A stretch of 43,931 bases of DNA, from NCBI GenBank assembly GCA_002753185.1, contig PDZX01000032.1, positions 1-43,931 on the forward strand, in the 5' to 3' direction. Each line of letters starts with the position of its first letter. Within the stretch, counting starts at the first letter, position 1. A program made the position numbers and the translations under genes. The stretch is from Magnetococcales bacterium WMHbin3 (GTDB lineage Bacteria > Pseudomonadota > Magnetococcia > Magnetococcales > Magnetaquicoccaceae). Positions 1 through 43,931 of the stretch are shown piece after piece. The notes under the pieces are model-generated. The model saw nothing but the letters and a program-made list of their open reading frames with translations, had not been told where the DNA came from and did not search any database.

Positions 1-305
1 GCGGGGGAAAGGATCGCGGGAACGTCATACGCACCGGATTGCCGGTCTCCAGGACCCGGCCCGCCGGGAAACTGGCGCCGGCCTGGGCGAAGGCGGTCAG
101 CACCCGGTTGGCGACACGGCCCAACAGGCGGTTGGTGAGACCGGGGATGGCGTTCTGTTCGCTCAGCAAGGTGGGGATGCCCAACAGCCGGGCCGCCACC
201 ACCGCCGGCCCGGAGGCGTACCCGCCCATGCCGAGCACCGCGTGGGGGGCATACTCCCGCACCGCGCGTCCGGCCTGACGCAAGGCCGCCGGCAGACCCA
301 GCAGG
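1..305 (-). CDS. murG: MurG fragment (lipid II GlcNAc transferase), truncated at both ends
   Basis: Reading the minus strand from about 305 down to 1 gives an uninterrupted stretch typical of MurG residues of roughly 70-170: [20 protein letters not shown], then an [20 protein letters not shown] segment and a GNPVR motif. MurG adds GlcNAc to lipid I at the inner face of the cytoplasmic membrane. The C-terminal half lies beyond the window edge. The N-terminal part is missing because the frame ends at about 305, where murC sequence begins on the opposite strand. In normal dcw clusters murG and murC are adjacent and point the same way, so this orientation is abnormal. The identification is firm; whether the arrangement exists in the cell is not. 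Confidence 0.8.
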
Positions 306-716
306 GTGATCATCGACGACTACGCCCATCACCCCACGGAGATCCAGGCCACCCTGGCGGCGGCGCGGGAGGCGTACCCCGACCGGCGACTGGTGGCCCT
401 GTTCCAACCCCACCGCTACAGCCGCGTACACGACCTGTTCGACGAATTCACCGGCTGTTTCGGGGCGGCGGACCTGGTGCTGGTGGACCGCATCTATCCG
501 GCTGGCGAGTCCCCCCTGCCCGGCCGCCTGGCGGGTGGCGGCCAGGCGCCCCTGGTGGAGGGCATCCGGGCGAACAGCGGCGTGCCCGCCCTGCCCCTGC
601 CCGGCGGCGAATACTGGCGCGAGGCCCTGGAGACCTTGTTGCGTCCCGGCGACGTGGCCCTGTTCCTGGGGGCCGGCAGCATCTCCCACCGGGCCAGGGA
701 TTTCGCCTCGGCTTGA
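306..716 (+). CDS. murC: MurC C-terminal third (UDP-MurNAc-L-alanine ligase), 5' truncated
   Basis: The 136 residues match the last domain of MurC, the ligase adding L-Ala to UDP-MurNAc. Visible hallmarks are [19 protein letters not shown], the YPAGE segment and a closing GAGSI motif. The GTG at 306 is simply the codon for the residue before IIDDY, not a start. The catalytic ATP-binding and N-terminal domains are missing because the sequence switches at about 305 to inverted murG. The gene ends naturally at 716, ten bases from the end of a convergent cyclase gene. In a standard dcw cluster murB would follow; here murB lies 19 kb downstream. Confidence 0.85.
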
Positions 717-726
717 CGCCACGCTG

Positions 727-2760
727 TCAACTCGGCTTGCCGATGAACCGAAATCCGTTCTTTCCCTCCTGCTTGGCCTGATACATCGCCGCATCGGCCT
801 GATGCATCAGGGTGTCGATGTCCACGCCATCGACGGGAAACAGGGCAATACCGATGCTGCCGGAGATGCAGATCTCCTGCCCACTCAACCGGAACGCCGC
901 GCCAAGCGCACCCAGCATGTGCCGGGCAACGAGCGCCGCATCCCGGCGATCCCCCACATCGGTCAGGACTGCAGCGAACTCGTCGCCGCCGAGACGGGCC
1001 ACCGTATCGGCCTCCCGCACGCAGCCCGCGAGACGTCGGGCTGCCTCCTGCAACAACAGATCACCCGCAGCGTGTCCGAGGTTGTCGTTGACCCACTTGA
1101 ACCGGTCCAGATCGATATAGAACAGCGCGATCTGCTTGCGGTCGCGCCTGGCGTGCGCCATCGTCCACTCCAGGCGCGAACGGAACAACACCCGGTTGGG
1201 CAGCGTGGTGAGGGGATCGTAGTTGGCCAGATAACGCAACTCGGCCTCGTCGGCCTTGCGCTGGGTGATGTCGGTGAAGATGGCGGCGAATTTGATCACC
1301 GCGTGCCGCCGATCACGGATCGTGGCGATGGAGAGCCACTCCGGAAAGATCTCCCCGTTCTTGCGGCGATTCCAGATTTCCCCTTCCCATCTGCCCGCAG
1401 CCAGCAGTTCCTTCCACATCGCGGCATAGAAGACCGAATCGTGACGCCCCGATTGCAGGATCCTCGGATCCTGGCCGATCACCTCCTCCGGGGCATACCC
1501 GGTGATGCGGGCGAAAGCCGGGTTGACCATGACGATCCGGTTGGCGGCATCGGTCACCATGACCGCCTCCGAGGCGTGTTCCAGCACGATGCCGGCCAGC
1601 CGGAGTTCCTCCTCGAGCTGCTTTCGCTTCGAGATGTCGAGCGAATACTCGACAATCTGCGTCACGTTGCCGGCCTCGTCGAACATGGGCATGCCGTAAA
1701 CCTCGTAATGGCCGGGCCTGCCATCTTGATCATAATGGATATGTTCGACCACCACCGGCTGGCCGGTGCGCACCACCTCGGTCAGCGGGCACAAATGGTT
1801 TTCGTCGCAGCAGGGGTGGGGTGAGTGGTGGGTCATCTCGTGGCAGGTGCTCTTGCCCGGTTCGACCCGGACGAAGGCATTGGCCATCGCGATACGGTAA
1901 TCCGCGACATCGACGACATAAAAGGGATGTTGCAGCGCATCGATGATCGTCTGAAGATAGCGCCTGGCGCGCAGGTTTTCCTGGCTGGCGTGTTCCGCCA
2001 GTTCCTTGGCCTGGCGCAGCCGCTCCTCGTTGTACTTGTGTTCGGTGATGTCGCGCAACGAGGCCACGAAGGCCGGATCGCCTTCCCATTCGGTCGAGGC
2101 CACGCACATTTCGACCACCACCGCCGAGGCGTCCGGCTTGACCACGTCCAGTTCCGCGCACTCGCCACCCGTCACGGGGAAGCCGAATGGAAAACCGTCG
2201 TTGACCTGCTGCCAGCCGAACAGCGAGGCGACCGTGGCATTGGCGTAGCGGACCATCCCCTGTTGATCCACCACCAGGATGCCATCCCGATTCCGTTCCA
2301 CGACATTGCGGAACGCCGTGGTGCTGGACTCCAACTGATGGTGCTTGACCTTCAATTCGTGCTGGACGCGGCCCCGCTCGATGGCATACCGGATCGTGCG
2401 CACCAGCAGCTGTCCGGAATCCACCACCTCGCCCTTGACCAGATACTCCTGGGCACCCTCCTGAATGGCGCGCATGGCCAATGCCTCGTCGGCCATCCCG
2501 GTCAGGACGACCACCGGGAGATCCCTCGCCGCCTCCTGCAGCCGGCTCAGGGTCGCCAGTCCAGTACTGTCGGGCAGGTTGAGGTCGAGCAGGACGACAT
2601 CGAAGGCATCCTGTCCGAGACAATCGATGGCGGTCTCCAGTTGCAGCGCGCAACTGAGGCGGAACTGCCGCGCACCATGATCGCAAAACATCTCCCGAAT
2701 CAGTTCCGCCTCGCCCGGATTGTCCTCCACCAGCAGCACGTTGAACGGGTTGGTCGCCAT
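727..2760 (-). CDS. Receiver-PAS-PAS-PAS-GGDEF diguanylate cyclase
   Basis: About 677 residues. An N-terminal receiver domain (about 1-125, VLLVEDNPGEAEL, phosphoacceptor Asp59 in LLDLNLPDSTG) is followed by PAS/PAC modules at roughly 155-515 and a GGDEF domain to the end. RLGGDEF is intact, so cyclic-di-GMP synthesis is expected. An RxxD inhibitory site (READ) lies exactly five residues before GGDEF, suggesting product inhibition. The start at 2760 was chosen over an upstream ATG at 2922 because GGAGGAAAGAGGA lies just before it and the receiver fold begins immediately after. No membrane segment is evident, so the protein is probably cytosolic. It is convergent with murC and divergent from the binding-protein gene. 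Confidence 0.85.
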   Translation of the reverse strand: MATNPFNVLLVEDNPGEAELIREMFCDHGARQFRLSCALQLETAIDCLGQDAFDVVLLDLNLPDSTGLATLSRLQEAARDLPVVVLTGMADEALAMRAIQEGAQEYLVKGEVVDSGQLLVRTIRYAIERGRVQHELKVKHHQLESSTTAFRNVVERNRDGILVVDQQGMVRYANATVASLFGWQQVNDGFPFGFPVTGGECAELDVVKPDASAVVVEMCVASTEWEGDPAFVASLRDITEHKYNEERLRQAKELAEHASQENLRARRYLQTIIDALQHPFYVVDVADYRIAMANAFVRVEPGKSTCHEMTHHSPHPCCDENHLCPLTEVVRTGQPVVVEHIHYDQDGRPGHYEVYGMPMFDEAGNVTQIVEYSLDISKRKQLEEELRLAGIVLEHASEAVMVTDAANRIVMVNPAFARITGYAPEEVIGQDPRILQSGRHDSVFYAAMWKELLAAGRWEGEIWNRRKNGEIFPEWLSIATIRDRRHAVIKFAAIFTDITQRKADEAELRYLANYDPLTTLPNRVLFRSRLEWTMAHARRDRKQIALFYIDLDRFKWVNDNLGHAAGDLLLQEAARRLAGCVREADTVARLGGDEFAAVLTDVGDRRDAALVARHMLGALGAAFRLSGQEICISGSIGIALFPVDGVDIDTLMHQADAAMYQAKQEGKNGFRFIGKPS

Positions 2761-2865
2761 GATTTGGTATCCTCTTTCCTCCGTGGGCCACTCACAACAG
2801 GATCCGATTTTTAACAGAATGTTTGCCGCGTGGCAAGCCGGAACGGGGTTTGGAACGGGTCCGGC

Positions 2866-2895
2866 TTGACACGGAGCCGACAGGGAGGATAAACT
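2866..2895 (+). promoter_or_regulatory. Candidate sigma70 promoter for the binding-protein/chemoreceptor genes
   Basis: TTGACA at 2866-2871 and TAAACT at 2890-2895 are separated by 18 bases, about 80 bases before the start at 2976, in the gap between divergent genes. The -35 box is a perfect consensus; the -10 box has two mismatches. The call is by pattern only. Confidence 0.45.
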
Positions 2896-2975
2896 GCACT
2901 TGCGTATCTCCCATGCGGCCATGAGATGTGGGTTGCATCCAAATTATCTGCAAGTATTTATTAATGATAATAAAA

Positions 2976-3722
2976 ATGAAAAAATTAATAATTATTATAT
3001 TCATAATCGGATGGCGCGGCATGGCCTGGTCCGCCGAAATCCTGGAACTGGCCGGCTCCACCACGGTGGAAAAGCGTCTGCTGGAACCCACGGCAGCGGC
3101 CATGGAGAAGGCCATCGGCGTCACGTTGCACGTCAGGGGATTGAACTCCGGCAAGGGCTTCGATGAGTTGCGGGAGGGCAGGATCAAGGCTTCCATCTCC
3201 TCGGCTCCCATGGCGAAACTGCTGGAAAAGGCCGGCCTGGCCGGAGACGCATCGTATCAGGAACACATCATCACCACCGACACCATCGTCCCCATCGTCC
3301 ATTTGGACAATCCGGTCTCGGAATTGACCCATGCCCAACTGAGCGATCTGCACACCGGCAAACTGACCAACTGGCAGGGCCTCGGCGGGGGCGATCGACC
3401 GGTCGTTGTCATCACCTCGCAAAAGACCGCCGCCACCCGCATCATGTTTCAGGAGGTGGTCATGAACAAGGCCGAATATGCCACCCGCCTGCGCGAGGTG
3501 AAATCCACGCGTCAGGAGATTCATCTGGTCAGCCGCTATAAGGGCGGCATCGGCGCGGTGTCCGAGGCGTTCGTCAAACTCTATCCCGGACGGGTCAAGA
3601 TGATCCGGACCAAACCGATCTCCCGGCCTCTGAGCCTCATCACCAAGGGGGCACCCGAACCGGTGGTGCAACGGGTGATCGACTTTCTGCGATCCGATGC
3701 GGCACGGAAATTTTACGAATAG
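2976..3722 (+). CDS. PstS-like periplasmic phosphate/anion-binding protein
   Basis: About 248 residues. It begins with a signal peptide (MKKLIIIIFIIGW...AWSA) followed by LELAGSTTVEKRLLEP, the N-terminal pattern of PstS-family solute-binding proteins. NSGKGFDELREGRI and ISSAPM correspond to ligand-binding loops, and the later LTNWQGLGGGDRP segment is typical of PstS. It is shorter than many PstS proteins, and no pstCAB permease is nearby. Only 27 bases separate it from a chemoreceptor gene, so it may present a ligand to that receptor rather than to a transporter (inference). The start at 2976 gives a normal signal peptide; an in-frame ATG at 2964 is the alternative, and neither has a strong ribosome site. 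The first codons are strikingly AT-rich. Confidence 0.75.
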   Translation: MKKLIIIIFIIGWRGMAWSAEILELAGSTTVEKRLLEPTAAAMEKAIGVTLHVRGLNSGKGFDELREGRIKASISSAPMAKLLEKAGLAGDASYQEHIITTDTIVPIVHLDNPVSELTHAQLSDLHTGKLTNWQGLGGGDRPVVVITSQKTAATRIMFQEVVMNKAEYATRLREVKSTRQEIHLVSRYKGGIGAVSEAFVKLYPGRVKMIRTKPISRPLSLITKGAPEPVVQRVIDFLRSDAARKFYE

Positions 3723-3749
3723 CACTCTGAAATCAGGACGGCAATCCCG

Positions 3750-6191
3750 ATGAAACTGCAAACCAAAACCATCGTCGTGCCAACAGCCATCATGGTGCTG
3801 ATCTTTCTGGCCAAGGGCATGCTCTTTATCTGGCTGATCGAAAAGCAGCTCAGCGCGACCCACCATCAGGAGATGGCCCGCCTGGTGCTTGCCGAAAGCC
3901 GCCAACTGGCCACCAATCTGGAACTGATCATCTCGACGCAAGAGCCGGCCGATGCCATTTTCGGTCTCGAGGCCAAGGATGACGGGATCGCCAAGGCCAT
4001 GATGCAATCCTTTCGGCCGCTCGGCCTGAGCGAGGCCATATTCGTAGACAAGGCGGGCAAGGTGATCCATCCCCCGACCGCCGTGCTGCCCGAAGGCCTG
4101 GAGGAGCGGCTCTCGAAGACGCCGCCCAACGACCGCTCGGCGCATTTGTGGATACGGCCGGATCGGATCCTGGTGCATGCCCCGGTGATCGATGTCGAGA
4201 CCCGTACCGGTTTTCTGGTGTTCGGTGTGGAGGTTTCCAAGAATTTGCTGCCAATCGTGGCGGCCCTGTCACGCGAATCCTCGGCGGACGCTGACGCCAC
4301 GCCCCATGCGACCGTCACGCAACGGCTCGATGCCATTCACGTCGAGAGCGAGGCCAATGAGATGGCATTCGTTTACCGCATGATCATGGTGATTGGAGGG
4401 GTCCTGCTGGCCAGCCTGGTGCTGATCATCCTGGTGCAACGCACCGTGGCGATGGGTATCCTGCGCCCGTTGCAGCGCATCATGCACGGCGTGGACGGTC
4501 TGATTGCCGGACATTTGGCCGGACGGATCCCGGTCGAGGCCAACCGGGATGAACTGGATGATCTGGCCACGCACATCAACCAGTTGGCCGACAGCCTCAC
4601 CAGGACGGTCGGCATGGTGCAACTGCAATCGGAGACCACCTCGGCAATTTCGGAGGCGATGTCGAACGCTTCGAAGAATCTCTCGCAGGATTCCTCCATG
4701 ATCGAGGAGATGTCACGCAATGCCGTGTCGGAGAACGATCGCGTGGATGCGGAGACCCGTTTGCTGGTGCAATTGATCGAACATGCATCCGACAACATGG
4801 CCGGGGTCAAGGGTGGCGTCGATCAATTGTCCCACGGCATCGGCTCCGTGGCCCAGGAGGGTGAAAACGCCAGCAGCAATGTCAACACCGTGGCCTCGGC
4901 CGCCGAGCAGATGAGCGCCAACCTCTCGGAAGTCAACCGGAATCTGGATCATGTGCAAGGGTCGGTGCAGGATGTCTCCGGCCTGATCCATGACCTGACG
5001 CAATCGTTCGATGGCGTGCGGCAGCGGTGCGACAATGCCATGACGGAGACAGCCAAGGCCATGCGGATGGTCAGAGAAAACGACGAAATCATGCACCGTC
5101 TGGCGGCATCGGCTTCCGAGATCGGCAACGTGGTCAACATCATCAACAGCATCGCCGAACAGACCAACATGCTCTCCCTGAATGCGGCCATCGAGGCGGC
5201 CGGGGCCGGCGTGGCCGGGGCCGGGTTCGCGGTGGTGGCCGGAGAGGTCAAGGAGTTGGCCAGACAGACGGCGGAGGCCACCTCCGGCATATCGAACATG
5301 GTGGAAGAGATTCAACGGCACTCCAGAAACGCCATGGAGGCGGTGCGGGGCGTCTCCGGAGGATTCGAGCGCATCAACGACTCCAATCAGGAGATCGCCG
5401 ACTCTGTCAACGAACAGGGCGAGATGGTCAACCGGATCGCCGACTCCATGAGCGGGTTGAGACACGCCGCCGTGGAAGTGACCCGCAATGCCCGCGAGAT
5501 CGGGGCTGCGGCCCAGGATGTGTCCCGTTCCGCCCTGGAGGCGGCCCAGAGCACCGGACAAATCGCACGGTTGGCCAACGATGCCGCCGGGGCCGCCGCC
5601 GCCTTGAGCAACGACGGCCAGGAGGCCCAGGAGAGAATCTCCAAGGTATTGCAAGCCGGGCAAGGGATTCTCTTCGCCTCGGCGGAGATTCAGAAGAAGG
5701 GGGTGCAGACCATGGAGCGGGTTCGCCTGCTGAACGGCTGGATCGAACAGGCCGGCATGCTGACCGATGTGACCCGTCACACCAGTCAGGCCATGGAAGG
5801 GACGACCCGAGGCCTGACCATCGGCGAGACCCCGTTTGATGTGCGCAAGGTCAAGGAGTTGCATCTGCACTGGCTGGGCGACCTCAATCAGGAGCTGCGT
5901 GGCGCCAGACGCATGAATGAGAACACCGTCAGCAACCACCACGAGTGTGCCTTCGGCAAGTGGTATTTCGGCGAGGGAACGCAACGCTTCGGCGCGCAGC
6001 CGCTCTTCCGGGAGGTGGGCGTGGCCCACGAGGAGATCCATCGCGCGGGTCAGGAGGCCCTGCAACTGGCCCGTCAGGGTCGCCCCGACGAGGCCATCCG
6101 GCAATTCGCCTCCTTGAACGACATTCGTGGCCGTCTGTTCGCCAAATTGGACGAACTGTATCTGTGGGCCAATCTCCATCCGCAAACCTGA
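3750..6191 (+). CDS. Methyl-accepting chemotaxis protein with C-terminal CZB domain
   Basis: 813 residues. TM1 is at about 13-32, a periplasmic sensor at about 33-205, TM2 at about 210-232, then HAMP, a long methylation/signalling coiled coil, and a CZB zinc-binding domain near 690-790. The CZB domain shows [11 protein letters not shown] and AHEEIHR, the expected His/Cys ligand pattern for zinc or hypochlorite sensing. The signalling hairpin is clear ([18 protein letters not shown]), but the tip reads [13 protein letters not shown] where classical receptors have RAGExGRGFAVVA. Such receptors control CheA at the membrane. The binding-protein gene immediately upstream makes a ligand-presenting partner plausible. 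No che genes occur in the window. Confidence 0.9.
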
Positions 6192-6289
6192 TGGAGGCGT
6201 CGCATTTGACTTGTCTCCCCCTTGAAAACCAGGGAGAATGATCAGCGGGTGGATCTGAACTCCAGGCCATGGGGGGGGTGGGAAGGCGG

Positions 6290-7042
6290 ATGAAGCGTTC
6301 ACAGGAGTGGGAGGCGCTCGAACGACGGCTGACGGAGTGTGAACGGGAGTTGGAGCGGGCCAGGAACGATTTGCAGCAGTTCGCCTACTCCGCGTCACAC
6401 GATCTCCAGGAGCCGTTGCGGCTGATTGCCGGATATTCGCAGCTTTTGCACAGCCGCTATCACGGGACGCTGGATGACAAGGCGCACACCTTCCTGGATT
6501 TCATCACCGGCAGCGTCCGGCAGATGGAGGCGATGCTCAAGGGGTTGACCGAATTCTCCCGCGTCGAGACGCACGGCGGCCCGTTCGTCCCGACCCGGCT
6601 CGATGACGCGCTGGATCGGGCGCTCGGACATCTGCAACACGAGATTCGCCAGAGCGGGGCGCGGATCAGCCGCACTCCGCTGCCCGATGCACGCGTCGAT
6701 CCCGAACAGATCGAACGGCTCTTCTGGCATCTGATCGGCAACGCCATCCGTTTCAGGAGCGACGCTCCCCCGGACATTCATCTTGCGGCCAGCCGGGAAG
6801 AACAGCGCTGGCGGATCCTGGTCCGCGATAACGGCATCGGCATCCCGGCCCGGTTCGCCGAACGGGTGTTCGTCGTCTTTCAGAGGCTCCAGCCGCGCGA
6901 CCAATCCCCTGGCTCCGGGGTGGGACTGTCGGTCTGCAAACGGATCGTGGAACGGCATGGCGGCACGATCTGGGTGGACGCAACACCGGCACAAGGGACC
7001 ACCATCGGTTTTTCCCTGCCGGATCGCCACTTGTCGGAATGA
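6290..7042 (+). CDS. Soluble histidine kinase lacking a sensor domain (phytochrome-type HisKA)
   Basis: About 250 residues: a short N-terminal coiled coil, a HisKA segment SASHDLQEPLRLIAGYSQLL containing the phospho-His, and an HATPase domain with N box (LIGNAIRF), G1 (DNGIGI) and G2 (GSGVGLSVCKRIVE). It has no transmembrane or PAS region. The catalytic core closely resembles that of the next gene, suggesting tandem duplication. The start at 6290 follows GGGAAGG; an upstream ATG at 6269 is possible. The stop at 7042 is three bases before the next ATG, so the two kinases are probably co-translated. Kinases with the DLQEPLRLI signature often pair with Rcp1-type regulators, and one lies downstream. 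Confidence 0.8.
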   Translation: MKRSQEWEALERRLTECERELERARNDLQQFAYSASHDLQEPLRLIAGYSQLLHSRYHGTLDDKAHTFLDFITGSVRQMEAMLKGLTEFSRVETHGGPFVPTRLDDALDRALGHLQHEIRQSGARISRTPLPDARVDPEQIERLFWHLIGNAIRFRSDAPPDIHLAASREEQRWRILVRDNGIGIPARFAERVFVVFQRLQPRDQSPGSGVGLSVCKRIVERHGGTIWVDATPAQGTTIGFSLPDRHLSE

Positions 7043-7045
7043 CCC

Positions 7046-9280
7046 ATGAACCATCTCAACCCCATCGAAAAGAGACGCATTCTGCTGCTGGTGGTGATCA
7101 TGGCCTGCGTCGGCTTGACCATGAGCGGGGTCTCCATCGCCATCCTGTACGAGACCTCGTTCGAACAGACCAGGCAACGCCTGGTGCAAACCGTGCAAAG
7201 CCGCGCCCGGCTGATCGAGGCCATGACCCGCCATGAGATCGCCCGATTGAAGGATACGCCCGGCGAGATCGTCATGTCCCAGGTCGTGGAACACGTCATG
7301 ATGCCGGTGCGCGACGCCCATCACCGCTTCTCCGGGCTTGGCCGCACTGCGGAGTTCACCATGGGACGCCTGGAGGGGGATCAGATCGTATTCACGCTGC
7401 GGCACCGTGCCGCCTCCAGTCAGGACGAACCATTGCGGATCCCGATGCGCTCCTATTTTGCCGAACCGCTGCGCCAGGCGCTGCTGGGCCGCTCCGGGGT
7501 CCTGGTGGGGCCGGACTATCGCGGTGCGATCGTGTTGGCTGCCCACGAACCCGTGGCCCTGCTCGACATGGGGATGGTGGCCAAGATCGATCTGGAGGAG
7601 ATCCGGCAACCATTCATCAAGGCCGGCGCCATGGTGATGGGGATCGGCGCGGGGGTCATCGTCCTGGGGACGGCCCTGTTCTTCAAGATCGGCAACCCCA
7701 TGGTGCTGAAGCTGATGGAGACCGAGGCGCTGCGCCAGAGCCAACGGGAGCTTGGCGAGGCCAAGACGGCCTTGCAGGAGAAGGCGGTCCATCTGGACAA
7801 CATCTTACGCTCCTCCTCCGACCTGGCGATCGTCGCCACGGATCTGGCGTTTCGCATCCGGTACTTCAACCCGGCTGCCGAGCGGATGTTGCAGCAGCGC
7901 GCCGAGGAGATGCTCGAAAAGACGGTGCAGACCATTCACCAGGAGTTGGGGGTCGATCCGCAACGGTTCGCCCATGGCATCGAACAGGTCGTTCGCGGCG
8001 GCGAATACCCATTCGAAATGCGTGGGACGGTCGGCGACGCGCCGTATGTGCTGGAGGCCAGGGTCTCCGCCATCCTGGACCGGCAGGGCGAAGTGACCGG
8101 CTTCGTCCTGATGGCCCATGATGTGACCGATCTGCGCAAGGCGCGCGAGGCGCTCATCCGCTCGGAACGGAAATACCGCCTGCTGATCGAATCGGCCAAC
8201 GACGCCATTTTCGTGGCCGACGCCCAGACCGGGATCGTGCTGGATGCCAACCCGATGGCCGGCGAACTGCTCGGACGCCCGGTCGCCGAACTGATCGGGA
8301 TGCATCAAACCGGGTTGCATCCTCCCGATGAAGTACTCCGCTATCAGCAACTCTTTCAGGAGCAGGTCATCCAGGGACGGGGATTGTTGTCGGACATCCA
8401 CGTGGTGCGCAAGGACGGCCGGCACATCCCGGTGGACATCCGCGCCGGCGTGACCGACCTGGGCGACCAACTGGTGATTCTGGGGATCTTCCGCGACATG
8501 ACCGAACGCAAGGCTCACGAAGCGCGCCTCGTGGAGATGAACCTGGAACTGGAACAGCGGGTTGCCGGGCGGACCCTGGATCTGGAGCGCTCCAATCGGG
8601 ATCTGGAGCAGTTCGCCTACGTGGCCAGCCATGATCTTCAGGAACCGTTGCGGCTGATCACCGGTTACGTGCAACTGCTGGAAAAACGCTATCGCGGGCA
8701 ACTGGACGCGCAAGCCGACAAATACATCGCCTATGTCACCGATGGCGTCATCCACATGCAAAGCCTGATCAACAATCTGCTCGGCTACGCCCGGATGGGC
8801 AAGAACCGCCTTGCCAGGATACCGACCGATCTCGATGAGGTTTTCCGGCGCACCCTTCTCCATTGCGAACCGGTGATCCGCGCCACCGGCGCCGTGGTGA
8901 CCCATGACCCATTGCCGACAGTGTCGGTCGATCCGGTGCAGATGGGTCAACTGCTGCAGAATCTGCTCGGCAACGCCTTGAAATTCCGCGGCGAGCACGC
9001 TCCGGTGGTTCACGTGAGCGCAACGCGCGAGAAAGGATGCTGGACGATCGCCTGCCAGGATAACGGCATCGGCATCGATTCCAGGCACCAGGAACGCATT
9101 TTTCTGATCTTCCAGAAGTTGCACCCGCGCACCCGCTACGAGGGCACCGGCATCGGACTGACGGTCTGCAAGCGGATCGTCGAAGGCCACGGCGGTCGCA
9201 TCTGGGTGGAGTCCGCACCGGGGCAGGGCAGCCGGTTCGCCTTTACCATCCCGGCACCCCAGGATGAATCGCGCGGATGA
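7046..9280 (+). CDS. Membrane PAS-PAS sensor histidine kinase
   Basis: 744 residues. TM1 is at about 11-33, an extracytoplasmic region at about 34-190, and TM2 at about 195-215. A coiled coil, two PAS domains (roughly 245-360 and 370-495; the second has ANDAIFVADAQTGIVLDANP), HisKA (VASHDLQEPLRLITGYVQLL, about 520-590) and HATPase (LLGNALKF, DNGIGI, GTGIGLTVCKRIVE) follow. It belongs to the phytochrome/Cph1-like kinase class by its HisKA motif, but has no bilin-binding GAF/PHY module, so the signal is unknown. The Rcp1-type receiver gene begins 77 bases downstream and is the natural phosphoacceptor candidate (inference). Confidence 0.85.
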   Translation: MNHLNPIEKRRILLLVVIMACVGLTMSGVSIAILYETSFEQTRQRLVQTVQSRARLIEAMTRHEIARLKDTPGEIVMSQVVEHVMMPVRDAHHRFSGLGRTAEFTMGRLEGDQIVFTLRHRAASSQDEPLRIPMRSYFAEPLRQALLGRSGVLVGPDYRGAIVLAAHEPVALLDMGMVAKIDLEEIRQPFIKAGAMVMGIGAGVIVLGTALFFKIGNPMVLKLMETEALRQSQRELGEAKTALQEKAVHLDNILRSSSDLAIVATDLAFRIRYFNPAAERMLQQRAEEMLEKTVQTIHQELGVDPQRFAHGIEQVVRGGEYPFEMRGTVGDAPYVLEARVSAILDRQGEVTGFVLMAHDVTDLRKAREALIRSERKYRLLIESANDAIFVADAQTGIVLDANPMAGELLGRPVAELIGMHQTGLHPPDEVLRYQQLFQEQVIQGRGLLSDIHVVRKDGRHIPVDIRAGVTDLGDQLVILGIFRDMTERKAHEARLVEMNLELEQRVAGRTLDLERSNRDLEQFAYVASHDLQEPLRLITGYVQLLEKRYRGQLDAQADKYIAYVTDGVIHMQSLINNLLGYARMGKNRLARIPTDLDEVFRRTLLHCEPVIRATGAVVTHDPLPTVSVDPVQMGQLLQNLLGNALKFRGEHAPVVHVSATREKGCWTIACQDNGIGIDSRHQERIFLIFQKLHPRTRYEGTGIGLTVCKRIVEGHGGRIWVESAPGQGSRFAFTIPAPQDESRG

Positions 9281-9289
9281 ATGAATGAC

Positions 9290-9318
9290 TGGACACCACC
9301 CCCATTTTTTGATATCAT
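9290..9318 (+). promoter_or_regulatory. Candidate sigma70 promoter of the rcp-kai operon
   Basis: TGGACA (9290-9295) and TATCAT (9313-9318) are separated by exactly 17 bases; each box has one mismatch to consensus. It lies in the only real gap upstream of the receiver-kaiA-like-kaiB-kaiC series, about 40 bases before the first start codon. Transcription would begin near 9325. Confidence 0.55.
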
Positions 9319-9357
9319 GTTTGGGGTGATTCGGATTGAGGTCATGGGGAGTGAACA

Positions 9358-9816
9358 ATGGATCCAGGCAGCGCCAAACCGGTGGAAATCCTGCTGGTGG
9401 AAGACAGCCCAGGCGACGTGGAGCTGACCCGCGAGGCGTTGGCCGACAGCAAACTGCTCAACCGCCTGAATGTGGTGGAGGATGGCGAGCAGGCGATGAG
9501 CTACCTGCGTCGCGAAGGCATTTACGCCTCTGCCACCCGCCCGGATGTGGTGTTGCTGGATCTCAACCTGCCGCGCAAGGATGGCCGCGAGGTGCTCGAG
9601 GAGATCAAGGCCGATCCGGCGCTCAAGGCCATCCCGGTGGTGATCCTGACCACATCGCAGGCCGAAGAGGACATCTTGCGCACTTACCAGTTGCATGCCA
9701 ACTGCTACATCACAAAACCCGTTGATTTGAATCAGTTCTTCGCGGTAGTCAAGTCGGTGGAGAATTTCTGGTTCTCGGTGGTGAAACTGCCACCAAAAAA
9801 CGGGGAGGCCTTTTAA
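9358..9816 (+). CDS. Rcp1-type single-domain response regulator
   Basis: 152 residues comprising one receiver domain: acidic pocket in [17 protein letters not shown], phospho-Asp in [20 protein letters not shown] switch threonine, and the conserved Lys in [10 protein letters not shown]. The [11 protein letters not shown] and ENFW features match Rcp1, the response regulator of the cyanobacterial phytochrome Cph1. It has no output domain, so it probably works by protein contact or phosphorelay. The start follows GGGGAG. Its position between two Cph1-type kinases and the Kai genes suggests it carries a kinase signal to or from the Kai complex; that link is inferred. Confidence 0.85.
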
Positions 9817-9835
9817 CGATTCGGGGAGCGGTGGC

Positions 9836-10690
9836 ATGCTGGATCAGACCGTTCGAGTGCTGCTCATCGAGGATGATCTCGGTTTCGCAACACTGCTCGA
9901 TGAGTGGTTGGCGGATCTGGAACGGCGACATTCGCTCTTTTCCCCCTCCCGGATCCGCCTCACCCAGGTGGCGCGACTCTCCCAGGCGGTGCTGGAACTG
10001 GCCGACGCCCCCTTCGACATCCTGCTGGTCGATCTGAATCTGCCCGACTCCACAGGATTGGACACCTTCGAACGGGTCCGCGCCCAGGCCGCCGATCTGC
10101 CGGTGATCGTGCTCTCCGGGCTGGATGACGAATCGCTCGCCATTCAGGCGGTGCGCAGCGGCGCCCAGGACTACCTGGTCAAAAACACCATCGATGGCAA
10201 TCTGCTCTTCCGGTCGATCCGTTACGCCCTGGAACGTCATGCCCTGCATCAGGCCCTGGAACGGGCGCGCGAGGAGGAACGGCGCACACGCGAACAAGGA
10301 TCGCTGGACCGACTATCCGACCGGAATGTCAGCCGGGTCGCCTCGCAAATGCTCGGCATCCAGGAGCTGAAACGGGATTATCAGGACCGCTTCATCAATC
10401 TGGTCGCCCGCTTCGGGCAGGTTCTCGACCGGCAGTGGCAGATGCGGACACACAAGGTACACTACAACATCGCCGACGATCTGAAGCAGATCGCCGCCGA
10501 ACTCGGCTTTCTGCGCTGCGGCCCCAGGGATGTGGTGGACATCTACCTGGCCACCCTGGAACAATGGGAGGAACCGGCCAATCCGCAGAAAAACGAAGCG
10601 CTCCATGAAGAGTGCCGTTATCTGGCCTTCGAACTGATGGGCCGAATGGTATCGTTTTATCGTCCCTACGCCATCGGTGGCGGCGGATGA
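9836..10690 (+). CDS. Receiver protein with C-terminal KaiA/RsbU_N-like helical domain (candidate KaiA analogue)
   Basis: 284 residues. Residues 1-125 are a receiver domain (LLIEDD; phospho-Asp66 in LLVDLNLPDSTG; Lys116). A charged coiled coil occupies about 135-165. Residues 175-280 are helical and align by eye with the KaiC-stimulating C-terminal domain of KaiA: PRDVVDIYLATLEQW (230-244) against the KaiA pattern PxxxVVEIHMxLMDEF, and ECRYLAFELMGRMVSFYR against the last KaiA helix, which ends in EMYRR. The spacing between these blocks is similar. RsbU N-terminal domains share this fold and are the main alternative. kaiB begins 45 bases downstream and then kaiC, the same order as cyanobacterial kaiABC. 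The start at 9836 follows GGGGAG. The receiver assignment is firm; the KaiA-like assignment is probable. Confidence 0.65.
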   Translation: MLDQTVRVLLIEDDLGFATLLDEWLADLERRHSLFSPSRIRLTQVARLSQAVLELADAPFDILLVDLNLPDSTGLDTFERVRAQAADLPVIVLSGLDDESLAIQAVRSGAQDYLVKNTIDGNLLFRSIRYALERHALHQALERAREEERRTREQGSLDRLSDRNVSRVASQMLGIQELKRDYQDRFINLVARFGQVLDRQWQMRTHKVHYNIADDLKQIAAELGFLRCGPRDVVDIYLATLEQWEEPANPQKNEALHEECRYLAFELMGRMVSFYRPYAIGGGG

Positions 10691-10735
10691 GTACCGGCGC
10701 GGGCCACGCGGCCATTGCACAAGGGGGAGGCAAGC

Positions 10736-11035
10736 ATGAATACAAATGAAAAATTCCTGTTGAAACTCTACATCACCGGTCACACCCCTCGCTCGGAACG
10801 GGCCATCAAAAATCTGCGCCGGATCTGCGAGGAAGACCTGGGTGGCCGCTACGAGATGCGGGTGATCGACATCCTGGAGCAACCCCAGTTGGCGGAAGAC
10901 GAAAAAATCCTGGCCACCCCCACCCTGATCAAGGTGCTGCCACCCCCGCTGCGACGCATCATCGGCGATCTGTCGGATTCCGAAAAGGTGCTGCTGGGAC
11001 TGGATCTGCTCCCGGTCGAACTGAACCTGAAATAA
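10736..11035 (+). CDS. kaiB: KaiB circadian clock protein
   Basis: 99 residues. [43 protein letters not shown] and [19 protein letters not shown] match cyanobacterial KaiB nearly position by position, including the region that switches to a thioredoxin-like fold before binding the KaiC CI ring. In the cyanobacterial clock KaiB sequesters KaiA and promotes KaiC dephosphorylation. The start at 10736 was chosen because GGGGGAGG lies just upstream; an earlier in-frame ATG at 10715 would place that site inside the gene. It ends 14 bases before kaiC, so co-transcription is likely. Confidence 0.95.
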
Positions 11036-11049
11036 CCGCTCTTGCAAGG

Positions 11050-12576
11050 ATGAGCACAATGGCCATGGAATCTTCCAATACCCCTGTCGAAAAGCTCGGT
11101 ACCGGCATCGAAGGGTTCGATCTGATCGCGCAAGGCGGGCTGCCCAAGGGCCGCACCACCCTGATCACCGGAACCGCCGGCAGCGCCAAGACGGTCTTCG
11201 CGGCCCAGTTTCTGGCCGAGGGAATCCGCAAATCCGACGAACCGGGGGTGTTCGTCACCTTCGAGGAGCACCCCTCCGAAATCCGCAAGAACCTGCTCTC
11301 CATGAACTGGCCGATCCAGGAGTGGGAGACGCAAAACCGCTGGCGCTTCGTGGACGCCTCGCCACAACCGGGTCAGGAGACCATCGAATCCGGGGAGTTC
11401 GATCTGGGGGCGCTGCTGGCGCGCATCGAGCATGCCGTGCGCACCGTGGGCGCGCTAAGAATCTCCATCGACTCGCTGGGCGCGGTCTTTACGCTTTTCA
11501 ACAACGCCTCCCTGGTGCGCGCCGAACTGCGCCGACTGAGCGCGGCCCTGAAGGGGATGGGCATCACGGCGGTGATGACCGCCGAGCGGACCCACGAGTT
11601 CGGCGAGATCGCCCGCTTCGGGGTCGAGGAGTTCGTGGCCGACAACGTGATCATCCTGCGCAACGTCCTGGAGGCGGAAAAACGACGCCGCACCATCGAA
11701 ATCCTGAAATTCCGCGGCACCACCCATCAGAAGGGGGAGTATCCCTTCACCGTGCTCCCCGATCAGGGGATCGTCATCATCCCCCTGTCGGCCATCGAAC
11801 TCAAACAGCGTTCCTCCGACACCCGCGTCCCCTCCGGCAGCCCGGAGATGGACCGCATGTGCGGCGGCGGTTTCTTCCGCGATTCGCTCATCCTGGTCTC
11901 CGGGGCCACCGGGTGCGGCAAGACCCTGATGACCGCCGAATTCATCCACGGCGGCGCCAAAAAAGGGGAAAGATGTCTGCTGTTCGCCTACGAGGAGAGC
12001 CGCGAACAACTGCTGCGCAACGCCAATGGCTGGGGGATCGACTTCGAAACCCTGGAGCAAAACGGCCAGTTGCGCGTCATCTGCGCCTACCCCGAAAGCG
12101 CCGGCATGGAGGATCACCTGATCGCCATCAAACGCGAAATCGACGCCTTCAAACCCGACCGGGTGGCGGTGGACAGCGTTTCCGCGCTGGAACGGGTCGG
12201 CACCAACCGCGGCTTTCGCGAATTCATGATCAGTCTGGCCTCGTTCGTCAAGCACCAGGAGATCCCCGGCATGTTCACCGCCACCACGGCAACCCTGATG
12301 GGCGGACCCTCGGTGACCGAATCGCACTTCTCCTCGATCACCGACACCATCATCCTGCTGCGCTATGTGGAGATGCTCGGCGAGATGCGCCGCGGGGTGA
12401 CGGTACTCAAAATGCGCGGCTCCATGCACGAAAAGGACATCCGCGAATTCACCATCGACAACAAGGGGATGCACATCGGCAAACCGTTCCGCAACATCGT
12501 GGGCATCCTGACCGGCAAACCGGAGTATCTGAACGTGGAAAGCGTCGATCGCATCTCCGGCATGTTCCAGGATTGA
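11050..12576 (+). CDS. kaiC: KaiC, double-RecA circadian clock ATPase/autokinase
   Basis: 508 residues with both CI (about 10-250) and CII (about 255-490). The CI Walker A reads GTAGSAKT (41-48) with Ala where Gly precedes the Lys; CII has the regular GATGCGKT (285-292). The catalytic Glu pairs are present in VTFEEHP (CI) and AYEES (CII). The phosphorylation region TESHFSSITDTI gives Thr423, Ser428 and Ser429; the last replaces Thr432 of the Synechococcus protein. The C-terminal A-loop and tail are present but about ten residues shorter than in cyanobacteria. In the clock, CII autophosphorylates and CI hydrolyses ATP to set timing. An ATG at 11059 has better spacing from AAGGA and may be the true start. 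It follows kaiB directly. Confidence 0.95.
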   Translation: MSTMAMESSNTPVEKLGTGIEGFDLIAQGGLPKGRTTLITGTAGSAKTVFAAQFLAEGIRKSDEPGVFVTFEEHPSEIRKNLLSMNWPIQEWETQNRWRFVDASPQPGQETIESGEFDLGALLARIEHAVRTVGALRISIDSLGAVFTLFNNASLVRAELRRLSAALKGMGITAVMTAERTHEFGEIARFGVEEFVADNVIILRNVLEAEKRRRTIEILKFRGTTHQKGEYPFTVLPDQGIVIIPLSAIELKQRSSDTRVPSGSPEMDRMCGGGFFRDSLILVSGATGCGKTLMTAEFIHGGAKKGERCLLFAYEESREQLLRNANGWGIDFETLEQNGQLRVICAYPESAGMEDHLIAIKREIDAFKPDRVAVDSVSALERVGTNRGFREFMISLASFVKHQEIPGMFTATTATLMGGPSVTESHFSSITDTIILLRYVEMLGEMRRGVTVLKMRGSMHEKDIREFTIDNKGMHIGKPFRNIVGILTGKPEYLNVESVDRISGMFQD

Positions 12577-12591
12577 TGCGGTCCTCACCCC

Positions 12592-12892
12592 ATGCCCGGT
12601 TATTCGCCCAGCGACCGCTTCACGACCTGGCGCCTCCTGCTGGTGACAGACAACCCCGATGACGCGGAACGGATATGCAACCACCCGACCCATCCGCAGG
12701 CCGAGGTTGGCGCCCGTTTTCCGATCGAGGTCGCGGCCTCCCTCTTCATGCCATTGCGGGAACGGCATCTGGACCACATCGGTCGAGAAGCGGGCATTCT
12801 CCGTGGATGCCAGTCTCGCGATGCCGGAATTGATGGGCAATCTCACGGATCTCTACAGGGAGCGCGCCTTGGGGCGTGACGTACCGGAATGA
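12592..12892 (+). pseudogene. Decayed receiver/KaiA-like gene (second copy)
   Basis: No single frame covers this stretch sensibly. The first frame begins WRLLLVTDNPDDAERI, a recognisable receiver N-terminus whose acidic pocket is partly lost (TD for ED), followed by IEVAASLF and LRERHLDHI resembling the next receiver strands. A different frame ends with PELMGNLTDLYRERALGR, which parallels ELMGRMVSFYRPYA at the end of the intact receiver/KaiA-like protein at 9836-10690. The middle of the receiver and most of the helical domain are gone. Its stop overlaps the start of the second kaiB. It is best read as a remnant of a paralogue of the upstream gene. Confidence 0.55.
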
Positions 12893-13200
12893 ATGACCCC
12901 GGACTGTACCAATTCAGGCTCTACATCGTGGGCGATACCCCGTCCGGACAGCGAGCCAGGGATAATTTCAAAAAAATCCAGGAGTACCTGTCTCCCGACG
13001 AAGTGAGGCTGGAGGTGGTGGATATCCTGCAATCCCCGGAACGGGCGGAGATGGATCGCATCATCGCGGTACCGGCATTGGTGCGGGTCTCGCCTCCCCC
13101 CAGCTTCAAGATCATCGGCGATCTGTCCGACAGCACGCACCTGAGATCCTTCTTCGCCATCTCCGGCGAAAACCAGGCCTTCCAGAGAGAACGGTCATGA
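12889..13200 (+). CDS. Divergent KaiB paralogue
   Basis: 103 residues. RLYIVGDTPSGQRARDNFKK, VVDILQSPERAE, the AVPALVRVSPPPSFKIIGDL segment and a following DLSDS identify the KaiB family. It differs substantially from the kaiB at 10736 (for example AVPALV for ATPTLI) and has an extended, charged C-terminus. It is an open frame sitting between two ruined genes that correspond to kaiA-like and kaiC, so its original partner is lost. It could still bind the intact KaiC or be on its way to loss. No strong ribosome site is visible; translation was probably coupled to the upstream gene. Confidence 0.8.
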   Translation: MNDPGLYQFRLYIVGDTPSGQRARDNFKKIQEYLSPDEVRLEVVDILQSPERAEMDRIIAVPALVRVSPPPSFKIIGDLSDSTHLRSFFAISGENQAFQRERS

Positions 13201-13613
13201 ACAAAATGGCAAATGACATCATTCGCAAGATCCCCACGGGCATCGAGGGCCTGGAACACATCACCATGGGCGGTCTGCCCCAGGGCCGCACCTGCCTGCT
13301 CTCCGGGAGTTCGGAATCGGGCAAGACCATCCTGGCGCTCGAATACCCGGTGCGCGGCATCACCCGCTTCGGTCGCAAGGGGATTTCGTCACCATGGAGG
13401 GGCCGGTCGAGGACATCATACGCAACGTCCACAAGTTCGGCCCGGCCTCGGCCTTCCGCCGCGAGATCTTCCGCATCACCAAGGCGGTCAAGGACGATGG
13501 GGGTGACCGCCATTCTCACCGCCGAACGCGAACAGGAGTACATCATTCTCGGCATTCCTTTGGCGGTCGCTCCGTCCGAATCCGAACAACTCTGCGGCAT
13601 GTTAGAGGCGTAA
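13197..13613 (+). pseudogene. kaiC remnant with frameshifts and deletions
   Basis: The start overlaps the kaiB-paralogue stop by four bases, as in an operon. The first frame reads IRKIPTGIEGLEHITMGGLP, then a Walker A (GSSESGKT) typical of KaiC CI. Near 13390 the reading jumps frame: FVTMEGPVEDIIRNVHKFG continues the CI sequence in a different frame, then leads into FRREIFRITKAVKDDG, which normally lies about 80 residues further on, so an internal deletion is implied. Near 13500 the frame returns (GVTAILTAEREQEY). Nothing of CII remains. The product cannot be a working KaiC. Confidence 0.85.
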
Positions 13614-13650
13614 TGTTTCACGGGATCCCCTCACGGCAAGGCCAGCCCAG

Positions 13651-14922
13651 ATGAAAAACGATCTTCAGGAAGTGTTCGTGCCGATCTCCGACCGGCAGTT
13701 GGACAGGATCGTGACCGCCATGGCCTCCGCGATGACAGCCCGCGACGGGTTGCAGGAGATTCTGGATGTCATGGTCAACGCCCTGATCGTCCTCGATGGC
13801 GCGGGTGCGATCCGCATGGTCAACCAGGCCGCCAGCGAGCTGCTGGGCCAGGAAAGACGCGTCTTGAGCGGCATGCATGTCAAGGGGTTGCTGGCGGAAG
13901 GGGAACCGTGGCTGGAGGCCTGCATGGAGACGGTTGCCCATCAGGGATCGATCCGCAACCTGGAGAGTTGGCTGAGGCACGCCATCGGACACAGAATCCC
14001 GGTTTTGCTCTCCGTGTCCGCGCTGCGCAATCGCGAGGGAGGGATCGAAGGGTATGTCTGCGCCGCCCAGGACATCTCCGAACAGCATCGTTTGCAGGAT
14101 GCCTTGCGTTGCAGCATGGCGAGTTTCCAGTCCATCGTGGAAAAGAGCGCCGATGGCATCCTGGTGTTGGGAGAGGAAGCGCGTGTCGCTTACCTCAACG
14201 AGTCGGCGACCCTGTTGCTGGGACGCGGCGCCGAGGAGGTTCTGGGGTTGCCCTTCGGTTTCCCGGTGGTTTCGGGCAATGTCACCGAGGTGGACATCAT
14301 CCGCAAGAACGGGGACCTGGGCATCGCTGAGATGCGCACCGTCACCACACGCTGGGAGGATCGGAATGCGTTGCTGGTGTCGCTGCGGGATGTGACCGAG
14401 ACGGTTCGGCTGCGCGAGCAGTTGCGGCAACTCTCCATGGAAGACGAGTTGACCGGCTTGCACAACCGGCGCGGCTTCATGCTTTTGGCGCAGCAGGAGT
14501 TGCGCCTCATCGAGCGCGGCAATGCAGGATTTTAATTGTTTTTTATTGATCTGGACGATATGAAACCGATCAATGACCAGCTTGGCCACAAGTATGGCGA
14601 TCAGGCATTGGTGGAGACCGCCACCCTCATGCGGCGCGCATTTCGCAAATCGGATATCCTGGCGCGACTGGGCGGTGATGAATTCGTGGCGTTGTCGATC
14701 CGCCTGGAGGAAAAAAGCCCGACAGGACACATCCTGGCGCGACTCGAAACGGAACGGCAACGCCAGAACGCCCTCCCGGGCCGGGCGTTCCAGTTGTCGC
14801 TGAGCATCGGCCATGTGGAGGTGTTTGGGCAGCGCGAGTACGATCTGGATCAACTGATTCTCGATGCGGATGCCGCCATGTATCGCATCAAGATGGCCAA
14901 GAAACAGGCCAAGGGCGGCTGA
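13651..14922 (+). pseudogene. PAS-PAS-GGDEF diguanylate cyclase gene interrupted by an in-frame TAA
   Basis: The frame from 13651 encodes two PAS domains (ALIVLDGAGAIRMVNQAA; SADGILVLGEEARVAYLNES) and the start of a GGDEF domain (MEDELTGLHNRRGF), then meets TAA at 14533-14535. The same frame continues straight on with LFFIDLDDMKPINDQLGHKY, RKSDILARLGGDEF and the rest of the domain to 14922. The two parts fit with no residues missing, so a single base change converted a sense codon to stop. The GGDEF motif and the RxxD site remain. Translation restart at TTG 14536 is unlikely, as no ribosome site precedes it. Alternatives are stop readthrough or a sequencing error. It sits next to the decayed kai copy. 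Confidence 0.8.
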
Positions 14923-14928
14923 CTCGCC

Positions 14929-16563
14929 ATGACACGATCCCCCACCCCCATCCCGTCGAACGGGAATGTTCCCTCGGAGGCGTGTCATTCCGGGTTCCGC
15001 GATCTGGTGGAGAATGTGGTTGACGGGATTCTGATCGTCGATGACGGGGGGAGGGTACGGTATTGCAATCCGGCGGTGGATGAAATTTTCGGTCGCCGCG
15101 CCGTGCGGATCGGAGATGATTTCGGTTATCCGGTGGTGACCGGCGAGAGCGTCGAACTGGAGATCGTGCCGGTGGGCCGCATGGAACGGCGCGTGATCGA
15201 GATGCGGGTGGCCCGGATCCACTGGGAAGGGGAACACGCCTATCTGGCCTCGTTGCGGGACATCACCCCACGAAAGAAGGTGGAGGAGGAACTGCGGCGG
15301 GCGAAATTGGCCGCAGATCAGGCCAATCAGGCCAAGAGCCAGTTTCTGGCCATGATGAGCCACGAGATCCGCACCCCGATGAACGCCATCATCGGCATGG
15401 CGGATCTGATGAGCCAGGAACGCCTGCCGGAGGAACAGGCCCAGGCCCTGACGATCATCAAGGATTCCGGGCTGGCGCTGCTCACCCTGATCAACGACAT
15501 CCTGGATCTGGCCAAGATCGAGGCCGGGGAACTGGCCATGCAGATGGAACCCTTTTCGCCACAGGATCTGATGGAAAGCGTCACCAGCATCATGCGGGTG
15601 CCCGCCGAACGGCAAAAGGGGTTACGGTTGGCGTGTCATGTCGAGGAGGATGCGCTGGGCGCGGTGCTGGGTGACTACCGTCGCATTCGCCAGGTGCTGA
15701 TCAATCTGGTGGGCAACGCCATCAAGTTCACCGATCAGGGCTGGATCCGGCTGACGGTGAGGCGAGAGACGGCTTCTGGCGATTCCCGGCTGCTGTTTTC
15801 GGTGACGGATACCGGCATTGGCATTCCGGCGGACAAACTGGGCGCCATTTTCGGTCTCTTCGTGCAGGCGGACACATCGATTTACGGCAAATACGGTGGC
15901 ACCGGTCTGGGCCTGGCGATCAGCAAACGGCTGGTGGAGATCATGCGGGGGACCATCTGGGCGGACAGCACCCCTGGCGAGGGCAGCACGTTTTCTTTTT
16001 CCATTCCGGCCCCGCCCATGCCGGCGGAGAGTTCCCACGAAGAGGCAAAAACCGGCTCCGGGGTCGTGGCGTTGGATGGGCATTGCCGCCAGGATGCGCC
16101 AGCCCTGGCCATTGATGGCTTGCCGGATCACATGGCCAATCTGCCGGTTCTGCTGGTCGAGGACGATCCGCTCAATCAACTGGTCACTCTGAAGATGCTC
16201 AAGCAGTTCGGCGTGGCCCCCGAACTGGCCGTCAATGGCCAGGATGCCCTGGAAATGATTGCCGGCAAGCACTATGCCCTGGTGTTGATGGATGTGCAGA
16301 TGCCCCGCATGGACGGGTTGACCGCAGTGCGCAAGTTGCGGGAACGGGAGCGGGAAACGCGCCAGGCAGCAACACAGGTGGTGGCGATGACCGCATTCGC
16401 CATGGAGGAGGACAAACAGCGTTGCCTGGATGCCGGGATGGATGATTTCCTGTGCAAGCCGATCCGTCATGCCGATCTGGCCGCCACGCTCCTGCACTGG
16501 CTGAACCTGTTTCTCGTCAACGACGCGCCTGCAAGCTGCCTTTCCTTCACGGTCAAGACATGA
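14929..16563 (+). CDS. PAS-containing hybrid histidine kinase/receiver
   Basis: 544 residues with no membrane segment. A PAS domain at about 20-125 ([20 protein letters not shown]), HisKA at about 138-205 ([20 protein letters not shown]), HATPase at about 245-365 ([35 protein letters not shown]) and a C-terminal receiver at about 400-520 ([12 protein letters not shown], phospho-Asp in [13 protein letters not shown], Lys in DDFLCKPI). There is no HPt domain, so an external HPt or a direct target is needed for output. It starts seven bases after the broken cyclase gene and is probably in the same transcript. The PAS core resembles that of the neighbouring cyclase ([12 protein letters not shown] against LPFGFPVVSGN), suggesting a shared signal. 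Confidence 0.88.
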
Positions 16564-16613
16564 TACAACGCGATCGTATCCCAACCCCATCAACACGCTG
16601 CAGGAGGCGCTCC

Positions 16614-18197
16614 ATGCTCATCGGCATACCAAGAGAGATCTATCAGGGGGAACGACGGGTCGCTGCCAGCCCGGATTCGGTCAAACAATTCATCAAGCTC
16701 GGCTTCACCGTGGCTGTGGAGAGCAACGCGGGGCAGGAAGCCAATTTCTCCGACGAGGTCTACCAGGAAGCCGGCGCGGAAATCCTCCCCGATGCCAAAT
16801 CCCTCTGCGCCACGGCCGATATCCTCCTCAAGGTGCGCGCCCCCATGGCCAACCCGGCCACCAAAAGCCACGAGGCCGACCTGCTGCGCGAGGGCATGAC
16901 CCTGATCAGCTTCATCTGGCCCGCCCAGAACAAGGAACTCATGGACAAACTGGCCGCCCGCAAGGTGACCGTTCTGGCCATGGACTCCGTGCCGCGCATC
17001 TCCCGCGCCCAGAAACTGGATGCCCTAAGCTCCATGGCCAACATCGCCGGCTACCGCGCCGTCATCGAGGCCGCCCATCACTTCGGTCGCTTCTTCACCG
17101 GCCAGATCACCGCCGCCGGCAAGGTCCCGCCGGCCAAGGTCTTCGTCATCGGCGCCGGCGTGGCGGGCCTGGCGGCCATCGGCGCGGCCAACGGCCTGGG
17201 CGCCGTGGTGCGCGCCTTCGATACCCGCCCGGAAGTGGCCGATCAGGTCAAGAGCATGGGCGCCGAATACGTCGCCGTGGAATACGAGGAGGAAGGCTCC
17301 GGCGTCGGCGGCTACGCCAAGGTCATGAGCGAAGGCTACCAGAAGGCACAGGCCGAAATGACCGCCAAACAGTGCCAGGAGGTGGACATCATCGTCACCA
17401 CCGCCCTCATTCCCGGTCGCCCGGCCCCCAAGCTGATCACCGCCGACATGGTCAAATCCATGAAACCCGGCAGCGTCATCGTGGATTTGGCCGCCGAAAT
17501 GGGTGGCAACTGCGAATTGACCGTCCCCGGCGAAGTGGCCGTCCGCCACGACGTCACCATCATCGGCTATACCGACCTCCCCAGCCGTTTGGCCCGTCAG
17601 TCCAGCCAACTCTACGCCACCAACCTGGTCCGCCTGATGGAGGAACTCTGCCGCACCAAGGACGGCGTGATCAACGTCAACATGGAAGACGAGGTGATCC
17701 GCGGCGCCACGGTCATCAAGGAAGGCGATGTCACCTGGCCCCCGCCTGCCCCGAAACTCTCGGCGGCGCCCCCGCAGGCGGCCAAGCCCGCATCCCAGGC
17801 CACGCCTGCGGCCAAGTCCGGCGGTCACGGCCATGGCGCCGGCGAACCGGCGGACAACGCCAGTGTCATCCGCACCGGCGTGGGACTGGCCATCGTCTTC
17901 GCCCTCATCGGCTGGGGATCGCCCCCCGCCTTCCTGGGCCACTTCACCGTCTTCATCCTCGCCTGCTTCGTCGGTTACATGGTCATCTGGAACGTCACCC
18001 CTGCCCTGCACACCCCGCTCATGAGCGTCACCAACGCCATCAGCAGCATCATCGTCATCGGCGCCCTGATCCAGATCGCCTCGCCGGGCAAAATGGTCAC
18101 CATTCTGGCCTGGCTGGCCATCCTGTTGACTGCGGTCAACATGTTGGGCGGCTTCTGGGTTACACAACGCATGCTGCGCATGTTTCAGAAAAACTAA
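16614..18197 (+). CDS. pntA: NAD(P) transhydrogenase subunit alpha
   Basis: 527 residues, full length for the single-chain alpha subunit. Domain I (NAD(H)-binding, about 1-385) begins [20 protein letters not shown] and contains the [18 protein letters not shown] Rossmann motif, the [13 protein letters not shown] segment and YTDLPSR. After an Ala/Pro-rich linker, four hydrophobic segments form the alpha part of the membrane domain. With PntB it couples proton entry to hydride transfer from NADH to NADP+. The start at 16614 follows AGGAGG; the frame extends upstream but is not coding there. pntB begins 13 bases after the stop. Confidence 0.97.
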
Positions 18198-18210
18198 GGG
18201 AGAGTGACCC

Positions 18211-19629
18211 ATGAATGCAGGCTTGACAACCGTTGCCTATATCGGCGCCACCATACTCTTCATCCTCAGCCTCGGCGGCTTGAGCAATCCGGAAACCGCC
18301 CGCCGGGGTAACCTCTTCGGCATCATCGGCATGACCATCGCCGTGCTGGTCACCCTGGCGGGTCCCCGCCTCACCGGCGGCGGCAACATGGCCATGGTGA
18401 TCATCGCCATGGCCATCGGCGGCTCGGTGGGCGTCTTTGCCGCCGTGCGCGTCAAGATGACCCAAATGCCGGAACTGGTCGCCCTCATGCACAGCCTGGT
18501 CGGCATGGCCGCCGTGCTGGTGGGTTTTGCCAATTATTTCGATCCGACATCCACCCTCACCGGAGCGGAAAAGACCATTCACGAAGTCGAAATCTACATC
18601 GGCATCCTGATCGGCGCCGTCACCTTCTCCGGTTCGGTGATTGCCTTCGGCAAGCTGGCCGGCAAGATCAGCGGCGCCCCCCTCACCCTGCCGGGCCGCC
18701 ATCAGTTCAATTTCGGGTTGCTCATCGTCACCGTCATCCTGGGCAAGTGGTTCATCAATGCCCACGGCGTCAGCGAAGGGCTGCAACCCCTGATCTACAT
18801 GACCATCCTCGCCCTGATCTTCGGCGTCCACATGGTGATGGCCATCGGCGGGGCCGACATGCCGGTGGTGGTCTCCATGCTCAACAGCTACTCCGGGTGG
18901 GCCGCTGCGGCCACCGGTTTCATGCTCTCCAATGACCTGCTGATCGTCGTCGGCGCCCTGGTCGGCTCCTCCGGCGCCATCCTCAGCTACATCATGTGCC
19001 GGGCCATGAACCGCAAGTTCCTGGCGGTGATCGGCGGCGGCTTCGGCACCGGTGGCGGCGCCCCGGCGGCCTCCAGCGCCGCCCAACCGGCGGGCGAGGT
19101 GGTGGCGGTCTCCGCCCAGGAAACCGCAGAGATGCTGCGCGAGTCCAAAAACGTCATCATCATCCCAGGCTACGGCATGGCCGTGGCGCAAGCCCAGCAC
19201 ACGGTCTACGAGATCACCAAGTTCCTGCGCGCCAAGGGCATCAACGTCCGCTTCGCCATCCACCCGGTGGCCGGACGCATGCCCGGTCACATGAACGTCC
19301 TGCTGGCCGAGGCCAAGGTCCCCTACGACATCGTCATGGAAATGGACGAAATCAACGAGGACTTCCCCTCCACCGACGTGGCCATGATCATCGGCGCCAA
19401 CGACATCGTCAACCCCTCCGCCGAGGACGACCCCAACAGCCCCATCGCCGGCATGCCGGTCCTGGAAGTCTGGAAGGCCACCACCTCCATCGTGATGAAG
19501 CGCTCCATGGCCTCCGGCTACGCCGGCGTGGACAACCCGCTCTTCTACAAGGAGAACAACCGCATGCTCTTCGGCGACGCCAAGAAGATGCTGGACGAGG
19601 TCCTCAACCACCTCCGCTCTGCCGCCTGA
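18211..19629 (+). CDS. pntB: NAD(P) transhydrogenase subunit beta
   Basis: 472 residues. The first 260 or so are membrane-spanning helices (domain II), including [20 protein letters not shown]. The C-terminal domain III binds NADP(H): [47 protein letters not shown] and [15 protein letters not shown] closely match E. coli PntB. It completes the inner-membrane transhydrogenase that raises NADPH. GGGAGAG precedes the start. A strong hairpin follows the stop, before murB. Confidence 0.97.
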
Positions 19630-19642
19630 CCTGTTTTCCCCG

Positions 19643-19664
19643 CCCCCCGGCATCCGCCGGGGGG
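19643..19664 (+). terminator. GC-rich hairpin between pntB and murB
   Basis: CCCCCCGGC (19643-19651) and GCCGGGGGG (19656-19664) form a perfect nine-pair stem with an ATCC loop, 14 bases after the pntB stop. The following sequence is C-rich, not T-rich, so it is not a textbook intrinsic terminator. It may slow or partly stop transcription, or stabilise the pntAB 3' end. Confidence 0.5.
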
Positions 19665-19693
19665 CACCCCCCCTCCAGGGAATCTCGTTCCCC

Positions 19694-20623
19694 ATGGCCA
19701 ACCCCTTCGCCAACCTCGTCGCGCGCGGCCGTCTGCTCACCGACGTCCCCCTCGCCCCCCGCACCACCTGGCGCATCGGCGGAGCGGCCCGCTGGTTCCT
19801 CTCCCCCGCCTCCCCGGAGGAAGTGACCGGCCTGCTTGCCCGCTGGCCCCCGGAAATCCCCCGCCTGGTGCTCGGCGGCGGCAGCAATCTGCTGGTCGCA
19901 GACGCAGGCTGGCCGGGCGCGGTTCTGGATTTGACTTACGGTATGCAACGGATTTATACTCTGAACGATCCATCCGGCCAGGAGGAGACGGTCATCGTAC
20001 ACGCAGACGCCGGGGCCTCCACCAGCGCCCTGGCCCACTTCGCCCGGCTGCACGGCCTGAGCGGAGCGGAGTTCCTGGGCGGCATTCCGGGCACCATCGG
20101 CGGCGCCTTGCGCATGAACGCCGGTGCTCATGGCGGGGAGATCCGCGGGATCCTGATCGAGGCGGAACTGCTGGACGAAACCGGCCAGCACCATTGCCTG
20201 GCGGTGGAGCGGCTCGGAATGGGCTACCGGCGTTGCGGCGCGCCCGACGGGTGGCTGTTTCTCGCGGGCCGCTTCCGGCTGCGGCGCGGGGATCCGGAGG
20301 CGATCCGCGCCACGATGCGCGGCTTCAACCAACGGCGCCGCGCCAGCCAACCCCTGGAACTGCCCAGCGCGGGGAGCGTCTTCAAGAACCCGCCGGAAGG
20401 TCCCAGAGCCTGGGAACTCATCGCGCGAGCCGGCATGCGCGGCGCGACCTGCGGTGACGCCCAGGTTGCGGTGAAACATGGCAATTTTTTCGTCAATCGC
20501 GGTCAGGCCACCGCGGACGACATGTTGACCCTGATCCGTCGGGTGCAGGATGCCGTGGAACGGGATTCTTCCATTCGGCTGGAACTGGAAATCAAGCTGG
20601 CGGGCCACCAGGAACGGATGTAA
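19694..20623 (+). CDS. murB: UDP-N-acetylenolpyruvoylglucosamine reductase
   Basis: 309 residues. FAD-binding features include TTWRIGGAARWF, LVLGGGSNLLVADAGWPGAV and FLGGIPGTIGGALRMNAGAH. The catalytic Ser lies in SAGSVFKNP, followed by KHGNFFVN and the catalytic Glu in LELEIKLAG. It reduces the enolpyruvyl group to make UDP-MurNAc in the cytosol. It opens the murB-ddl-ftsQ-ftsA-ftsZ run, but its normal upstream neighbour murC is 19 kb away. Confidence 0.96.
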   Translation: MANPFANLVARGRLLTDVPLAPRTTWRIGGAARWFLSPASPEEVTGLLARWPPEIPRLVLGGGSNLLVADAGWPGAVLDLTYGMQRIYTLNDPSGQEETVIVHADAGASTSALAHFARLHGLSGAEFLGGIPGTIGGALRMNAGAHGGEIRGILIEAELLDETGQHHCLAVERLGMGYRRCGAPDGWLFLAGRFRLRRGDPEAIRATMRGFNQRRRASQPLELPSAGSVFKNPPEGPRAWELIARAGMRGATCGDAQVAVKHGNFFVNRGQATADDMLTLIRRVQDAVERDSSIRLELEIKLAGHQERM

Positions 20624-20641
20624 ACGAAAGAAAGGGTCACC

Positions 20642-21601
20642 ATGTCCGCATCGACATCCCAGAATGACAGACAACGGGTGGGCGTCCTGATGGGCGGCTC
20701 CTCCCCGGAACGGGCGGTGAGCCTGCGCAGCGGCGACGCGCTCCTCAATGCGCTACGGCGGCGCGGCCACGACCCCCTGGCCATCGACACCGCCGACGGA
20801 CGCAGCCTGGCCGCCGCGCTGATCGACAACCGGATCGGCACCGCCGTGCTCGCCCTGCACGGGGCCATGGGCGAGGACGGCATCATCCAGGGCATGCTGG
20901 AAATGCTCGGCATCCCCTACACCGGCTCCTTCGTCGGTCCCTCGGCCTTGTGCATGAACAAAACCCTGGCCAAGCGGGTCTTTCGGGACGCCGGCATCCC
21001 GACGCCCCCCTGGGAGGAACTGTTGCTGGAATCCACCGCCACGCTCCCGCGACTGGCCATCGACCCACCCTGGTTCGTGAAACCCCTGAATACCGGTTCC
21101 AGCGTGGGAATCTCCCGCGCCGCCGACATCGAGGGCCTGCGCGCCGGGCTGGAGCACGCCCTGCGAGAAGGCGGCAGCCGCATCCTGGTGGAGCGGGCGA
21201 TCATTGGCCGGGAACTCACCCTCTCGGTGCTCGACGGCCAGCCCCTGCCGCTCATCGAGATTCGCCCGGAACAGGAATTCTACGATTATCACGCCAAATA
21301 CGCCGCGCAAAAAACCCAATACATGATCCCGCCCCCCGACCTGCCAGCTAAGGCCATGGCCCGCGCCGTGGAGGTCGGCATCGCCGCAGGACGGGCCGCC
21401 GGCTGCCGGGGCCTCTACCGGGTGGACATCATGCTCGACGAGGAGGGGAACCCCTGGGTCCTGGAGATCAACACCATCCCCGGTCTGACCGCGACCAGCC
21501 TCGCTCCCAAGGCCGCCGCCGCCGCCGGCCTCTCCTTCGACGATCTGGCGGAGCGCATCCTGGCTGGCGCGAGTCTGGAATCATGTTCCGCAAACTCCTG
21601 A
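20642..21601 (+). CDS. ddl: D-alanine--D-alanine ligase
   Basis: 319 residues, ATP-grasp fold. GVLMGGSSPERAVSLRSGDA is the Ddl N-terminus (residue Glu near position 20 is the D-Ala site); LHGAMGEDGIIQGMLEMLGI, PYTGSFVGPSALCMNK, FVKPLNTGSSVGIS and VLEINTIPGLTATSLAPKAA are signature segments. It makes the D-Ala-D-Ala dipeptide used by MurF. The start follows AAGGGTC. The 3' end overlaps ftsQ by 19 bases, implying translational coupling. Confidence 0.97.
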   Translation: MSASTSQNDRQRVGVLMGGSSPERAVSLRSGDALLNALRRRGHDPLAIDTADGRSLAAALIDNRIGTAVLALHGAMGEDGIIQGMLEMLGIPYTGSFVGPSALCMNKTLAKRVFRDAGIPTPPWEELLLESTATLPRLAIDPPWFVKPLNTGSSVGISRAADIEGLRAGLEHALREGGSRILVERAIIGRELTLSVLDGQPLPLIEIRPEQEFYDYHAKYAAQKTQYMIPPPDLPAKAMARAVEVGIAAGRAAGCRGLYRVDIMLDEEGNPWVLEINTIPGLTATSLAPKAAAAAGLSFDDLAERILAGASLESCSANS

Positions 21602-22326
21602 CCACCGCCTTGCTGGCCGGTCTGTGCCTGCTCGCCTGGCAAGGGTGGGAGATGCTGAAGCTCGCCGACCTGTTTCCCTTGCAGAAGATCCACGTCCGGG
21701 GGCTGGTCAACACCTCGCGCAAGGATGCCTTTCTGGCCATGGAGACCCCCAAGGGGACCAACCTGCTGAGCATCGATCCGGAAAAAATACGTTCACGCTT
21801 ATTATCCCTTCCCTGGATCCACTCGGTTCAGGTAAAAAGGGTCTTCCCCGGCACGTTGACCATCAGCCTGACGGAGAAGAATGCCGCCTGTCTGGGCCGC
21901 ATGGGGGAGCGGCTGATGGTGATGGACGAATACGGCAAGCCCATCAAGCCCTTCGAGGTCGGCGATCCGCTGCTGTTGCCGGTGATCACCCCGCTGCCCG
22001 GTCCCCATCAGGCGGCCAACGTGGTGTGGATCGTCAATCTTCTGGACAAGCATGCCTGGATCAAGGACCGGATCTCGGAGGCGGTGGGGCAGGCCGGCGG
22101 GCGTTGGGATTTGTACACCAAAAAAGGGGTTAAGTTGCTGTTGTCGAATCGTGGCGATCAAGAACTCGCGCTCTTGCATCGGATGCAGAAACACTACAAA
22201 ATATTGGACCTGCGGGTACGGCAGATCGAGTTGCGCATCGCCAATCGAGTCGCGGTGCGCCCGGAATCCGGCCCGGAAGCATTGCCCCCGGAAAAAAATG
22301 AACACCATCGTGGTCCCACCACTTGA
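21583..22326 (+). CDS. ftsQ: Cell division protein FtsQ
   Basis: 247 residues, bitopic. A very short cytoplasmic start is followed by TM at about 4-20 (LTTALLAGLCLLAWQGW), then a POTRA domain (LQKIHVRGLVNTSRKDAFL through VKRVFPGTLTISLTEKNAAC), and the FtsQ beta domain ending with LRVRQIELRIANRVAVRP. FtsQ recruits FtsBL and regulates septal peptidoglycan synthesis. The gene lies in the standard place between ddl and ftsA and overlaps ddl. The short N-terminal tail is smaller than in enterobacterial FtsQ. Confidence 0.92.
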   Translation: MFRKLLTTALLAGLCLLAWQGWEMLKLADLFPLQKIHVRGLVNTSRKDAFLAMETPKGTNLLSIDPEKIRSRLLSLPWIHSVQVKRVFPGTLTISLTEKNAACLGRMGERLMVMDEYGKPIKPFEVGDPLLLPVITPLPGPHQAANVVWIVNLLDKHAWIKDRISEAVGQAGGRWDLYTKKGVKLLLSNRGDQELALLHRMQKHYKILDLRVRQIELRIANRVAVRPESGPEALPPEKNEHHRGPTT

Positions 22327-22429
22327 CGTAGGCTATCTATTGGTATCTACTAATGGAAGCCAGTCGAAGGGTTGACCCGCAATTCAGGCGCCCATCGGGC
22401 ACGGATTAACAGCCACTATCGGGTTGATT

Positions 22430-23671
<1,242 letters not shown>

Positions 23672-23707
23672 TGCCCGCGCCCGCTACTTTCATGGAAGGG
23701 GAATGGA

Positions 23708-24925
23708 ATGGCCATTGAATTCGACAGTTCGACGGACCCGCAGGATGCCCGCATCAAGGTCATCGGCGTGGGTGGCGGGGGTGGCAATGCCATCAACAAC
23801 ATGATCCAGGCCCAACTGGAGGGCGTGGAGTTCATCGTGGCCAATACCGATGCCCAGGCGCTGGCCAGAAACCTGGCGCCGACCCGGCTGCAGATCGGCG
23901 AAAACGTCACCCGCGGCCTGGGGGCCGGCGCCAAGCCGGAAGTGGGCATGCGCGCGGCGGAAGAGAGCCGCGAACGCATCCAGGAGGTGCTCCACGGCGC
24001 GGACATGGTCTTCATCACCGCCGGCATGGGCGGCGGAACCGGAACCGGCGCCGCGCCCATCATCGCCAAACTCGCCAAGGAGATGGGCATCCTCACCGTG
24101 GCCGTGGTGACCAAGCCCTTCGGCTTCGAGGGCAAGAAACGCATGCGCTTCGCCGAAGATGGACTGACGGAACTGCGCAACTTCGTCGATACCGTCATCA
24201 CCATCCCCAACCAGAAACTCCTGAGTGTGGTCGGCAAGAACACCTCCATCCTGGATGCCTTCCGCAAGGCGGACGACGTGCTGCTCCACGCGGTGCGGGG
24301 CATCACCGACCTGATCACCATCCCCGGCCTGATCAACGTGGACTTCGCCGATGTGCGTACGGTCATGGACGAAATGGGTCAGGCCATGATGGGCGCCTCG
24401 GAAGCCAGCGGCGATACCCGCGCCCTGGATGCGGCCACCAACGCCATTTCCAGCCCGCTGCTGGACGACATGTCCATTCATGGCGCCCGCGGGGTGCTGA
24501 TCAACATCACCGGCGGCTACAACCTGGCCCTCCAGGAAGTGGACGAGGCGGCCACTGTGGTGCGCGACATGGCCCATGACGACGCCATCATCGTCTTCGG
24601 GGCCGTGCTCGACGAATCCATGGAAGACTCCGTGCGCGTCACCGTGGTCGCCACCGGCATCGGCGGGGCCGAACAGGTCGCCTTCCCCACCAAGGAAAAA
24701 CTGACCACCACCAAGCCGGGCATCATCAAACCCGCGCGCCCCGACTTCGGCCAAAAGGGCCTGCACCTCGCCAAGGAGGCGACCCCCATCCCGGAGCCTC
24801 TCGACATCAGCAAACGCAACCAGCGCCGACCCAAGAATCTCGACGAATACAACCGCTCCCTGGAACAATCCAACAACGAGGATACCTTCGATATCCCCAC
24901 CTTCCTGCGCCGTCAGATGGATTGA
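23708..24925 (+). CDS. ftsZ: Cell division GTPase FtsZ
   Basis: 405 residues. The GTP-binding region shows [18 protein letters not shown], the tubulin signature [20 protein letters not shown], and the T7 loop catalytic segment [15 protein letters not shown] variable linker precedes the conserved tail [11 protein letters not shown] that binds FtsA. It polymerises into the Z ring. GGAAGGGGA lies just before the ATG. A strong hairpin follows at 24954-24977, marking the end of the division operon. Confidence 0.98.
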
Positions 24926-24953
24926 TCCGCATTGGTTCCAGCCCGCCAGAAAC

Positions 24954-24977
24954 GTGCTCCCCCGCCTGGGGGAGCAC
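24954..24977 (+). terminator. Terminator hairpin after ftsZ
   Basis: GTGCTCCCCC (24954-24963) and GGGGGAGCAC (24968-24977) form a perfect ten-pair stem with a GCCT loop, about 30 bases after the ftsZ stop. A run of six T follows about 15 bases later. It likely ends the murB-ftsZ transcript, although the T run is more distant than usual. Confidence 0.65.
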
Positions 24978-25275
24978 TCCGTGTAATTCGGAATTTTTTC
25001 CATTCGCGTATTTTTTCCTTCACACTCCCCTATTAATCAGGTATATTGACAATTTTGGACGATAAATGAGCACGTTCCCGTCCGCTGCTTGGCGCGATAA
25101 TTGCTGAAAGCAACCCAAAGGCGGACATGAGTGGGTCGAGAGGGGGAATACAGCCAGGCAATTTTGACATGCGTCGTCCCCACCGGACGGTGATGACAAA
25201 TTTGCTTCAGGTTGGTATCCATCCACACATGGCCATGCACCAACAACGGAAACGAACAGACACGGAACCAAAGAC
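24978..25275 (+). promoter_or_regulatory. Intergenic leader between ftsZ and lpxC with a candidate promoter
   Basis: This stretch has no credible gene. It is more AT-rich than its surroundings at 24985-25070. TTCACA (25019-25024) and TATATT (25042-25047) are 17 bases apart, one mismatch each from sigma70 consensus. Starting there, the lpxC mRNA would carry a leader of about 220 bases. Weak open frames within it show no conserved protein features. The AT-rich part and the long leader could house lpxC regulation, but no defined element was recognised. Confidence 0.4.
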
Positions 25276-26208
25276 ATGCTTCTTCAACGCACACTCAAAA
25301 ATACGATTCGTTGCACGGGCATCGGCCTCCACGGGGGAAACAACGTCTATCTGTCACTGCGGCCTGCCCCGGAAAATACCGGCATCGTGTTCCACCGCAT
25401 CGATGCCGGCGGCGCGCTCATCCCGGCCAGGGTGGAAAACGTCGTCAATACCCAACTCTGCTCCACCATCGCCAACGCTGACGGTGTCAAAGTTTCCACG
25501 GTGGAACACCTCCTGGCCGCCTTCGCCGGCCTCGGTGTGGACAACGCCTACGTGGACCTGGACAGCCCGGAAGTCCCCATCATGGACGGCAGCGCCGCAC
25601 CCTTCGTCTTCCTCATCCAATGCGCCGGCATCGTCGAGCAACGCCTGCCCAAACAATGGCTGCGCATCAAGAAATCGATCTCGGTCTCCGACGAGGACAA
25701 ACACGCCTCCTTTCACCCCTGCGACCACTTCCGCATCAGCTTCCATATCGACTTCGACCACCCCCTGCTCTCGGAACAAGGGGTCGAGGTCGCCGTGACC
25801 GAAACCACCTTCATCAAAGATATCAGCCGGGCACGCACCTTCGGATTCCTCAAGGACCTGGAAACGCTGCGCGCCAACGGCCTGGCCAAGGGCGGCTCAC
25901 TGGACAACGCCATCGTCATCGGCGACTTCCGCATCCTCAACGAGGGTGGACTGCGCTACGACAAGGAGTTCGTCCGCCACAAGATCATCGATGCCATCGG
26001 CGACCTCTATCTGTTGGGACGGCCCATCCTCGGACACTTCAAGGGAATCCGCTCCGGACACGCCATGAACAACCGGCTGATGCGCAAACTGCTGGCCCGC
26101 GCCGATGCCTGGGAGCTGGTGGAGACAAACAATCATGCGTCTTTCGCTGAATTCGCACCGGCCCCGGCCCCAAGAATACGCCAACCGGTGGCCGCCTTCT
26201 CGATCTGA
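25276..26208 (+). CDS. lpxC: UDP-3-O-acyl-N-acetylglucosamine deacetylase
   Basis: 310 residues. Zinc ligands are visible in [11 protein letters not shown] and in [14 protein letters not shown] (His and Asp); the catalytic His is in [16 protein letters not shown]. Other family features are [34 protein letters not shown] and the [20 protein letters not shown] gate. It performs the committed step of lipid A synthesis in the cytosol, which shows this is a two-membrane bacterium. The position right after ftsZ is usual for Pseudomonadota. The downstream lipoprotein gene overlaps its 3' end. Confidence 0.97.
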
Positions 26209-26809
26209 AGCCCACCCGCAACGCCCACGGCCCGGCATCCCCGCCATGGCGGCAGGCATCGCCCTGGTGACGATCCTGCTGCCGGGCTGTGGCGCCAGGG
26301 AGACCCCCAACCCATCCCTCCCCAACGCGATTCACTCCGCACGGGTTTTCCTGCAAGATCGTCAACTCCGGGCCGAGGTGGTCCTGAATCCGGAACTGGT
26401 CAAAAAGATCAAGGAACTGCTCCGCCAGGGCGAACCCCTCCAGGCCACCTATCAATTCCGGCTGCATCGGGTCCATCCCTGGCTCCCCGATCCCCGCCTG
26501 TTGCAAAAGGAGATCCACCGGCACGTCCGCATGCGACTGATCACCGAACGTTACGAACTCATGGACGAAGGCCGGGGCCTCTTGCATACCGTGCCCGACG
26601 AGGAGAAGGCCATGCAATTCTTCGCCAACCCCCGCTCCATCCCTCTGCATGACCGCTTCGTGCCACTGCCCGGATTTCGCTACCGCCTGACCACCCGCAT
26701 CACGATCACCCACGAAGGGATGTCACGCATGTTTCAATTCCTTGACCAGTGGTTTTTGTTGAGTCAACAATTGGATTTCATCCACATCTCTGACCTGAAC
26801 CCCCGCTGA
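26135..26809 (+). CDS. DUF4390 lipoprotein upstream of ntrY
   Basis: About 224 residues from the ATG at 26135, which has GGTGGAGA upstream and overlaps lpxC. An internal ATG at 26246 would give a cleaner lipoprotein signal ([16 protein letters not shown], lipobox LPGC) but lacks a ribosome site. The mature part ([43 protein letters not shown]) matches the DUF4390 family, which commonly sits directly before NtrY-type kinases in Proteobacteria. Its role is unknown; an envelope sensing partner of NtrY is a reasonable guess. It ends 18 bases before ntrY. Confidence 0.75.
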
Positions 26810-26827
26810 ACGGCCACGGAAAACGCC

Positions 26828-29041
26828 ATGCAACCTTTCTCCAAACCCTTCAAGCACTGGCAACTGATCTTCCTCCCCATGGTGGTGGCCTTCGTCACCT
26901 TTCTGACCGCCCAGGGCTTGCGCGGTTCGGCGGCCATCGGCAGCGGGGAGTACGGCGTGGTCTTTCTGATCCTGCTCTACATCAACCTGTTTCTGGCCCT
27001 GGCGTTGGGCTTTCTGGTGCTGCGCCACGTCTTCCGGCTCTGGCTGGACCGGCGCCTGCGGCGCACCGGCTCGATGCTGCGCACCCGCATGGCGCTCATG
27101 TTCGTCGCGCTCTCCCTGCTGCCCGATCTGATCATCGCCATCCTGTCGGTGAACTTCCTCAACCGGGGCGTGGACTCCTGGTTCTCGGATCGGATCGCCC
27201 GCGCCATGGATACCGCCCTGGAGGTCTCGCGCGCCTACTACCGGGAAAACCAACGCAACGTGCGCCACGACGCCGAGGGGATCGTCCGCAACCGGGCGGT
27301 GACCGCCTCCCTCTCCCTGGAGACCAGCGAAGCCGCCACCTCTGCCCTGGAAGTGGAACGCAAGGCGCGCGGCCTGGACGAGGTGGCCATCCTCCATACC
27401 GACGGCACCCGCATCGCCCATGCCGGCGACCTCCCCTTCGACCCCCTGCCCGACCTGGACTCACTCGCCGGGGAAGGCTCCTCCAGGGCGCTGGTGCTCA
27501 CCAACGACGCCGGCGACCGGGTGCGGGCCTTCGTGCGCCTGAGCGACGACTACGTCCTGGCCACCGGCCACTGGATCGACCGCCAGATCCTCGGCCAGAT
27601 GGAGGCCGTGGAGGCGGCCTACGTGGACTACCGCAACCTGCGCGCCTCCCATGGCCTGCTCAAGGCCAACCATACCGTCACCCTGGCCCTGATCGCCCTG
27701 CTGCTGCTGCTGGCCGCCATCTGGTCGGGCTTTCGCATCGCCGACGACCTCACCGACCCCATCGCCGAATTGATCATCGGCGCCCGCAAGGTGGCTGTGG
27801 GCGACTTGACCGTACATCTGTCGGTGACCGGCAACGACGAATTGGCCACCCTGATGGCCGCCTTCAATGCCATGACACTGAAACTGCAAGAAAACCATGA
27901 CGAACTGCAATCCACCAACGCCCTTCTGGAGGAACGGGAACGGTTCCTGTCCGCCGTGGTCCGCTACATCTCCGCCGGGGTGATCAGCGTCAACCGCGGC
28001 AACGAAATCACCCTCGTCAATCCCGCCGCCGGAGCGCTGCTGGACATCAATCCGCAACAGGCCATCGGGCAGCGTTTTTTCGATACCCTCCCCACGGCGG
28101 CCCAACCCGCACTGATGGCCCTGTTGCAAAAATCCCGCTCCTCCCGGCAGGAACCGACGCCGGAACTGGCCACCCAGATCCAGATCCAAAAGGCGGATCG
28201 CACCCGCACCCTGATGAGCCGCATCACTCCCCTGGAAAGCAGCGCGGGCGTCAACCAGGGGTTCATCGCCACCTTCGACGATCTCACCGACATCCTGGTG
28301 GCGCAACGCAGCCATGCCTGGAGCGAAATGGCACGGCGCATCGCCCACGAAATCAAGAATCCCCTCACGCCGATCCAGCTGTGGGCGCAACGCATGCGCC
28401 GCAAGTACCTGAAATTCATCACCGATTCCACCGGCACCGAATGGCAGGTCCTCGACGAGGGGACCAACGCCATCATCAGCCAGGTGGAAGAACTGCGCGT
28501 GCTGGTCAACGAATTCTCCACCTTCGCCCGGCTGCCCAGACCCGTGCTGCAAAGCAACGACCTCCATGCCACGCTCCGGGAAACTCTCCTGCTGCACAAC
28601 GCCGAACTGGAAAAGGTCACCGTCACCACCGACTTCGACCCGCTCCTGCCCCCCTTTCCCCATGACCGGGGCCAGATCAAACAGGTCCTGACCAATCTCA
28701 TCGCCAATGCCATGGCCGCGATTCGGGAACGCAACGAAGCCTCGTTTCTTGCCATTTCCACCAAAGTTGCCGAAAATGGATCCTGGGTGCGCTTCCGCAT
28801 CGAGGACTCGGGACCCGGCATCCCGCCTGGGGATCGGGACCGCATCTTCGAACCCTACTTCACCACCAAGGCCACGGGGATTGGATTGGGCATGGCGATC
28901 GTCAAAAAAATCATCGAGGATCACGATGGGACCATTCGCATCCGCCAATCCCGTTGGCAAGGGGCGCTGATCGAAATCATGCTGCCACTGGGCGTGCCGA
29001 CGCTCACCCCACCCACCCCCAGCGCTGCGACCATGACATGA
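26828..29041 (+). CDS. ntrY: NtrY-type membrane sensor histidine kinase
   Basis: 737 residues. Transmembrane segments occur at about 12-32, 40-65, 90-112 and 285-305, with an extracytoplasmic sensor between the last two. HAMP lies at about 305-355, PAS at about 370-480 (VVRYISAGVISVNRGNEITL), then the phospho-His motif MARRIAHEIKNPLTPIQLWA near 500 and HATPase (ANAMAAI, EDSGPGIPPGDRDRIFEPYF, TGIGLGMAIVKKII). The KNPLTPIQL motif and four-helix N-terminus are typical of NtrY, which with NtrX controls nitrogen or redox responses. Its stop overlaps the ntrX start (ATGA), so they are translationally coupled. Confidence 0.9.
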   Translation: MQPFSKPFKHWQLIFLPMVVAFVTFLTAQGLRGSAAIGSGEYGVVFLILLYINLFLALALGFLVLRHVFRLWLDRRLRRTGSMLRTRMALMFVALSLLPDLIIAILSVNFLNRGVDSWFSDRIARAMDTALEVSRAYYRENQRNVRHDAEGIVRNRAVTASLSLETSEAATSALEVERKARGLDEVAILHTDGTRIAHAGDLPFDPLPDLDSLAGEGSSRALVLTNDAGDRVRAFVRLSDDYVLATGHWIDRQILGQMEAVEAAYVDYRNLRASHGLLKANHTVTLALIALLLLLAAIWSGFRIADDLTDPIAELIIGARKVAVGDLTVHLSVTGNDELATLMAAFNAMTLKLQENHDELQSTNALLEERERFLSAVVRYISAGVISVNRGNEITLVNPAAGALLDINPQQAIGQRFFDTLPTAAQPALMALLQKSRSSRQEPTPELATQIQIQKADRTRTLMSRITPLESSAGVNQGFIATFDDLTDILVAQRSHAWSEMARRIAHEIKNPLTPIQLWAQRMRRKYLKFITDSTGTEWQVLDEGTNAIISQVEELRVLVNEFSTFARLPRPVLQSNDLHATLRETLLLHNAELEKVTVTTDFDPLLPPFPHDRGQIKQVLTNLIANAMAAIRERNEASFLAISTKVAENGSWVRFRIEDSGPGIPPGDRDRIFEPYFTTKATGIGLGMAIVKKIIEDHDGTIRIRQSRWQGALIEIMLPLGVPTLTPPTPSAATMT

Positions 29042-30417
29042 ACCATACCGTACTGATCATCGACGACGAACAACCCATCCGCACCAGCCTGCGCGGCATC
29101 CTGGAGGACGAGGATTATCTGGTGGTCGAGGCCGCGTCCGGGGAAGAGGCGATCGCCATCCTGGAACACCAGACGGTCTCGGCCATCCTGCTCGACATCT
29201 GGATGACCGGCATCGACGGCATCGAAACGTTGCGCCGCATCAAGGCCCTGGACAAACAACGCCCCGCCGGCGGCGAGGTCCCGGTCATCATGATGTCCGG
29301 CCACGGCACCATCGAAACCGCCGTGGCCGCCACCAAGGAAGGGGCCTACGACTTCCTGGAAAAACCCCTCTCCCTGGATCGGGTCCTGATCCTCCTCGAA
29401 CGCGCCATCCGGGAGTGGTCCCTGGTGCGGGAAAACCGCGAACTCAGGGCACAAGTGGATACCGTGCCGCCCATGATCGGCACCTCCCCGGCCATGCAGG
29501 CCCTGGAGGAGAAACTCCTGCGCGTCGCCCCCACCGAGGGGTGGGTATTGATCTCAGGCGAAAACGGCACCGGCAAGGAGGTCGCCGCCCGGCGGCTCCA
29601 CGAACTCTCCAACCGCGCCGCCGGACCATTCGTCGCCGTCAACTCCGCCGCCATCCCGGAGGAGTCCATCGAGGTCGAACTCTTCGGCCAGGAATCCACG
29701 GGACACGGCGCCACGCGGATCACCCAGGCCGGCCGCTTCGAGCAGAGCAGCCGGGGCACCCTGTTCCTCGACTCCATCGCCGACATGTCCCTGAAGACCC
29801 AGGCCAAGATCCTGCGCGCCCTTCAGGAGCGCCGCTTCGAACGGGTCGGCGGTCGCAAGTCCATTCAGGTCGATGTGCGGGTCATCGCCGCCACCAACAA
29901 GGACCTCCAGGAGGAGATCGCCCAGAACCGCTTCCGCATGGACCTCTACGCACGCCTCAACGTGATCCCCCTCGGCATCCCCCCCCTGAGGGAACGGCTG
30001 AGCGACATCCCCCTGCTGGTGGACTACTTCCTGAAGAGCCATCAGGCCACCCTGCCCCAGCAGCGAACCTTCTCGGCTGCCGCTCTGGCCTGCCTCAAGA
30101 ATTATCACTGGCCGGGCAATGTCCGCGAACTCAAGAACCTGGTCGAACGGATGCTGATCATGGCCCCAGGCGTCGTGATCGAGCCGGAGGATCTGCCCGA
30201 TTTCATCCACCACAAATCCGGCGGGCCGCCCCCCTTCACCCCTTGGGATTCGTTGCTGGAGTACGAAAACCTGCGCGACGCCAGGCTGGGGTTCGAGCGG
30301 ATCTTCATCAAGGCCCAGTTGGCGCGCCATGACAACAATATCTCGCGCACCGCAGAGGTGATCGGCATGGAGCGTTCGGCGTTGCATCGAAAATTAAAAA
30401 CATTAGGAATCGGATGA
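29038..30417 (+). CDS. ntrX: NtrX-type response regulator, AAA+ without GAFTGA
   Basis: 459 residues. Receiver at 1-125 (VLIIDDEQPIRTSLRGILED, phospho-Asp in LLDIWMTGIDG, KPLSL), AAA+ at about 145-370 (Walker A SGENGTGKEVAARRLH, sensor I ATNKDLQEEI, WPGNVRELKNLVERML) and a Fis-type helix-turn-helix at the end (ISRTAEVIGMERSALHRKLK). The GAFTGA loop that contacts sigma54 is absent; the segment after ELFGQES runs GHGATRITQAGRFEQ. The Walker B region reads LFLDSI instead of LFLDEI, so the catalytic Glu is Ser. Loss of GAFTGA is known in NtrX; loss of the Walker B Glu suggests little ATP hydrolysis. It may act as a sigma54-independent DNA-binding regulator. Confidence 0.88.
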   Translation: MNHTVLIIDDEQPIRTSLRGILEDEDYLVVEAASGEEAIAILEHQTVSAILLDIWMTGIDGIETLRRIKALDKQRPAGGEVPVIMMSGHGTIETAVAATKEGAYDFLEKPLSLDRVLILLERAIREWSLVRENRELRAQVDTVPPMIGTSPAMQALEEKLLRVAPTEGWVLISGENGTGKEVAARRLHELSNRAAGPFVAVNSAAIPEESIEVELFGQESTGHGATRITQAGRFEQSSRGTLFLDSIADMSLKTQAKILRALQERRFERVGGRKSIQVDVRVIAATNKDLQEEIAQNRFRMDLYARLNVIPLGIPPLRERLSDIPLLVDYFLKSHQATLPQQRTFSAAALACLKNYHWPGNVRELKNLVERMLIMAPGVVIEPEDLPDFIHHKSGGPPPFTPWDSLLEYENLRDARLGFERIFIKAQLARHDNNISRTAEVIGMERSALHRKLKTLGIG

Positions 30418-30439
30418 ACCAAAGGTCGAGGAATTTGCA

Positions 30440-31618
30440 ATGCATGAAATCGATTCCATCACGAATGAAAAGATACTCAATCAGTACGATCAGCAAAAAA
30501 AGCATTATTCGGACTTTTTGGAGCGGACCCTGACCCTGATCAAGGAGTTCATCGCCCCCGACGGCCCGAAGATCCATTCGATCGTGGGCCGGATCAAGGA
30601 AAAAGAGAGCCTCGCGGAAAAACTCGACCACCCGCCGGAGACCTACCAGAACCTCGCCGACGTACCGGACATCGCGGGCATCCGCATCATCACCTTCTTC
30701 GAGGAGGAGGTGCAGGTGGTCACGGAGATCATCCGCCGGGAGTTCAACGTCTTTCCCTCCCGCGAGCAACCGAAATATCTACTGACCGATCCCAACCGGT
30801 TCGGCTATGCCTCGGCCAACTGGCAGCTCGGCCTGCTGGACAACCGCCTGGAGCTGATCGAATACCGGCGCTTTCGGGGCTTTCTGGTGGAGTTGCAGGT
30901 GCGTTCGGTGTTGCAGCATGCCTGGCTGGAGATCAACAAGAGTCTCGGCTTCCAGACCAGGGAGCACTGCCCGCCCCAAAAACAGCGGGAATACGGGCGC
31001 ATCGCCGCCCTGTTCGAACTGGCCGATCTGGAACTGAACAAGATCCGCAGCCATGCCCATCGCCCCGCGTCCGGCGCGCGCCCCGCCAGGCCGGAGATAC
31101 CCTCCTCCGCGCCGCTCCAGGACGCGGTCGCCGCGCCGGATGCGCCACGGGAACAGCCCACCCTGCTGGAAAAACCTCTCTCGGCCAACCGGATCCGTTT
31201 CGAGGATATGGAACGGGTCGTCCTCGACAACCGGCTGGTGATCGCCCATGACCGGAAGATCGCCGATCTGTACGACACCCGGCTGATTTTCAAGCAACAG
31301 AGCATCGTCACCCTGACCGACGCGTTTCACCACCTGGACATCGGCAGGGTTGGCGAGTTGGAGGAGGCGTTCAAGGCCTTCGAGAAGAGCATCAAGCCCC
31401 TTGGCCTGATCCTGTTCGGGGACCCTGCGGTGCGCAAATACGAGCACCTTTCCAAGGGGAATTCCCTGCTGGTCCTCGCCTGCGGCCTGGCCGCGAAGAC
31501 GGGTCACACCAACACGGTCTTTCAGTTCATCGGCCGGTTCCCCTTCGAGAACGATCCGACCCAGCCCGGCATCTCCACGGAACTGATCGAATGTGTCAAT
31601 AAATATCTGAATCGTTAA
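30440..31618 (+). CDS. RelA/SpoT-domain protein (putative alarmone synthetase-like)
   Basis: 392 residues. The N-terminal 200 show the RelA/SpoT nucleotidyltransferase pattern: HSIVGRIKEKESLAEKL, VPDIAGIRIITFFEEEVQVV, FGYASANWQL and FLVELQVRSVLQHAWLEINK. It lacks the HD hydrolase, TGS and ACT domains of long RSH enzymes. In the GYxSxH motif the His is replaced by Asn. The C-terminal 170 residues after a Pro/Ala-rich linker (RPASGARPARPEIPSSAP) are not recognised. It begins 22 bases after ntrX, so may share its transcript. Activity as a (p)ppGpp or related nucleotide synthetase is uncertain. GAGG lies eight bases before the start. Confidence 0.75.
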   Translation: MHEIDSITNEKILNQYDQQKKHYSDFLERTLTLIKEFIAPDGPKIHSIVGRIKEKESLAEKLDHPPETYQNLADVPDIAGIRIITFFEEEVQVVTEIIRREFNVFPSREQPKYLLTDPNRFGYASANWQLGLLDNRLELIEYRRFRGFLVELQVRSVLQHAWLEINKSLGFQTREHCPPQKQREYGRIAALFELADLELNKIRSHAHRPASGARPARPEIPSSAPLQDAVAAPDAPREQPTLLEKPLSANRIRFEDMERVVLDNRLVIAHDRKIADLYDTRLIFKQQSIVTLTDAFHHLDIGRVGELEEAFKAFEKSIKPLGLILFGDPAVRKYEHLSKGNSLLVLACGLAAKTGHTNTVFQFIGRFPFENDPTQPGISTELIECVNKYLNR

Positions 31619-31635
31619 CAACCATACAGAAACCA

Positions 31636-32478
31636 ATGATGACGATGCCATCCATTTCCAAGTCAAGCGTCCCTTTGTCGATCTTCCTGCTCGCCCTGGC
31701 CATGGGCGGCTGCACCCATCTCTACATGGGACCGGACGACGATCGGGATCAGGTGCCGAACAGCCGGGACTGGTGTCCCAACACCCCGCGCAGCCTGCAT
31801 GGCGATGTGGACCAGCACGGCTGTCCGCTGGACATGGATGGGGACGGGGTACCCAACGAACGGGATCAATGTCCCGCCACCCCGCCCCTGGTGCCGGTAG
31901 ACGAGACCGGCTGTCCCCGCGACACGGATGGCGACACGGTTCCGGACTACCGGGATTTCTGTCCGAACACGCCCACGGACCCCAGGGTGCCGGTCAACGC
32001 CCACGGCTGCCCCATCGACGCCGATTGGGACGGGGTTCCAGACATCTACGACCGCTGCCCGAAAACCCCCAGCTTTGCCGAGACCAATGCCGCCGGGTGC
32101 TGGATCATCCACAACCTCCATTTCGATTTCGACAAGGCGGACTTGCAACCGGAAGAGCTGCAACGGCTGGACAGATTGGCCGACCTGCTGACCGCCAATC
32201 CGGGCATCGGGCTGGAGGTGCATGGCCATGCCGACGCCAAAGGCACTGCCCGGCACAACCAGCAACTCTCCGAACAGCGGGCGGCGGCCATCAAGGCCTT
32301 TCTGACCGGCAAGGGTGTCGCGCCGGAACGGCTGATCACGGTGGGCTTCGGCGCCAAAAAGCCCTTCACGAGCAACGCCACAGAACAGGGCCGCGCCAAG
32401 AACCGCCGGGGCGAATTCCGACCCATGCAGGCTCCCGCCAACCCACTGGAACGGGAAGGAAAGCCGCAGGACCAATAA
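31636..32478 (+). CDS. OmpA-family lipoprotein with thrombospondin type 3 repeats
   Basis: 280 residues. A lipoprotein signal ends at LALAMGGCTH. Residues of about 35-150 contain four calcium-binding TSP3-type units of the form DxDGDGVPNxxDxCPxTP. The C-terminus from about 155 is an OmpA/Pal peptidoglycan-binding domain (LHFDFDKADLQPEELQRLD, VHGHADAKGTARHNQQLSEQ, RLITVGFGAKKP). It probably anchors the outer membrane to peptidoglycan, with the TSP3 region acting as a calcium-dependent spacer. Several ATGs (31636, 31639, 31645) are possible starts. Confidence 0.9.
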   Translation: MMTMPSISKSSVPLSIFLLALAMGGCTHLYMGPDDDRDQVPNSRDWCPNTPRSLHGDVDQHGCPLDMDGDGVPNERDQCPATPPLVPVDETGCPRDTDGDTVPDYRDFCPNTPTDPRVPVNAHGCPIDADWDGVPDIYDRCPKTPSFAETNAAGCWIIHNLHFDFDKADLQPEELQRLDRLADLLTANPGIGLEVHGHADAKGTARHNQQLSEQRAAAIKAFLTGKGVAPERLITVGFGAKKPFTSNATEQGRAKNRRGEFRPMQAPANPLEREGKPQDQ

Positions 32479-32515
32479 ATCTCCATGGTTTGCCACGGTT
32501 GCAGGAGCAAACATC

Positions 32516-32734
32516 ATGACAATTGACATGGCTGACAGGATTCACAACGAGGTACGCCGCCTTCCGGATCTCCTGGCGCAAGAGGTGCTGGATTTCATCG
32601 GCTACCTTGAATATCGTCACGGCCTGAAAAACAGATCCGCCATGGAGGATCTGACGATGGCGCAAGGGGATGCCATGCGCCATGTCTGGGACAATCCAGA
32701 GGACGAGGTCTGGAATGATGTACCAACCCGGTGA
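32516..32734 (+). CDS. DUF2281-type antitoxin
   Basis: 72 residues. The N-terminal segment IHNEVRRLPDLLAQEVLDFI followed by GYLEYRHG matches small DUF2281-like antitoxins. The C-terminal half is acidic and probably unstructured until toxin binding. GGAG precedes the ATG. It overlaps the following MazF/PemK-like gene by 20 bases, the usual antitoxin-then-toxin order. Confidence 0.7.
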   Translation: MTIDMADRIHNEVRRLPDLLAQEVLDFIGYLEYRHGLKNRSAMEDLTMAQGDAMRHVWDNPEDEVWNDVPTR

Positions 32735-33074
32735 CTTGGTGTTGCTGCCGTTTCCCTTTGCCGAGATGGACGCCGTCAAGAAACGCCCCGTCCTGATTTT
32801 GACCGCGCCGGACGAACGCGGTGACTTCATCGGGCTGGCCATCACCTCCGTGCCGACCTCGCGGCTGGCCTTGGAGGTGACGGACGATTCCCTGTGGGAA
32901 GGATGCTTGCCAAAACGCAGTTGGCTCCGACTGGACAAGATCTTTTCCCTCAACACCCACCGGGTGGAGGGCCTCTTTGCCCGGGTTTCACCGGATTTTC
33001 GGCACCGCGCCGTTCAGGAGCTGTGTATCCTCCTGGCATCCAGAGGCATGCCCCCTTCGGCCACGCATGGCTGA
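32715..33074 (+). CDS. MazF/PemK-like toxin
   Basis: About 119 residues. YQPGDLVLLPFPFAEMDAVK followed by KRPVLIL is the family opening; AITSVP and the WLRLDKIFSL strand fit the SH3-like barrel of MazF/PemK endoribonucleases. Activity would be sequence-specific mRNA cleavage, checked by the upstream antitoxin. Two ATGs (32715, 32718) are adjacent. It is convergent with metF, 20 bases apart. Confidence 0.75.
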   Translation: MMYQPGDLVLLPFPFAEMDAVKKRPVLILTAPDERGDFIGLAITSVPTSRLALEVTDDSLWEGCLPKRSWLRLDKIFSLNTHRVEGLFARVSPDFRHRAVQELCILLASRGMPPSATHG

Positions 33075-33094
33075 CGACCCGCAGGGCGCGGAGG

Positions 33095-33976
33095 TCAATA
33101 ATACTCCCCGGCCAACTCCTCCAGAATGCTGGGCACGGCCACCGATTGATTCAAGGTGAAGAAATGCAGGCCGGGCGCCCCCCTGGCCAACAGATCGCGA
33201 CACTGCTCCACGGCGATGCTCACCCCGGTGCGCAGCATCGCCTCCGGGTCGTCGCGCGTCGCGGCGAAGCGGTCCACCAGCCACTGGGGCAACGCCGAGC
33301 CGCACAATTCGGAGAGCCGTTTGAGCTGCTTGAAATCGGTCACCGGCATGATCCCAGGGTAGATCGGGACATGGACCCCCTTGCGGTGACACTCCTCCGT
33401 GAATCGAAAATAAACATCATTGTCGAAAAAGAACTGTGTAACGGCGAAATCGGCGCCCGCCTCCACCTTGCGGCGGAAATGGAGCTGATCCTGCTCCAGA
33501 TCCGGGGTCTCTGGATGGCCCTCCGGATAGGCGGCCACCCCGATCCGGAATGCGGGAAAGTACTCCCGGATGAAGGCCACAAAAGGCTCCGCGTAACGAA
33601 ACGCTCCCTGCTCCAGGGTCCCGGCGGGTTCATGCCTGGGGGGGTCCCCGCGCAGGGCCAACAGCGTGGTGATCCCGCAATCCCGATAAAAATTCAACAT
33701 CTCGGTGAGCACGGGACGACTGGCGCCCACGCAGGTCAGGTGGGCCACGGTATGCAATCCGGTCTGTTCATGCACCTTGCGCACCAGCTCCCCGCCGCCG
33801 GTCTGACGGCTCCCGCCGGCCCCGCAGGTGATGGAGACGAAATCGGGACGATAGCCGCTCAGGCGTTCCAGGGTCCCCCAGAAGAGTGGTTCCGCTTCCG
33901 GCTTTTTGGGGGGGAAGAACTCGAAGGAGAGCGTTGGCCGCTGCCCGGAAGCCGACTCTTTTGAAACTTGTATCAT
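33095..33976 (-). CDS. metF: Methylenetetrahydrofolate reductase
   Basis: 293 residues, TIM barrel. SFEFFPPKKPEAE has the catalytic Glu; VSITCGAGGSR, HLTCVGASRP, LLALRGDPPRHEP, VAAYPEGHPET and TQFFFDNDVYFRF are all MetF landmarks for FAD and folate binding. It reduces methylene-THF to methyl-THF for methionine synthesis. GGAGTGATGC precedes the start. It is 13 bases downstream of the FecR-like gene on the same strand, so may be co-transcribed with it. Confidence 0.97.
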   Translation of the reverse strand: MIQVSKESASGQRPTLSFEFFPPKKPEAEPLFWGTLERLSGYRPDFVSITCGAGGSRQTGGGELVRKVHEQTGLHTVAHLTCVGASRPVLTEMLNFYRDCGITTLLALRGDPPRHEPAGTLEQGAFRYAEPFVAFIREYFPAFRIGVAAYPEGHPETPDLEQDQLHFRRKVEAGADFAVTQFFFDNDVYFRFTEECHRKGVHVPIYPGIMPVTDFKQLKRLSELCGSALPQWLVDRFAATRDDPEAMLRTGVSIAVEQCRDLLARGAPGLHFFTLNQSVAVPSILEELAGEYY

Positions 33977-33989
33977 GCATCACTCCGTA

Positions 33990-34997
33990 TCAAAATTGGA
34001 TACCCAACACGATATCATCCTGGGTAAAGAGCAGGCCGTCGCGACCGAAAGAGATCAATACAGCCCTCTTTTCTCCAAGCTTTTCATAATAGTATGCATT
34101 ACCCCACCCGTCCGGCGGCAGGGATTCCCCGGTCGCGCCGATGCGCGGATCTTCCGGCGTCCGGTTGTTCCAGCGAAACGGCGCGGCGGCGCCCATTCCC
34201 TGATGCAGGTCCAGCATCTCGCCGACGGTCTTGTGTACCAACAGATCGTGATAACGGCCCAGAAAATTCAGCGTCACGGGCCAACCATCCACCAGGCGCG
34301 ACCAGAACGAGGGCAACAGGCTCACATCGCTCATCCCCGCCAGGGCCAACTTCCTTTCGAGGGAGAGCGGTTCCTGGCGCGGGACGGAAGAGAGGCGCCT
34401 CGACATCAGGCGGTTGCCTTCGGTGACAAAAAGCGTCGCGCCACCCTTGTCCACCTGATACTGCACCGTGCCGCCGGTCACCTCCAGGAGATCGCCGGTT
34501 GCCGGGTCGTGGGCGAGCAGGAAGCCGGCCTGGGCCACATTCAGTCGTCCCAGTGGAGTCTCCAACGCAACGGAGGTGGTCTCCTTGAGCAACCCGGTGG
34601 CGTGCTTGCGGCAATACAGGGCGCCCTGCTCGACGGAGGGCATCGGGCCGTTACCGTGGCCCGGGTTGGGCCGCACGGCGATGGTGGACCGTTCCAGTAT
34701 CCGGCAGGCGGTATCGCCCGTCAACTGGAAGTTGAGGGTGGCATTGGCGAAGGTCCTGATCCTGACCCCCGTCTCCAGCCGCATGCCGGCTTGCACCGGG
34801 AACCAGGCCATGCGCTGCTCGAGCCATTGGCCGAGTTCCGGGTCACCCTCCAGAATCCGCGCCGGAGGGAATTGGGCATGGACGATGCCGGATTTCTCCA
34901 TGGCCAGGACACGGCTGTTCGCATCCTGCCACTGAAAGTCGAACACGATCAGGAACAGGGTCACTATCAGCAGCCAGCTTCCGGCATGCATCCCCAC
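33990..34997 (-). CDS. Secreted FecR-like protein with GspG-like C-terminus
   Basis: 335 residues. An N-terminal hydrophobic segment (WLLIVTLFLIVFDF) is a signal or anchor. The middle (about 60-190) resembles a FecR domain: WFPVQAGMRLETGVRIRT, TLNFQLTGDTACRI, VALETPLGRLNV and LLEVTGGTVQYQVDKGG. The last 40 residues read PPDGWGNAYYYEK, then FGRDGLLFTQDD, like the calcium-binding C-terminus of the major pseudopilin GspG. The combination is unusual. A surface or periplasmic role is likely; the partner and function are unknown. No type II secretion genes are in the window. Confidence 0.6.
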   Translation of the reverse strand: MGMHAGSWLLIVTLFLIVFDFQWQDANSRVLAMEKSGIVHAQFPPARILEGDPELGQWLEQRMAWFPVQAGMRLETGVRIRTFANATLNFQLTGDTACRILERSTIAVRPNPGHGNGPMPSVEQGALYCRKHATGLLKETTSVALETPLGRLNVAQAGFLLAHDPATGDLLEVTGGTVQYQVDKGGATLFVTEGNRLMSRRLSSVPRQEPLSLERKLALAGMSDVSLLPSFWSRLVDGWPVTLNFLGRYHDLLVHKTVGEMLDLHQGMGAAAPFRWNNRTPEDPRIGATGESLPPDGWGNAYYYEKLGEKRAVLISFGRDGLLFTQDDIVLGIQF

Positions 34998-35088
34998 CCC
35001 CCCATGACGAACGAACGCTGGATACCCCGCGCGACGCTACCGCGCGGGGGCGGACCAACAGGCGAGAACGATCCCCCCGTCGGTCGAA

Positions 35089-35499
35089 CTAGGCGGTGGT
35101 TTCCTTCTTGGCGGTCGAGCGTGTCCGGGAGGCGGCGGACTTCTCCTCGCCACCCGATCCATTCGTCGCAGCCAACTTGCGAATGATGGCGGCATTGCGC
35201 TCGGCAAGCTGGTCCATCTGCTCGGTCACCTTGCGCAACAGGGCGGCGTTGCGTTCGGACAACTGGGCATCCCGTTCCGTGGTCATGCGCAACAGGGCGG
35301 CCTGACGATCCGAGAGTTGCCGCATCTGTTCGGTCGTCTTGCGCAGCAGGGCGGCGTTGCGCTCGGACAACTGATCCATCTTGTCGCCTATCTGCTTTTC
35401 CAGATCGGAGATTCGTTTTTCCAGTTCGGAAAGACGCCGCCCGGTGCCCCCGACAGCCCTCTTGCCCTTGGCCTGGTCCTTCTTTTTCTTTTGTGCCAT
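35089..35499 (-). CDS. Small coiled-coil protein with tandem 18-residue repeats
   Basis: 136 residues, highly charged. A Lys-rich N-terminus (MAQKKKKDQAKGKR) and Lys/Ser/Ala-rich C-terminus flank a predicted coiled coil. Residues 42-113 are four 18-residue repeats of the form xQLSERNAALLRKxTEQM. No signal peptide or known catalytic domain is visible. The basic ends would suit binding to nucleic acid or an acidic partner (inference). GGAGG lies before the start. It stands about 90 bases from the FecR-like gene on the same strand. No named family was recognised. Confidence 0.75.
   Translation of the reverse strand: MAQKKKKDQAKGKRAVGGTGRRLSELEKRISDLEKQIGDKMDQLSERNAALLRKTTEQMRQLSDRQAALLRMTTERDAQLSERNAALLRKVTEQMDQLAERNAAIIRKLAATNGSGGEEKSAASRTRSTAKKETTA
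35161..35376 (-). repeat. Four 54-bp tandem repeats within a coiled-coil gene
   Basis: Four imperfect 54-base units encode 18 residues each (QLSERNAALLRK, QLSDRQAALLRM, QLSERNAALLRK, QLAERNAAIIRK plus linkers). The period is in phase with codons, so copy number can vary without breaking the frame. The first and third copies are the most alike. Confidence 0.8.
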
Positions 35500-35576
35500 C
35501 TCATCCTCCAACGATATGATGCGAAAGTTCGATATATTAAAACACAGTTGCCGCCGAAACGCCACCCCCCCGGCGG

Positions 35577-36458
35577 TCAACTCTTCCCGTTTCCGGCGCG
35601 CAATTCCGCCAGGCGCGTGGCGCTCATGCCGAAAAAGCCGGCGATGCGCGCATCCACCGGGGGCCACTCCCCCGGAGCCGCGCCGCAGGATGGCGCGCAC
35701 AAAAGCAGCATGGCCAGCGTCACCAGCCGGTCCATCGCCCCCAACCCGCTGCCGGGACGCACGAGTTCCTCGACCCGGTGATGGCTGCGGATGACGCGGC
35801 AAACCGCAGAGGGAAGTCGCCAGGCGCGGGCCAGCAGATAACCGGCCAGACAATGATTGGTCCCGAAGCGATCGTTCTCCTCCCGGATCGGGTCCGCAAC
35901 GCCCTTGGCGCGCATCTCCCGGCAGAAACCCGCGTAGTCCGGAAAGCCGCGCAACATGGCGACCATGCCGCAATCGTGCAACAGACCGATGGCGTAGGCC
36001 TCGTCCGGGGCGACCACGGCCAGGCGGCCGCCCCGGCAAGAGGGGGACTCGGCGGGCAGGGCGCGGGCCAGCCGGGCCGCCGCCAGTCCAGACTCCACCC
36101 CCAACAGACGCACCGCCTGCAAGGGTCCCTCCTGTCCCACCAGGGCGGCGCTCAGGAACTGCTCCGCGACGATGGCGCGCACCCGTTCCATTCCCAGCAG
36201 CGCCACCGCCCCCTCGATGGAGATCACCTTGCGTTTCCACCCGGTCAGGCAGGTATTGGCGACGCGCAGCACAGCGGCGGCCAACGCCATGTCCTTGAGA
36301 ATGACCTCCGTGATGGCCGCAGGATCCGGCGCGAAACCGGACTGCGCCCGCACCGCCTCCAGCAGCACATCCGGGCGCGACGGCATGGCCAGATCCTCGA
36401 GCAACCTCTCCGCCCGCTTCAGACGCCTGCTCTCCGCCTTGTCCTTTCCCGTTGCCAT
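35577..36458 (-). CDS. HDOD-domain signalling protein
   Basis: About 293 residues from the ATG at 36458, preferred over an upstream ATG (36518) because GGAG lies before it. The HDOD pattern is clear: LAMPSRPDVLLEAVRAQSG, ILKDMALAAAVLRVANT, ISIEGAVALLGMERVRAIVA, AIGLLHDCGMVAML and VIRSHHRVEELV. HDOD proteins bind partners in motility, cyclic-di-GMP and stress signalling and usually lack phosphodiesterase activity. The presence of HDC and HH pairs leaves metal binding possible. Confidence 0.85.
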   Translation of the reverse strand: MATGKDKAESRRLKRAERLLEDLAMPSRPDVLLEAVRAQSGFAPDPAAITEVILKDMALAAAVLRVANTCLTGWKRKVISIEGAVALLGMERVRAIVAEQFLSAALVGQEGPLQAVRLLGVESGLAAARLARALPAESPSCRGGRLAVVAPDEAYAIGLLHDCGMVAMLRGFPDYAGFCREMRAKGVADPIREENDRFGTNHCLAGYLLARAWRLPSAVCRVIRSHHRVEELVRPGSGLGAMDRLVTLAMLLLCAPSCGAAPGEWPPVDARIAGFFGMSATRLAELRAGNGKS

Positions 36459-36548
36459 GATGGATTGTCGCTCCTTCGCTCCACTGCCTCGATGCTGCAA
36501 AAATAATCCCATTCCCACAAAAATGCCACTCCATTTTCCAAAGCGCCT

Positions 36549-37469
36549 TCACCCGGTTCGGGCGCCCCGTTCGCTCAGGTAGCAATACAATCCCGGAGGC
36601 AGCAGGAGCATCCATTGGGTGACACGCAACATCAACATGATCATCGCCCCGTTCGGGATTCCCCATTGTTGCAATAACAGTTGCGCCGCAGTCTCCCCCA
36701 CCCCCAGGCTCCCCAGGGGCATGGGGATCACAAAGGCGATCATCAGCAACGGCAACGAAACGAACAGACAATCCCACCCCAACGGCATACCCATGGTATC
36801 TGCAGCAACCTTGAAGACGAGAAAAAAAGTAAATGTAGTTATAAATGTTATTAAAATTACTTTAGGCATTTCACCACGATGGAAATGATAAGCCTCCACC
36901 ACCGGCAACACACGTTCGCGCCATGCGGCGGGGAGCCTCGCGAGAACCGCCCGCTTCGCCCAGGACGACCCGACCAACCAGAATCCCCCCACCATGACGG
37001 CCAGAATCAACAACAACACCGCCCCCAACCGGACCTCGACCTCGGTTGCCACCCCCATGCCCAGCCGAAACAGCGTCGCCAATCCACCGATCACAAAATA
37101 GGAGGTCAACCCCAACACCCGATCGACCAGCACGGTGGAGAGTCCCGCCACCCGCGACTCCCCCACATGAGCGAGCACATAATACCCCCTGGCGGCCTCC
37201 CCCGCCACGCTGCCGAGCGAGGTGAGAAAAAAAAACTGCCCGATGAAAAACAGCCGCAGCATAATCGAGAACCGCACCTCGATCCCCTGAACCCGCAACA
37301 GACTCCACCAGCGCAAGGTCTGCCCCACATAGTTCGCGCAATACAACAGCATCACCCAGAGGTGTCCGGTCGAGAAAAGACGACCTCCCAGCAAATCGAG
37401 GTGCAACTGCTCGTCATGGAACAGCCAGTACAGCAATCCCGCAGCCAGGATGAATTTCAAAATCCGCAT
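36549..37469 (-). CDS. UPF0104/LPG-synthase-type membrane flippase-like protein
   Basis: 306 residues, seven or eight transmembrane helices. [65 protein letters not shown] and IPMPLGSLGVGETAAQLLL are the conserved elements of the lysylphosphatidylglycerol synthetase/UPF0104 family. Proteins of this family often move or modify lipids next to glycosyltransferase genes. It is divergent from the epimerase operon, suggesting a common envelope function. One helix (about residues 210-226) is encoded by a run of AT-rich codons. Confidence 0.8.
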   Translation of the reverse strand: MRILKFILAAGLLYWLFHDEQLHLDLLGGRLFSTGHLWVMLLYCANYVGQTLRWWSLLRVQGIEVRFSIMLRLFFIGQFFFLTSLGSVAGEAARGYYVLAHVGESRVAGLSTVLVDRVLGLTSYFVIGGLATLFRLGMGVATEVEVRLGAVLLLILAVMVGGFWLVGSSWAKRAVLARLPAAWRERVLPVVEAYHFHRGEMPKVILITFITTFTFFLVFKVAADTMGMPLGWDCLFVSLPLLMIAFVIPMPLGSLGVGETAAQLLLQQWGIPNGAMIMLMLRVTQWMLLLPPGLYCYLSERGARTG

Positions 37470-37634
37470 ACCCGCTCCCGCTTTTCTCGACAGGCAATCC
37501 GTTCGCTGACGAAAAGATGCGCCTCACCGACTTTTCCTTTGACTTTTTGCGCGCCTGACAGCATTTTCTACCCTGTATAGCCCACTTGCATGCAGTTCCA
37601 TTGCCAAAGCCAATCATCATGGGAGAGTGTCGAG

Positions 37635-38573
37635 GTGCGCATCGTCGTGACGGGAGGCGCCGGGTTCATCGGCAGCCATCTGGTGGACAAACTGCTGGCT
37701 CGCGGCCATGAGGTGATCGTCATCGATCGTTTCCTGCGCGGCAACAAACTCACCAAGGAGGCCATCCGCCACATCCGCCTGGTGGAAGGGGATGTCCGCG
37801 ATGGCCAACTGGTGCGCGAAATCACCAGGGAGGCCGATCTGATCTTTCATCTGGCGGCCTACCTCGGCGTGGATATCGTGGCGGATCACCCCCTCGAAAC
37901 CATGGAAACCGAGGCCATCGGCATGAAAAACATCGCCAATGCCGCCGTGATCAACGGCATCGACCGCATCGTCTACGCCTCCACCAGCGGCGTGTACGGC
38001 AAGGCGGCCATCGAAATGGCCGTGGACGAGGATTTCCAGGTGGCGCCGAACTCCAGCTACGCCATCGCCAAACGCTACAACGAAATCTATCTCCAGTCCC
38101 TCTTCAAGGAAAAGCAGATTCAGTGCTTCTCCCTGCGCTACTTCAACGTCTACGGCCCCCGCCAGGATACCCGCATGGTCCTGCCCCGCTTCTTCAAGCA
38201 GGCCATGGAGGGCACCCCCCTCACCGTCTTCGGCCAGGGGCTGCAAACCCGCGACTTCACCTACATCGACGACGTGGTGGAAGCCTCCATCCGCGTCTCC
38301 GAGGCCGGCAAGGGGTGCGAAATCGTCAACATCGCCCGCGGCGAGGACATCCCCATCGCCGAACTGGCCAAAACCGTCATCGCGGTGACCGGCTCCACCT
38401 CCCAGGTCCACTTCCTGGAGCCGCCGCCGGGACGCTACGACTTCGAGGTGCAACGCCGCTGCGGCAGCTCCGAAAAAATGACCCGCATGACCGGTTACGC
38501 CCTCGAAACCCCCTTGCATGTCGGCTTGAAGCACACCTTCGAATACATCAAGGAGCACTGGATCCATACATGA
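37635..38573 (+). CDS. NAD-dependent sugar-nucleotide epimerase/dehydratase
   Basis: About 312 residues, extended SDR. RIVVTGGAGFIGSHLVDKLL is the NAD-binding site; FHLAAYLGVDIV, the catalytic ASTSGVYG and YAIAKRYNE (YxxxK) are present, as are RYFNVYGPRQD and DFTYIDDVVEA. The substrate is likely a UDP- or other NDP-sugar. The GTG at 37635 is taken as start because GGGAGAG lies seven bases before it and RIVVTGG follows immediately; ATG 37590 is the alternative. It overlaps the next gene by four bases. Confidence 0.9.
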   Translation: MRIVVTGGAGFIGSHLVDKLLARGHEVIVIDRFLRGNKLTKEAIRHIRLVEGDVRDGQLVREITREADLIFHLAAYLGVDIVADHPLETMETEAIGMKNIANAAVINGIDRIVYASTSGVYGKAAIEMAVDEDFQVAPNSSYAIAKRYNEIYLQSLFKEKQIQCFSLRYFNVYGPRQDTRMVLPRFFKQAMEGTPLTVFGQGLQTRDFTYIDDVVEASIRVSEAGKGCEIVNIARGEDIPIAELAKTVIAVTGSTSQVHFLEPPPGRYDFEVQRRCGSSEKMTRMTGYALETPLHVGLKHTFEYIKEHWIHT

Positions 38574-39541
38574 ACCCGGAAATCTCCATCGTCGTCCCGG
38601 TCCTGAACGAAGAAGGGAGCATCCCGGAACTCTACAAACGGGTGCGCGCCGTCCTGGAGGAACGGGTGGGCATCAGCGCCTTCGAGATCCTCTTCGTGGA
38701 CGACGGCAGCAGGGACCGCTCCTGGGAGATCATCCACGGCCTGCACCAGGCCGACCCCCGCGTCAAGGGACTGCGCTTCTCGCGCAATTTCGGCCACCAG
38801 AAGGCCCTCAAGGCCGGACTGGATCACGCCCTTGGCGACGCGGTCATCTCCATGGACTGCGACCTCCAGCACCCCCCCGCCCTGATCGAAACCATGATCG
38901 AAAAGTGGCGCGACGGCTTCGATACCGTCAACATGGTCAAGACCTCCACCGAAAAGCTCGGCTTCTTCCGCCGCAACATCACCAAACTGGGTTACGGGAT
39001 CATCAACCTCTTCTCCGACATCCGCATCCAACCCGGCGGCTCCGACTTCCGCCTCCTCGACCGCCAGGTGGTCGAGCAGATCAAACGCCTCTCGGAAGAC
39101 CACCTGCTGTTGCGCGGCATCGTCAACTGGCTGGGGTTCCATATCGTCAACATCGACTACAAGGCCGACGAACGGTTTGCCGGAACCTCCCAGTACACCC
39201 TGCGCAAACTCACCTATCTGGTGGTCTCCGGCCTCATGTCCTTCTCGACCGCCCCCTTGCGCTTCGTGGTCTGGCTGGGCATGACCGTGGCCGGGGGCAG
39301 CTTCCTCTACGGGCTGTTCCTCTTCGTCAAGTGGATGCTCTACGGCGTGGTCATCTCCGGATGGCTCACAATTATTTTACTAATTCTTCTTGTTGGCGGA
39401 ACAAATCTTCTTGTCATAGGGATCGTCGGCGAATATATCGCCCGCATCTACGAAAGCGGCAAGAAACGTCCGGAATACATCGTGCTGGAAGATACCGAAC
39501 AACCGAGAAGGAACCGGTCCCGATCCAAGCCGAACCCATGA
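38570..39541 (+). CDS. Polyprenol-phosphate glycosyltransferase (GT2, ArnC/DPM1-like)
   Basis: 323 residues. EISIVVPVLNEEGSIPELYK, FVDDGSRDRSWEII, FSRNFGHQKALKAGLDHALG and ISMDCDLQHPP (metal-binding DxD-like) identify the catalytic domain. Two C-terminal transmembrane helices (about 230-255 and 265-290) and the ending GEYIARIYESGKKRPEYI match ArnC-type enzymes that load a sugar onto undecaprenyl phosphate at the inner membrane. It overlaps both neighbours by ATGA. The second helix is encoded by a run of rare AT-rich codons. Confidence 0.92.
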   Translation: MNPEISIVVPVLNEEGSIPELYKRVRAVLEERVGISAFEILFVDDGSRDRSWEIIHGLHQADPRVKGLRFSRNFGHQKALKAGLDHALGDAVISMDCDLQHPPALIETMIEKWRDGFDTVNMVKTSTEKLGFFRRNITKLGYGIINLFSDIRIQPGGSDFRLLDRQVVEQIKRLSEDHLLLRGIVNWLGFHIVNIDYKADERFAGTSQYTLRKLTYLVVSGLMSFSTAPLRFVVWLGMTVAGGSFLYGLFLFVKWMLYGVVISGWLTIILLILLVGGTNLLVIGIVGEYIARIYESGKKRPEYIVLEDTEQPRRNRSRSKPNP

Positions 39542-40398
39542 TCACCATCATCGCCACCGCCGACGACTACGGCCTGACCACCGGCATGAACCGGGCGATC
39601 CACGATCTGTTCGATCACGGGGCGCTCAGCCGGGCATCGGCCATGGCCACCGGCGAGGCGCTGGAAGAGGGCCTGGCGAGCATCCCCCCGCGCCACCTCC
39701 CCCGCCTGGGCGCCCACCTCTGCCTGATCGAGGAACGCCCCGTCTCCCCACCGGAGACCATCGCCACCCTCACCACCCCGGACGGACACCTCCTGCCCCG
39801 CTGGCAACTGGTGAAAAAACTCCTCCTCGGCCAGGTCGATCCCGCCCATGTCGCCCGCGAGGTCCACGCCCAACTGGCCCGCCTGCGGGAACTCGGCCTG
39901 ACCATCGGACACGTGGACGGCCACGCCCATCTGCATGTCTGGCCATCGCTGGCCCCCATCATCCGGGAAGCGTGCCGCGCGTTCGACGTTCATGCCTTCC
40001 GGCTGCCGGCGGAAAGCCTCTCCCTCTCCTGGCCCGACCATCTCGCCCTTGGCCGCCTGCCCATCGGAATGGCCATCTCGGCCTGCGCCAGACTCAGCCG
40101 GAGCCACTATGCCACGCATGCCCCGGATCGCTTCCTGGGCCTGCTCCACAGCGGCCGCATGGAAGAACGGATCGTCACGAGCTGGCTTGCCCGCCTGCGC
40201 CGCCAGGGCCAGGACCACCTCCAGGTGGAAATCATGTTCCATCCCGCCTATGCCGACGCCATCCCGGAACGGATCATGCAAAGCGATCATGGCCAATACG
40301 CCTTCGACGCCGAAACACGCGTCATGAAAAACCTCCCAGACCTGATCGCCGCAGCCAACCGGGATGGACCCGGACCCACCCTGCGCCTCGACGCCTGA
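39538..40398 (+). CDS. ChbG/HpnK/YdjC-family carbohydrate deacetylase
   Basis: 286 residues. IIATADDYGLTTGMNRAI has the metal-binding Asp pair; RLGAHLCLIEERP and GHVDGHAHLHVWP supply the His ligands; VEIMFHPAYAD is the late conserved motif. YdjC-type enzymes remove N-acetyl groups from sugars or act on hopanoid and lipid-linked amino sugars. Placed after an ArnC-like transferase, it may deacetylate a lipid-linked sugar (inference). Its start overlaps the glycosyltransferase stop; the membrane protein gene starts 9 bases downstream. Confidence 0.88.
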   Translation: MITIIATADDYGLTTGMNRAIHDLFDHGALSRASAMATGEALEEGLASIPPRHLPRLGAHLCLIEERPVSPPETIATLTTPDGHLLPRWQLVKKLLLGQVDPAHVAREVHAQLARLRELGLTIGHVDGHAHLHVWPSLAPIIREACRAFDVHAFRLPAESLSLSWPDHLALGRLPIGMAISACARLSRSHYATHAPDRFLGLLHSGRMEERIVTSWLARLRRQGQDHLQVEIMFHPAYADAIPERIMQSDHGQYAFDAETRVMKNLPDLIAAANRDGPGPTLRLDA

Positions 40399-40407
40399 CG
40401 GTGCGAC

Positions 40408-42531
40408 ATGCCAACCCTCCGCTTCGCCCACCGCCCGCTCTTCTGGCTCCTCTGGTCGCTCCTGATCTCCGCCATCTACTGGGCGCTCGGCCCCCACTCC
40501 TACATGCGGATCCAGGACAACACCGATTTCAACATCCCCTATCGCATCGCCGCCGCGCGCGATCTCTGGGAGTACGGCCTCACCTACTGGCAACCGAAAT
40601 TCGCCGGCGGCATGCCCGCCATGGTCCACCCCCTGTTCGACAGCTTCCTGGTGGACGGCCTGCCGTTTCTGCTGCTGCCCGGCTGGGCGGCCTACGGCCT
40701 GATCATGTGGCTGCAACGGTTCCTGGCCGGCTATTTCACCTATCGCCTCTGCCGGGATTTGCTGCGCATGGAGACCGCCGGCGCCCTGTTCGCCGGTCTG
40801 GCCTTCTCCTTGTACTTCTGGAACGTCCGCGACATGAATCTGGTGGATGCCCTCGGCCTGCCGGCCACGGCGATGTGGTTCCTCTGGTTCGAACGCCTGC
40901 TGGGCCGCAACGGCTGGACCGGGTGGGCGCTCGCCGGACTGCTGGGCGTGCTGCTGGGGCTGGTCTCCCAATCGGTGCTGTTCACCTTTTTTCTGGTGGC
41001 CGGATTGCCCGTCTGGCTGTGGATCGCCAGACGCATCCCCTGGAGGGCCATGCTCCCCCGCTGGGGGACATTCGCCCTGGGCGCCTGCCTGGCGGAAGCG
41101 CCGCAACTGATCGCCCTGCTGGCCTACCGCCCGGTCACCGCCCGCGGCCTGACGGTGGAGACCGCCGCCTCCTGGGGAGAACTGGCCTCCCATGCCTGGG
41201 AGGTCGTCGGCTGGTCCGCCCTGCCCCAGAACGGTCTCTTTCTGGGTCTGCTCGGCGCGGGTCTGCTCCTGGGACGCGACCCCGTCGGCAAAAATCTGGC
41301 CTGGCGTCTGCTGGCGCTCCATCTGCTCTCCGGGGTGGGCGCGGAACTCCTGTACGGGTTGCAGCGCCTGCTGGCGCACCTGGTCTCCACATCCAGCGGC
41401 AATGCACGAGACTTCAACCAGTTCACCCTGTTTCTCGGCCCCCTGCTGGGCGGGGTGGGGCTGCATCTGCTGGCCAGCGCCACCCCCCGGCTCGCGCGCA
41501 CGATCCGGGTCGTCATCCTGTGCGCCCTGGCCCTGCCGGTGCTCGACTGGCTGCACATCACCCGCCTCCTGGCCCTGCGTCTGCCTTCGGATCATTTTGC
41601 CATCAATTTTACCGATCCGCTGCTCGCCGATCTGGCGCAAAGCCATCCGGTGGCCAGCGACCCCTATCGCGTCGCCACCGCCGGAACATGGCCCCCCACC
41701 GTGGCCTCGGCCTCCGGGGGACGCCTCTATCCCGCCTACGCCTTCGCCTATGGACTGGAGAGCGCGGACGGCTATTACCGCCTGCATTCGGTGCGCTACC
41801 ACCGGTTCTGGCGGCAGGTCATCGCCAAGGCGCTGTCGCACTACCCGGCCATGACGGAAAAAACCATCAAGTGGTACTACCTGTTCCACGCCCCGGAACC
41901 CCGCTTCGCCCCCCGCGCGCCACTCACACTGGAAAACTGGTACAATCTCGACCTCCTCTCCCTGGCCAATACCCGCTTCCTGATCTCCCACTGGCCCCTC
42001 GACCACCCCGCCCTGGTCTTGCGCCACGAGCCGACCACGGAACTGGCCGCCGGACGCGCCTGGGACGCCCTGCGCATCCGGGAGCAAATCCGGCGCACCC
42101 TGACGGGCGATGTCCCGCGCCATGCCATCCACCTCTACGAGAACACGGAGGTACTCCCCCGCGCCTTCCTGGCGGAAAAGACACGCCTCTTCGCGGATGC
42201 CACCACCCTGCTGGACGAACTCGCGCGCACCCCGGCCGCCGAACTGCACCGCACCGCCTTCCTGGAAGCCCCCGATGCCGCGCCCGCCGCCAACCTGTCC
42301 GGCGGCACGGTCACCCTGCAACGCTACACCCCGGATCGTTCAATCTGGCGCGTGGTCAACGATGGCCCAGGGCTGCTGGTGGTCACCAACAATCACGACC
42401 CCTACTGGAGGGTGACCGTCAACGGTACCCCCGGACGCATCATGCCGGTCGATCATGCCTTTCAGGGAATCGCCCTGGCGGCCGGAGAAAACCAGGTGGT
42501 CCTGGAATATTGGCCGCCCTATCGGCGTTGA
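40408..42531 (+). CDS. Large multi-pass membrane protein (YfhO/GT-C-like)
   Basis: 707 residues. About 10-12 transmembrane helices occupy the first 400 residues (for example LLWSLLISAIYWAL, LALHLLSGVGAELLYGL). An early loop with DNTDFNIPYRIAAARDLWE is like GT-C enzymes. The last 300 residues are soluble, and the tail NNHDPYWRVTVNG with VDHAFQGIALAAGENQVVLE resembles the end of YfhO-family proteins. YfhO/GT-C proteins transfer sugars from polyprenol phosphate to envelope acceptors. The exact family is not certain. It is the last gene of the epimerase operon, and ends at a shared hairpin. Confidence 0.7.
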   Translation: MPTLRFAHRPLFWLLWSLLISAIYWALGPHSYMRIQDNTDFNIPYRIAAARDLWEYGLTYWQPKFAGGMPAMVHPLFDSFLVDGLPFLLLPGWAAYGLIMWLQRFLAGYFTYRLCRDLLRMETAGALFAGLAFSLYFWNVRDMNLVDALGLPATAMWFLWFERLLGRNGWTGWALAGLLGVLLGLVSQSVLFTFFLVAGLPVWLWIARRIPWRAMLPRWGTFALGACLAEAPQLIALLAYRPVTARGLTVETAASWGELASHAWEVVGWSALPQNGLFLGLLGAGLLLGRDPVGKNLAWRLLALHLLSGVGAELLYGLQRLLAHLVSTSSGNARDFNQFTLFLGPLLGGVGLHLLASATPRLARTIRVVILCALALPVLDWLHITRLLALRLPSDHFAINFTDPLLADLAQSHPVASDPYRVATAGTWPPTVASASGGRLYPAYAFAYGLESADGYYRLHSVRYHRFWRQVIAKALSHYPAMTEKTIKWYYLFHAPEPRFAPRAPLTLENWYNLDLLSLANTRFLISHWPLDHPALVLRHEPTTELAAGRAWDALRIREQIRRTLTGDVPRHAIHLYENTEVLPRAFLAEKTRLFADATTLLDELARTPAAELHRTAFLEAPDAAPAANLSGGTVTLQRYTPDRSIWRVVNDGPGLLVVTNNHDPYWRVTVNGTPGRIMPVDHAFQGIALAAGENQVVLEYWPPYRR

Positions 42532-42540
42532 GGGAGCGAT

Positions 42541-42568
42541 CCGGACGGGAGAAGCTTCCCCCGCCCGG
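42541..42568. terminator. Hairpin between convergent genes
   Basis: CCGGACGGGAGAAG and CTTCCCCCGCCCGG are an inverted repeat with two mismatches, centred on AAGCTT, between the ends of the membrane-protein gene and the ferritin-like gene. No T run follows on either strand. It could serve as a two-way terminator. Confidence 0.45.
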
Positions 42569-42581
42569 ACGTACAACGGAA

Positions 42582-43064
42582 CTACAGACCCGGACGATCC
42601 TCCGGATCCATGTCCATGGAGTGCAGCAGCTTGGTGAGGGCATTGCCGTGACCGGCCTCTTCCTTGACCTGCTCCAGGCAGAAGGATTTGATCTCCAGGT
42701 CGATGGCCTCGTCCGCCAGCCTGGCGTAGGTCTTCATCGACTTGGCCTCCAGATCGATGGCCAGACGCAGGACCGCCTTGGGATCCCCCTGCTCGATGAT
42801 TGCCATCTCATCGGGTGGGATGGCCGGATCCACGGAGCCTTCCAGCTCCTTGAGGAAGGCGACCATGTCGAACCCGTGATTGCAGGGGGCTTTTTGCCCT
42901 TTCTCCACGAGCCTGCCCGCATGTCCGTCCTCCATACCCGCCAGTTCCAGGAAGAGCATCCGGGAGGCGTCGTCCCTGGTCAGATCGGCTGCCTTGGCGA
43001 AAAAGGCGGAGGCATGCACCTCGTTGCGCAGGGCCTGTTTGAAGATATCGGTTGGTGTCTCCAT
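42582..43064 (-). CDS. Ferritin-like/rubrerythrin-type di-iron protein
   Basis: 160 residues. Four-helix ferritin-like features are visible: FKQALRNEVHASAFFAKAAD, LELAGMEDGHAGRLVEKG (ExxH), DLEAKSMKTYARLADEA and EQVKEEAGHGNALTKLL (ExxH). These supply the carboxylate and His ligands of a di-iron site, as in rubrerythrins, but no rubredoxin Cys domain is present. A role in peroxide or iron stress is likely. AAGGAGTGATGC precedes the start. It is divergent from the radical SAM gene. Confidence 0.8.
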   Translation of the reverse strand: METPTDIFKQALRNEVHASAFFAKAADLTRDDASRMLFLELAGMEDGHAGRLVEKGQKAPCNHGFDMVAFLKELEGSVDPAIPPDEMAIIEQGDPKAVLRLAIDLEAKSMKTYARLADEAIDLEIKSFCLEQVKEEAGHGNALTKLLHSMDMDPEDRPGL

Positions 43065-43188
43065 GCATCACTCCTTATACTGAGGGGGAAACCGTGTACC
43101 ATTATTGTCAATCGACTCACAATCACTTGCGCCTATTAAGGCACGAATCGGCCATGAACTCAATGTCTCATCGCGCGTGGAGGTACGA

Positions 43189-43931
43189 ATGATCGTGGAA
43201 GGGTTCACGGCCAGGTTCTGGCGCAAGCTCGCCAATGGCAAGATCGTGTGCGAGGTCTGCCCGCGCCGCTGCGAGCTGGCGAGCGGCCAGAGGGGGTTCT
43301 GTTTCGTGCGCGCCAGCGATGGAGAACGTCTGATTTCCACCACTTACGGGCGCTCCAGCGGTTTTTGCGTCGATCCGATCGAAAAGAAGCCCCTCCATCA
43401 TTTTTATCCCGGCAGCGCGGTGCTCTCCTTCGGGACCGCCGGATGCAATCTGGGGTGCAAATTCTGCCAGAACTGGGACATCAGCAAATCCAGGGAGATG
43501 GACCGCGTCGGTCAACTCGCCCCACCGGAGGCGATCGCCCAGGCGGCGGTGCAAACCGGCTCAAGGAGCGTGGCCTATACCTACAACGACCCGGTGATCT
43601 TTCTGGAATACGCGGTGGATACGGCGCAAGCCTGCCGGGAGGCGGGAGTGAAGCCGGAACCAGCCGCCTGGTTCTTTTCCCACATGGACGCGGCCAACGT
43701 GGATCTGAAGGCCTTCCGCGACGACTTCTACCGCCAACTGACCGGGGGGCGGCTGCAACCGGTGCTGGAACTGCTGACCTGGCTGGCCCGCGAAACCCGT
43801 GTCTGGCTGGAGTTGACCACCCTGCTGATTCCAGGCTGCAACGACTCGGAGGCGGAGTTGCGGGCCATGACCGAATGGGTGGTGGAGACGCTGGGACCGG
43901 ATGTGCCACTACACTTTTCCGCCTTTCACCC
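43189..43931 (+). CDS. amrS: AmmeMemoRadiSam system radical SAM enzyme, 3' end beyond window
   Basis: 247 codons are present before the window ends. CEVCPRRCELASGQRGFCFV and IEKKPLHHFYPGSAVLSFG lead to the cluster motif GCNLGCKFCQNW (CxxxCxxC); SVAYTYNDPVIFLEYAVD, HMDAANVDLKAF, TTLLIPGCNDSEAEL and PLHFSAFHP are all characteristic. The partner AmmeMemo proteins are not in view. Between REAGVK and PEPAAWFF the usual segment of about ten residues (of the TVAVTAGYI type) is missing without a frameshift. GGAGG precedes the start, five bases away. Confidence 0.88.
   Translation, partial: MIVEGFTARFWRKLANGKIVCEVCPRRCELASGQRGFCFVRASDGERLISTTYGRSSGFCVDPIEKKPLHHFYPGSAVLSFGTAGCNLGCKFCQNWDISKSREMDRVGQLAPPEAIAQAAVQTGSRSVAYTYNDPVIFLEYAVDTAQACREAGVKPEPAAWFFSHMDAANVDLKAFRDDFYRQLTGGRLQPVLELLTWLARETRVWLELTTLLIPGCNDSEAELRAMTEWVVETLGPDVPLHFSAFH

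Follow-up and report, generated by a model that had tools for sequence, protein, structure and literature searches.

A Probable KaiA3-KaiB-KaiC Module in a Magnetococcales Bacterium and the Occurrence of Similar KaiA-Like Genes Beside kai Genes in Other Phyla

Introduction

KaiA acts on the tail of KaiC and thereby drives its phosphorylation. Outside cyanobacteria, Kai systems are usually portrayed as lacking KaiA and, therefore, as hourglasses. The closest described relative of the gene studied here is KaiA3, and the available parts of PMC11372060, in which it is defined, state that Synechocystis KaiA3 stimulates the phosphorylation of KaiC3 and, together with KaiB3, gives damped cycles in vitro; five non-cyanobacterial genera with KaiA3 are already named there, and RsbU_N and the KaiA C-terminal domain are said to have a common fold. 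For magnetotactic bacteria, the accessible text of PMC10278575 describes kai systems as kaiBC-based and reports multiple kaiB and kaiC copies in magnetotactic lineages, a feature shared with the genome studied here, whereas, in XS-1, the isolate of that study, a contig (L077) carries two KaiA-like genes next to kai loci. KaiA-like genes in magnetotactic bacteria call their kaiBC-only description into question. No paper describing KaiA3 in Magnetococcales or Nitrospirota was present among the open-access literature matches listed.

In the present study, the window, i.e., the whole analysed stretch of 43,931 nucleotides (contig PDZX01000032.1 of Magnetococcales bacterium WMHbin3), was found to carry a gene that can firmly be placed as KaiA3. 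The novelty that the first-pass annotation had claimed for this gene was too strong, because KaiA3 was published in 2024 with the five non-cyanobacterial genera mentioned above; the kind is, therefore, already known, and what is added here is its wider spread across phyla, with similar genes beside kai genes in many of them. This wider pattern, comprising many phyla, interchangeable N-terminal domains and tandem types, is the more interesting part compared with the single gene.

Domain Organization and Gene Neighborhood

The type I kaiA3 gene of the window (9836-10690, forward strand, as are all features given below) encodes a protein of 284 aa, in which a receiver domain is fused to a four-helix C-terminal domain, and is followed directly by kaiB and a full-length kaiC; this organization is confirmed. 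The receiver domain (9836-10240, about residues 1-135) is matched by Pfam Response_reg over residues 34-120 (5e-16), shows alternating strands and helices in the AlphaFold model and has all of the receiver residues E12, D13, D14, D66 and K116. Asp66 (codon at 10031-10033), the predicted phospho-acceptor, is invariant across 37 aligned receiver-type rows (alignment A5), which consist of the window protein and 36 of the 66 KaiA-like ORFs from 80 KaiB loci. The KaiA-like domain (10382-10675), delimited by AlphaFold, Foldseek and profile, has helices at residues 183-206, 212-225, 230-244 and 250-280. Within this domain, PRDVVDIYLATLEQW begins at residue 230 and ECRYLAFELMGRMVSFYR at residue 259, and both line up with the C-terminal blocks of 19 cyanobacterial KaiA proteins, e.g., IVEIHMELMDEF and DYRLTLIDIIAHLCEMYR, with a similar gap as counted by eye, which bears out the earlier observation of two conserved KaiA blocks at similar spacing.

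The gene belongs to a co-directional and tightly packed set (6269-7042, 7046-9280, 9358-9816, 9836-10690, 10736-11035 and 11050-12576), the gaps being 3, 77, 19, 45 and 14 bases in order. The first gene (6269-7042) encodes a histidine kinase, the DHp and ATPase parts of which were read by eye and homologues of which lie upstream of KaiA3 in related loci, while the second (7046-9280) encodes a PAS-PAS-HisKA-HATPase sensor kinase according to Pfam, with homologues that precede KaiA3 in loci of Magnetococcales and others. The third gene (9358-9816) encodes a single-domain receiver of 152 aa (Pfam Response_reg, 2.8e-21), which is presumably Rcp-like, and its homologues are located directly upstream of receiver-type KaiA3, e.g., in L060, L063, L070, L074, L099, L103, L115 and L125.

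Downstream of kaiA3, the kaiB-I gene (10736-11035) has an ATG start after GGGGGAGG and matches Pfam KaiB (9.6e-32); its product scores 131.9 bits against NCBIfam PRK09301, above the cut-off of 110, and 123 bits against circ_KaiB, under the cut-off of 145.3. The kaiC-I gene (11050-12576) encodes a full-length protein of 508 aa with both ATPase domains, both P-loops and both glutamate pairs (FVTFEE and AYEES), and matches NCBIfam circ_KaiC above the cut-off (2.4e-192). Its phosphosite, Ser428-Ser429 in SVTESHFSSITDT, is of the Ser-Ser kind, which places KaiC-I in the minority among the KaiC proteins compared (14 SS and 51 ST) and which is a feature of type I KaiC in Magnetococcales. The three-gene module of kaiA-like gene, kaiB and kaiC, as read in the first-pass annotation, is thus upheld, with kaiB and then kaiC directly downstream and the same order in relatives.

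In comparison with KaiA3 (Sll0485) of Synechocystis PCC 6803, as presented in the available parts of PMC11372060, the window protein has the same combination of receiver and KaiA-like C-terminal domain, a similar length, the conserved Asp and a gene position directly before kaiB. However, kaiC lies directly downstream in the window, while kaiC3 is located elsewhere in Synechocystis according to the same parts of PMC11372060. Unlike the Synechocystis KaiA3 system, the window also has a non-cyanobacterial host, upstream kinases together with a single-domain regulator, the Ser-Ser phosphosite and the remains of a second module behind. The canonical KaiA (Pfam PF07688) is like the window protein in its C-terminal fold and in its two best conserved helix blocks, but identity amounts to only about 10% in structural and profile alignments, and KaiA has a pseudo-receiver that lacks the phospho-acceptor, or no N-terminal domain, where the window protein has a true receiver with Asp66.

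Signal Input, KaiC Tail and Timing

By analogy with the published work on Synechocystis KaiA3 and with KaiA, the C-terminal domain of the window KaiA3 would dimerise and grip the C-terminal tail of KaiC, KaiA3 on the tail might promote KaiC autophosphorylation at the paired CII serines, and KaiC-bound KaiB might oppose this stimulation. The proposed docking segment for KaiA3 is the KaiC-I tail NVESVDRISGMFQD (12532-12573), which was singled out in a post hoc tail comparison and carries, as DRISGMF, a motif consisting of R, K or Q, three residues, M or L, and F. This motif ends all of the 58 readable KaiC ORFs of KaiA-linked loci, among which the window KaiC was not counted, and is present in 1 of 9 KaiC proteins of non-KaiA-linked loci, one of the nine, L113, having no visible upstream region; the second KaiC of L115, with no readable tail by the rule used, stands outside the comparison. 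Since the motif was defined after the tails had been seen, and since the tree offers just 1-3 independent pairs, the correlation between tail motif and KaiA linkage is only suggestive. In cyanobacteria, KaiA binds the KaiC tail, as indicated by the available description of the KaiA-peptide structure 5c5e. In addition, the KaiC proteins beside kaiB in Methylococcaceae (L098, L109 and L113) and Methylovulum (L096), where no KaiA-like gene was seen, differ in their tail, which contains GCVNWQ or a variant thereof.

As for the input, the upstream kinases, possibly via the neighboring single-domain regulator, might phosphorylate Asp66 and thereby change the activity of KaiA3, as gene neighborhoods indirectly suggest. 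Among 56 of the 66 KaiA-like ORFs that have at least 1.2 kb upstream (10 with under 1.2 kb were not counted), a homologue of the 9358-9816 regulator occurs within 1.5 kb of 20 of 38 receiver-type KaiA3 genes compared with 1 of 18 of other types (Fisher p 8e-4, relatedness ignored), while a kinase like that of 7046-9280 occurs within 4 kb in 23/38 and 4/18 cases, respectively (p 0.01, relatedness ignored). L062 was scored as without regulator in this test, though a 91% match overlaps its extended open frame. The 20 regulator-positive cases comprise ten from Magnetococcales, two from Competibacter, four from Chloroflexota, one each from a Helarchaeota bin, a Rhodovibrionaceae bin and a Verrucomicrobia bin, and one from another bacterium. 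Together, the invariance of D66, the upstream kinases and regulator, and the enrichment of such neighbors would fit signal entry through the receiver. If phosphorylation of Asp66 does change KaiA3 activity, a sensory signal could set or reset the putative phosphorylation timer, and such gating would give a clock formed by the module a built-in two-component input, which would be an unusually simple route of resetting.

A variant of this explanation, compatible with it, is that the module works as a driven timer or switch and not as an oscillator: when the two-component signal is on, KaiA3 would stimulate the phosphorylation of KaiC-I, KaiB and dephosphorylation would reset it, and nothing would free-run. 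We give this variant a little less than an even chance. The Ser-Ser phosphosite of Magnetococcales type I KaiC and the kinases and regulator upstream speak for it, as do the damped in vitro cycles reported for KaiA3 in the available parts of PMC11372060, while many of the loci examined retain a KaiA-like gene alongside kaiB and kaiC, as an oscillator would need, although this, too, is compatible with a driven timer.

Relationship of the C-Terminal Domain to KaiA and RsbU_N

A Foldseek search with the full-length model was dominated by response regulators and had no KaiA among the 50 rows listed, and the C-terminal domain was, therefore, folded alone. The AlphaFold model obtained is a four-helix domain (pLDDT 88.7, pTM 0.81), which Foldseek matched to the KaiA entries 1v2z, 1q6a and 1r5q at TM 0.68-0.75 by target length. 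Among the 50 rows listed for this domain, KaiA entries alone had a TM of at least 0.55 by both lengths, none of the matches had an E-value of 0.001 or less, and the first rank by E-value was taken by a designed scaffold with a TM near 0.4.

At the sequence level, significant similarity to KaiA emerges only with the wider family and not from the window protein by itself. The window protein alone has no Pfam or NCBIfam match in its C-terminal part, and, in this respect, differs from canonical KaiA; Pfam KaiA gave no match over its cut-off in the window's own genome either, and phmmer with the window protein against PDB found nothing relevant. When the profile was restricted to Magnetococcales, with both types included, KaiA was matched only at E 1.6 and ranked below unrelated proteins. 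Alignments A1 and A2 consisted of 18 and 12 hand-picked domains, respectively, while the family alignment A6 (63 rows) comprised the window protein and 62 of 65 listed KaiA-like domains; L127, a partial domain, was left off the list, and A6 does not include L089, L108 or the second L132 copy. With this 63-row profile, the top 8 matches among PDB sequences were KaiA, the best being 1q6a (E 0.003).

Conversely, an HMM built only from 19 cyanobacterial KaiA C-terminal domains, in which the row of L153 was short after trimming, gave 5 matches at E up to 10 among 6957 ORFs and proteins, all at KaiA3-like domains (1.6e-6, 0.0018, 0.0062, 0.0085 for Synechocystis salina, and 0.056). The best of these is from Ca. 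Magnetocorallium isolate XS-1, where the same place by coordinates scores above the Pfam KaiA cut-off when the whole genome is searched (25.4 vs. 22.2 bits). Moreover, in hhalign, the KaiA3-like family and cyanobacterial KaiA aligned with a score of 32.1 (probability 72%, E 3.5e-5 for a single comparison), a value that was reached by none of 200 column shuffles (maximum 22.3) or 200 block shuffles (maximum 28.8). A chance match from a phylum search (G240/L053, E 5e-4) was rejected, as its frame looks like a histidine kinase by eye.

The domain could also be a module of the RsbU_N kind, the docking partner of which would not be KaiC but, e.g., an RsbT-like protein or a kinase, so that its closeness to kaiBC would reflect shared regulation only; we regard this as improbable. 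The N-terminal domain of RsbU (PF08673) and the KaiA C-terminal domain share a related fold according to the accessible text of PMC11372060, some copies in Chloroflexota are not near kai genes, and, with E values up to 1 admitted, Pfam RsbU_N is weakly matched by 7 of the 63 family members, the lowest value (0.0011) being on a par with the 0.0012 that an unrelated family attains in that scan. KaiA and RsbU_N are the two commonest Pfam families among the 63 members, but KaiA matches are more numerous and stronger (11/63 at E up to 1, best 8.9e-6, in addition to the top 8 among PDB sequences), so that the comparison with both families suggested at the outset came down on the side of KaiA. In addition, the window protein carries a receiver instead of the phosphatase domain, neither it nor the window's own genome has a Pfam RsbU_N match, and, among 41 relatives, which are related genomes and not independent, the KaiA-like domain is present in 18 of 20 with KaiB (the exceptions being G026 and G007) and in 0 of 21 without KaiB. 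Less probable still is a convergent four-helix output domain of response regulators unrelated to KaiA. Helical bundles match loosely in fold searches, the Foldseek E-values are not significant and single-sequence searches fail, all of which would fit convergence, but the real hhalign score exceeds all 400 shuffles, one family member lies above the Pfam KaiA cut-off, and the KaiA-only HMM reports this family alone among the 6957 sequences.

The KaiA-like nature of the domain is also reflected in a tree of 82 C-terminal domains, which has few columns, long branches (program warning) and weak inner forks, and which was built without PCC 6803 KaiA3 and the KaiA row L153. In this tree, 18 KaiA proteins lie on one side of a branch supported at 100/100, with the window protein on the opposite side. 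The type I group (14 rows, 100/99) contains the window protein and falls, together with KaiA3 of Synechocystis salina and cyanobacterium RL_1_2, within one 57-row group (100/99) apart from KaiA, so that it is the Synechocystis salina copy that links the window protein to Sll0485-type KaiA3; the type II proteins are placed outside the 57-row group, on the KaiA side, and form no single clade. The KaiB-I bait retrieved the kaiA3-kaiB locus of Synechocystis salina, at 66%.

The gene is identified as KaiA3 because it combines a receiver, a family profile and fold that reach KaiA, and a position in the tree with Synechocystis salina KaiA3; the original KaiA-like reading of its C-terminal domain is, thus, supported by profile, fold, tree and synteny. 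Probably, therefore, 9836-10690 is a KaiA3 orthologue in a Magnetococcales bacterium, which, together with kaiB-I and kaiC-I, makes up a KaiA3-KaiB-KaiC module in which KaiA3 would promote the phosphorylation of KaiC. Points that speak against this explanation are the Ser-Ser phosphosite, the circ_KaiB score of KaiB-I below the cut-off, the KaiB loci that lack the domain and the copies of the domain away from kai genes.

Distribution of the KaiA-Like Domain

In a survey of the class, a KaiA-like match was present in 20 of 48 genomes, and kaiB or kaiC lay within about 1.5 kb at 22 of 23 class loci outside the window's own genome, the locus L017 running off its contig. A scan baited with an alignment of the KaiB proteins behind kaiA3 covered the top 80 among 189 relatives from named genomes, i.e., the most KaiB-similar ones and not a random sample, and the KaiA-like domain was found beside kaiB in 62 of these 80 loci, from many phyla: it ends within 700 bp upstream of kaiB in 57 and lies just downstream in 5, which are from Magnetococcales. 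It was absent from the other 18, of which L113 and L122 show under 300 bases upstream.

With the 63-row profile at E up to 1e-5, genomes with a match numbered 14 of 201 in Chloroflexota and 22 of 244 in Cyanobacteria; 43 loci of these two phyla were fetched, and kaiB or kaiC was located within 1.5 kb in 31 of them and not in 12. A strict linkage of the domain to kai genes was, therefore, rejected, and the domain is not exclusively a kai part. Eight of the 12 unlinked loci are from 7 Chloroflexota genomes, 6 of which also have a kai-linked copy, with L173 running off its contig, and the other 4 are from Cyanobacteria, comprising L206, a strong match with a PAS-like N-terminal part, and the weaker L207-L209. 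The first-pass annotation had named as adverse outcomes a fold unlike KaiA and a generic domain found widely away from kai genes; neither was obtained, although a minority of members (the 12/43 loci) does lie away from kai. Receiver plus KaiA-like proteins with no kaiB or kaiC within 1.5 kb were seen in Chloroflexota (L171, L172, L181, L182, L185 and L186).

Based on these surveys, KaiA-equipped clocks may be the norm in KaiB3-KaiC3-like systems well outside cyanobacteria, with an exchangeable sensor (receiver, PAS-like, or little or none in some Planctomycetota), tandem types I and II in some Magnetococcales, and a KaiC tail kept only with a KaiA-like partner, a generalization for and against which we see the chances as evenly balanced. 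Should activators of the KaiA3 type prove widespread, the reconstitution of defined three-protein sets would make it possible to test for true circadian clocks in prokaryotes other than cyanobacteria.

As regards the N-terminal parts, the KaiA-like domain ahead of kaiB in L073, L076, L082, L088, L090, L079 and L080 has a non-receiver N-terminal part, in some cases PAS-like by eye, or belongs to a short ORF, and short KaiA-like ORFs of about 173 aa with no recognised N-terminal domain were seen in Planctomycetota. Some assignments call for caution: L087, the contig of which is labelled Synechococcaceae, clusters with the KaiA3 of Competibacter, and L067, labelled Thiotrichales, groups inside Magnetococcales, both of which may reflect misbinning or mislabelling, while the kaiA3-kaiB-kaiC set of L115 lies on a 605-kb contig attributed to a Helarchaeota archaeon, either by transfer or by a binning error.

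Second Module and Other Copies

Right behind the intact module, the region 12577-13613 is a decayed second kaiA3-kaiB-kaiC module (type II), in which a full open frame is kept by kaiB-II only. The type II kaiA3 remnant includes the start of a receiver (12610-12744; matched by the L064 type II protein in tblastn at 36% over 45 aa, E 3e-4) and, in another frame, the end of a KaiA-like domain (12758-12883; profile E 5.8e-7; tblastn 61% over 41 aa, E 2e-13). The kaiB-II gene (12889-13200) is an intact open reading frame matched by Pfam KaiB (1.7e-21). It is followed by a kaiC-II remnant (13197-13613), which is covered by Pfam over 52 residues and in which the tblastn pieces correspond to residues 23-105, 167-202 and 502-526 of the L064 KaiC-II frame, so that segments are lost and the frame changes. 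A type II gene is present in 8 of the 20 class genomes with a KaiA-like match, and L064 and L067 have kaiA3-I, kaiB-I and kaiC-I, followed by kaiA3-II and kaiC-II.

The window's own genome also carries a second type I kaiA3-kaiB-kaiC set on contig C109 (L008, 3809-6863), the KaiC of which is about 81% identical to that of the window, while the KaiA3 is only 46% identical. A kaiB-II gene lies behind this set, and no kaiC-II was found there by tblastn. Further on, C109 contains a 766-aa frame that is hybrid-kinase-like and starts with a receiver 42% like that of KaiA3. Moreover, kaiC-I seems to be shortened in two other loci in which KaiA3-I and KaiB-I look whole: in L016, the match to the window KaiC is confined to its residues 4-61 and 226-508, and the frame in L064 has 352 aa.
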